This document shows, piece by piece, positions 1-34,813 of a stretch of 34,813 bases of DNA; positions within the stretch are counted from its first letter, which is position 1; each line of letters starts with the position of its first letter. This DNA is from Deltaproteobacteria bacterium (GTDB taxonomy: Bacteria > Myxococcota_A > Polyangia > JAAYKL01), in NCBI GenBank assembly GCA_030621515.1, contig JAUXHN010000022.1, forward strand, positions 1 to 34,813. Reading direction: 5' to 3'. The notes below the pieces were generated by a model. That model saw nothing but the letters and a program-made list of their open reading frames with translations, made no database searches and was not told the origin of the DNA. A program made the position numbers and the translations under genes.

Positions 1-52
1 GGGAATCGTTTTTCAGGGGCGGACAGAACTTGGCCCGGGGGTGGGGTAAGGT

Positions 53-484
53 TTGGTTTGGTTGCCTTCGAGTAAGGGGCGGTCTATTATTTTGTTGTCA
101 ATCAAGGGGGACCTCTTGCCGAAAAACGAATTCAACGCGTTGTCGGAAAAATACAGCGAGCTGTATTTTTCAGGCCGCGTCGACGAGCATCGCAAAGCGA
201 GCGCAGTCAACCTCATGTGGCCTCTGGTCGGATGGGCAGACGGCTCCTACTACCACGGCACACCCGTAATGCTCGACCAGATCCTCGTCTCCCGAGGCCT
301 CCTCGGCAACGGCCCCCTGGGAATCATCAGAGACTCCGTAGATGTCGTCCGCCTCCCGGCAATGGAACAAGGTAAAAACAAAAAACCCCACCGCTTCGGC
401 CGACCCTCCAGAGGGAATCTGGATCTGGCTGGGTATTCTGATCATTTTCCCGTTGGTGTGAGGGTGGGGGAAAGTGAATCGTAA
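53..484 (+). pseudogene. C-terminal fragment of an endonuclease/exonuclease/phosphatase (EEP) family protein
   Basis: The reading frame opens at a TTG just after an in-frame TAA (47-49) and runs 143 codons. Its middle and end look like the last part of an EEP-fold metal-dependent phosphodiesterase: an NLMWPL stretch, then GSYYHGTPVMLDQILVSRGL, and a terminal GYSDHFPV containing the S-D-H triad that closes the EEP active site. The N-terminal part of the fold, with the first catalytic Asn/Glu strands and the GDFN-type motif, is absent. Family members are usually 250 residues or more, so about half the domain is missing. No Shine-Dalgarno sequence precedes the TTG. I infer a decayed remnant and not a functional gene. 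The substrate is unknown. Confidence in the family is moderate, based on the terminal motifs only. Confidence 0.55.
416..436 (+). repeat. Imperfect 21-bp direct repeat, left copy
   Basis: This 21-bp stretch (aatctggatctggctgggtat) matches 1561-1581 at 18 of 21 positions by eye. The two copies bracket the A/T-richer DUF262/AlbA_2 segment. This copy lies in the 3' end of the EEP fragment. It may be a recombination footprint or chance similarity. Confidence 0.35.
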
Positions 485-538
485 ATGACTATCGGAAATG
501 ATCTATCCGCAGCTGTTCAGGAAGAAGGAGCCTAACCC

Positions 539-1075
539 ATGGACTTTGAACAACCCAAACCCGACTCCAAGAAGTACTCCGACCTGATAAGCGAGATAAA
601 CAAAGGCATAATCAAAGTACCCAAGTTTCAACGCGACTTCGTCTGGAGCATTGATAAAACCGCGAAGCTTCTGGACAGCATCCTCAAGGGCTATCCCATT
701 GGCACCTTCATCTTGTGGCAAACAGACGAGCGAATAAACGACATCAAGAATGTGGGCAACCTGCCGCTGCCTCGCACGCCAGACGGTAATAAAGTCCAAT
801 ATGTCCTTGATGGCCAGCAGCGTATTACGTCTCTCTTTGCTGCTTATTGTGGTGCCCAAATTCAGAAGGTCGGCGAGAAGAAGGTCACCGACTACAAAAA
901 CATTTACGTGAATCTAGATGTGGATATTTCCGAAAACGATGACCAGGTGATCTCGGCAGAACCCATCGGTGAGAAGTATCTCTCGCTAAATGACGTTCTC
1001 AATTTTTCGTACGGAAAAGCCAAAGAACTTTCCGATAGTTTCACAGAGGAAGAGCTGAACTTGGTGAACAGCTAG
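539..1075 (+). pseudogene. Truncated DUF262 (GmrSD N-terminal-type) protein
   Basis: The start is well supported: AAGGAG at 525-530 lies 8 nt before ATG 539. The 178-residue product has the DUF262 hallmarks: VPKFQRDFVW near residue 27 (the QR motif) and YVLDGQQRITSLF near residues 83-95 (the DGQQR motif, proposed nucleotide binding/hydrolysis in GmrS-like proteins). DUF262 proteins act in defence against modified phage DNA and normally run to about 500-700 residues, with an HNH (DUF1524) nuclease or another effector at the C-terminus. Here the protein stops right after ELNLVNS, before the usual I-N-x-G-G region. A second reading frame carrying an AlbA_2 domain begins at almost the same point, which suggests an internal deletion with frame loss. 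The segment is more A/T-rich than its flanks, consistent with acquisition by transfer. Confidence 0.75.
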
Positions 1076-1562
1076 CGATGAAGTAGCGGAGCGCATATTG
1101 GGCGGAGAAAACGAATCGGTGGAATTCAAGGCCACCCTCCGCTATGACCTGCGTCAAAGAGTGGTGAACAAGAAGCTGGAGTTTGTCATTGCCAAGACAA
1201 TCGCTGCTCTGCTGAACAGCAGTGGTGGAGATCTATTCATAGGTATCGACGATGATCAAAACGCTCTGGGACTGGCCGAAGACATCGCCACTTTATCAAA
1301 GAAAAAAAACATAGACGGTTTTGAGTTGCAGCTGATTGAGGTGATCAAGAAATACATTGGCAACGAATACAGCTCCCGCATCAAAATCACCTTTCCCACA
1401 ATCGATCAGAAACAAATATGTCGAGTCAACACATCGCCAAGCAGCAGCCCGGTCTTCGTGAAATTTGAAGACAAAGAGGACTTTTTCGTCCGCCATGGCT
1501 GCAGCTCTCAACCCCTGAGCCGCGAAGAGCAAAGTGCTTATGAGAAAGAACATTGGGGATAA
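1068..1562 (+). pseudogene. Schlafen AlbA_2 (putative DNA/RNA-binding) domain fragment
   Basis: The open frame begins directly after a TGA at 1065-1067. The first usable start is TTG 1098, with no good Shine-Dalgarno sequence. Reading from 1068 gives SDEVAERILGGENESVEFK, which resembles the middle of a longer protein entering an AlbA_2 domain. Domain signatures are ESVEFKATL, NSSGGDLFIGIDDD with a following LGL, and FFVRHGCSSQPLS, ending in HWG. AlbA_2 domains are often C-terminal modules of nuclease, helicase or transcription-regulator proteins. Here the upstream partner would be the DUF262 fragment, whose stop at 1075 overlaps this frame. I infer that the two were once one polypeptide and that the middle was deleted. 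A stand-alone AlbA_2 gene using TTG 1098 is possible but less convincing. Confidence 0.65.
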
Positions 1563-1581
1563 TCTGGATTTGGGTGGGTAA
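1561..1581 (+). repeat. Imperfect 21-bp direct repeat, right copy
   Basis: This is the partner of 416-436 (18 of 21 identical by eye). It begins at the last base of the AlbA_2 stop codon region and marks the end of the A/T-richer segment. Confidence 0.35.
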
Positions 1582-1597
1582 AGGGTCCGGCGTCCCT

Positions 1598-1770
1598 GCA
1601 GGACGCGTCCTGCTTCGGAGGCCCTTCTCCGGATCTTTGTTTTCAATACCTGGGGCTGCGCCCCAGGCTATATTCCCCCGCCGCTTTGCGGCGAAGAAAG
1701 CCCCCACCAGGCCCCCCACAATCCATTGCACCACAGCCCCCAAGTCTCTATCGTCCCCCTCATGGACGAT
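1598..1770. repeat. Cluster of GC-rich hairpins (REP-like region)
   Basis: The gene-free stretch 1563-1872 contains at least four strong inverted repeats. They are a perfect 16-bp palindrome GCAGGACGCGTCCTGC (1598-1613), CCTGGGGC/GCCCCAGG with a TGC loop (1649-1667), CGCCGC/GCGGCG with a TTT loop (1679-1693), and ATCGTCC/GGACGAT with a 7-nt loop (1750-1770). None is followed by a T-run, so they are poor rho-independent terminators for the plus strand. Their density at the junction between the decayed nuclease remnants and the toxin-antitoxin pair suggests a REP/palindromic element or a recombination boundary. No convincing ORF was seen here. Confidence 0.5.
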
Positions 1771-1872
1771 GGGGATCGCATATTTTCCCTCGAACCCACG
1801 GAGCGTCTCTGCCGGTTCGTGCCGGAGGACGTTTAGGCTTTATTCGTGGTACAGTAGGCGAGGAGGTTTGAG

Positions 1873-2166
1873 ATGAGATGGACATTGACGACGCTCAGGC
1901 AGCGGCGCGACGAGATTCTCGAAATAGCGCGTAGGCATGGCGCGAGGAGCGTGCGAGTGATTGGCTCGGTGGCGAGGGGCGAAGCCGGTTCGGACAGTGA
2001 CATTGATTTGGTCATCGAATACGAGCCGGGCACAAGCTTGATGGATCACGGCGAGCTGATAATGGATCTTCGGGAGGCGCTCGGATGTCAAGTTGATGTT
2101 GTCAGCGCCGGAGGAATGCGGGAGCGGATGAGATCGCGCGTGGAAAACGAGGCGGTGGCGCTGTGA
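1873..2166 (+). CDS. mntA: MntA-type minimal nucleotidyltransferase antitoxin
   Basis: This 97-residue protein carries the minimal nucleotidyltransferase signature GSVARGEAGSDSDIDL at residues 31-46, with metal-binding Asp43 and Asp45 and a likely third acidic residue in the QVDVV strand (about residues 75-80). The start is supported by AGGAGG at 1861-1866, 6 nt before ATG 1873. In characterised MNT/HEPN pairs the MNT protein is the antitoxin and silences the HEPN toxin by adding AMP residues to a tyrosine of its RX4HXY motif. The next gene overlaps by 4 bases (GTGA, 2163-2166), so the two are translationally coupled in the usual antitoxin-first order. Length is typical for the family and no damage is visible. 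Toxin neutralisation is inferred from family and gene order. Confidence 0.88.
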   Translation: MRWTLTTLRQRRDEILEIARRHGARSVRVIGSVARGEAGSDSDIDLVIEYEPGTSLMDHGELIMDLREALGCQVDVVSAGGMRERMRSRVENEAVAL

Positions 2167-2513
2167 CATCTGCCAGGCCAGATGAAGATCGCATGCTGGA
2201 CATCTCCGAGGCGATGGCTGCCATCGCGAATCGCGTCAAGACGCGAGAGGATTTCGATGGCGACGAAGTACTTCGCGTTTGGTGCCTGCATCACATCGTT
2301 GTCATCGGGGAAGCGGCGTCACGGGTCTCTGACGCCTTGCGCGGCCGATATCCCGCACTACCCTGGCGAAGGGTCATCGCCATGCGCAACGCAGTAGTCC
2401 ATGGATACTTCGAGGTGGACTGGGATCAGGTGTGGACGGTTGTCGAACGTGATCTCGAACCATTGCGAGTGGAGGTGGAAAAGATCCTGAGCGCCGAGGG
2501 ATGGACGATGTAG
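2163..2513 (+). CDS. hepT: HepT-like HEPN-domain RNase toxin
   Basis: This 116-residue all-helical HEPN (DUF86-type) protein starts at GTG 2163, inside the stop codon of the antitoxin gene. The active-site motif is intact: R75-N-A-V-V-H80-G-Y82, matching the RX4HXY consensus in which Arg and His form the RNase site of the HEPN dimer and Tyr is the residue modified by MntA in characterised systems. The conserved GEAASRVSD region lies around residues 49-56. Family knowledge predicts tRNA or mRNA cleavage when the antitoxin fails. The pair sits beside decayed defence-type genes, in keeping with a stabilisation or anti-phage role in a mobile patch. Catalytic residues look complete. Confidence 0.87.
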   Translation: MTSARPDEDRMLDISEAMAAIANRVKTREDFDGDEVLRVWCLHHIVVIGEAASRVSDALRGRYPALPWRRVIAMRNAVVHGYFEVDWDQVWTVVERDLEPLRVEVEKILSAEGWTM

Positions 2514-2686
2514 ATCCGATTGCCCTTTGCAGGCTACCAATCTCACCTCCAAGACGTATTGCATCGCAGCCCGAATCAGGGCGACCACCCGCCGTCGCAT
2601 GGCTATGGCGGGCCAGGCTCCGGAATCGCCCCTACGACCGAATGACGATCTTGAACTTGGGGAAAAAACATGGTTTCGTATTTTTC

Positions 2687-3403
2687 ATGAATACAATCTC
2701 GAACAAGAAAAGACTGGGGCTTGGAACCATGGCGTGTGTGTTGCTCGGCGTTGCGCTGACCTGGGGTTGCGGCGTTGTGGGAGGAGGAGGAGGGGGCACA
2801 CAGATCAGCCGGAAGTCCGGTCCGTTCCAGCCGAAGCAGCCGGGCTACGAGTACAGGGAAGGGGTCGTGTACTATCAGGGCGCGCCGCTGATGCGCGTGG
2901 CCCAGACCGACGTGGACAAGTTCACCACTCACTACCAGGTCTACCACACTGACGGCTCGCTCCAGGCCGAGGTAACCCTGGCATCGTCCTACGACAAAAC
3001 CCTCGATTGCCGGGCCACCTTCCCCACGCTGGGCGTGCACTACGAGGTGCGCTATCCGATAATCGCATTCTCCGAACTGCTGGCATCGTACATCGACAAC
3101 GAGGTTCTGGTTCAGGGACGCGCCGAGTCGCAGGGGTTGCAGGGGTACGCGGCGAGCCGCGGTTTTCAGGTCGTGGATACGGCGGCCCAGTTCAAGCGGC
3201 TCAGCGAGGCCGGACAACAGGCTATGTGCCGACGATGCGAGGAGGACTACCGGCGCTGTCAGGTCGACGCCTCGTACAGGCGCGACCACCCCACGCCTGG
3301 AGTCACCGTCTCCAAGTCGTGCGAGATCCAGTTTCAGGAATGCTCCCAGGGCGGGATCCTGACCCGTACAGACGAGTGGCCCTGCGGTTCCCCGCCTCCG
3401 TAG
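2687..3403 (+). CDS. Cys-containing exported lipoprotein of unknown function
   Basis: The start is uncertain. ATG 2687 gives MNTISNKKRLGLGTMACV, a Lys/Arg n-region and a hydrophobic stretch ending at a Cys (ALTWGC, residue about 27), followed by a Gly-rich spacer GVVGGGGGG. No clear Shine-Dalgarno sequence is visible, and ATG 2642 is a possible alternative. The -3 to -1 residues before Cys are T-W-G, an imperfect lipobox, so lipidation is probable and not certain. The mature part (about 210 residues) has a YEYREGVVYYQGAPLM region and a Cys-rich C-terminal section (CRRCEEDYRRC and later Cys residues) that may form disulfides. I do not recognise the family. It precedes another exported protein by 12 nt, suggesting an operon. 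Confidence 0.7.
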   Translation: MNTISNKKRLGLGTMACVLLGVALTWGCGVVGGGGGGTQISRKSGPFQPKQPGYEYREGVVYYQGAPLMRVAQTDVDKFTTHYQVYHTDGSLQAEVTLASSYDKTLDCRATFPTLGVHYEVRYPIIAFSELLASYIDNEVLVQGRAESQGLQGYAASRGFQVVDTAAQFKRLSEAGQQAMCRRCEEDYRRCQVDASYRRDHPTPGVTVSKSCEIQFQECSQGGILTRTDEWPCGSPPP

Positions 3404-3415
3404 TCGGTTCACCAT

Positions 3416-4327
3416 ATGAAGAATGTTTTCCCAATAATAGCAGCCGCGTCGATGTTCCTTTTTGGAGCGCGCGCCATGCCCGATCCGGTCGCGCCTCCGG
3501 GCGCGCTGGACACCCAGACCATCCGGCTGCTCGATTCCGTTCTCGGCAATCCCGATCCCGGGGCGTGTAGGAAGGTTGCGAGTAAGCTCAACGCGACGGA
3601 GATCATCACGGCGATGTATCGAGGGGGCCGCTCCACACGCCTGGCGGCGCTGGAGGTTGCCGGATACGTGGATCACCCCTGGCCGATCCTCCCTTATCTC
3701 GTGGCGTTGATGACTGCGCGCGAGCGCCAGACTGCATCGAGATCTACCCGGGCCATGCTGCGTTGTCTTCAAAGGATTTCCTCTGGCCCGTCGGGGCCCG
3801 CGGATGTCATCGAAGGGGAGTTCGATCAGCTTGCCACGGCGCTGTTCGAGGTGGCCGACAACCATCTCCTTGCGTCGGATATTCGAGCGTCGGCCCTGTG
3901 TGCTGTGGGCATGATCGACAACATGACCGAACAAAAATACGAACCGTCGCAAGCCCATCTCGAGAACGAAAACGACGCTGTCAAAGCGGCCGCCATCGGT
4001 CTCCTGGATCCCCCTCTCGGGGACGGCGTTCTCGACACCCTCGCGCGGATCGCAACATCGTCGGACGAAATCCCGATGCACCGCAGCCAGGCCGTCGGCC
4101 TTTTATGCGAGAACGCCCTTGCTCACGGGGTCAAGGCGCCTTCAAAGGACCTCTCGAAGATCATCCGCTCGTTGTTGTCGGCGGATCCAGGCGCCGAGGC
4201 AGTCCTGCCGATCCTCGGCTGTCTGCGGCGGTTTCCACCCGACGCACGGGCAGATCTCGTGAGCCTGGCCCTCAAGCATCCGGATCCGGCAGTCGGCCGG
4301 TTCTGGGAGAGCGCTGAAAACAGATAA
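3416..4327 (+). CDS. Exported HEAT-like repeat protein
   Basis: This 303-residue protein has an N-terminal signal peptide (MKNVFPIIAAASMFLFGARA, probable cleavage near residue 20). The rest is helix-rich with repeating Ala/Leu-rich pairs resembling HEAT or PBS-lyase repeats, for example STRLAALEVAGYVDHPW, SDIRASALCAVGMI, DAVKAAAIGLLDPPLGDG and HRSQAVGLLCENA. Such solenoids mediate protein-protein contacts. No catalytic motif is seen, and the substrate or partner is unknown. It starts 12 nt after the preceding lipoprotein gene and is likely co-transcribed with it. The Shine-Dalgarno sequence is weak, so translation may depend on coupling. The Cys content is low. Function cannot be assigned further. 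Confidence 0.72.
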   Translation: MKNVFPIIAAASMFLFGARAMPDPVAPPGALDTQTIRLLDSVLGNPDPGACRKVASKLNATEIITAMYRGGRSTRLAALEVAGYVDHPWPILPYLVALMTARERQTASRSTRAMLRCLQRISSGPSGPADVIEGEFDQLATALFEVADNHLLASDIRASALCAVGMIDNMTEQKYEPSQAHLENENDAVKAAAIGLLDPPLGDGVLDTLARIATSSDEIPMHRSQAVGLLCENALAHGVKAPSKDLSKIIRSLLSADPGAEAVLPILGCLRRFPPDARADLVSLALKHPDPAVGRFWESAENR

Positions 4328-4408
4328 GTTGCGATCCCGGCGTTGCCACCCGGAACATAATGGTCAATACTCCGCATCATTCATTCAAAAGCATAGAAAG
4401 GAAGAACC

Positions 4409-5173
4409 ATGCGCTGGACGACATCATTACTTACGGCATTCGTCATCAATGGACTCCTCGTGACGGGCTGCGGCGTTCCCCAGGATCAGTACGACGCCGA
4501 CATGGCGGCGCTCAAGGCGGAGATCGCCAAGGTGCGGGGTGAGGCTGCATCACTACAGCAAGAGCTGGACGACATCACGGCCAGGAAGGTCGCCATGGAG
4601 GAGGAGGTCAACAGGCTCAAGAATGCGCTTCAGACGTTGACCGGAGAGCGGGACGCGCTTGCCAAAGCGGAGGAGCTCGCCAAGAAGCGGTTGGAGACGT
4701 TCCGCGCCATGCTGGCCAAGTTCAAGGCAATGGTCCAGTCCGGCAAGATCAAGATTAAAATCTCCAACAACAAGATGATCGTGGAGATGGCTTCTGCCAT
4801 CCTGTTCCCGAGCGGCAAGGCCAGGCTCTCCGATGAGGGAGAGGAGGCCCTGACGGAGGTGGCGGGAATTCTCGCGACCATCGGCGACAGGGATTTCCAG
4901 GTGGCCGGGCACACGGACAACATCCCCATCAAGAAGAGGCGGTTCAAGTCGAACTGGGCGCTCTCTTCCGCGCGGGCCGTGGCGGTCGTTCGGCATCTGA
5001 TCGACAGCGGGATGAACGCAAAGAACCTCTCGGCGGCGGGGTACGGGGAAACACAGCCCGTGGCGGACAACAGCACGGGCGAGGGTAGGGCACAGAATCG
5101 AAGGATTGAAATCGTTCTTCAGCCAAACCTCGACGAGCTACCCGATCTCTCCTCCCTCGAAAAAATGATGTAA
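4409..5173 (+). CDS. OmpA-family lipoprotein with periplasmic coiled coil
   Basis: AAAGGAAG (4397-4404) precedes ATG 4409. The 254-residue product has a lipoprotein signal ending LLVTGC (Cys21), then a long coiled coil (about residues 30-95: Ala/Glu/Lys-rich heptads such as EEEVNRLKNALQTL). An OmpA/MotB-like peptidoglycan-binding domain follows at about residues 115-245: ASAILFPSGKARL, VAGHTDNIPI with the TD pair, SSARAVAVVRHL, GYGETQPVADN and NRRIEIVL, the last with the Asn-Arg-Arg signature. The predicted role is to tether the envelope to peptidoglycan from a lipid anchor, as in Pal-like or MotB-like proteins. A flagellar role is not supported by the neighbours. The gene ends directly against the convergent flavodoxin-SCP2 gene with no bases between the stop codons. 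Confidence 0.88.
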   Translation: MRWTTSLLTAFVINGLLVTGCGVPQDQYDADMAALKAEIAKVRGEAASLQQELDDITARKVAMEEEVNRLKNALQTLTGERDALAKAEELAKKRLETFRAMLAKFKAMVQSGKIKIKISNNKMIVEMASAILFPSGKARLSDEGEEALTEVAGILATIGDRDFQVAGHTDNIPIKKRRFKSNWALSSARAVAVVRHLIDSGMNAKNLSAAGYGETQPVADNSTGEGRAQNRRIEIVLQPNLDELPDLSSLEKMM

Positions 5174-6268
5174 TCAGGTCGACGGGGGCGGGAAGATCCG
5201 AGAAAACCTCCCCAGTAAACTCCTGGAACCGGTGGCCTTCATGTCTCCGCTTGCCAGGGCGGTTCGCGCGTCAAGGCGTTGCAGGATTATCTCCACCAGG
5301 GTCTCCTCGGTGGTTTCGAGGGTCAACGTCGGTGACTGATGTGTTCCCCCGGACGCCGCACATCGCCCTTTATCGATGGTCAGGTACCAGTTGTCGGCCT
5401 CTTCGCCCTGGAAATCAAACAGGATGACGGCCTCCAGATCGCCTGCGGCCACGGGATCGTAACAAGCGGCCAGCTCGTGCGCCAGGATCCTCAAGTCCTT
5501 CGATACCGCGGCCCCGAGTTGTTCTCGGTCATTGCCGCCGGCGCCGATCTCCCTGGCAATCTGCCAGTAGGTGGCTGAGTTCCGGCGAAAGGTCTCCAGA
5601 TCCCGCGTGAACGGGAGGGATGCGTCGGACTCTGTTTGCGCAGAGAAACACCCTTCGCGGACCAGCTCCGCGCCGGCCCTCTCGAAGGCCATCCGCACCT
5701 TCCTGCCGGTGATCGGCTTGCCCGCGTCGAAGTCGAGGAAGAAGCTCTCCGATCTGAGCAACTTGCCGACCGGTTTTGCGTAGATACCGTCGCAGATAAG
5801 CTCGAAAGTCTTGACCAGGCCGTCCATTGTCTTCGGGTTTCTGTGTGCCCCCACCGCTACCAACGCAGCGCGGTCGGGTCCCCTGTCGGGATACCGTTCA
5901 GTATTGCGTTCCAGACCGATCTCGCCGCCCTGTGTGATAATGGGAAGCGATGTGGGGAGCAGGCGTTCCAGGAAGGCCTTGATGAGCGCAGAAAATGAAT
6001 AGTAGTAGACCGGTGTTGCAAGGACGAGGGCGTCACTGTCCAGAAACTTCTCCATGAGCATCGCCATGTCGTCGTTCCGTGAGCATCTCCCGTCGTGTTT
6101 GGGATCCCAGCAATGGAAGCACCCGGCGCAGGGCCTGACGTCGTAATCTCGCAGATCGATCTGTTCCACGCGACCACCGGCCACGACCGCGCCGGTGGTG
6201 AACAGCGCCAGCAGATCCTCCGTGTAGCCGTTATTTCTGGGCGCGCCGTTGATGATAAGGATTTTCAT
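5174..6268 (-). CDS. Flavodoxin-fold (iron-sulfur flavoprotein-like) reductase fused to an SCP2-like domain
   Basis: The start is chosen at ATG 6268, the third residue of the open frame, because AGGAG (complement of 6275-6279) lies 6 nt upstream of it and directly abuts the earlier ATG at 6274. Residues 1-200 form an NADPH-dependent FMN reductase/flavodoxin-like domain: KILIINGAPRNNGYTEDLL (phosphate-binding loop) and LATPVYYYSFSALIKAFLERL. A Cys cluster CAGCFHC followed by a fourth Cys eight residues later resembles the compact [4Fe-4S] motif of iron-sulfur flavoproteins. The C-terminal about 110 residues resemble an SCP2 sterol-carrier-like module: VILFDFQGEEADNWYLTIDKG and LTLETTEETLVEII, then a region around TALASGDMKATGS. 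It may therefore be a redox enzyme with a built-in hydrophobic-ligand pocket. The ligand is unknown. It is convergent with the OmpA lipoprotein gene and divergent from the L,D-transpeptidase gene. Confidence 0.83.
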   Translation of the reverse strand: MKILIINGAPRNNGYTEDLLALFTTGAVVAGGRVEQIDLRDYDVRPCAGCFHCWDPKHDGRCSRNDDMAMLMEKFLDSDALVLATPVYYYSFSALIKAFLERLLPTSLPIITQGGEIGLERNTERYPDRGPDRAALVAVGAHRNPKTMDGLVKTFELICDGIYAKPVGKLLRSESFFLDFDAGKPITGRKVRMAFERAGAELVREGCFSAQTESDASLPFTRDLETFRRNSATYWQIAREIGAGGNDREQLGAAVSKDLRILAHELAACYDPVAAGDLEAVILFDFQGEEADNWYLTIDKGRCAASGGTHQSPTLTLETTEETLVEIILQRLDARTALASGDMKATGSRSLLGRFSRIFPPPST

Positions 6269-6400
6269 TCTCATCTCCTGGACAATGGGTTGTAGCCCTG
6301 AAATGTATTGCTATCAAGTGTCGGGCGCGGGTCTGCTCGCGGACGAAATCTGGACAGTCGAGCACCGGTTATGTAGCTTCCTTGGGCAGGAGGCCTGGGA

Positions 6401-7642
6401 TTGGTATTTCGTACAAACACGTACCTTTCATTCTTGTCGTTATCAACCGCAGCGGCAATTCTGATAGCGTCGAGCATGCTCCATGCACAAGCGGAGGACG
6501 CCGGAGCCGGCGAATTCCCCATCCTCAAGCGCACCGCGGAAACAACGCCTGTTCGCGTGGGGGCGCGACGGTACAGCGCAGTTCAGGCCCGCGTTCACGT
6601 AGGCGCGGTTCTCCGCTTGAAAAAGACCGGCCAGAAGCGCGGTTGCCCGAGGGGATGGTTGGAGCGTGAGGGGGGAGGGTACGTTTGCGCCGCGAACCTC
6701 AAGAAGACCGAAGAGACCGAGCGCAGGCCCACCGCGCGAGACCTTCCGGGTATTCTGGATGGCCTGGAGGCCTGGGAGGTGACCCGGGGAGGTTCCCGTT
6801 TCTACAAGCGCGTCAAGGATATCGATCGCAGGCACCTCTACCGTTTCCTGGTGAAAGGCACTTACCTGATGATCCGCGAGAGCCTGACCAGGTACGGGAC
6901 CGACTATCACCGCAACCGCACGGGCTGGTGGGCGACGTCGGCGAACACCGTCAAACTCGATCCCCCGATTACATCGCTCGGCATCGAGATAGGCGAGGAT
7001 GAGACTCCGCCGGCGGGTGTGATTATCGAGGACGAAGTCGGCGTATGGGAATCTCCGGATGCGAGCGGACAGCCGACGTCGACGTTGGAGCGGTGGTCCG
7101 CCGTCGCCGGTATCGCGGGGAAGCCCCTGTCCGTCGAAGACGGCTGGGTGGAGATCCCGGGCAAGGGATATGTGAAAGACGACAAGATCGCCCGTGTGAG
7201 GAAATTCTCACTACCTCGAAACGTATTGAAAAAGGAGAAATGGATCGCCGTCGATCTGGAGGAGCAGATGCTCCACGCGTACATGGGCGAGAGGTTGATC
7301 CGGGTTGTTCCGTGCTCCACCGGTATCAGAAACAACACCGGTCCCGGGAGATATCGCATCAAGTGGAAGCGCCGGCTGCAGACGATGAACCTGCGGCGTG
7401 GGCATCTGCGCGTGGAGGACGTGCAATACGTGATGTATTATGACCGAAGGCGCAGCATCGCCATTCACGCGGCATACTGGAACAATGACTTCGGCAAGCG
7501 CAGGAGTCACGGTTGCGTCAACCTGCCCAGAGACGACGCGCGATGGATCTACGATTGGAGCACACCAAACTCTCTGCCCGAGGATTCGGAGAACTTCCAC
7601 TGCCCGGCCGACCGTGGAACTCGCGTTATCGTACTAAATTAA
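6401..7642 (+). CDS. Exported YkuD-type L,D-transpeptidase
   Basis: The start is TTG 6401, with AGGAGG at 6388-6393 spaced 7 nt. It yields a signal peptide (about 30 residues, SLSTAAAILIASSMLHAQA) that a later Met start would lose. The catalytic YkuD domain occupies roughly residues 280-410. His356 lies in SIAIHAAYW, and Ser369-His370-Gly371-Cys372 lies in RRSHGCVNLP, the nucleophile motif of L,D-transpeptidases. These periplasmic enzymes form 3-3 peptidoglycan cross-links or attach proteins such as Lpp-like lipoproteins. The N-terminal part has a Trp/Tyr-rich region and an SH3b-like stretch (GVWESPDASGQPT and GWVEIPGKGYVKDDKI, about residues 210-270), consistent with wall targeting. Catalytic residues look complete. 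The nearby OmpA-type lipoprotein supports an envelope context. The exact acceptor is unknown. Confidence 0.9.
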   Translation: MVFRTNTYLSFLSLSTAAAILIASSMLHAQAEDAGAGEFPILKRTAETTPVRVGARRYSAVQARVHVGAVLRLKKTGQKRGCPRGWLEREGGGYVCAANLKKTEETERRPTARDLPGILDGLEAWEVTRGGSRFYKRVKDIDRRHLYRFLVKGTYLMIRESLTRYGTDYHRNRTGWWATSANTVKLDPPITSLGIEIGEDETPPAGVIIEDEVGVWESPDASGQPTSTLERWSAVAGIAGKPLSVEDGWVEIPGKGYVKDDKIARVRKFSLPRNVLKKEKWIAVDLEEQMLHAYMGERLIRVVPCSTGIRNNTGPGRYRIKWKRRLQTMNLRRGHLRVEDVQYVMYYDRRRSIAIHAAYWNNDFGKRRSHGCVNLPRDDARWIYDWSTPNSLPEDSENFHCPADRGTRVIVLN

Positions 7643-7711
7643 ACAGGGGGATCTCTGGTCGCTGCCGGACATTATGTCGCCGGAGTGTATTCATGCTATG
7701 CTTTCAAAATC

Positions 7712-9409
7712 ATGAGTAGCTTCTTTCACATTTCAACAGTCGCAGTCCTGATGGTCTTTTTGATCGTTGCGTGCGACGACGATCCCGGCAAAGTCGCTAT
7801 CGACGGGGGGAGCGATTCGGGCACGGGAGGCGACACTGATACCGATGCGGACACTGATACCGACACGGACACATCGCCTGTTTCCCGCCCCCCAACGACT
7901 CTCGCCCAGACAGTCGCAGGTCTCGCTCCTGCACAGGACCTTTCGGACAACCCCGATCGGACACTGTGGGGGCTCACAGAACCAGGCCCGGGCGAGCCGT
8001 ATCTCTACCTGGATGACCTGGGTGTGGGCGCTGCCACCGAGACTCCCGTCGGAGAACCGAGTTCCCTCCTGTACATATGGCAGATCACGGACGCGCAGAT
8101 CGTCGACGAGGAGTCGCCCGCCAGGTTGATAAACGGGGATTTCTACACGGAATCCGCCTACCGGAACCAGGAGTCCTGGACGTCCCAATTTCTGGAAGCG
8201 AGCATCCGTACCGGAAACGATTTCGTGGATTTTCGTCCGTTCGATTTCGCCCTGTTGACCGGAGACATGATCGACAATATCCATAAAAACGAACTCGAAT
8301 GGTTCATGCAGGTGATGGACGGGCATATCGTCCACCCGGATTCGGGGGACGACGACGATCCGCTGCCGGGCGAGGAGAACGATCCTCACGATCCCTTTCA
8401 GGCTGAGGGTTTTCATCAGAGTATTCCCTGGTACAGCACCGCCGGAAACCACGATCTCCTGGAGCTGGGCAACGGCCCCTTGCTGGCCCCCTTGCTGGCG
8501 GATCCCACGGGCGATACTACCTCCTGGCTATCCAAGGCGGTCATCCCCACTTGCCTGGACGAGCCCTGGTACGATGACGAGTCACCGTCACCGCAGCGTT
8601 GCTATCTTCCTCCCAAGGATCAGTTCACGAGCTCCAGTGTGGTCCCGGATTCCCAGCGGGCTTTCATCGATTCCTACGACTGGCTCTTCGCCCACTTCGG
8701 CTCCTCGACAATTCCCGACGGTCACGGATACACGCAGAACAGCCTCGACTACGTGATTGGAAGCTACGTGACGCAGAACATCGTTCCGGGCATTCCGTTC
8801 GTATTGATATCAATCGATATGGTGTCCAATTCCGGGCAGTGGGGCACCTTCGACCAGGCCCGGCACGACTGGCTCGAGGCGCGCCTCATCGACGCTGAAA
8901 ACGCAGGGCAGATGGTTATTGTGATCAGCCATCACACGGGCCACAGCCTTGACGACGCGGACGAGCGGGACGATTTCATCTCCATGCTCAACGAATATCC
9001 CAACGTGATCGCACACATCGGCGGGCACACCCATGCAAACAGGATCACTCCGAGACCGGCGCCCACTGGGTACGAGGCGGAACATGGATACTGGGAGATC
9101 GAGACGTCGGCGATAGTTGATTGGCCCCAGCAGATGCGTTTCATCGAGATCGTGGACAACCGCGACGGCACCGGAGAAATCTACTGCACCATTGTCGACT
9201 ACCAGATCCCGGTCGATTTCCAGGTGGTCGAGGGTGGACGTTTCTACGCACTGTTCGATGTCCAGTCGGGCGGCGAAGTATCAGGTGCCGGAGTTCCCGA
9301 TGATCGCAACGTCATCCTCAGGTTTGCGTGGCCTCAGTATATTGCCGATGCCCTGGCCATGCTTCCGCACAGGGAGATTGAGTCACTCAATTTCGAAACA
9401 GATCAGTAA
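7712..9409 (+). CDS. Calcineurin-like metallophosphoesterase lipoprotein
   Basis: ATG 7712 is preferred over the upstream in-frame GTG 7685 because it starts a compact lipoprotein signal (MSSFFHISTVAVLMVFLIVAC, Cys21 after IVA). A low-complexity Asp/Thr spacer follows (GGDTDTDADTDTDTDTSP), a feature common in myxobacterial-type lipoproteins. The metallophosphatase core is recognisable: ITDAQ (Asp127, Gln129), LLTGDMID (Asp185), STAGNHDLL (Asn246-His247), VISHHTG (His407-His408) and HIGGHTHANR (His439, His441). The first motif is normally D-x-H; here the His is Gln129, which would alter one metal ligand. Length is 565 residues from this start. The substrate is unknown; phosphodiester or phosphomonoester hydrolysis at the cell surface is inferred from the fold. 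It is followed by a 265-nt gap. Confidence 0.85.
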   Translation: MSSFFHISTVAVLMVFLIVACDDDPGKVAIDGGSDSGTGGDTDTDADTDTDTDTSPVSRPPTTLAQTVAGLAPAQDLSDNPDRTLWGLTEPGPGEPYLYLDDLGVGAATETPVGEPSSLLYIWQITDAQIVDEESPARLINGDFYTESAYRNQESWTSQFLEASIRTGNDFVDFRPFDFALLTGDMIDNIHKNELEWFMQVMDGHIVHPDSGDDDDPLPGEENDPHDPFQAEGFHQSIPWYSTAGNHDLLELGNGPLLAPLLADPTGDTTSWLSKAVIPTCLDEPWYDDESPSPQRCYLPPKDQFTSSSVVPDSQRAFIDSYDWLFAHFGSSTIPDGHGYTQNSLDYVIGSYVTQNIVPGIPFVLISIDMVSNSGQWGTFDQARHDWLEARLIDAENAGQMVIVISHHTGHSLDDADERDDFISMLNEYPNVIAHIGGHTHANRITPRPAPTGYEAEHGYWEIETSAIVDWPQQMRFIEIVDNRDGTGEIYCTIVDYQIPVDFQVVEGGRFYALFDVQSGGEVSGAGVPDDRNVILRFAWPQYIADALAMLPHREIESLNFETDQ

Positions 9410-9494
9410 TATAAGTCCGAGGTTGTGTTCTCGTGGCACACTTTGTGACGCTTGCGTGAGTTTTTCCCAGTGATCTATTCCCGCGCGTCGAGGC

Positions 9495-9504
9495 AACATA
9501 TGTT
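9495..9504. repeat. 10-bp palindrome AACATATGTT in the 9410-9674 gap
   Basis: This perfect palindrome lies in the intergenic region upstream of the beta-propeller lipoprotein, followed by an A/T-rich run. It could be an operator half-site pair or chance. Nothing else that is convincing was found in 9410-9600. Confidence 0.25.
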
Positions 9505-9615
9505 ATTGTTTTTTCAGAACATATTCCGCTTGTTTATTCGTGTTCAGTTCACTGACAACATGAGATTCACTCATCGGTCACCGTTGGTATGGCATTTGCT
9601 TTGGAAAGAGGTGAA

Positions 9616-9678
9616 ATGCCATTTTCGATGAACTTAGAAGAAGAAGATTCTTCTTACTCGACAGGAGAACGATTATGA
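9616..9678 (+). CDS. Possible 20-residue leader ORF coupled to the beta-propeller gene
   Basis: AGAGG at 9607-9611 precedes ATG 9616. The ORF reads MPFSMNLEEEDSSYSTGERL and ends at TGA 9676-9678, which overlaps the ATG of the next gene (ATGA, 9675-9678). A small hairpin (AAGAAG/CTTCTT, 9641-9655) lies within it. The arrangement resembles a translationally coupled leader peptide, but a 20-codon ORF can arise by chance. No homology is recognised. Confidence 0.3.
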   Translation: MPFSMNLEEEDSSYSTGERL

Positions 9679-11732
9679 AAAACTCAATTACCAAGAGACC
9701 GACCTGGAACGGAATCGGAGTATTCCTTGTTGCGGCGTGCATTGCGGCGGGAGCGGCTGCATTCACCGGATGCTACCACGTGGAAGACTGGAACGAGATC
9801 GAGTCCGTGGAGGTCAATCACGCGCTGAATGGTTTTGACGATTGCGCTTCCTTCGAGGAGTACGCCAAGCTCGCGGCCATCCAATTGATGAGGGCCAGGG
9901 TCGAACAGGCGAGAGACGCCGACGCACAGTGGGCGGGGAATGAAGAGATTGCGTTGGGAGGCGCCGCCGATGGCGACAGCGATGGCGACTTTGACGAATC
10001 GGATCACTCCGAAACCAATAACCAGGAACAGGGCGTGGACGAGGCCGACCTCATAAAGACCGACGGTGACTACCTCTATTCACTGTACAAGGGTCAACTC
10101 ATCATTGTCGAGGCCGGCGACGAGGGCGCCTTGAGCGAGGCGGGGCGTGTCGAAGTTGGCGGATATGCGGACGAACTTTTCATATACAACGATACGGCGG
10201 TTGTCTTTTCCGGCCTCAACGCCACCGAGGTGTCACCGGAGCTTCGTCACGACAGTCAAAACTACGATTGTTGGGATGGCTGGTGTGGGAATGAAAACTA
10301 CCGGTACGCGCGAATCTCGCTGATCGATATTTCGGACAGAACAACGCCGCAGGTGATTCGCACTATCGCATACTCCGGCGAATACGTGACGTCCCGACTA
10401 GTGGACAATGCCTTGCGCGTAATCATCTTTTCCCCGTTGCCCGCGCTGGAAACGCAATGGTACTGGGAGGATTACGACAGTGATTCGTGGTGGAATTCGG
10501 TGTCCAACGTCAACACGATGTACAAGAAGATAATCAAAAGAAATGAAGACCGCATCAACGCCTTGACACTCGACGACTTCATGCCCGAGAAGCTCGATTC
10601 GGCGGACGGGGAAGTTCGGTACATCACGGACTGCAACGAAGCCCTTGGATCAATGACACCCACGGGCATCGGGCTGACTGCAATCATCTCCATGGATCTC
10701 GATAACATCGCCAAACAACCATCGGCGAATTCCGTCTTCGGCGCCAGGGGCATCGTCTACGCAAGCACCAGCGCACTCTACCTTACAACCTCTCGTCAGT
10801 ATGTCATGGATGCTTTTGTCACAGGTTTGTGGCAGGACGAGACATCCGGCATTCACAAATTCGACATAACGCGAAGCGACGCCGCAGCGTTTTATCTGGC
10901 AACGGGAAGCGTTCTGGGACGAATGCTGAATCAATTTTGCATGGGAGAGCACAACGATTATCTGAGACTGGCCACCACGACCGGCTTCGCGGGGTGGTTT
11001 GAAACCAACGACCTGGAGAATCACGTCTACGTATTGCAGGAGCAGGGAAAACTGCTCAAAACCGTGGGAACGCTCGACGGACTTGGAATGGGCGAAGAGA
11101 TCTACGCAGCTCGATTCATGGGCGACAGAGGATACCTGGTCACTTTTTTCGAGATGGACCCCTTGTACACACTGGATATGTCCAACCCCACCGCTCCTCA
11201 AATTGCCGGTGAATGGCACGGCCCGGGCTACTCCACGTATCTTCACCCCGTTGGAGAAAACAGTGTATTGTCGGTCGGACTGGTAGACGGCCGAACCGCG
11301 CTCACCCTCTATGACATCAGCAATTTCGCGTCACCGACCCTGGTGTCGCGTCTGTTCTTCCCCGATTGGGAATACTCCTCCGCTGCGGTCTATGAGCACA
11401 AGGCTTTCACCTTCAACTCCGAGTCCGGAATGCTGGCTCTTCCCTTTTACGAGTATCAGGACAACGATACCGGCATCTTCCTCTACGACGTTCAGGAGAG
11501 TGGTGTAACCCTGACATCCACCTTGCAACTGAACGGAGGCAGCAGCTTTTACGAGGGCGCAGCGCGCCGCAGCGCCTATATCGGTGACTACATCTACGGC
11601 ATCTCCCGTTGCAGAATCACATCCGGCACCCTGAGCGATCCTTCAATTGCCGCGGATACGATCGAGCTGTTCAATGTGGGCTCCTGCGACGATTACAACG
11701 ACTGGTACTGGGGCGGCGGCCAGGACTGGTAG
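9675..11732 (+). CDS. Beta-propeller domain lipoprotein (PF09826-like)
   Basis: GGAG at 9664-9667 precedes ATG 9675. The 685-residue protein has a lipoprotein signal with a Lys/Arg-rich start and a lipobox AFTGC (Cys33). An acidic linker at about residues 95-115 (DGDSDGDFDESDHSE) leads into the characteristic TNNQEQGVDEADLIKTDGDY motif of the secreted beta-propeller family. The remainder shows repeated strands typical of a propeller, including YARISLIDISD and LYTLDMSNPTAPQIAGEW; similar 'D-S-N/P-x-x-P' blade edges recur at HGPGYSTYLHP and ALTLYDISNFASPTLVSRL. Family members are extracellular or surface proteins of unknown biochemical role. The C-terminus is Trp/Tyr/Gly-rich (WYWGGGQDW). Enzyme activity is not implied by the sequence. 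Confidence 0.88.
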   Translation: MKNSITKRPTWNGIGVFLVAACIAAGAAAFTGCYHVEDWNEIESVEVNHALNGFDDCASFEEYAKLAAIQLMRARVEQARDADAQWAGNEEIALGGAADGDSDGDFDESDHSETNNQEQGVDEADLIKTDGDYLYSLYKGQLIIVEAGDEGALSEAGRVEVGGYADELFIYNDTAVVFSGLNATEVSPELRHDSQNYDCWDGWCGNENYRYARISLIDISDRTTPQVIRTIAYSGEYVTSRLVDNALRVIIFSPLPALETQWYWEDYDSDSWWNSVSNVNTMYKKIIKRNEDRINALTLDDFMPEKLDSADGEVRYITDCNEALGSMTPTGIGLTAIISMDLDNIAKQPSANSVFGARGIVYASTSALYLTTSRQYVMDAFVTGLWQDETSGIHKFDITRSDAAAFYLATGSVLGRMLNQFCMGEHNDYLRLATTTGFAGWFETNDLENHVYVLQEQGKLLKTVGTLDGLGMGEEIYAARFMGDRGYLVTFFEMDPLYTLDMSNPTAPQIAGEWHGPGYSTYLHPVGENSVLSVGLVDGRTALTLYDISNFASPTLVSRLFFPDWEYSSAAVYEHKAFTFNSESGMLALPFYEYQDNDTGIFLYDVQESGVTLTSTLQLNGGSSFYEGAARRSAYIGDYIYGISRCRITSGTLSDPSIAADTIELFNVGSCDDYNDWYWGGGQDW

Positions 11733-11743
11733 GCAGGGATCCG

Positions 11744-11771
11744 GTCGACAAACAAGTTGACAAGTCGACAA
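11744..11771 (+). repeat. Three GTYGACAA direct repeats
   Basis: GTCGACAA at 11744-11751, GTTGACAA at 11756-11763 and GTCGACAA at 11764-11771 sit in the gap between two lipoprotein genes. The middle copy contains TTGACA, a consensus -35 hexamer, but no good -10 was found 16-18 nt downstream. They may be operator-like sites or leftover sequence. Confidence 0.35.
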
Positions 11772-11830
11772 GAACTCGTCAAACGAATTGGACGGTCCTG
11801 CTTCGCAAGGCCTACGCAGGATCTTACGAA

Positions 11831-12382
11831 TTGGAAGGGAATAAGCCGATCTTTTTCAAGCTCACAACGATCTCGATACTGCTGCTGTTGCTGTACAGCG
11901 CATGTGGATCCGTCAACACATTCGAGGACTTCGATCCGGCGGTCGATGAGGATATCGGGGCGGGAGAGAACAGTGACCTGGACGCTGGAACGGACGCAGC
12001 CGTTCATGGAGATCCATGCTCTGCAAACAATCCCTGGGACTGCAATCCGCTGGCGGACTACTCTGTCGATCCACCTGTCAACGAGGGCTGCGAGGGAACC
12101 AATGTGTCATGCGACTACTGGGAACCGATATCCGGATTCACCTGTCTCCTGGACGCCACGGAAGCCCTCGAAGATATCTGCGATGTCGATAATGGTCCGT
12201 GGTGCACGGCAGGCACAACCTGTCTGGCGACCGGCGGAGCTTCGAGCGGAATCTGTGTGAAGTTCTGTTGCGGCGCGCAGGACTGCGATCCACTCGAGAG
12301 CTGTATCCCGGGCGATTGGCCCAACGTGACCGGAGACCTGGGATACTGCCTTGCTCCGGACGGAGGTATAGACGCCGGTTAA
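11831..12382 (+). CDS. Cys-rich lipoprotein of unknown function
   Basis: The reading frame clearly contains a lipoprotein signal (FFKLTTISILLLLLYSACG, lipobox YSAC) followed by an acidic spacer and a Cys-rich body (CSANNPWDC, CEGTNVSC, CDVDNGPWC, CVKFCCGAQDCDPLESC). The start codon is uncertain. TTG 11831 is the nearest ordinary candidate but lacks a Shine-Dalgarno sequence. GGAAGGG at 11833-11839 is well placed for an ATC codon at 11849, directly before FFKLTT. The body resembles secreted Cys-rich proteins of myxobacterial-type genomes, with many likely disulfides. No enzyme motif is seen. It ends convergently with ddl, sharing the TTAA at 12379-12382. It is possibly co-transcribed with the beta-propeller lipoprotein 98 nt upstream. 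Confidence 0.75.
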   Translation: MEGNKPIFFKLTTISILLLLLYSACGSVNTFEDFDPAVDEDIGAGENSDLDAGTDAAVHGDPCSANNPWDCNPLADYSVDPPVNEGCEGTNVSCDYWEPISGFTCLLDATEALEDICDVDNGPWCTAGTTCLATGGASSGICVKFCCGAQDCDPLESCIPGDWPNVTGDLGYCLAPDGGIDAG

Positions 12383-13287
12383 CCCACGTGCAATCGCGCA
12401 CGTTCCATCATCCTGGACACGAGATCCACAAAGGGTGTTCCTCCCTGGGCGGCTATTTCCGGCAGCAGGCTGGTCGGCGTCATTCCCGGAATGGTGTTTA
12501 CCTCCAGGATCACCGGCGGATCTTCTCGCGGAAGGATGAGATCGATTCGGGCAGCCCCGGCGCAGCCGACTGCAACGAAAGCACGCGCTCCGAGATCGCA
12601 TGCCCGGTCGATGGCGTCTCGATCCATGCGGGGAGGTATGTGATGTGTGGAGCCGCCTTGTTCATACTTGGCCCCGTAGTCGTAGAATTCCCGGTGCGGC
12701 TCGATCTCCACGGAGCCGAGCACTTCTCCGTCGATTACAGCCACCTGTACCTCTATCCCGGGCACGTATTTCTCCACCAGGGCGCGTTTCGAACAGGACA
12801 GGGCCTTTCGGATGGAGGCCTCCAGATCATCCATTTCCCGCACGATGCTCACACCCACGGATGATCCCTCGTTCACCGGCTTGACAACCACGGGGAGCGA
12901 GAGGCCGCCGGCAAGCGTGACATCCGCGTTGGTGACAACAATCCCCGGAGCCACATTCAGGCCGGCCGATGCAAGGATATCCCTGGTTCGCGATTTATCC
13001 ATCGCAAGAGCGGAAGCCAGGGGGCCCGAACCGGTGTAGGGGATCCCCATGACTTCGAGCATTCCCTGGACGGTTCCGTCCTCACCCCACCTGCCGTGAA
13101 GGGCGATGAAGACAGCCTCTACATGGGCTTGACGAAGCTGCCTGTCCAGCTCCCTCGTGGCGTCGATCCGGATGACTTTATAACCTGTTTTATAGAGCCC
13201 GTCAGCCACCGCCTCGCCGCTCTTGAGCGAGATCTCGCGCTCCGCAGAGATCCCTCCCATCAACACACCCACCCGTTTGAATCTCAT
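12379..13287 (-). CDS. ddl: D-alanine--D-alanine ligase
   Basis: The ligase joins two D-Ala with ATP to make the terminal dipeptide of peptidoglycan precursors in the cytoplasm. The start is ATG 13287, because GGAGG lies 5 nt upstream; the open frame extends 8 codons further but without ribosome-binding support. The 302-residue product has the full ATP-grasp arrangement: VGVLMGGISAEREISLKSG (N-terminal substrate site), FIALHGRWGEDGTVQGMLE, GIPYTGSGPLASALAMDK, PVVVKPVNEGSSVGVSIV (ATP-grasp loop), ALVEKYVPGIEVQVAVI, and RIDLIL followed by VILEVNTIPGMTPTSLLP with the metal-binding Glu and Asn. Length and motifs are typical. It is divergent from the HARE-HTH gene and is not part of a visible mur cluster. 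Confidence 0.96.
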   Translation of the reverse strand: MRFKRVGVLMGGISAEREISLKSGEAVADGLYKTGYKVIRIDATRELDRQLRQAHVEAVFIALHGRWGEDGTVQGMLEVMGIPYTGSGPLASALAMDKSRTRDILASAGLNVAPGIVVTNADVTLAGGLSLPVVVKPVNEGSSVGVSIVREMDDLEASIRKALSCSKRALVEKYVPGIEVQVAVIDGEVLGSVEIEPHREFYDYGAKYEQGGSTHHIPPRMDRDAIDRACDLGARAFVAVGCAGAARIDLILPREDPPVILEVNTIPGMTPTSLLPEIAAQGGTPFVDLVSRMMERARLHVG

Positions 13288-13444
13288 TGAAACCTCCATT
13301 CGTATCCCCAATGATGTACCAACGCACGATGAGGGGATCCATATTTCGGCACATTACCTCCGCAATAGAGGTGAGGTTTTTTGGAACGGCTCGTGATCAG
13401 TGTGATATTAGAGATGCGAATTCAAACTGGAGGCAAGTTCCAAT

Positions 13445-14746
13445 ATGATATTTACCGAAGCGGCCCTCGAAGTTCTCGAGCGCGAGGGCCGACCGATGCA
13501 TGCGAGGGAGATCGCCGACAAGGCGGTCGAATGGAATCTTCTGTCCCATGTGGGTAAGACGCCGGTGCAAACCATGTCCGCGCGGATCTCCGCGATTGTG
13601 TCGAAGGGGCGTGGAGTGGGGCCGTTCGTGCGCGTGAGGCCGGGTGTTTTCGCTCTGGTGAAATGGGGCGGCGCCCCTCCAGGTGGCGCCGCGCCGCAAA
13701 AGCAGAGTCTCCCAAAGACAAAAGACGCCGAGGTGATGGACAAACCCGAGCAGCAGGCCGGGGAGGGAACATCATCGACGCGCAAGCGCAGGCGACGCAG
13801 AAAGAAGAGACGCCCCGAGGAGGTCGCGGAAGCGAACGGAAAGGCTCTGCCCGAGAAGAAAGCACCCGAGAAGAAAGCACCCGAGAAAAAAGCGCCCGAG
13901 AAGAAAAAACCACCCGAGAAAAAAGCACCCGAGAAAAAAGCGCCCGAGAAGAAAAACCTGTCCTCGCCGCCACCTCCCGCGAACAATGAAAGTGAGATCA
14001 CCGATCGTGTGGAGAGCATGCTCAGGCAGCAGACCAAGCCGGTTCAGCCGGCCAAGCTGGTGGCACACTTCGGGCGGGAGGGACGCAGATGGGTCCAGCT
14101 CCTCGAGGCCTTGCTGGCTGCCGATGGGATCGAGCGCGAGCACCGAGGTCTGCGACCGAGGTTCGTCGAGCACCGCAATGGATGGGCTCTTGCCGCTCGG
14201 GAGGTGAGCTCGGAGATCGTAGAGTTGGAGAGCCAGGTGTCCGACGCAGCGCAAAGGCTTGCTCATATCGCCGGTCGCCAGGTGTTGAGAAAGATCCGCA
14301 GCCTGCCGATGAACGCATTCGTTCGCGTGGTCATCCTGTTCCTGCGGCGCTCTGGGTTCGGTGAGATGGCATCGGTCAACAGGGGATCGGGGCAAGAGGT
14401 TCATCTTTCGGTTCAGGACAGGCGAAGGGGAGGGCGTTTCAACACGGCGGTGGTGGTCAGACGTGATTCCCCCAACAAACCCGTGGATGAGAGCGCCATT
14501 ACCGATCTGCGCGGCGCAATGCACCATTACGACTCCATGCGGGGAATGATAATATCAACCGGTGTTTTCAACGATCGCGCGCGTTCGGAGGCTCTGGTTC
14601 CAAACCTTTCCCCGGTTGTTCTTGTGGATGGGGAGACCTTCACGGGAGATCTGGTGAAGCTGGGAATAGGAGTGCGGAAACGCAACGTCAACCTCCCGGC
14701 GTTCGACGACGCCTTCTTCACATCGCTGGGGTCCAGGGATACATGA
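13445..14746 (+). CDS. HARE-HTH protein with PEKKA linker and degenerate Mrr-like C-terminal domain
   Basis: GGAGG (13429-13433) lies 11 nt before ATG 13445. The 433 residues divide into four parts. Residues 1-76 resemble a HARE-HTH winged helix (AALEVLEREGRPMHAREIAD and ARISAIVSKGRGVGPFVRV), a module also found in RpoE delta, ASXL and restriction enzymes. A basic low-complexity linker contains seven PEKKA-like units (about residues 136-171). A second helical, possibly winged-helix region covers about 180-270. A C-terminal domain at about 280-420 has the layout of an Mrr_cat nuclease (FLRRSGFGEMASVNRGSGQE, RGAMHHYDSMRGMIISTGVF). The usual acidic and Q/E-x-K catalytic positions appear as EVHLSVQD and VVVRRD, so cleavage activity is doubtful. 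It overlaps the next kinase gene by ATGA. I infer DNA binding and possibly regulation by the kinase. Confidence 0.8.
   Translation: MIFTEAALEVLEREGRPMHAREIADKAVEWNLLSHVGKTPVQTMSARISAIVSKGRGVGPFVRVRPGVFALVKWGGAPPGGAAPQKQSLPKTKDAEVMDKPEQQAGEGTSSTRKRRRRRKKRRPEEVAEANGKALPEKKAPEKKAPEKKAPEKKKPPEKKAPEKKAPEKKNLSSPPPPANNESEITDRVESMLRQQTKPVQPAKLVAHFGREGRRWVQLLEALLAADGIEREHRGLRPRFVEHRNGWALAAREVSSEIVELESQVSDAAQRLAHIAGRQVLRKIRSLPMNAFVRVVILFLRRSGFGEMASVNRGSGQEVHLSVQDRRRGGRFNTAVVVRRDSPNKPVDESAITDLRGAMHHYDSMRGMIISTGVFNDRARSEALVPNLSPVVLVDGETFTGDLVKLGIGVRKRNVNLPAFDDAFFTSLGSRDT
13850..13957 (+). repeat. In-gene tandem repeat (seven 15-18 nt units) encoding PEKKA
   Basis: The consensus unit CCCGAGAAGAAAGCA begins at 13850 and recurs in phase at 13865, 13880, 13895 (18 nt), 13913, 13928 and 13943, with synonymous A/G variation. 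It lies in reading frame and encodes the basic linker of the HARE-HTH protein. Unit number could vary by slippage. Confidence 0.9.
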
Positions 14747-17292
14747 GCCCGCTTTCGCGCAGTTCTTGTTTTACCTTCAGCGACAGGGAGATGCCCGTAC
14801 GCTTCGGACGATACCATCTACTGACAAGGATCGGGATCGATCCGGTCGGAGAGGATTTCCTGGCAGCGTGGGGTGTAGATGAGGGTGTCGATCAACTGAG
14901 GGTTGTTCGGTGTGTATATCCGGTCATTGCCGAGGAAAACGAGTTCGTCGCGCTGTTCTCCGAGGAAGCTCGGTCTCTTTCGAGGCTTTCGAGCACGAAT
15001 GTCGTTCGGATCATGGAGGTGGGCATCGAGGGGAAGATACCGTTCGTCGCCCGAGAGCACGTGGAGGGGTTGAACCTTGAGCGATTGATCATGCTCGCGC
15101 AGGGACGAACGGCTCTGTGGCCGTGGGAGCTGGCGGCCTATGTGACGACGGAGATACTGAGGGGGCTCGATTACGTACACCGGCGGGAGGATTTGCACGG
15201 CAACCCCATGGGAATGAGGCACGGAGATATCAGGCCGGCTAATATACTCGTTTCCTTGAACGGCGAGGTCAAACTGGCCAATTTCGGGTCCACCCTGAGG
15301 TTCATCGCAGACGAGAAAACCAACGCCCGTTTGAGCGATATCCGCAACCGGTACTTTCCGCCGGAGGGAATCGACGAGGTAGAACCGACGGTCGATGCGG
15401 ATCTGTGGGGCGTCGGCCTGATCTTCGTGATGTTGCTGGGCGGCAGAATTCCCTCCAAGCAGAGCGGCGAGCACGATGTACCCTGGATGCCGCCTCAGAT
15501 GTCGTTCAGAGTGGAGTCCTTGCCCGATGTGGTGGACACGTTTATCGGTCGAACTCTCAACCCGGATCCCTCTTTCCGTTTTTCAACGGCCAGGGAGATG
15601 CGCGCTACGCTCCTGCAAGTGATGCAGACTCACGCGAAGGGACATCCGCCCGACGATCTCGCTGACTGGGTCGTGGAGCTGGGTCAGGCCGAACGGAGGT
15701 CCGAGGAGGAGTTGGTTCGCCGCCTGCTCGGGAAAGAGGCGCAGATCCAGCTCGATGAGACCGCTGACGGAACCGGCGCGCTCGCTGTGGGGCACGTGCT
15801 GGACGGCCGGTATCACCTGCTGCGGAAACTCGGGGAGGGTGGAATGGGTATGGTGTTCGAGGCGGATCATCTCGGCCTTGGAAGAAAAGTGGCGGTAAAG
15901 GTGCTCCACGATCGTGTGCTCGACGAAGAGAACACGGTAGAGAGGTTCAGGCGGGAGGCGCAGATCATCGGTTCTCTCGGCCATCCCAACATCGTGGGCG
16001 CGCTCGACTTCGGGACCACATCTGAGGGGTACCACTACCTGGCCATGGATCTCCTGGAGGGGAAGTCACTCACGGAGCGCATCGAAGACGGATCCCTGAC
16101 TTCGAGGGAGCTCACGGCGATCATGGCCGAGGTTTGTGACGGCTTGCAGGCCGCACATGACGCCGATGTGATCCACCGGGACCTCAAGCCCGACAACGTA
16201 TTCCTCACACCGACCGGTGCGAGAATCCTGGACTTCGGCATCGCCAAGAGCACCGGGTTGGACAAGGAAGCCGAGGCCCTCACGCGCACGGGTCACATCT
16301 GCGGCACGGTGGACTACATAGCGCCGGAGCAGATCAGGGGCCTGTCCCAGGATCCGCGCTCGGACATCTACGCGGCGGGGGTGATCATCTACGAGGCCCT
16401 CACTCAAACCACGCCTTTCAAGGGGCGCACTGTGGGGGAGACCCTGCACAAAGTCATAAACGACAAGCTGGTCTCGCCCCGCAAGAGGAGTGGCGACAAG
16501 ACCATTCCTGCCGATCTCGAGGCCATATGCATGAAGGCACTCAACCGACGGGCGGACAAGCGTTTTTCCAGCGCCGCTGAGATGGCGTCGGCCCTGAGGG
16601 CTCTTCTGCCCCCGCCGGGTGAAACCGCCGATATGATGGATTCAGGGTCGTGGGAAAAGGGGTCGTGGAAGCTCGGGATCGTCGCTGGTGTCGCGCTGGC
16701 GTTAGGGGTCGCCGCCTGGTTCGTTTCGAGCGGGTACCTTGAGGAGGATGAACCTCTGGCCAGCGTTGGAGTCGAGGACGAGGGTGAAGAAGATCGGGTA
16801 AAGGCGGCCGTCGACACCTCCGGGGGACCGGTGGTTATGATCCCGCCGGACGCCGGGAACAAGCCTGCCGTGAAGGACCGGGCATCTTCGAAGGACGATC
16901 CCGTGGAATCCGGTAGCGTCGAAAAAGAAGATGCCAGGGCACTGGCCCGGGACAAGGTGAAATCGGGGGAAGCTGCGCTTGCGAGGATGGACATCTCCGG
17001 TGCGGTGCGAGCCTTCGAGGAGGCCATACAGCTCGATTCCAGAAACAGCCGGGCCTGGTACGGGCTGGGCAAAGCCGCCTTCCAACGGGGTGATTACAGC
17101 GTTGCCGTCGACAAGACCGAGCGGGCGTTGCGGCTCTCTCCCGCCAACGTATCCAGAAGGATCTTTCTGGGAAAAATCTTCCTTGCCGCCGGACAGAAGG
17201 CCGATGCCGCCGCCCAGTTCAGGCGCGTACTCGCCACCCATCCCGGCAATGAAAAAGCCGCGAAACTGCTCAAGAAAACAGATCCTGACTGA
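14743..17292 (+). CDS. Tandem pseudokinase-Ser/Thr kinase membrane protein with TPR domain
   Basis: ATG 14743 overlaps the stop of the HARE-HTH gene, giving translational coupling. Of 849 residues, about 20-300 form a first kinase-like domain that looks degenerate: the glycine loop is IGIDPVGEDF, the VAIK lysine region reads RVVRCV, HRD is HGD (H160-D162, with N167 kept) and DFG is NFG (N180). Residues about 353-620 form a second, complete Hanks-type kinase: GEGGMG (364-369), VAVK with Lys386, HRDLKPDN (478-485), DFG (497-499) and GTVDYIAPEQ. A transmembrane helix follows at about 643-662, then an acidic spacer, then TPR-like repeats at about 740-840 (AVRAFEEAIQLDSRNSRAWY). The kinase half is cytoplasmic and the TPR part lies across the membrane. 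Paired pseudokinase and kinase suggest allosteric control. Substrate inferred, not shown: the coupled HARE protein. Confidence 0.92.
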   Translation: MSPLSRSSCFTFSDREMPVRFGRYHLLTRIGIDPVGEDFLAAWGVDEGVDQLRVVRCVYPVIAEENEFVALFSEEARSLSRLSSTNVVRIMEVGIEGKIPFVAREHVEGLNLERLIMLAQGRTALWPWELAAYVTTEILRGLDYVHRREDLHGNPMGMRHGDIRPANILVSLNGEVKLANFGSTLRFIADEKTNARLSDIRNRYFPPEGIDEVEPTVDADLWGVGLIFVMLLGGRIPSKQSGEHDVPWMPPQMSFRVESLPDVVDTFIGRTLNPDPSFRFSTAREMRATLLQVMQTHAKGHPPDDLADWVVELGQAERRSEEELVRRLLGKEAQIQLDETADGTGALAVGHVLDGRYHLLRKLGEGGMGMVFEADHLGLGRKVAVKVLHDRVLDEENTVERFRREAQIIGSLGHPNIVGALDFGTTSEGYHYLAMDLLEGKSLTERIEDGSLTSRELTAIMAEVCDGLQAAHDADVIHRDLKPDNVFLTPTGARILDFGIAKSTGLDKEAEALTRTGHICGTVDYIAPEQIRGLSQDPRSDIYAAGVIIYEALTQTTPFKGRTVGETLHKVINDKLVSPRKRSGDKTIPADLEAICMKALNRRADKRFSSAAEMASALRALLPPPGETADMMDSGSWEKGSWKLGIVAGVALALGVAAWFVSSGYLEEDEPLASVGVEDEGEEDRVKAAVDTSGGPVVMIPPDAGNKPAVKDRASSKDDPVESGSVEKEDARALARDKVKSGEAALARMDISGAVRAFEEAIQLDSRNSRAWYGLGKAAFQRGDYSVAVDKTERALRLSPANVSRRIFLGKIFLAAGQKADAAAQFRRVLATHPGNEKAAKLLKKTDPD

Positions 17293-17311
17293 AAATGACC
17301 CCTGAAAAGCC

Positions 17312-18631
17312 TTAATCCGGCTGGTAGATGCGGTCCCGGTCCTTGCCGGTGGCGTAGTATTTCCACATACGGTCGAAGGTGACGGCGCCGAAGAGGTTGA
17401 CGAGGATCGAGAAAACAACCCCCGCCACCAGCAACTTGCCGAACCTCCGACCTCCCACAGCCAGCATCAGGACGAGGATCGGAGTGTAATCCAGGGAGAA
17501 TCTGTATCCGAACTGAACCCACCCGCTGTTCTGGTATAGCAAGCTCGGAAGGGCGATGAGCGCAACCGTGAAGGCCGCCCACATGTAGTGCCGGGTTCGC
17601 TGCGCGGGCCAGAGGAGCCACAGGAATACCGGGGTCGTGAACCACAGAGCCAGGCCGTGGAGGCTCACCTTGATGTGGGGAGACTCGGCCGAGATCCAGG
17701 GCAGGGACGTGAACACTATCCCCAGGTTGCGGGGAAGATAGTGGTAATGAAAGAGTCCCCACTTGGCTATTCTGGCGGTCTGCCTGACCTTGAGGTGGCC
17801 GTGCCCGAACTCGAACGGATCGTCGAATCGCGTCCAGTTCATGAGCATCAGCAACCCTATGATCGCGAGGATGGGGATCCCGAACAGGACTACCCGCCGG
17901 ACTATCCTTGCAAAACCGGCGTTCCTCAACGCCGATGACACCCACCCGAAGAGGTTGCCGGCGTCAGCGGCGGCGTGAGGCCGGAGCATCTCGTAAAGGA
18001 AAAGCGGAAACGCCATCAACATGGGTGGCCGACAGGCGAAAGCCAGCCCCAAGAAAAGCCCCGCGAGGATTGGTCGCCGGCCGTCGAGGGAGAGGATGAG
18101 GTGTAAAAGTAACATCACCGAGCCCGTGATATGGGCGGTGTACCAGACGGATCCCTGGACCGCGCTGAAGAAGTAGACAGTCCCCAGGGCGTAAAGCGCG
18201 GCGAGCAGTCCCAGCTCCCATGGCTTGCGCGATATACGGCCTCGCGAAGCCATCATCTGCAGAAGGAGCAGCAGGAGCGCGGGGGCGACGGCGGCGAGCA
18301 GCAGCGTGAATACCCGATCGTTGAAGTCCAGGCCCCATACGGCGACGCCGGGCATCATCAGGACCGCGGGGGCCGGCGGGAACGAGACGTACCACTTGTC
18401 CTCGTATTGGGCCCAGTCGTTTCGATGAGGCGGATTGCCCTCGATGTGGAACCTGCCGTCCAGCATCGCCTCGGCCATGTAGACGTAGTGATTGTCGTGG
18501 GAGCTCTCATCCAGGCGATCCCACATGGTCACTGCGAAGACCGCGAGGCAAAGCACGTATGCGATCAACGGTCCCTTGACGAGAGCAAGGAAGCCGACTG
18601 TCTTGCGAGATTTTCGATTCTCCACGCTCAT
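17312..18631 (-). CDS. Polytopic membrane protein, GT-C glycosyltransferase-like
   Basis: The start is placed at ATG 18631 (MSVENRKSRKTVGFLALV), where the first transmembrane helix follows a basic stretch. The open frame continues upstream through Pro/Cys-rich, non-membrane sequence, and no Shine-Dalgarno sequence supports either choice. The 439-residue product has about 10-11 hydrophobic helices. The first extracytoplasmic loop contains acidic residues (RLDESSHDNHYVYM) and a FHIEGNPPHRNDW/WYVSFPPAPAVLMMP arrangement seen in GT-C-fold glycosyltransferases and ArnT/PMT-like relatives, which use lipid-linked sugars. The exact donor and acceptor are unknown. It ends 20 nt from the convergent kinase gene and is divergent from the REC-histidine kinase. 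The family assignment is by general resemblance only. Confidence 0.68.
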   Translation of the reverse strand: MSVENRKSRKTVGFLALVKGPLIAYVLCLAVFAVTMWDRLDESSHDNHYVYMAEAMLDGRFHIEGNPPHRNDWAQYEDKWYVSFPPAPAVLMMPGVAVWGLDFNDRVFTLLLAAVAPALLLLLLQMMASRGRISRKPWELGLLAALYALGTVYFFSAVQGSVWYTAHITGSVMLLLHLILSLDGRRPILAGLFLGLAFACRPPMLMAFPLFLYEMLRPHAAADAGNLFGWVSSALRNAGFARIVRRVVLFGIPILAIIGLLMLMNWTRFDDPFEFGHGHLKVRQTARIAKWGLFHYHYLPRNLGIVFTSLPWISAESPHIKVSLHGLALWFTTPVFLWLLWPAQRTRHYMWAAFTVALIALPSLLYQNSGWVQFGYRFSLDYTPILVLMLAVGGRRFGKLLVAGVVFSILVNLFGAVTFDRMWKYYATGKDRDRIYQPD

Positions 18632-18744
18632 TGGAGGGGATGGTGCATGACAGGAAGGGGAGGTGTCAAATTGCCCACCGCAGCGCGGGGGACAGGGGAT
18701 TGACCCTTCTGCTCGCACAGGTAGTGAGTACATGGTAAAAGGAT

Positions 18745-19995
18745 ATGATGCTGAAGGTTCTACATATCGAGGATGATCCAAACCTCCGCCAGCTCGTGAA
18801 GAAGGTCTTGAGCGCTGACGGATTCACGGTGGTGAGCACAATCGATGGTGTGACCGGCATCAAGACCGCGCTGGCCGCTCAGCCGGATATCATACTTGTA
18901 GACATCGAACTGCCCGACATGGACGGATATGAGGTGACGCTCAAGCTCCGCGGCGAGATCGAAGGGCATGACGTGCCCATCGTCGCAGTGACCGGGAAGG
19001 GCGACAAGAATATGATCGAAGCGGTGGGGTGCGACGGTCACATCTTCAAGCCGATAGACGTGGCGAAGTTGCCCGGGCAGGTCCGTTCTTTCCTGCGCGC
19101 GGGCAGGAAAGCTGCCTCGAGGAGAGTCCAGGACACCAAAACATCTTCCAGGGACGACCTGCTTCGCGTTCAGGGACAGAAAATCGCAGGACGATTACAG
19201 GCGAAGATCGAGGAGCTGGAGAAGGCCAACAGGCTATTGCTGGAATCCGAGAAGGTGCGCTCGGAATTCTATCGAAACCTTTCCCACGAGCTCTCCACGC
19301 CGCTGACACCCGCAGTGGGATATCTCAACATGTTGCTGGGTGGGGAACTCGGTCCCCTCGATCCGCTCCAGTTACGTTCGTTGGAGTCCGTTAATAGGGG
19401 GATCACCAGGGTGAGGGCCGTTGTCGAGAACCTCCTGGACATGACGGCGTTGACTACCGGAAAAATGACCTTCTTCGCTAGATTCTACGATTTCAACCGG
19501 CTTGCCAGGGAGTCCATCAATTTGTGCGAGGATAGTTTTGCCCAACGAGGGATCACCCTGGAAATCGCCATCCCCGAAAAAATGCACAAGGGTTTTGGCG
19601 ATCCGGACAAGCTCAAGCGGGCCATGGTGCAACTTCTGGAGAACGCGGTGAAGTTCTGTCGCGGGGACGGCAAGGTGCACGTCTGCACGCGCCGGGAGCG
19701 GGAGCGCCTTTCATTTCTGGTCTACGATTCGGGGAAGGGGATTCCGAAGGACGAGCTCCAGGCCATCTTCAAAACTTTCTACCAGATAGACGGTTCACCT
19801 ACCCGCGAGCACGGCGGGGCGGGGTTGGGACTGGCTCTTGCGCGCAAGATAGTCGAGCGCTTCGGCGGCGAGATCTGGGCGGAGTCGCCACCCGCGGGAG
19901 AGGCGGGCCGACTCCAGTGGGCCAATACGATGGTGGGACTCTGGGTACCGGAGCGAATGATCGAGGACGAAAATATCGGCACTGACAAGGAGTAA
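18745..19995 (+). CDS. Hybrid response regulator-histidine kinase
   Basis: AAAAGGA (18737-18743) precedes two adjacent ATGs (18745, 18748); either may be used. The 416-residue soluble protein opens with a REC domain (about 1-125): VLHIEDDPN acidic pocket, phospho-acceptor Asp53 in ILVDIELPDMDG, AVTGKG threonine and FKPID lysine. A coiled coil (about 150-172) leads to a HisKA domain with His181 in NLSHELSTPLTPAVGYLNML. An HATPase_c domain follows: QLLENAVKF (N box), VYDSGKGIP (G1) and GGAGLGLALARKIVERFGG (G2). There is no transmembrane segment, so it receives input through its REC domain or by docking. An REC-first layout is typical of phosphorelay intermediates. No partner regulator is present in the window. 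Divergent from the GT-C-like gene. Confidence 0.92.
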   Translation: MMLKVLHIEDDPNLRQLVKKVLSADGFTVVSTIDGVTGIKTALAAQPDIILVDIELPDMDGYEVTLKLRGEIEGHDVPIVAVTGKGDKNMIEAVGCDGHIFKPIDVAKLPGQVRSFLRAGRKAASRRVQDTKTSSRDDLLRVQGQKIAGRLQAKIEELEKANRLLLESEKVRSEFYRNLSHELSTPLTPAVGYLNMLLGGELGPLDPLQLRSLESVNRGITRVRAVVENLLDMTALTTGKMTFFARFYDFNRLARESINLCEDSFAQRGITLEIAIPEKMHKGFGDPDKLKRAMVQLLENAVKFCRGDGKVHVCTRRERERLSFLVYDSGKGIPKDELQAIFKTFYQIDGSPTREHGGAGLGLALARKIVERFGGEIWAESPPAGEAGRLQWANTMVGLWVPERMIEDENIGTDKE

Positions 19996-19997
19996 AG

Positions 19998-20013
19998 GCC
20001 GGGATGGGGTCAA
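19998..20013 (+). repeat. 16-bp dispersed repeat, copy 1
   Basis: GCCGGGATGGGGTCAA here is identical to 24347-24362. It lies just after the histidine kinase stop and next to the metH terminator. It may be part of a dispersed REP-like element. Confidence 0.5.
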
Positions 20014-20065
20014 AAAAAAACGGCGAACTCGAAGATGGGGGGGCATCTGGATTCGAATTCGCCGT
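20011..20065 (-). terminator. Rho-independent terminator of the metH operon
   Basis: Read on the minus strand, ACGGCGAA (20065-20058) and TCGAA (20056-20052) pair with their complements at 20020-20033, with one mismatch. An inner GATG/CATC pair encloses a G/C loop. The stem is followed by nine consecutive T residues (20019-20011 on the minus strand). It lies about 180 nt after the metH stop. The rest of the gap 20066-20247 shows nothing recognisable. Confidence 0.8.
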
Positions 20066-20247
20066 CTAACAGCCAGACGAAAAAGCAAACTTCGTGCCAC
20101 ATCATTCATGTCGACTGATCGCGGGGGTAACCGTATGCAATCATACACATAGAGGTCATATTTGCAACACGATCAGACTGGGCGGTTTCCGGTGATATAG
20201 CAATTTCCAGTTCAATAATGAAAAGAATGATTGCAATTTAAGGCGGT

Positions 20248-23200
20248 TCACACTGCGAAGTACCTGGCTTGTGGGTGGTGTACCAGTATCGTCGAGGTGG
20301 TAGCCTCCGGCACCATCTCCATATTCTCGGTGAGAGAGACTCCGATCCTGGAGGGATCCAGCAACTCGAAAACCAATTGCTGGGAATCGAGATCCGGACA
20401 CGAGGAGTAGCCGAAGCCGTACCTGAGCCCCCGACCTCTCGGAGAGGGAGACCCGTCGTGGAGTTTCATGCGGGTCAGGCGGAGTTCCTGTTGCATTCGC
20501 CGGTTCCAGTATTCGGTCAGAGCCTCGGCCAACTCCATGGCAAAACCGTGGGTCATGAGGTAGTCGTGATACCTGTCCGACTTAAAAAGGAGTCTGGCAC
20601 CCTCTGACAGATCGGGGCCGATGGAAGCTACGTAAAAACCTACAATATCACTACCTTCCTGCTTGTTCTTGAAGTAATCTGCCAGACAAAGACGAGGGGA
20701 ATGATCCTGTCTTGGGAACCCAAAAACAACCTCCTTGTCCTCGTGCTCGACGATCAGATTATCCCCGTCGGATCTGCAAGCGAAATAGCCGTAAGCGACC
20801 GACGGCTTCGCCAGATCTTCCTCGGTGCATTCCCGGATCAATCGAGCGAGTGTAGGCTCGGCCTTTTCCTTCAACAGGGCTGCGTGCTCCTCCCGGGTTC
20901 GCCCGGCTCTCGCGTACCCCCACCGGCCGCGAAAGAGCGCCTTGCGGTTCATGAGGGCGAACAGGTCCTCCGCTGGAATATCGGTTACGTATCGAGGTCC
21001 CAAAAATGGAGCCTTCGGAACGGGATTATCTCTAGAGACGACCGTTTCTTTCCGCCCGGACCCGGAGTCGCCGTCCGTGGTGTCGTCGATTGTCGGTTCG
21101 ATCTCTCCGCGTTCGAGATCCTGCATGGCGCTCAATCCCGCCATGGCGTCGGCACAATAGACGACCGGCTCGCCGAACGACGGAACGCAATCCCTGGCCA
21201 CGAAACCCCTGGTGAGAGCCGCGCCGCCGAGAAGGACGGGCACCTTGAGGCCTGCTTCCTCAAAACGGGGCAGGCTGCTTTTCATCAGGAGAGCAGACTT
21301 GACGAGCAGCCCGGACAGGCCGATGGCATGAACATCGAGATCCCTGGCCTTTTCTATTATAGTCTCGACGGGCACGTTGGTCCCGATGTTGAAAACTCTG
21401 TAACCGTTGTTTGAAAGGATGATATCCACCAGGTTCTTGCCGATATCGTGCACATCGCCCGCGACGGTTGCCAGCAGGATCCTGGTTCCCTCATCCATCT
21501 GCGATTGCTCCATGTGGGGCTGCAGGAGCTTCACGCTCGCTTTCATCACCTCCGCAGAGCTGAGCACAAACGGCAGCAACATCTCGCCCTTCTTGAATAG
21601 AATACCAACCTTTCGCATGGCCGGGACGAGGATCCGGTTGATGATCTCCAGCGGAGCGTAGCGCTCCATCAATATGGACAGGAGATCCTCGATGTCCGAC
21701 CTGTCACCGTCCATCAACCGGGATTGGAGCATTTCCTCCGGAAGGAATCTCTCTTGCGCGTCAGTCTGCGCGTCACTCCGCGCCTTGTGCTCCTCGAAAT
21801 GGGCAAGGTAGGCTGACAGGGGCGATTCTCCAGTCTCTGCGCGCCTGTCAAGCAGGAGATCCATACAGATCCTGGTGTCTTCATCGGAGATCCTGGACAG
21901 GGGAAGGATCTTGCCGGGATCCACAATTGCCGCGTCCAGACCCGCGCGAATCGCTTCGTGGAGGAAGACCGAATTGAGAATCTTCCTGGAGGATGCCGGC
22001 AGGCCGAACGAGATATTGCTCACCCCCAGGCTCGTGAAAACGCCGGGCAGGGAATCCTTGATGAGCTCGATGGCTTCGAGGGTTTCCAGCGCCGATCTTT
22101 CAAGCTTCGAATCCCCCGAGCCGATGGTGAAGGTGAGGGGATCGAAGAAGATGTCACATGGACGCAGCCCGATCTCGTCAACAGCAAGAGAGTGAATATC
22201 GCGTGCGACCGAGAGCTTGTCCACCGCAGTCGCGGCCATCCCGTCGGGGCCGATGGTCAGCGCTATGACCGCCGCTCCGAATCTCTTTACCTGCTTCAGG
22301 ACGCGTCGCGCCGTGGCGCCCCCGTCCTCCATGTTGATGGAGTTGACCAGGCACCTGCCGGGTATGGCCTCGAGGGCCGCTTCGATTGTCTCTGGACGCG
22401 TGGAGTCGATGACCAGGGGGCGCTTCACCGTCGTGTTGAGGATTTTTACCAGCCTGGTGACATCCTCCCTCTCGTCGCGACCGGCGAAAGCCGTGCACAC
22501 GTCGAGCAAGTGAGCGCCCGCCGCCTCCTGATCGGAGCCGATCCGCGCCGCGCCCTCGAAATCCTCCGCCAGCAGCAGCTTCTTGAATTTGCGGGAGCCG
22601 TGGGTGTTCATGCGCTCGCCGATTATCAGCGGAGGAATCTCCTGCCTCGCTTCGACGGATTCGTAGAGGCTGGAAAAGGAGGGCGTCCACGCCGGCTCGC
22701 GGCGGGCGGGGGCAAGGCCTTTCAGCTCAATTGCGAGCGCGCTTATGTGATCGGGAGTTGTTCCGCAGCAACCACCGACGATGGAGACACCGTCTTCCAC
22801 GACAAAGTTCTTCAATCGTCGGGCGAACTCCGATGGATCGAGAGGGTAGAAGGTCTGCTCGTCCCTGATCTCCGGCATGCCCGCGTTGGGAATCACCGAA
22901 ATGCGGCCGCGCCACGTGCGGCTCAGGTACTTGACCTGTCCGCTCATACGCTCGGGACCGGTCGCGCAGTTGATTCCGATTGAAAACAGCGGGAACGGCT
23001 CGGCGGTGGTCATGACCGCGTCGATGGATGTGCCCACGAGCATGGTCCCGGTGGTCTCGATGGTGACCGAGAGCATCACCGGAATGTCGGATTCGATCTT
23101 TTCGAGCGAATCGAACGCGGCGACCAGGGCCAGCTTCATCTGCAGGGGATCCTGGCATGTCTCCACGATGAGCGCGTCCACACCCGCCTCGACGAGGGCC

Positions 23201-23610
23201 GATGCCTGCTCCAGGTACGCGCTGTGAAGCTCTCCCGGCGGGATCTGGCCCAGGGAGGGGAGCTTGGCTCCCGGTCCCATCGAGCCGGCCACATACTTGC
23301 CGGGGCGTCCGCCGATGGCGTCCAGCGCGTTCTTCACCGCGGCGGCGTTGATCTCCGCCACCCGGTCTTCGAGCCCGTACTCGGCCAGAACGAGGCGCGT
23401 TCCTCCGAAAGTGTTGGTCTCAATGACATCCGCGCCCGCGTCCAGGAAAGACGCGTGCAGAGCAACCACCGCCGACGGGGCCGAAAGATTGAGGTACTCG
23501 TTGCATCCCTCGAACCGATCGCCCCACGCCGACGGAGGCAGATCCTGCGCCGCAAGGTTGGACCCGCACGCCCCGTCGAAGATCAGCAGTTCTTTATCTC
23601 GGATGCTCAC
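20248..23610 (-). CDS. metH: Cobalamin-dependent methionine synthase
   Basis: MetH transfers a methyl group from methyl-tetrahydrofolate via cobalamin to homocysteine. The start is GTG 23610 with GAGGG (complement of 23618-23622) 7 nt upstream; the open frame runs 18 codons further without support. The 1120 residues carry all modules in order. The homocysteine domain has Zn ligands in GINCATG and GGCCGTTPDH. The pterin-binding domain follows (IGERMNTHGSRKFKKLL and DSTRPETIEAAL). The cap and B12 domain includes the DVHDIGKN motif with His721 as the lower cobalt ligand. The reactivation domain ends in LRYGFGYSSCPDLDSQQ. It is shorter than the approximately 1227-residue E. coli enzyme but within the range of compact MetH. 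It follows the MshEN gene by 66 nt. No cobalamin riboswitch was seen upstream. Confidence 0.97.
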   Translation of the reverse strand: MSIRDKELLIFDGACGSNLAAQDLPPSAWGDRFEGCNEYLNLSAPSAVVALHASFLDAGADVIETNTFGGTRLVLAEYGLEDRVAEINAAAVKNALDAIGGRPGKYVAGSMGPGAKLPSLGQIPPGELHSAYLEQASALVEAGVDALIVETCQDPLQMKLALVAAFDSLEKIESDIPVMLSVTIETTGTMLVGTSIDAVMTTAEPFPLFSIGINCATGPERMSGQVKYLSRTWRGRISVIPNAGMPEIRDEQTFYPLDPSEFARRLKNFVVEDGVSIVGGCCGTTPDHISALAIELKGLAPARREPAWTPSFSSLYESVEARQEIPPLIIGERMNTHGSRKFKKLLLAEDFEGAARIGSDQEAAGAHLLDVCTAFAGRDEREDVTRLVKILNTTVKRPLVIDSTRPETIEAALEAIPGRCLVNSINMEDGGATARRVLKQVKRFGAAVIALTIGPDGMAATAVDKLSVARDIHSLAVDEIGLRPCDIFFDPLTFTIGSGDSKLERSALETLEAIELIKDSLPGVFTSLGVSNISFGLPASSRKILNSVFLHEAIRAGLDAAIVDPGKILPLSRISDEDTRICMDLLLDRRAETGESPLSAYLAHFEEHKARSDAQTDAQERFLPEEMLQSRLMDGDRSDIEDLLSILMERYAPLEIINRILVPAMRKVGILFKKGEMLLPFVLSSAEVMKASVKLLQPHMEQSQMDEGTRILLATVAGDVHDIGKNLVDIILSNNGYRVFNIGTNVPVETIIEKARDLDVHAIGLSGLLVKSALLMKSSLPRFEEAGLKVPVLLGGAALTRGFVARDCVPSFGEPVVYCADAMAGLSAMQDLERGEIEPTIDDTTDGDSGSGRKETVVSRDNPVPKAPFLGPRYVTDIPAEDLFALMNRKALFRGRWGYARAGRTREEHAALLKEKAEPTLARLIRECTEEDLAKPSVAYGYFACRSDGDNLIVEHEDKEVVFGFPRQDHSPRLCLADYFKNKQEGSDIVGFYVASIGPDLSEGARLLFKSDRYHDYLMTHGFAMELAEALTEYWNRRMQQELRLTRMKLHDGSPSPRGRGLRYGFGYSSCPDLDSQQLVFELLDPSRIGVSLTENMEMVPEATTSTILVHHPQARYFAV

Positions 23611-23676
23611 CGGTATTCCCTCGCTCTCTTGAACGGCGCGGGGGCTAACACAAAGGGCGAACACACAGGTTCGCCC

Positions 23677-24285
23677 CTACTTGAGGGTGAGGAGGATCTT
23701 GATCTCCTCCAGGGTCGCCGTCAACAAGTCGATCTTGCCGCTCAGGGCGTCGATCCTGGCGGACATGTTGTCCAGGGTGTCCTTTTCCAATTCCTGGACC
23801 AGGGAACTCAACTCAACGCTGACGGCCTCCGGCCTGTCCTCCTCGATTTCATCGCCGTAGAAACGTTCGAGGGATTTCTTGAGGCGGAACTCCGGAGCGA
23901 TGAGAGGCATGATCTCCATGCCGGTCACGTCGGCGATGAGCTCGAGGGTATCGTGATCGAACGGATCGGACATGGCCACGTAAAGCGTTATACCGGAGAG
24001 CCGCACCGGGATGACGGCGTTCTTTATTGCGATCTCCTTGGGGATGAGCTCCAGGATCTCGGGGGGAATATGGAGTCCCTGGATGTTGACGCAGGGGAGC
24101 TCCGCCTGTTTGGAGAGGAACGCGGCCAGGACCGCTTCGTCGATGAAGCCCAGATGGACCAGCGCGCTGCCCAGCCTCTCGCCGGTGTTTTCCTGCTCCT
24201 GGAGCGCAACACGCAGCTGGATTTCGTCGATGAGATTGGAATCGAGCAGCAGGTCTCCCAGGCGTTGTGGTGTGTGTTTCGACAC
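23677..24285 (-). CDS. Stand-alone MshEN (GspE/PilB N-terminal) domain protein
   Basis: GTG 24285 is chosen because GGAGG (24298-24294 on the minus strand) lies 8 nt upstream and the domain then begins immediately. The open frame continues upstream through repeat sequence. Of about 202 residues, the first 150 form the MshEN domain: RLGDLLLDSNLIDEIQLRVA, then ERLGSALVHLGFIDEAVLAA and FLSKQAELPCV. In MshE this repeated RLG-x2-L pattern binds cyclic di-GMP. A second lobe (ILELIPKEIAIKNAVIPV) follows, then a C-terminal coiled coil (about 155-200). No ATPase domain is attached, so it cannot drive pilus or secretion assembly by itself. It may be a c-di-GMP sensor or adaptor. It is probably co-transcribed with metH, though a functional link is unclear. 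Confidence 0.83.
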   Translation of the reverse strand: MSKHTPQRLGDLLLDSNLIDEIQLRVALQEQENTGERLGSALVHLGFIDEAVLAAFLSKQAELPCVNIQGLHIPPEILELIPKEIAIKNAVIPVRLSGITLYVAMSDPFDHDTLELIADVTGMEIMPLIAPEFRLKKSLERFYGDEIEEDRPEAVSVELSSLVQELEKDTLDNMSARIDALSGKIDLLTATLEEIKILLTLK

Positions 24286-24328
24286 TCCGGATTCCTCCAT
24301 AACAAAGCCGGCTTCCAACATCTTCCCC

Positions 24329-24378
24329 TTCCCCTCGCAGGGGAATGCCGGGATGGGGTCAAGGGAACTCAAGGGAAC
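24329..24378. repeat. Hairpin plus 16-bp dispersed repeat (copy 2) and 10-bp tandem repeat
   Basis: TTCCCCT/AGGGGAA with a CGC loop occupies 24329-24345. It is followed by GCCGGGATGGGGTCAA (24347-24362, identical to 19998-20013) and two tandem TCAAGGGAAC units (24359-24378). The composite lies in the 139-nt gap between two minus-strand genes and resembles a REP-like or mobile-repeat remnant. Confidence 0.6.
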
Positions 24379-24424
24379 ATATCACAATCAATGGTCGAAT
24401 ATGCACGTCAAAAAAAGACGGGAC

Positions 24425-26770
24425 CTATTTTTTTTCTTCCAGGCCCGAGTAATATTTACAGCGATCCATCCAGTCCCGCGCATACTCCCTGGCGCCGCTC
24501 GGTGCAATATCGTCATTGACGATCTTTTGAAAAATCAGGGCGGCCTCCGTGTTTCGCCCTGATACGAGAAGAGATTGCCCCCGCATCCGGCGGGCGGCAA
24601 GAGCGATATCCGGAGTCGTCTCATTGAGGGCGATCCTCTCCATATCTTCCAGTTTGGCCAGGGTTCCCTCCGGATCGCCGTGGCGAAAGTACTGGCGTGC
24701 CAGCAGGTACGCGAGGAACGGGTTATCCGGGTACACGCGAGCGGCATCGGCGATGGACAGCATCGCCAGCGGCTCCGAGAGACCGTCCGGACCCGGGCTC
24801 CTGGCCAGGATCTCGATGACGGGAGCGACAACACCAGGGTCCAGGGCGGCGAGGGCGGCCTTCATTTGAAGGCGCCTGCGATCCGCGTTTGACGGCGCGT
24901 CCGCCGAGAGCTCGGCGTACTTCCTTGCTGCTTCGCCGGTGTTGCCGGCTCCGAACTCCAGATCCGCCAGCATCTCGCGCAGGGCGTTCTTCCTGGATTT
25001 GCTCACGGTCGTGTCTACGAGCATGTCATCGGCCATTGCCCGCGCCTCGTCGCATCGACCGGATCTCATGAGCCCACCCAACAGCGCCATTCGTGTAGAC
25101 CCGGTCCCGCCTGAGCGTTCGACGGCCTCATCGAGCAACGCAATCAGCTCGTCCCGCCTGCCCGAATCGGCCGACTTTGAGGCTCTGTCGTGGAGCCGCG
25201 CCACCTCGTGTACGCAAACACTTCTGATAACAGAAGGGCGATCGAATCGATGCCGGGCCGCGATGAGATCGTTCTCGCGAAGTGGGATTTTGTCCAAAAA
25301 ATCGAGCCAATCTTTCCAGAGATCATTCAGATCCACTCCCGTGGCGTCTTTCCAGGAGGCCCCCGAGTAGACCTTCTTCAGGGCTCGCGCGCCGTGTCGG
25401 TCCTTTAATCTCCGGCAGAAGGAGCCGGCGGCGGAATATGCCCTGGATGCGTGGGTGTCCAGAAAACCCGGGCCGAAAAGGGTATCGGCGGTCGGAAGCA
25501 GATCGAGGCGCTTCATTGCAGCAGACCACTGGTGTATCGAGAGATCTCCCCGTGGCCCCTGGGCGGCGACGGCAAGCCCCTCGATGAGTCCGGGATTCGG
25601 GTACAATCCGCCGAGACCTCCCGCAATCTTGAACGGTCCGTGGCCGAAGCTCGCGGAGACGGCGTGGGCCAGCTCGTGGCGAAGCACCTCATGGGGAACC
25701 CGATCCACGATCACGTATACCTCGGATCGCCACGGCTTGGCGATGTTGGTGCGCCTGGCCCCGATGGCGTCGCCCTTCTGGCTGCGGTTCTTGAAGAAGA
25801 AGACCGCTATCGACTCGCGCCCGGTTTCTTCGAGAAAGCTCTCAACCTGATGTAGGGAGAAAGCGGCATCCCGGGTCAGCTCCTTCACCGAGTCCTTCGG
25901 GGTTTCGGGAGAGAAGTACAGATCCAGTAGGCCGATGGAGACATGCGTGGAAAGGAGTTGTTCCAGGTCGGCCCGATCGGTCCGGTGACCCAGCTTGTTC
26001 CCGGCCGCGTACAGGGATAGCGCAACGATGATGGATATTCCCAGGGGGACCAGACTGCGCACACGGGAGCGCTCCGACAGACGTCGCAACGAGAGTCGCA
26101 ACGATGCGGGGTCCGCCAGGAGGGCGCCCGCGGACAGGAGCATAACCAGGTGGGCGATCCCCGCCAGCCGGTAAGTGACGAGTCGATGATCTATTTTGAT
26201 GAGCGTGTCGTAGAGGACCCCTGGAAAGTAGCCGAAGAACGGGCCGAAGGCGAACACGGCGGGTGTCGAGTGGAACTCGTGGAAGGCTGCTGCGATGCTG
26301 CCCGCGAATGCGACGAACCATATGGCGGATGCGGTCTTCGGGCCGGGCGAGAACAGGCCGACCAGCAACCCGAACCCGGATGCCAGCAAAACCGAGGGCA
26401 GGGGGATGAGCGCAACGAAGGCGAGCCCCTCGCACAGATTGCAGGGAGACACTCTCAGGCCATTGAACAGCGCGATGAAAAGCGGGGCCAGTAGAAGAAG
26501 CAGACCGTGGGCGGCGGTCTTGCCGTACATGGCGAGCACCGAGTACCTCACTCCGGGGAAGGCTGCCTTGCGAGCCCGAACCCTCGACGGATAGACGGAG
26601 GCCAGATGTCCCGCACCAAGGGAGGAGACGAGGGAGATGAAGAGGGCCATCTCGTAGCCCAGGTTTTCCAGCAACGGCGCGGTGCAGGCCAGGAGCGCAG
26701 CCACTGAGACGAAGGCGAGCCAGCCCACGAAGAGCCGCCAACGCCAGGGGGGGTATGATATCCCCCTCAT
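24425..26770 (-). CDS. Polytopic membrane protein with gluzincin peptidase and helical-repeat domains
   Basis: The 781-residue protein starts at ATG 26770 (weak ribosome-binding site). Residues about 1-275 contain roughly eight hydrophobic helices (RLFVGWLAFVSVAALLACTA, LLLLLAPLFIALFNG, LAGIAHLVMLLSAGALLA, SIIVALSLYAAG). A peptidase MA-like gluzincin domain follows: HELAH (H365, E366, H369), with the third ligand Glu397 in LIEGLAVAAQG. The C-terminal about 270 residues are Ala/Leu-rich helical repeats resembling TPRs (SDADRRRLQ-like and DPGVVAPVIEI, FLAYLLARQYFRHGDPEGTL). The zinc site looks complete. The TM-plus-peptidase-plus-TPR layout suggests a membrane-tethered protease with an extracytoplasmic catalytic domain. 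The substrate is unknown. It ends 139 nt before the MshEN gene. Confidence 0.82.
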   Translation of the reverse strand: MRGISYPPWRWRLFVGWLAFVSVAALLACTAPLLENLGYEMALFISLVSSLGAGHLASVYPSRVRARKAAFPGVRYSVLAMYGKTAAHGLLLLLAPLFIALFNGLRVSPCNLCEGLAFVALIPLPSVLLASGFGLLVGLFSPGPKTASAIWFVAFAGSIAAAFHEFHSTPAVFAFGPFFGYFPGVLYDTLIKIDHRLVTYRLAGIAHLVMLLSAGALLADPASLRLSLRRLSERSRVRSLVPLGISIIVALSLYAAGNKLGHRTDRADLEQLLSTHVSIGLLDLYFSPETPKDSVKELTRDAAFSLHQVESFLEETGRESIAVFFFKNRSQKGDAIGARRTNIAKPWRSEVYVIVDRVPHEVLRHELAHAVSASFGHGPFKIAGGLGGLYPNPGLIEGLAVAAQGPRGDLSIHQWSAAMKRLDLLPTADTLFGPGFLDTHASRAYSAAGSFCRRLKDRHGARALKKVYSGASWKDATGVDLNDLWKDWLDFLDKIPLRENDLIAARHRFDRPSVIRSVCVHEVARLHDRASKSADSGRRDELIALLDEAVERSGGTGSTRMALLGGLMRSGRCDEARAMADDMLVDTTVSKSRKNALREMLADLEFGAGNTGEAARKYAELSADAPSNADRRRLQMKAALAALDPGVVAPVIEILARSPGPDGLSEPLAMLSIADAARVYPDNPFLAYLLARQYFRHGDPEGTLAKLEDMERIALNETTPDIALAARRMRGQSLLVSGRNTEAALIFQKIVNDDIAPSGAREYARDWMDRCKYYSGLEEKK

Positions 26771-26846
26771 CCAATCAATCCGTCAGCGAACATGAGAAGT
26801 CGCCATGAAATCTTTTTTTTGAACGCCTTCATGTTATCATGCGGTC

Positions 26847-28442
26847 ATGTCAACTTCTTTTGAACGAAAAGTAAACAGGCGTTTCATCCTGTGCGTCGCT
26901 ATTCTGGGCGGATTTCTCTGTTCGGGAGCCGGCGCGAAGGCCGATCCCACCAACTATCAAAGGTATGTAATTGGGGAGCGGGCTCTGGGCATGGCGGGCG
27001 CTCAGACTGCGGCGGTAAACGACCCAATGGCCAACTACTATAACCCGGCCGCGATGGCGTTCACGTCGTCCACCATGGTATCCGCGAGCAAGGCTCTCTA
27101 CAGTTTCGACTCCAGAAAGATAAAAGGGGGGTATATTCCATGGTCTTCGTTCTCGGGCGATCCTACTGCCGATGCGCTCACGCTGGAGCACAAGAACGAT
27201 CTGACGTTGCCGTCCACTCTGGCCCTCAGCTCCAAGTTCGGAGCAAGGTTGCCGGGGAGGGGGCCGAGACGTCATGCCATCGGCATCGCCATTCTGGTGC
27301 CCAATCAAGACGAATATACTCTCCACTCCACATGGGAGTCGCAGGGGGCGCGACGCGACAAGGAAACGTACAGGTTGTCGGAATCATACAAGCAGGTCTG
27401 GACGGGCCTGTCGTACGCCTTTCGTTTTTCCCGTGAGTTTGGGCTGGGGCTCTCGGCGTTTCTGGTAAACACTTCCCTGGGCAGGCATATGACCTTCTCC
27501 CGCAGGGCGGACACAGACACTTGCGATCTGGACCAATGCGGGTACCTGGAATTCAAGGAATCGAGTCTTTCCATAGATACCGTTTCTCTATTGTTCCGGC
27601 TGGGAGGGCTCTGGGAGCCGCACGAGAACTGGCGTTTCGGCTTGACTGTGACGGCGCCGACGATTTTGCTCGGAGATCTGAAGCTGTTCAAGACAGAAGG
27701 CAGCCTGAAGCAAACCTATGGAGCATCGTGGGTATCGGGAAGCGATGACGACTGGGCAGACTACTATTCTGATTCCTATAATTTGGATGTTAAAACGTAC
27801 GAGCCCATGTCCTTTCGGGCCGGCGTAGCCTACGTGTGGAGCAAGCAGTTCGCTGTCGATCTGGACGTGGCTCTTCACCTTCCCGTCAGCTATCGCCGGA
27901 TAGAGGGCGATCCCGTAATGGAGAGGCGTTGTCCCGATGGTGTCGATGATTGCGATGACCCGGATGAGACCGCAAGTCCCGAGTGGTTCGACAACGGCAT
28001 ATACAAATCGATAAATCGCAGGACCGTGACCAACGTGAACATCGGTTGGGAGTTGATAATCAATGAGATCTGGACTCTGAGAAACGGATTCTTTACTGAT
28101 TTTTCGGCGGCGCCCCCGATAAAAGAGGGTGATGTTCCACAGCAGGCGAGGGTCAACAAGTATGGAACCGGGCTGTCGATGGGGTTCAGGGCCAAGGGGT
28201 ACGCCATTTCGATTGGTGCGACCGGCAGCATAGGGTACGGGAACGCCTCGACCTACAACCCCCACAGCGGCCTCTGGCAACCTGCTCCGCTGGAGGAGAA
28301 GTCGCTTTACATCTTCATAGCCGGTGTTCAGAAGGCCGCAGTGAGGGGCTCCAAAAAAATTGTGTCGGAAGTGGACAAGAAGATAGAAGAGGTAAAATCC
28401 AAGGAGGAAGAGGAGACGACAATTCCTGCCGAAGGAAAGTGA
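26847..28442 (+). CDS. FadL/OmpP1-like outer-membrane barrel protein
   Basis: Starting at ATG 26847, the 531-residue protein has a signal peptide (RRFILCVAILGGFLCSGAGAKA, cleavage near residue 33). The mature N-terminus GERALGMAGAQTAAVNDPMANYYNPAAMAF matches the hatch-region signature of the FadL/toluene-transport family. The rest alternates aromatic-rich amphipathic strands (FGLTVTAPTILLG, AVDLDVALHLPVSY, IGWELIINEIWTLRNGF), consistent with a 14-strand barrel. A Cys-bearing loop lies at about residues 220-235 (DTCDLDQCGYLE). The C-terminus carries a Lys/Glu-rich tail beyond the barrel. FadL proteins import hydrophobic compounds across the outer membrane. The substrate here is unknown. It is divergent from the protease gene across about 76 nt. 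Confidence 0.85.
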   Translation: MSTSFERKVNRRFILCVAILGGFLCSGAGAKADPTNYQRYVIGERALGMAGAQTAAVNDPMANYYNPAAMAFTSSTMVSASKALYSFDSRKIKGGYIPWSSFSGDPTADALTLEHKNDLTLPSTLALSSKFGARLPGRGPRRHAIGIAILVPNQDEYTLHSTWESQGARRDKETYRLSESYKQVWTGLSYAFRFSREFGLGLSAFLVNTSLGRHMTFSRRADTDTCDLDQCGYLEFKESSLSIDTVSLLFRLGGLWEPHENWRFGLTVTAPTILLGDLKLFKTEGSLKQTYGASWVSGSDDDWADYYSDSYNLDVKTYEPMSFRAGVAYVWSKQFAVDLDVALHLPVSYRRIEGDPVMERRCPDGVDDCDDPDETASPEWFDNGIYKSINRRTVTNVNIGWELIINEIWTLRNGFFTDFSAAPPIKEGDVPQQARVNKYGTGLSMGFRAKGYAISIGATGSIGYGNASTYNPHSGLWQPAPLEEKSLYIFIAGVQKAAVRGSKKIVSEVDKKIEEVKSKEEEETTIPAEGK

Positions 28443-28526
28443 GAACGGGTTTACGTTTGAATAGTCAGGTTCCATGTTGCGTCACAGAAGAGTGACAGGG
28501 GTTTGTAGAAACGAAAGGGAATGAAA

Positions 28527-28862
28527 ATGCCCAAGAAAACACTGGCATTGATAGTCATGGCGGTCTTTTTGGCTGTTTCAATGACGGCCATGGCGGAGAG
28601 CAAGGGAAAGATAAAGGTGAAGCTGGTCAATCACCTCGGCGCGACCACCAACGGCACAGTGATTGCCAAAAAAGGCAACAAAACCAAGACATGCAAGACG
28701 TCTGCCGGAACCTGCACCCTGACCGGCCTGAAAAAGGGGAAATGGACGGTCACCGCAAAGACATCGGGCGGAGCAAAGGGCGGCCCGGTAAAAAAGAAAG
28801 TGAAGGCCGGAAAGAAAGTCAACCTCACGATCAAAGTGAAAAAATCAGCCAATAAAAGGTGA
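28527..28862 (+). CDS. Small Lys-rich secreted protein with one Ig-like domain
   Basis: ATG 28527 is preferred over ATG 28521 because AAAGGGA (28514-28520) is 6 nt upstream of it and abuts the other. The 111-residue product has a signal peptide (PKKTLALIVMAVFLAVSMTAMA, cleavage before ESKGK). The mature part is about 90 residues, strikingly basic (roughly one residue in four is Lys or Arg), with beta-strand periodicity IKVKLVNHLGATTNGTVIAK and KGKWTVTAK, as in carboxypeptidase-regulatory or invasin-like Ig folds. A Cys pair, CKTSAGTC, could form a disulfide hairpin. No catalytic motif is seen. The basic surface suggests binding to DNA, LPS or other anionic polymers. It precedes a likely terminator at 28931. 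Confidence 0.78.
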   Translation: MPKKTLALIVMAVFLAVSMTAMAESKGKIKVKLVNHLGATTNGTVIAKKGNKTKTCKTSAGTCTLTGLKKGKWTVTAKTSGGAKGGPVKKKVKAGKKVNLTIKVKKSANKR

Positions 28863-28930
28863 TCTTGCGAGCAGGCAATTGCTCTCTTTCTTCTACATCG
28901 TTCATCTCTTTAAATCCTGATTAACCGAGA

Positions 28931-28955
28931 AAACATCGATCCGATGTTTGATTTT
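28931..28955 (+). terminator. Possible rho-independent terminator
   Basis: A perfect 8-bp stem AAACATCG/CGATGTTT (loop ATC) is followed by GATTTTG. It lies 69 nt after the small secreted protein gene. The stem is A/T-rich and the T-run is interrupted, so this is a moderate call. Confidence 0.4.
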
Positions 28956-28967
28956 GTCAAAAAAACC

Positions 28968-29007
28968 AATTACTTTTTCCTGCGTAAGTAAAATGATGCA
29001 AGTAATT
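28968..29007. repeat. Inverted repeat AATTACTT/AAGTAATT in the 28863-29082 gap
   Basis: An 8-bp arm at 28968-28975 is matched by its complement at 29000-29007 with a 24-nt spacer that includes another GTAAGTA. It may be an operator for the OmpA-barrel gene or a weak structure. Nothing else is obvious in the gap apart from the terminator-like stem. Confidence 0.35.
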
Positions 29008-29082
29008 GATTGGTAGACCCATGTTGTCTCCATTTTTTCAAGTCAAGACCATGATACATGTTTTGCATGAAGGAGCTTGTAG

Positions 29083-31314
29083 ATGAGAAATCCGTTTGGG
29101 GTGTGGATCGTGGCCGGCATGTCTGCGTTGCTGTTCAACTCTGCGCAAGGGTGGGCCCAGGACACGGAGGCCATCGAATACAGCGACGAGGAAGCGACAG
29201 GCGATGTCGAATACAGTGACGAGGAAGCCGCCGGATCCGTGGAGGGATCCGCGGAAGGTGAATCGGACTGGTCCCTGTCGTACGGGGGGGAGGATTCCGA
29301 GGAGGGGTCGCAAGAGGAGTCGGGCGAAAACCTGATGCTGTGGGAAGCCTCCGCAGCGGAGGCCTCCAGCGATGATCGCGCGAAGCTGAAACCCTGGGAA
29401 TGGGGCGCCATGCGACATCACTCCAACTTGACCGGGAGCACGGGCCTGCTGCGCATGCAGGAAGCCGGATCCGGGCCGGCGGGCACCTTCGGGTTCGGCG
29501 TTCACGGAACCTATTTCAAGTATTCCGATTACCTCATCAAGGGTGACGAGAACGTCGGTATGTGGGGCAACGTGAACCTGCGGATCACACCCCTCGATTT
29601 CCTGGAGATCCATTACGGAATCGCGGCTTCAGCCAATTATAACAACAAGGAGTATCCCTCCCTCTTCCAGACTCTCGGAGACATGGAGCTGGGACTCAAG
29701 GGCTTCTACTCGTTCACCAAGTTGCTCACGTTGGGCCTGGACCTCTCGGTCTTCATGCTCAACTCGGTGGGTGAGGTGGCCCTCGATTGGTCGGGTACAA
29801 GCTTCGGTATGGACGCCCTGGCCACCTTCGATTTCGCCGCGCTCACCGATGACTTTCCCCTGCGCGCTCATCTCAAGGCGGGTTACTTCTTCGATCGTGC
29901 GTCAAATCTGATCGAGGGCATAGAGACCGAACACGGCGGGTGCGGTTCCGATCTGGATGGGGACGGAAACGTGGAATACGAGGGCTGCCTTAGCCCCGTG
30001 GAGAGGACAGCCCTCGGAATCGATCGCAACGATCAGTTCAGAGTGGGTATAGGCATCGACGCGCTGCTTCCCTACGTTTCTCCCATGGTCGAATACAACC
30101 TCGAGATCCCTGTTAACAGACAGGACTTCATTTGCCCCAAGGACATACCGGACAGCTACGACAGTTGCATGGTAGCAGAGTCGGGGTCGAGCTTCCGTCA
30201 GGTGCTGACAATCGGCGCCAGGATTCTCCTGCCGGTGGAAGATCTCGCCATCGATCTCGGTGTTGACATTGGGCTCACAGGATATGCCCCGACGGTTCAC
30301 GAAATGGCCGCAGAAGCTCCGTATCGCATCATATTCGGCGCCAGCTACAATTTCGATCCATTCGTCGATCCGCCGCCGCCACCGCCGCCACCACCGCCGA
30401 TAGTCGAACCGCCGCCGCCGCCACCTCCTCCCGTTCGGATCCTGGGTCTCGTGCATGACGAGGAGTCGGTGGATACTCCGGTGGCCCACGCGGTTATCTC
30501 TTATCAGGGCATGGACCTCAACGCGCAGGTTTCCGGTAACGATGGCCGGTTCGTCTCATACGAGATGCCGGAAGGCCCGCTGACTCTGAACGTCAGTGCC
30601 GATGGCTACAATGACGGTACTTTCACGGTGGAAATCGCGCAGACGGGAGATATGGAGCAGTCTTTCCCGCTCAAGGCGGTACCCAAGAAGGGAACTATCG
30701 CGGTCCAAGTGATCGACGACAAGGACAGTCCCATGGCCGGTATCGATGTCAAGGTGAAGGGTCCGACAGACCAGACCTTTACAACCGATTCGGACGGCAA
30801 GTTGGAGTTCGATACCGACGAGGGCGAGCACAAGCTCATGATTGACGTCGAGGGATATCTGAGCAAGCGGGCGAAGGTCGATGCAATACTGGAGACCAGA
30901 ACCCAGGTGCAGATGCAGCTTCGTCCCAAGCCCAAAAAGTCCCTTGTGGTGATCAAGAAAACCCGGATCCGGATCAAGCGTAAAATCCATTTCGAGACCG
31001 ATTCCGATCAGATAGATCCACGTTCCTTCGGTCTCCTCGACGAGGTTGCGGACACGCTCATAAATAACCCGGACATCAAACTGGTCGAGATCCAGGGTCA
31101 CACGGACAACAGGGGCAAGAAGGACTACAACATAGATCTCAGCGAACGTCGGGCCAGATCGGTCAAGGTCTATCTGGCGGATTCGGGTGTTGAGCGAAAA
31201 CGGCTGCAGTCCAGGGGGTTCGGGCCTGAAAAACCCATCGCTCCAAATGTCACCAGGAACGGCCGCGCCCGCAATCGGCGTGTGGAGTTCCACATAAAGG
31301 AGCGCGCCGAGTAG
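29083..31314 (+). CDS. Outer-membrane protein: barrel, polyproline, CarbReg-like and OmpA domains
   Basis: AAGGAG (29070-29075) lies 7 nt before ATG 29083. The 743 residues begin with a signal peptide (RNPFGVWIVAGMSALLFNSAQGWA). A short acidic repeat follows (EYSDEEATGDVEYSDEEAAG). Then comes a barrel-like region of amphipathic strands (about 130-425) with Cys-bearing calcium-like loops (SDLDGDGNVEYEGC). A polyproline segment (about 427-450, with IVEP in the middle) leads to two Ig-like carboxypeptidase-regulatory modules (VAHAVISYQGMDLNAQVSGN and GIDVKVKGPTDQTFTTDSDG, about 455-620). An OmpA peptidoglycan-binding domain closes the protein: IHFETDSDQIDPRSFGLL, VEIQGHTDNRG and NRRVEFHIKE. It is predicted to link the outer membrane to peptidoglycan. 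It follows the small Lys-rich protein by 220 nt. Confidence 0.9.
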   Translation: MRNPFGVWIVAGMSALLFNSAQGWAQDTEAIEYSDEEATGDVEYSDEEAAGSVEGSAEGESDWSLSYGGEDSEEGSQEESGENLMLWEASAAEASSDDRAKLKPWEWGAMRHHSNLTGSTGLLRMQEAGSGPAGTFGFGVHGTYFKYSDYLIKGDENVGMWGNVNLRITPLDFLEIHYGIAASANYNNKEYPSLFQTLGDMELGLKGFYSFTKLLTLGLDLSVFMLNSVGEVALDWSGTSFGMDALATFDFAALTDDFPLRAHLKAGYFFDRASNLIEGIETEHGGCGSDLDGDGNVEYEGCLSPVERTALGIDRNDQFRVGIGIDALLPYVSPMVEYNLEIPVNRQDFICPKDIPDSYDSCMVAESGSSFRQVLTIGARILLPVEDLAIDLGVDIGLTGYAPTVHEMAAEAPYRIIFGASYNFDPFVDPPPPPPPPPPIVEPPPPPPPPVRILGLVHDEESVDTPVAHAVISYQGMDLNAQVSGNDGRFVSYEMPEGPLTLNVSADGYNDGTFTVEIAQTGDMEQSFPLKAVPKKGTIAVQVIDDKDSPMAGIDVKVKGPTDQTFTTDSDGKLEFDTDEGEHKLMIDVEGYLSKRAKVDAILETRTQVQMQLRPKPKKSLVVIKKTRIRIKRKIHFETDSDQIDPRSFGLLDEVADTLINNPDIKLVEIQGHTDNRGKKDYNIDLSERRARSVKVYLADSGVERKRLQSRGFGPEKPIAPNVTRNGRARNRRVEFHIKERAE

Positions 31315-31392
31315 ATCTCATCTGGGGGTCTTGCCCACTTCGAGTAAAATCTGCTACTCACCTACCGGTTTTATTCCACGCAAGGTGAAGAT

Positions 31393-32778
31393 ATGTCCAA
31401 AATTCGCGTTCGTTTTGCGCCGTCCCCCACTGGAGTTCTCCATCTGGGTGGAGCGCGTACCGCTCTGTTCAATTGGCTTTTCGCAAAGCACACTGGGGGT
31501 GAGTTCCTGCTTCGGGTCGAGGACACTGACTCGAAGCGTTCCACCGAGGAGTCCACCCGTGCGATCCTCGACGCCCTTCAGTGGTTGGGAATGAAATGGG
31601 ACGAGGAACCCATCTACCAATCCGCTCGAATCGAGGAGCACAAGGCCTCCTTACGCAGGCTCATCGACGAAGGCAAGGTCTACAAGTGCTACTGTACCCC
31701 GGAGGAACGCCAGGTAATGCGGGACGAGGCGAAGAGCGCAGGACGCACGTTCATCTATGACGGCCGTTGCGACGGCAAGCCCGACGAGCCGGACAAGCCG
31801 TTTGTCTGGCGCTTTCGCATATCGAAAGAAGGGGAAACCGTGGTGGAGGATCTGGTGCAGGGCAGGGTGGTCACGCCCAATTACGAGATCGAGGACCTGG
31901 TGATCGCGCGCTCAGACGGAACACCTCTCTACAATTTCGTGGTCGTCATCGACGACGCGTCCATGGGCATAACCCACGTGGTTCGCGGCAAGGATCATCT
32001 CACCAACACGCCCAAGCAAATAGCCATTTACAATGGGCTCGGCTTGCCTATACCCAGGTTCGCTCACTTGCCGTTGATACTCGGGCTCTCCAAACGCCTG
32101 CGCTCAGCGGGGATCGAGTCATACAGGGAGCAGGGTTACCTCCCGGGCGCGGTGAACAACTACATCGCCAGGTTGGGATGGTCCCATGGAGATCAGGAGA
32201 TCTTCAGCGATGCCGAGCTTGTCGACAAGTTCGATCTGGCGGATGTCAACCGCTCCGAGGGAGCTCTCAACGTGGAGAAGATGGAGTGGATCAATCAACA
32301 GCACCTCATGGCCTCCAGCCTGGAGGACCTGGCGGTCATGGTGGCCCCGTTCCTCTCGAGCGACGGAGTTGAAGTTGACGCCGCCGATCCCCGGCTGCCG
32401 GCGGCGTGTGAGACTGTGCAGTTGAGATCGAAGACCCTGGTGGAGATGGCCGCCAAGATGAAGTTCTACTTTATAGAAGACGAATCCATTGTGTACGACG
32501 AAAAGGCCGCCGGGAAATTCCTTACCGAGGAATCGAGGGCACACATCAATGGGATGACCACTGCTCTGGAGGCCTCGCCGGACTGGACGGCCCAGGCCAT
32601 CGAGGATGCGGTCAATGGTTTCTGCGAGTCCGCGGATATCAAGCTCAAGCATGTCGCTCAGCCTTCGCGGGTGGCACTCACCGGAGAGGCTACCGGTCCG
32701 GGACTTTTTGAAATGATGGTCGTGCTCGGGCGCGCATCGGTGCTTGACAGGCTTCGCCGCGCATCTGGAGGCGAGTGA
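31393..32778 (+). CDS. gltX: Glutamyl-tRNA synthetase
   Basis: GluRS charges tRNA-Glu with glutamate using ATP. ATG 31393 gives 461 residues, a normal length for the class Ic enzyme. Recognisable parts are RFAPSPTGVLHLGGARTALF (HIGH motif about residues 6-25), RVEDTDSKRSTEES, LQWLGMKWDEEP, the CYC zinc-binding-like pair (YKCYCTPEER), VRGKDHLTNTPKQIAIY and the anticodon-binding region after NNYIARLGWSHGDQEIF. The KMSKS area is unusual. The common LILGPDxxKLSKRHG arrangement here reads LILGLSKRLRSAG (residues 228-240), about five residues shorter, without the first Lys and with LR in place of HG. It may be a paralogue (discriminating or nondiscriminating type undetermined) or reflect a local error. 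A CPBP-family gene starts 3 nt after the stop. Confidence 0.94.
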   Translation: MSKIRVRFAPSPTGVLHLGGARTALFNWLFAKHTGGEFLLRVEDTDSKRSTEESTRAILDALQWLGMKWDEEPIYQSARIEEHKASLRRLIDEGKVYKCYCTPEERQVMRDEAKSAGRTFIYDGRCDGKPDEPDKPFVWRFRISKEGETVVEDLVQGRVVTPNYEIEDLVIARSDGTPLYNFVVVIDDASMGITHVVRGKDHLTNTPKQIAIYNGLGLPIPRFAHLPLILGLSKRLRSAGIESYREQGYLPGAVNNYIARLGWSHGDQEIFSDAELVDKFDLADVNRSEGALNVEKMEWINQQHLMASSLEDLAVMVAPFLSSDGVEVDAADPRLPAACETVQLRSKTLVEMAAKMKFYFIEDESIVYDEKAAGKFLTEESRAHINGMTTALEASPDWTAQAIEDAVNGFCESADIKLKHVAQPSRVALTGEATGPGLFEMMVVLGRASVLDRLRRASGGE

Positions 32779-32781
32779 TCT

Positions 32782-33663
32782 TTGCGGCTGCGTGATCTCC
32801 ATCCGAAGCGGTTCTTCATAGAGTCATGGCGAGATGTCGACGTTGAGGCCACCGAGTATAGATCATCGTCCAGAAACAAGGGTGGCGATCTGCTGCGCGC
32901 CATCTACGTGTTTGCGGTGGTAGCGATCTCCCTGATCTTGATGGATGACGAATATTTTGGAGGGCAAGCAGCCTTTCTCGGGATACTCGATTTCATCGAC
33001 GACGCCAACAGCCCACAATCGAGCCCGTTTCTCTTTGCGCTTGTCGGCTGGTTGAAGCCCGACGACGGAACATCCATTTACAGCGCCATCATTCGGTCGG
33101 GCTATTTCGAACTCTGCAGCCTGGGGTACTGGGCGAGCTGGAGGGTGATCGGATTTTTGATCATTCCAGTCATAGCGGTCATCGCGCATCCGAAGATGAA
33201 GCTTGCGGAAAGCGGCCTGTCTTTCAAGGGATTCTCGAAACACGCGTGGGTTTACGGGGTCCTTTTCTTGCCGGTGTTGGCAATGGTTATAGTCCTTTCC
33301 TTCACCGATGAGTTCTCCACCTACTACCCGTTTTACTCGGAGGCGCATCTTTCCATCTTCAACTTCGTTGTGTGGGAGGCATTCTACATTGCCCAGTTCC
33401 TATCCCTGGAGTTCTTCTTCCGCGGGTTCATGATACAGCCGTTGCGCAGGACAATGGGATCGCCGGTAATTCTCGCGATGATGATTCCCTATGTCATGAT
33501 CCACTTCGGAAAACCTCTCCCCGAGTGCTTCGCCGCCATCATTGCCGGGGTTGTTCTGGGAACTCTTGCGCTGCGAACACGATCCATCTGGGCGGGTTTT
33601 CTCGTTCACGTCAGCGTCGCACTATCAATGGATGTCGCCGCCATATGGCAGACCAACTGGTAA
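32782..33663 (+). CDS. CPBP/Abi-family intramembrane protein
   Basis: TTG 32782 is used, with GGAGG (32767-32771) about 10 nt upstream. The gene lies 3 nt after the gltX stop and is probably co-transcribed with it. The 293-residue product begins with a basic amphipathic region and then has several membrane helices (about 41-60, 120-150, 165-185, 230-290). The CPBP/Rce1-like core is recognisable as SLEFFFRG (residues 208-215), MIHFGKP with His241, and HVSVALSMD with His276. The usual E-E-x3-R first motif has Leu209 in place of the first glutamate (Glu210 and Arg214 remain), and the HxxxN third motif ends in Ala. Protease activity is therefore uncertain. Family members include prenyl-protein proteases and bacteriocin-immunity proteins. 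Confidence 0.8.
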   Translation: MRLRDLHPKRFFIESWRDVDVEATEYRSSSRNKGGDLLRAIYVFAVVAISLILMDDEYFGGQAAFLGILDFIDDANSPQSSPFLFALVGWLKPDDGTSIYSAIIRSGYFELCSLGYWASWRVIGFLIIPVIAVIAHPKMKLAESGLSFKGFSKHAWVYGVLFLPVLAMVIVLSFTDEFSTYYPFYSEAHLSIFNFVVWEAFYIAQFLSLEFFFRGFMIQPLRRTMGSPVILAMMIPYVMIHFGKPLPECFAAIIAGVVLGTLALRTRSIWAGFLVHVSVALSMDVAAIWQTNW

Positions 33664-33706
33664 CTGGTGAGGCATGGCGTGGAAGGGTGGGGGCCGGGTC
33701 GCGAGA

Positions 33707-34813
33707 TTATCTCCCCGTTTTTCTGACACCTGTTTTCATGGGATCTCCCTCGTACCCCAGCGCCTTCCAATCCAGTCGACCTTTCTTGCTGTGACAAGCG
33801 CCACATTTTAGCGCACTGGACTTTGGAGCGACCTGGTGGTGTATCGGCCAGTACATCGCTGTCTCGATCCATTCCAGCGAGCCCGAGTACTTCAAGCCGG
33901 CTGCCTTCATGCCCAACACAGCCGATTTCTCCCAGTCGAAGGTCTTCCAGAAGCCGTCTTCACCAAAGAGCTTCGGCACGATCAGTTTTTTGAGTTTGAC
34001 GTCAAAGGGTTGCTTGCCGCGCATTACCTTGAACGGCGCGATCCTGGATCCCGAATCGGCGATACTACCCAGTTGCTTGTTGAGCACGAGCACATCCCCG
34101 GTCAACTCGATCTTCTTGCCCCTGGTGTAGGTATCCTGTGTTCCGTTGGACCATGCATACTCGGGGATAAGTTCTTTGCCCCATTTGAAGGTTCCCTTCT
34201 TCTTCGACCAGAGCGACATGCCGTACTTATCCTTCTCGCTTTTCAGATCCGCTCCCGCAGTGGACCAATCCCACCATGTCTTTGTCGGTATTTCTCTCGC
34301 GAAGAGCGGGATATGACATGTTTCACAGGCCACGGCCGCCAGGTGCAAGTCGATCTTCTTGTTCTTGTGATCTACTTCCTTGTGGCATTCCAGGCAGGTG
34401 AAGTGGCTGTCACTTTCGCCCATCGGCGCCGTGGCGTACAGCGAGCCTCTGATTTCATGCTTCTGTGCCGTGTGACAGTCCGCACAGGTGAAATCGTTGC
34501 CACCCATATGCACATCCAGATCCTCGGAGGGTTTGATCAAGCTGGAGTCCAGATCGCCGTGTTTGACGCCGTCCCCTCCGCCGCCATAGAAGTGGCACGT
34601 TCCACAGTTGCGACTGGTTGTCTTGCCGACGTTCTGCGCGATCTTGGTGTAATCGGGGGGGAGGAATTTCTTGCCCATGAAAGCCTTCTCCTCGACAGAT
34701 GGATACCCCGCGCCGGTGGGGAACTTCTCGTAGGTCCCTGTACGGTCGTGGCAAACGAGACAATCGATATTCTCCACGCTGGTGAAATCGAACTTTGCAT
34801 CCTTCCAACCGTA
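33707..34813 (-). CDS. Octaheme tetrathionate reductase-like cytochrome c (partial)
   Basis: This is a partial gene: it runs off the right edge in frame, so the N-terminus and signal peptide are missing. The 368 visible residues carry six CxxCH haem sites in order: CLVCH, CGTCH, CADCH, CLECH, CETCH and CGACH. They also carry His-rich spacers such as VDHKNKKIDLHLAAVACETC and MYWPIHHQVAPKSSALKC. The spacing and the WDWSTAGAD, EYAWSNG and FKVMRGKQPFDVKL segments match the octaheme tetrathionate reductase (OTR) family. In the characterised Shewanella enzyme these periplasmic proteins reduce tetrathionate, nitrite or hydroxylamine at a Lys-ligated haem. The two missing haems are expected just beyond the window. 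It is convergent with the CPBP gene. The exact substrate cannot be read from the sequence. Confidence 0.88.
   Translation of the reverse strand, partial: YGWKDAKFDFTSVENIDCLVCHDRTGTYEKFPTGAGYPSVEEKAFMGKKFLPPDYTKIAQNVGKTTSRNCGTCHFYGGGGDGVKHGDLDSSLIKPSEDLDVHMGGNDFTCADCHTAQKHEIRGSLYATAPMGESDSHFTCLECHKEVDHKNKKIDLHLAAVACETCHIPLFAREIPTKTWWDWSTAGADLKSEKDKYGMSLWSKKKGTFKWGKELIPEYAWSNGTQDTYTRGKKIELTGDVLVLNKQLGSIADSGSRIAPFKVMRGKQPFDVKLKKLIVPKLFGEDGFWKTFDWEKSAVLGMKAAGLKYSGSLEWIETAMYWPIHHQVAPKSSALKCGACHSKKGRLDWKALGYEGDPMKTGVRKTGR

What the first reader, a model, noticed from the sequence alone, without database searches (positions are those of the whole stretch)
13445..17292. Coupled operon of a HARE/Mrr-like DNA-binding protein and a pseudokinase-kinase-TPR membrane protein
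The ATGA overlap forces translation in fixed ratio. The kinase has an N-terminal degenerate kinase domain (HGD, NFG) and an active second domain, then a TM and TPRs. A membrane sensor that phosphorylates a nucleoid-facing HARE protein is a plausible new signalling or defence unit.
Basis: inference. Interest (0 to 1): 0.55.

Follow-up and report, generated by a model that had tools for sequence, protein, structure and literature searches.

The report
Kinase paired with dead-nuclease DNA-binder
Two neighbouring genes in an uncultured myxobacterial relative encode a DNA-binding protein built from a dead restriction enzyme and a membrane protein kinase with a built-in inactive kinase copy; the pair stays together across one bacterial family and looks like a signalling switch on a DNA-binding protein, not a phage-defence system.

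Summary
ORF 13445-14746 (433 aa) and ORF 14743-17292 (849 aa) overlap by ATGA. The second has a degenerate kinase domain (HGD/NFG), an active one (Lys386, HRD, DFG), one TM helix and TPRs.

In the window's family, 12 of 14 genomes have both genes and 2 have neither; the pair is adjacent in 11 of 12. Outside the family no orthologue of the kinase was found (0 of 303 genomes of the class), and HARE was never directly followed by a kinase. The HARE gene is widespread and mostly single-copy (HARE domain in 243 of 317 genomes), often divergent from a D-Ala-D-Ala ligase gene. So a lineage-specific kinase has been coupled to an old core DNA-binding protein.

Most likely: a membrane sensor kinase that tunes a chromatin/transcription factor by phosphorylating its linker. 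Novelty: new variant of a known kind.

The parts
13445..14746 (+). HARE / winged-helix / inactive Mrr-type DNA-binding protein, 433 aa
   Evidence: single copy in G000
13445..13666 (+). HARE-HTH domain (residues 1-74)
   Evidence: Pfam PF05066 7.5e-18; model matches the delta subunit RpoE, Z 7.9 over 1-77
13673..13990 (+). disordered basic linker with K/R patch (TRKRRRRRKKRR) and PEKKA repeats; SST just before the patch
   Evidence: pLDDT about 40-50; 15-bp tandem repeat 13850-13954; composition
13991..14203 (+). second, divergent HARE-like winged helix (residues 183-253)
   Evidence: hhalign to N-terminal HARE profile, prob 95% over 73 columns; structure like ScpB/TM1602, Z 9
14303..14674 (+). 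PD-(D/E)XK Mrr-type domain without catalytic residues (residues 287-410)
   Evidence: Pfam Mrr_cat 6.8e-15; fold AF1548 Z 13.0, AspBHI 12.7; Asp, Gln and Lys of E. coli Mrr replaced
14743..14746 (+). ATGA stop/start overlap
14743..17292 (+). pseudokinase-kinase-TM-TPR membrane protein, 849 aa
14806..15642 (+). pseudokinase domain; HGD at 15220-15228, NFG at 15280-15288
   Evidence: motif table; 12 of 12 family orthologues
15811..16575 (+). active PknB-like Ser/Thr kinase domain; Lys386 at 15898-15900
   Evidence: PF00069; motifs intact 12 of 12
16672..16728 (+). transmembrane segment (residues 644-662)
   Evidence: hydropathy peak 2.19, found in 12 of 12 orthologues
16966..17271 (+). C-terminal TPRs, predicted outside the cytoplasm
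   Evidence: Pfam TPR_2 1.4e-12, TPR_19, TPR_16
12382..13299 (-). D-Ala-D-Ala ligase gene, divergent from HARE: anchor of the old locus, not part of the pair
   Evidence: Pfam; divergent upstream in 34 of 69 loci and 21 of 47 non-family loci
18745..19995 (+). receiver-HisKA-HATPase hybrid, another anchor of the old locus
   Evidence: Pfam; same cluster as genes at +2 to +5 of HARE elsewhere

Best explanation
The two genes form a signalling unit specific to one uncultured Myxococcota family. The first product is a core DNA-binding protein (two HARE-type winged helices, a histone-like basic linker and a nuclease fold reused for DNA binding). The second is a one-pass membrane Ser/Thr kinase: the TPRs outside the cytoplasm sense or bind a partner, the pseudokinase sets the activity of the neighbouring active kinase, and the active kinase phosphorylates the DNA-binding protein, most likely at Ser/Thr beside the basic patch of the linker, weakening its hold on DNA and changing gene expression. 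Shown here: architecture, conservation, loss of both catalytic sites, linkage, selection. Inferred: DNA binding itself, topology, sensing, substrate, phosphosite, effect on DNA binding.
For: Adjacent on one strand in 11 of 12 family genomes that have both genes; the two family genomes without HARE also lack the kinase. In G006 and G007 the pair is kept although ddl lies on another contig. Kinase orthologues score 498-609 bits in 12 family genomes; the best hit in the 303 other class genomes is 214 bits. Pseudokinase: HGD 12/12, DFG Asp lost 12/12, beta-3 Lys replaced 11/12; active kinase intact 12/12; first domain intact in 3 distant tandem kinases. dN/dS 0.09 for the pseudokinase, 0.05-0.10 for the kinase, 0.06-0.15 for the dead Mrr domain. 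The family's linkers are half as acidic as those of orthologues without the kinase (0.133 v 0.267, 12 v 33 proteins) and richer in Ser/Thr near the basic patch (0.137 v 0.062).
Against: No phosphorylation data. The genome has about 50 Pkinase stretches. In G009 the two genes are on different contigs. The linker differences are confounded: the family is one clade and has lower GC (mean 0.56 v 0.67), some of the 12 have little Ser/Thr near the patch (G006 0.04, G007 and G010 0.07), and p-values ignore relatedness. The SST beside the patch is not conserved beyond the genus. The two gene trees are too poorly resolved to test co-inheritance fully. G004 and G011 are incomplete assemblies (90% and 71%).
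Confidence: 0.5

Rival explanations
1. Co-transcription without a kinase-substrate link: the HARE protein autoregulates or is simply co-expressed, and the kinase acts on other proteins, for example envelope proteins such as the product of the third gene that follows in half of the family.
For: A third, apparently exported about 310-aa gene follows the kinase in 6 of 12 genomes; ddl, a cell-wall gene, is next door; bacterial Ser/Thr kinases often have many substrates (recalled).
Against: Both genes are present or absent together, and in G006 and G007 the two stay together away from ddl. In the window's genus the third gene is elsewhere, yet the pair persists.
Confidence: 0.27
2. The kinase half works mainly as a membrane anchor: it binds the HARE protein and tethers nucleoid DNA to the membrane, phosphorylation being secondary.
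For: One-pass membrane protein with a conserved pseudokinase that could act as a binding platform; partner with several DNA-binding-type domains and a basic linker.
Against: The active kinase is under strong purifying selection with all catalytic motifs kept, which a pure anchor does not need.
Confidence: 0.12
3. A phage-defence or type IV restriction unit (HARE/Mrr reader-nuclease controlled by a kinase).
For: HARE and Mrr domains occur in restriction systems (passages read in PMC10853773 and PMC11037411); tandem inactive-active kinases occur in DndF; PADLOC candidate PDC-S02 hits the Mrr-like part at 2.8e-17.
Against: Catalytic residues gone in 45 of 45; HARE domain found in 243 of 317 class genomes, mostly once, at a conserved locus with ddl; PADLOC kinase hits are to families that match kinase domains in general (inference).
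Confidence: 0.06

Closest known systems
E. coli Mrr (type IV restriction enzyme; NC_000913.3, L205)
   Same: C-terminal domain homologous over about 160 residues, E 1.8e-19, hhalign prob 98.2%
   Different: D and QxK catalytic residues replaced; two HARE-type winged helices and a basic linker instead of Mrr's N-terminal part
RNA polymerase delta subunit RpoE (HARE-HTH)
   Same: N-terminal HARE fold; core, non-nuclease use of a HARE domain
   Different: RpoE's acidic tail (recalled) is replaced by a basic linker plus winged helix plus Mrr fold
Mycobacterial HupB (HU with histone-H1-like tail)
   Same: Basic repeat region for DNA binding; phosphorylation is thought to lower its DNA binding (passages in PMC5676037)
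   Different: Unrelated folded domains; kinase not encoded next door (recalled)
DndF kinases (tandem inactive and active S/T/Y kinase), and PglW
   Same: Inactive copy followed by an active kinase domain (DndF; passages in PMC10853773)
   Different: No P-loop kinase, nuclease or wHTH in the same chain; has TM and TPRs; not in a restriction locus
PASTA/PknB-type Ser/Thr kinases (NF033483)
   Same: Best NCBIfam hit, 391.8 bits; one TM, C-terminal sensor
   Different: Below the curated cut-off of 450; TPRs instead of PASTA; extra pseudokinase
Catalogued bacterial Ser/Thr pseudokinase families (PMC12599244)
   Same: Degraded motifs, membrane proteins common
   Different: The passages read describe other families (for example EssB/YukC, MviN, GLW, DLHK), and the text holds no 'tandem', 'TPR' or 'Myxococc'

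Membership tests
HARE-HTH domain proteins (PF05066) | HARE-HTH domain above Pfam cut-off | tested here: met
   65.1 bits v 25.9; 45 of 45 relatives match at E 0.01
Active Mrr-type restriction endonuclease | Mrr_cat / PD-(D/E)XK fold | tested here: met
   Pfam 55.6 v 21 bits; AF1548 Z 13.0, rmsd 2.1 A over 111 residues
Active Mrr-type restriction endonuclease | catalytic Asp and (E/Q)xK | tested here: not met
   Asp column and QxK columns replaced; 0 of 45 keep them
Phage-defence / type IV restriction system | sporadic, mobile distribution or defence neighbourhood | tested here: not met
   HARE domain in 243 of 317 class genomes, mostly once; ddl synteny
Phage-defence / type IV restriction system | protects against phage | not testable with these tools
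   needs a plaque assay
Active Hanks-type Ser/Thr kinase (second domain) | Gly loop, VAIK Lys, HRD, DFG | tested here: met
   12 of 12 orthologues
Pseudokinase (first domain) | loss of at least one of VAIK Lys, HRD, DFG | tested here: met
   DFG Asp lost 12/12, HRD to HGD 12/12 (Asp kept), Lys replaced 11/12
Pseudokinase (first domain) | no phosphotransfer | not testable with these tools
   needs an assay
PASTA kinase (NF033483) | curated score cut-off | tested here: not met
   391.8 v 450 bits; C-terminus is TPR
RNAP delta subunit (RpoE) | HARE domain followed by acidic tail | tested here: not met
   linker 14% acidic and strongly basic in the window protein
Kinase-substrate pair | kinase phosphorylates the HARE protein | not testable with these tools
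   needs a kinase assay

The most novel reading that the evidence does not exclude
The HARE / winged-helix / dead-Mrr protein is an unstudied, near-universal myxobacterial chromatin or RNA-polymerase-associated factor made from a restriction enzyme (its nuclease fold also superposes on the RPB5 jaw of RNA polymerase II). One family has evolved a dedicated membrane pseudokinase-kinase, replacing the constitutively acidic linker of its relatives by a phosphorylatable one: a domesticated restriction enzyme turned into a kinase-controlled DNA switch.
Probability: 0.3. Interest if true: 0.68.

Novelty: new variant of a known kind. Interest (0 to 1): 0.42.

Why it matters
If right, it gives a natural comparison: the same core DNA-binding protein with and without a dedicated kinase. 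It would show how a restriction-enzyme fold was domesticated into a chromosomal factor in myxobacteria and how a Ser/Thr kinase with an internal pseudokinase acquired it as a target. It also gives one lead on what the very many myxobacterial Ser/Thr kinases act on.

Tried and rejected
Defence reading: PADLOC and NCBIfam hits are domain-level only; rejected on dead catalytic site, distribution and synteny.

An apparent kinase directly after HARE in L129 (48.8 bits) has no Pfam family at E 0.01: rejected as spurious, probably a low-complexity match.

PDB sequence search with the HARE protein alone gave nothing at E 1; the structural comparison did. The ranking there rests on single domains, and Z values near 8 may be only common arrangements; the RPB5 resemblance (Z 8-9) is kept as a speculation.

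The pseudokinase domain model is poor (mean pLDDT 61.6; residues 1-83 under 50; 12 sequences), so no fold search was made with it. Gene trees give only shallow agreement (genus g1 and genus g4 groups); G010 and G008 are long branches in the HARE tree. The Ser/Thr enrichment near the basic patch (p 0.0012) and linker acidity (p 1.3e-6) are descriptive, because the family is one clade with lower GC. Consensus promoter and terminator scans were uninformative. The home-made gene caller fails in some GC-rich loci (for example L075/G006, L129, L153, L154), so adjacency was taken from six-frame ORFs. 11 of the 80 genome-contig loci gave no callable HARE ORF and are left out of its counts; 10 of the other 69 belong to the window's family. 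Of the 59 non-family loci, 6 end less than 1.5 kb after HARE; the other 53 have at least 1.9 kb (lengths and coordinates).

Papers: the 2012 HARE-HTH paper is not held; it is known here only from its citation. A search for papers holding both HARE-HTH and Myxococc found 0; HARE-HTH alone 51, of which 25 listed; bacterial pseudokinase terms 16, 10 listed.
Full report
WHAT IS THERE. Two + strand ORFs, 13445-14746 (433 aa) and 14743-17292 (849 aa), overlap by ATGA. The start at 14743 is supported by the conserved FTFSDxEMP N-terminus of relatives. The first protein is HARE-HTH (1-74), a disordered basic linker (about 77-182, with a K/R patch and an in-frame 15-bp PEKKA repeat), a second winged helix (183-253) and an Mrr-type domain (287-410). 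The second winged helix is a divergent copy of the HARE domain by profile-profile comparison (95% over 73 columns). The AlphaFold model has mean pLDDT 81.1 with the three domains mostly above 90. The Mrr-type part superposes on AF1548 (Z 13.0, 2.1 A, 111 residues), AspBHI (12.7) and MspJI (11.2); the N-terminus on RpoE (7.9); the middle on ScpB and TM1602 (about 9).

DEAD NUCLEASE. Against E. coli K-12 Mrr the C-terminal profile scores E 1.8e-19 and hhalign 98.2%. The Asp of Mrr aligns with Ser322 and the QxK with Val337-Val338-Arg339. In the 45-protein alignment no protein has Asp at the first place or (E/Q)xK at the second. The domain remains under purifying selection (dN/dS 0.06-0.15 in the two comparisons with G000), so it is used for something other than cutting DNA (inference).

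THE KINASE. The first kinase domain has HGD for HRD and lost the DFG Asp (Asn in 11, His in 1) in 12 of 12 family orthologues; the beta-3 Lys is Arg in 11 (Lys in G010). The catalytic Asp of HRD is kept (HGD). The second domain is intact in 12 of 12. Three distant tandem kinases outside the family have an intact first domain, so the degeneration probably belongs to this lineage. One TM segment follows at 644-662, present in 12 of 12, then TPRs, predicted outside the cytoplasm (inference from one TM and cytoplasmic kinases). Pseudokinase dN/dS is 0.09 in both comparisons with G000.

CONSERVATION OF THE PAIR. In the window's family (14 genomes with the window's own), HARE is found in 12 and missing in G004 and G011. 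The kinase orthologue is in the same 12, at 498-609 bits; the best hit in the 303 other genomes of the class searched is 214 bits. The genes are adjacent on one strand in 11 of 12; in G009 they are on different contigs. The overlap is exactly 4 bp in 4 of 11, gaps of 3-18 bp in 6 and 177 bp in G007. In G006 and G007 the pair is kept although ddl lies on another contig. About 50 Pkinase stretches in G000 mean that one adjacency could be chance, but not this conservation.

OUTSIDE THE FAMILY. A scan of genome contigs gave 80 loci, titled Myxococcota, Myxococcales, Deltaproteobacteria, Bradymonadaceae and so on. 69 have a callable HARE ORF, 59 of them outside the family; 53 of the 59 have at least 1.9 kb downstream and none has a kinase directly after HARE (the one apparent case, L129, has no kinase by Pfam). 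The HARE domain is in 243 of 317 class genomes, 149 of 178 good ones, nearly always once (only the N-terminal domain was searched there, after two failed searches with the full alignment). ddl is divergent upstream in 34 of 69 loci by ORFs and directly so in 21 of 47 non-family loci by called genes. The receiver-histidine-kinase hybrid at 18745 belongs to a cluster lying at +2 to +5 of HARE in 19 cases. So the HARE gene is an old resident, and the kinase was added next to it in one family.

THE LINKER. The basic patch (7 or more K/R in 12) is in 10 of 12 family and 31 of 33 other proteins. Family linkers are less acidic (0.133 v 0.267) and have more Ser/Thr near the patch (0.137 v 0.062), while Ser/Thr in the folded parts is the same (0.107 v 0.107). 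Phosphate replacing constitutive acidity would fit, but the family is one clade with lower GC, so this is only a lead.

HOW IT PROBABLY WORKS. Sensor outside, pseudokinase as regulator, active kinase inside, DNA-binding protein as substrate, phosphate at the linker lowering DNA binding. Shown: parts, catalytic states, conservation, linkage, selection. Inferred: everything from sensing to effect. Confidence 0.5. The main rival is that the kinase acts elsewhere; in 6 of 12 genomes a third, apparently exported protein gene follows, which lies elsewhere in the window's genus.

WHAT IS KNOWN. Passages of PMC10853773 describe HARE domains fused to REase domains as modification readers and DndF with tandem inactive and active kinases. 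Passages of PMC12839542 describe PglW kinases. Passages of PMC12599244 describe bacterial pseudokinase families, without the words tandem, TPR or Myxococc in the text. Passages of PMC5676037 suggest that phosphorylation may lower DNA binding of HupB, which has an H1-like tail. No held paper has both HARE-HTH and Myxococc. The kinase is below the PASTA-kinase cut-off.

VERDICT. Observation confirmed; signalling reading partly supported; defence not supported. New variant of a known kind; interest 0.42.

Noticed in passing
window 539-1562: A GmrSD N-terminal domain fragment (2.6e-25) and a Schlafen AlbA_2 protein (1.9e-15) next to each other at the left edge: possible remnants of a defence island.
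   Followed up: no
window 12379-19995: Old class-wide locus: ddl divergent from HARE, with a receiver-histidine-kinase hybrid downstream; in the window the kinase gene and a membrane-protein gene (17312-18781, no Pfam family) sit in between.
   Followed up: partly
L073 6116-7039, L074 12104-13039, L077 9851-10792, L080 5043-6023, L081 13594-14538, L082 1657-2583: A third operon gene, an apparently exported about 310-aa protein with no convincing Pfam family, follows the kinase in 6 of 12 family genomes; the window genome's best relative is at G000:C186:574-1443, away from the pair.
   Followed up: partly
L170 10001-12436: A record titled Comamonas sp. KCTC 72670 carries a HARE protein very similar to those of Myxococcus loci (L165), so the record may be mislabelled or contaminated.
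   Followed up: no
L144, L099, L117, L157: In four loci, two of them titled Bradymonadaceae (L099) and Lujinxingiaceae (L144), the gene directly after HARE is a conserved about 240-aa protein that looks like lipoyl transferase LipB (name recalled from its sequence, not tested).
   Followed up: no
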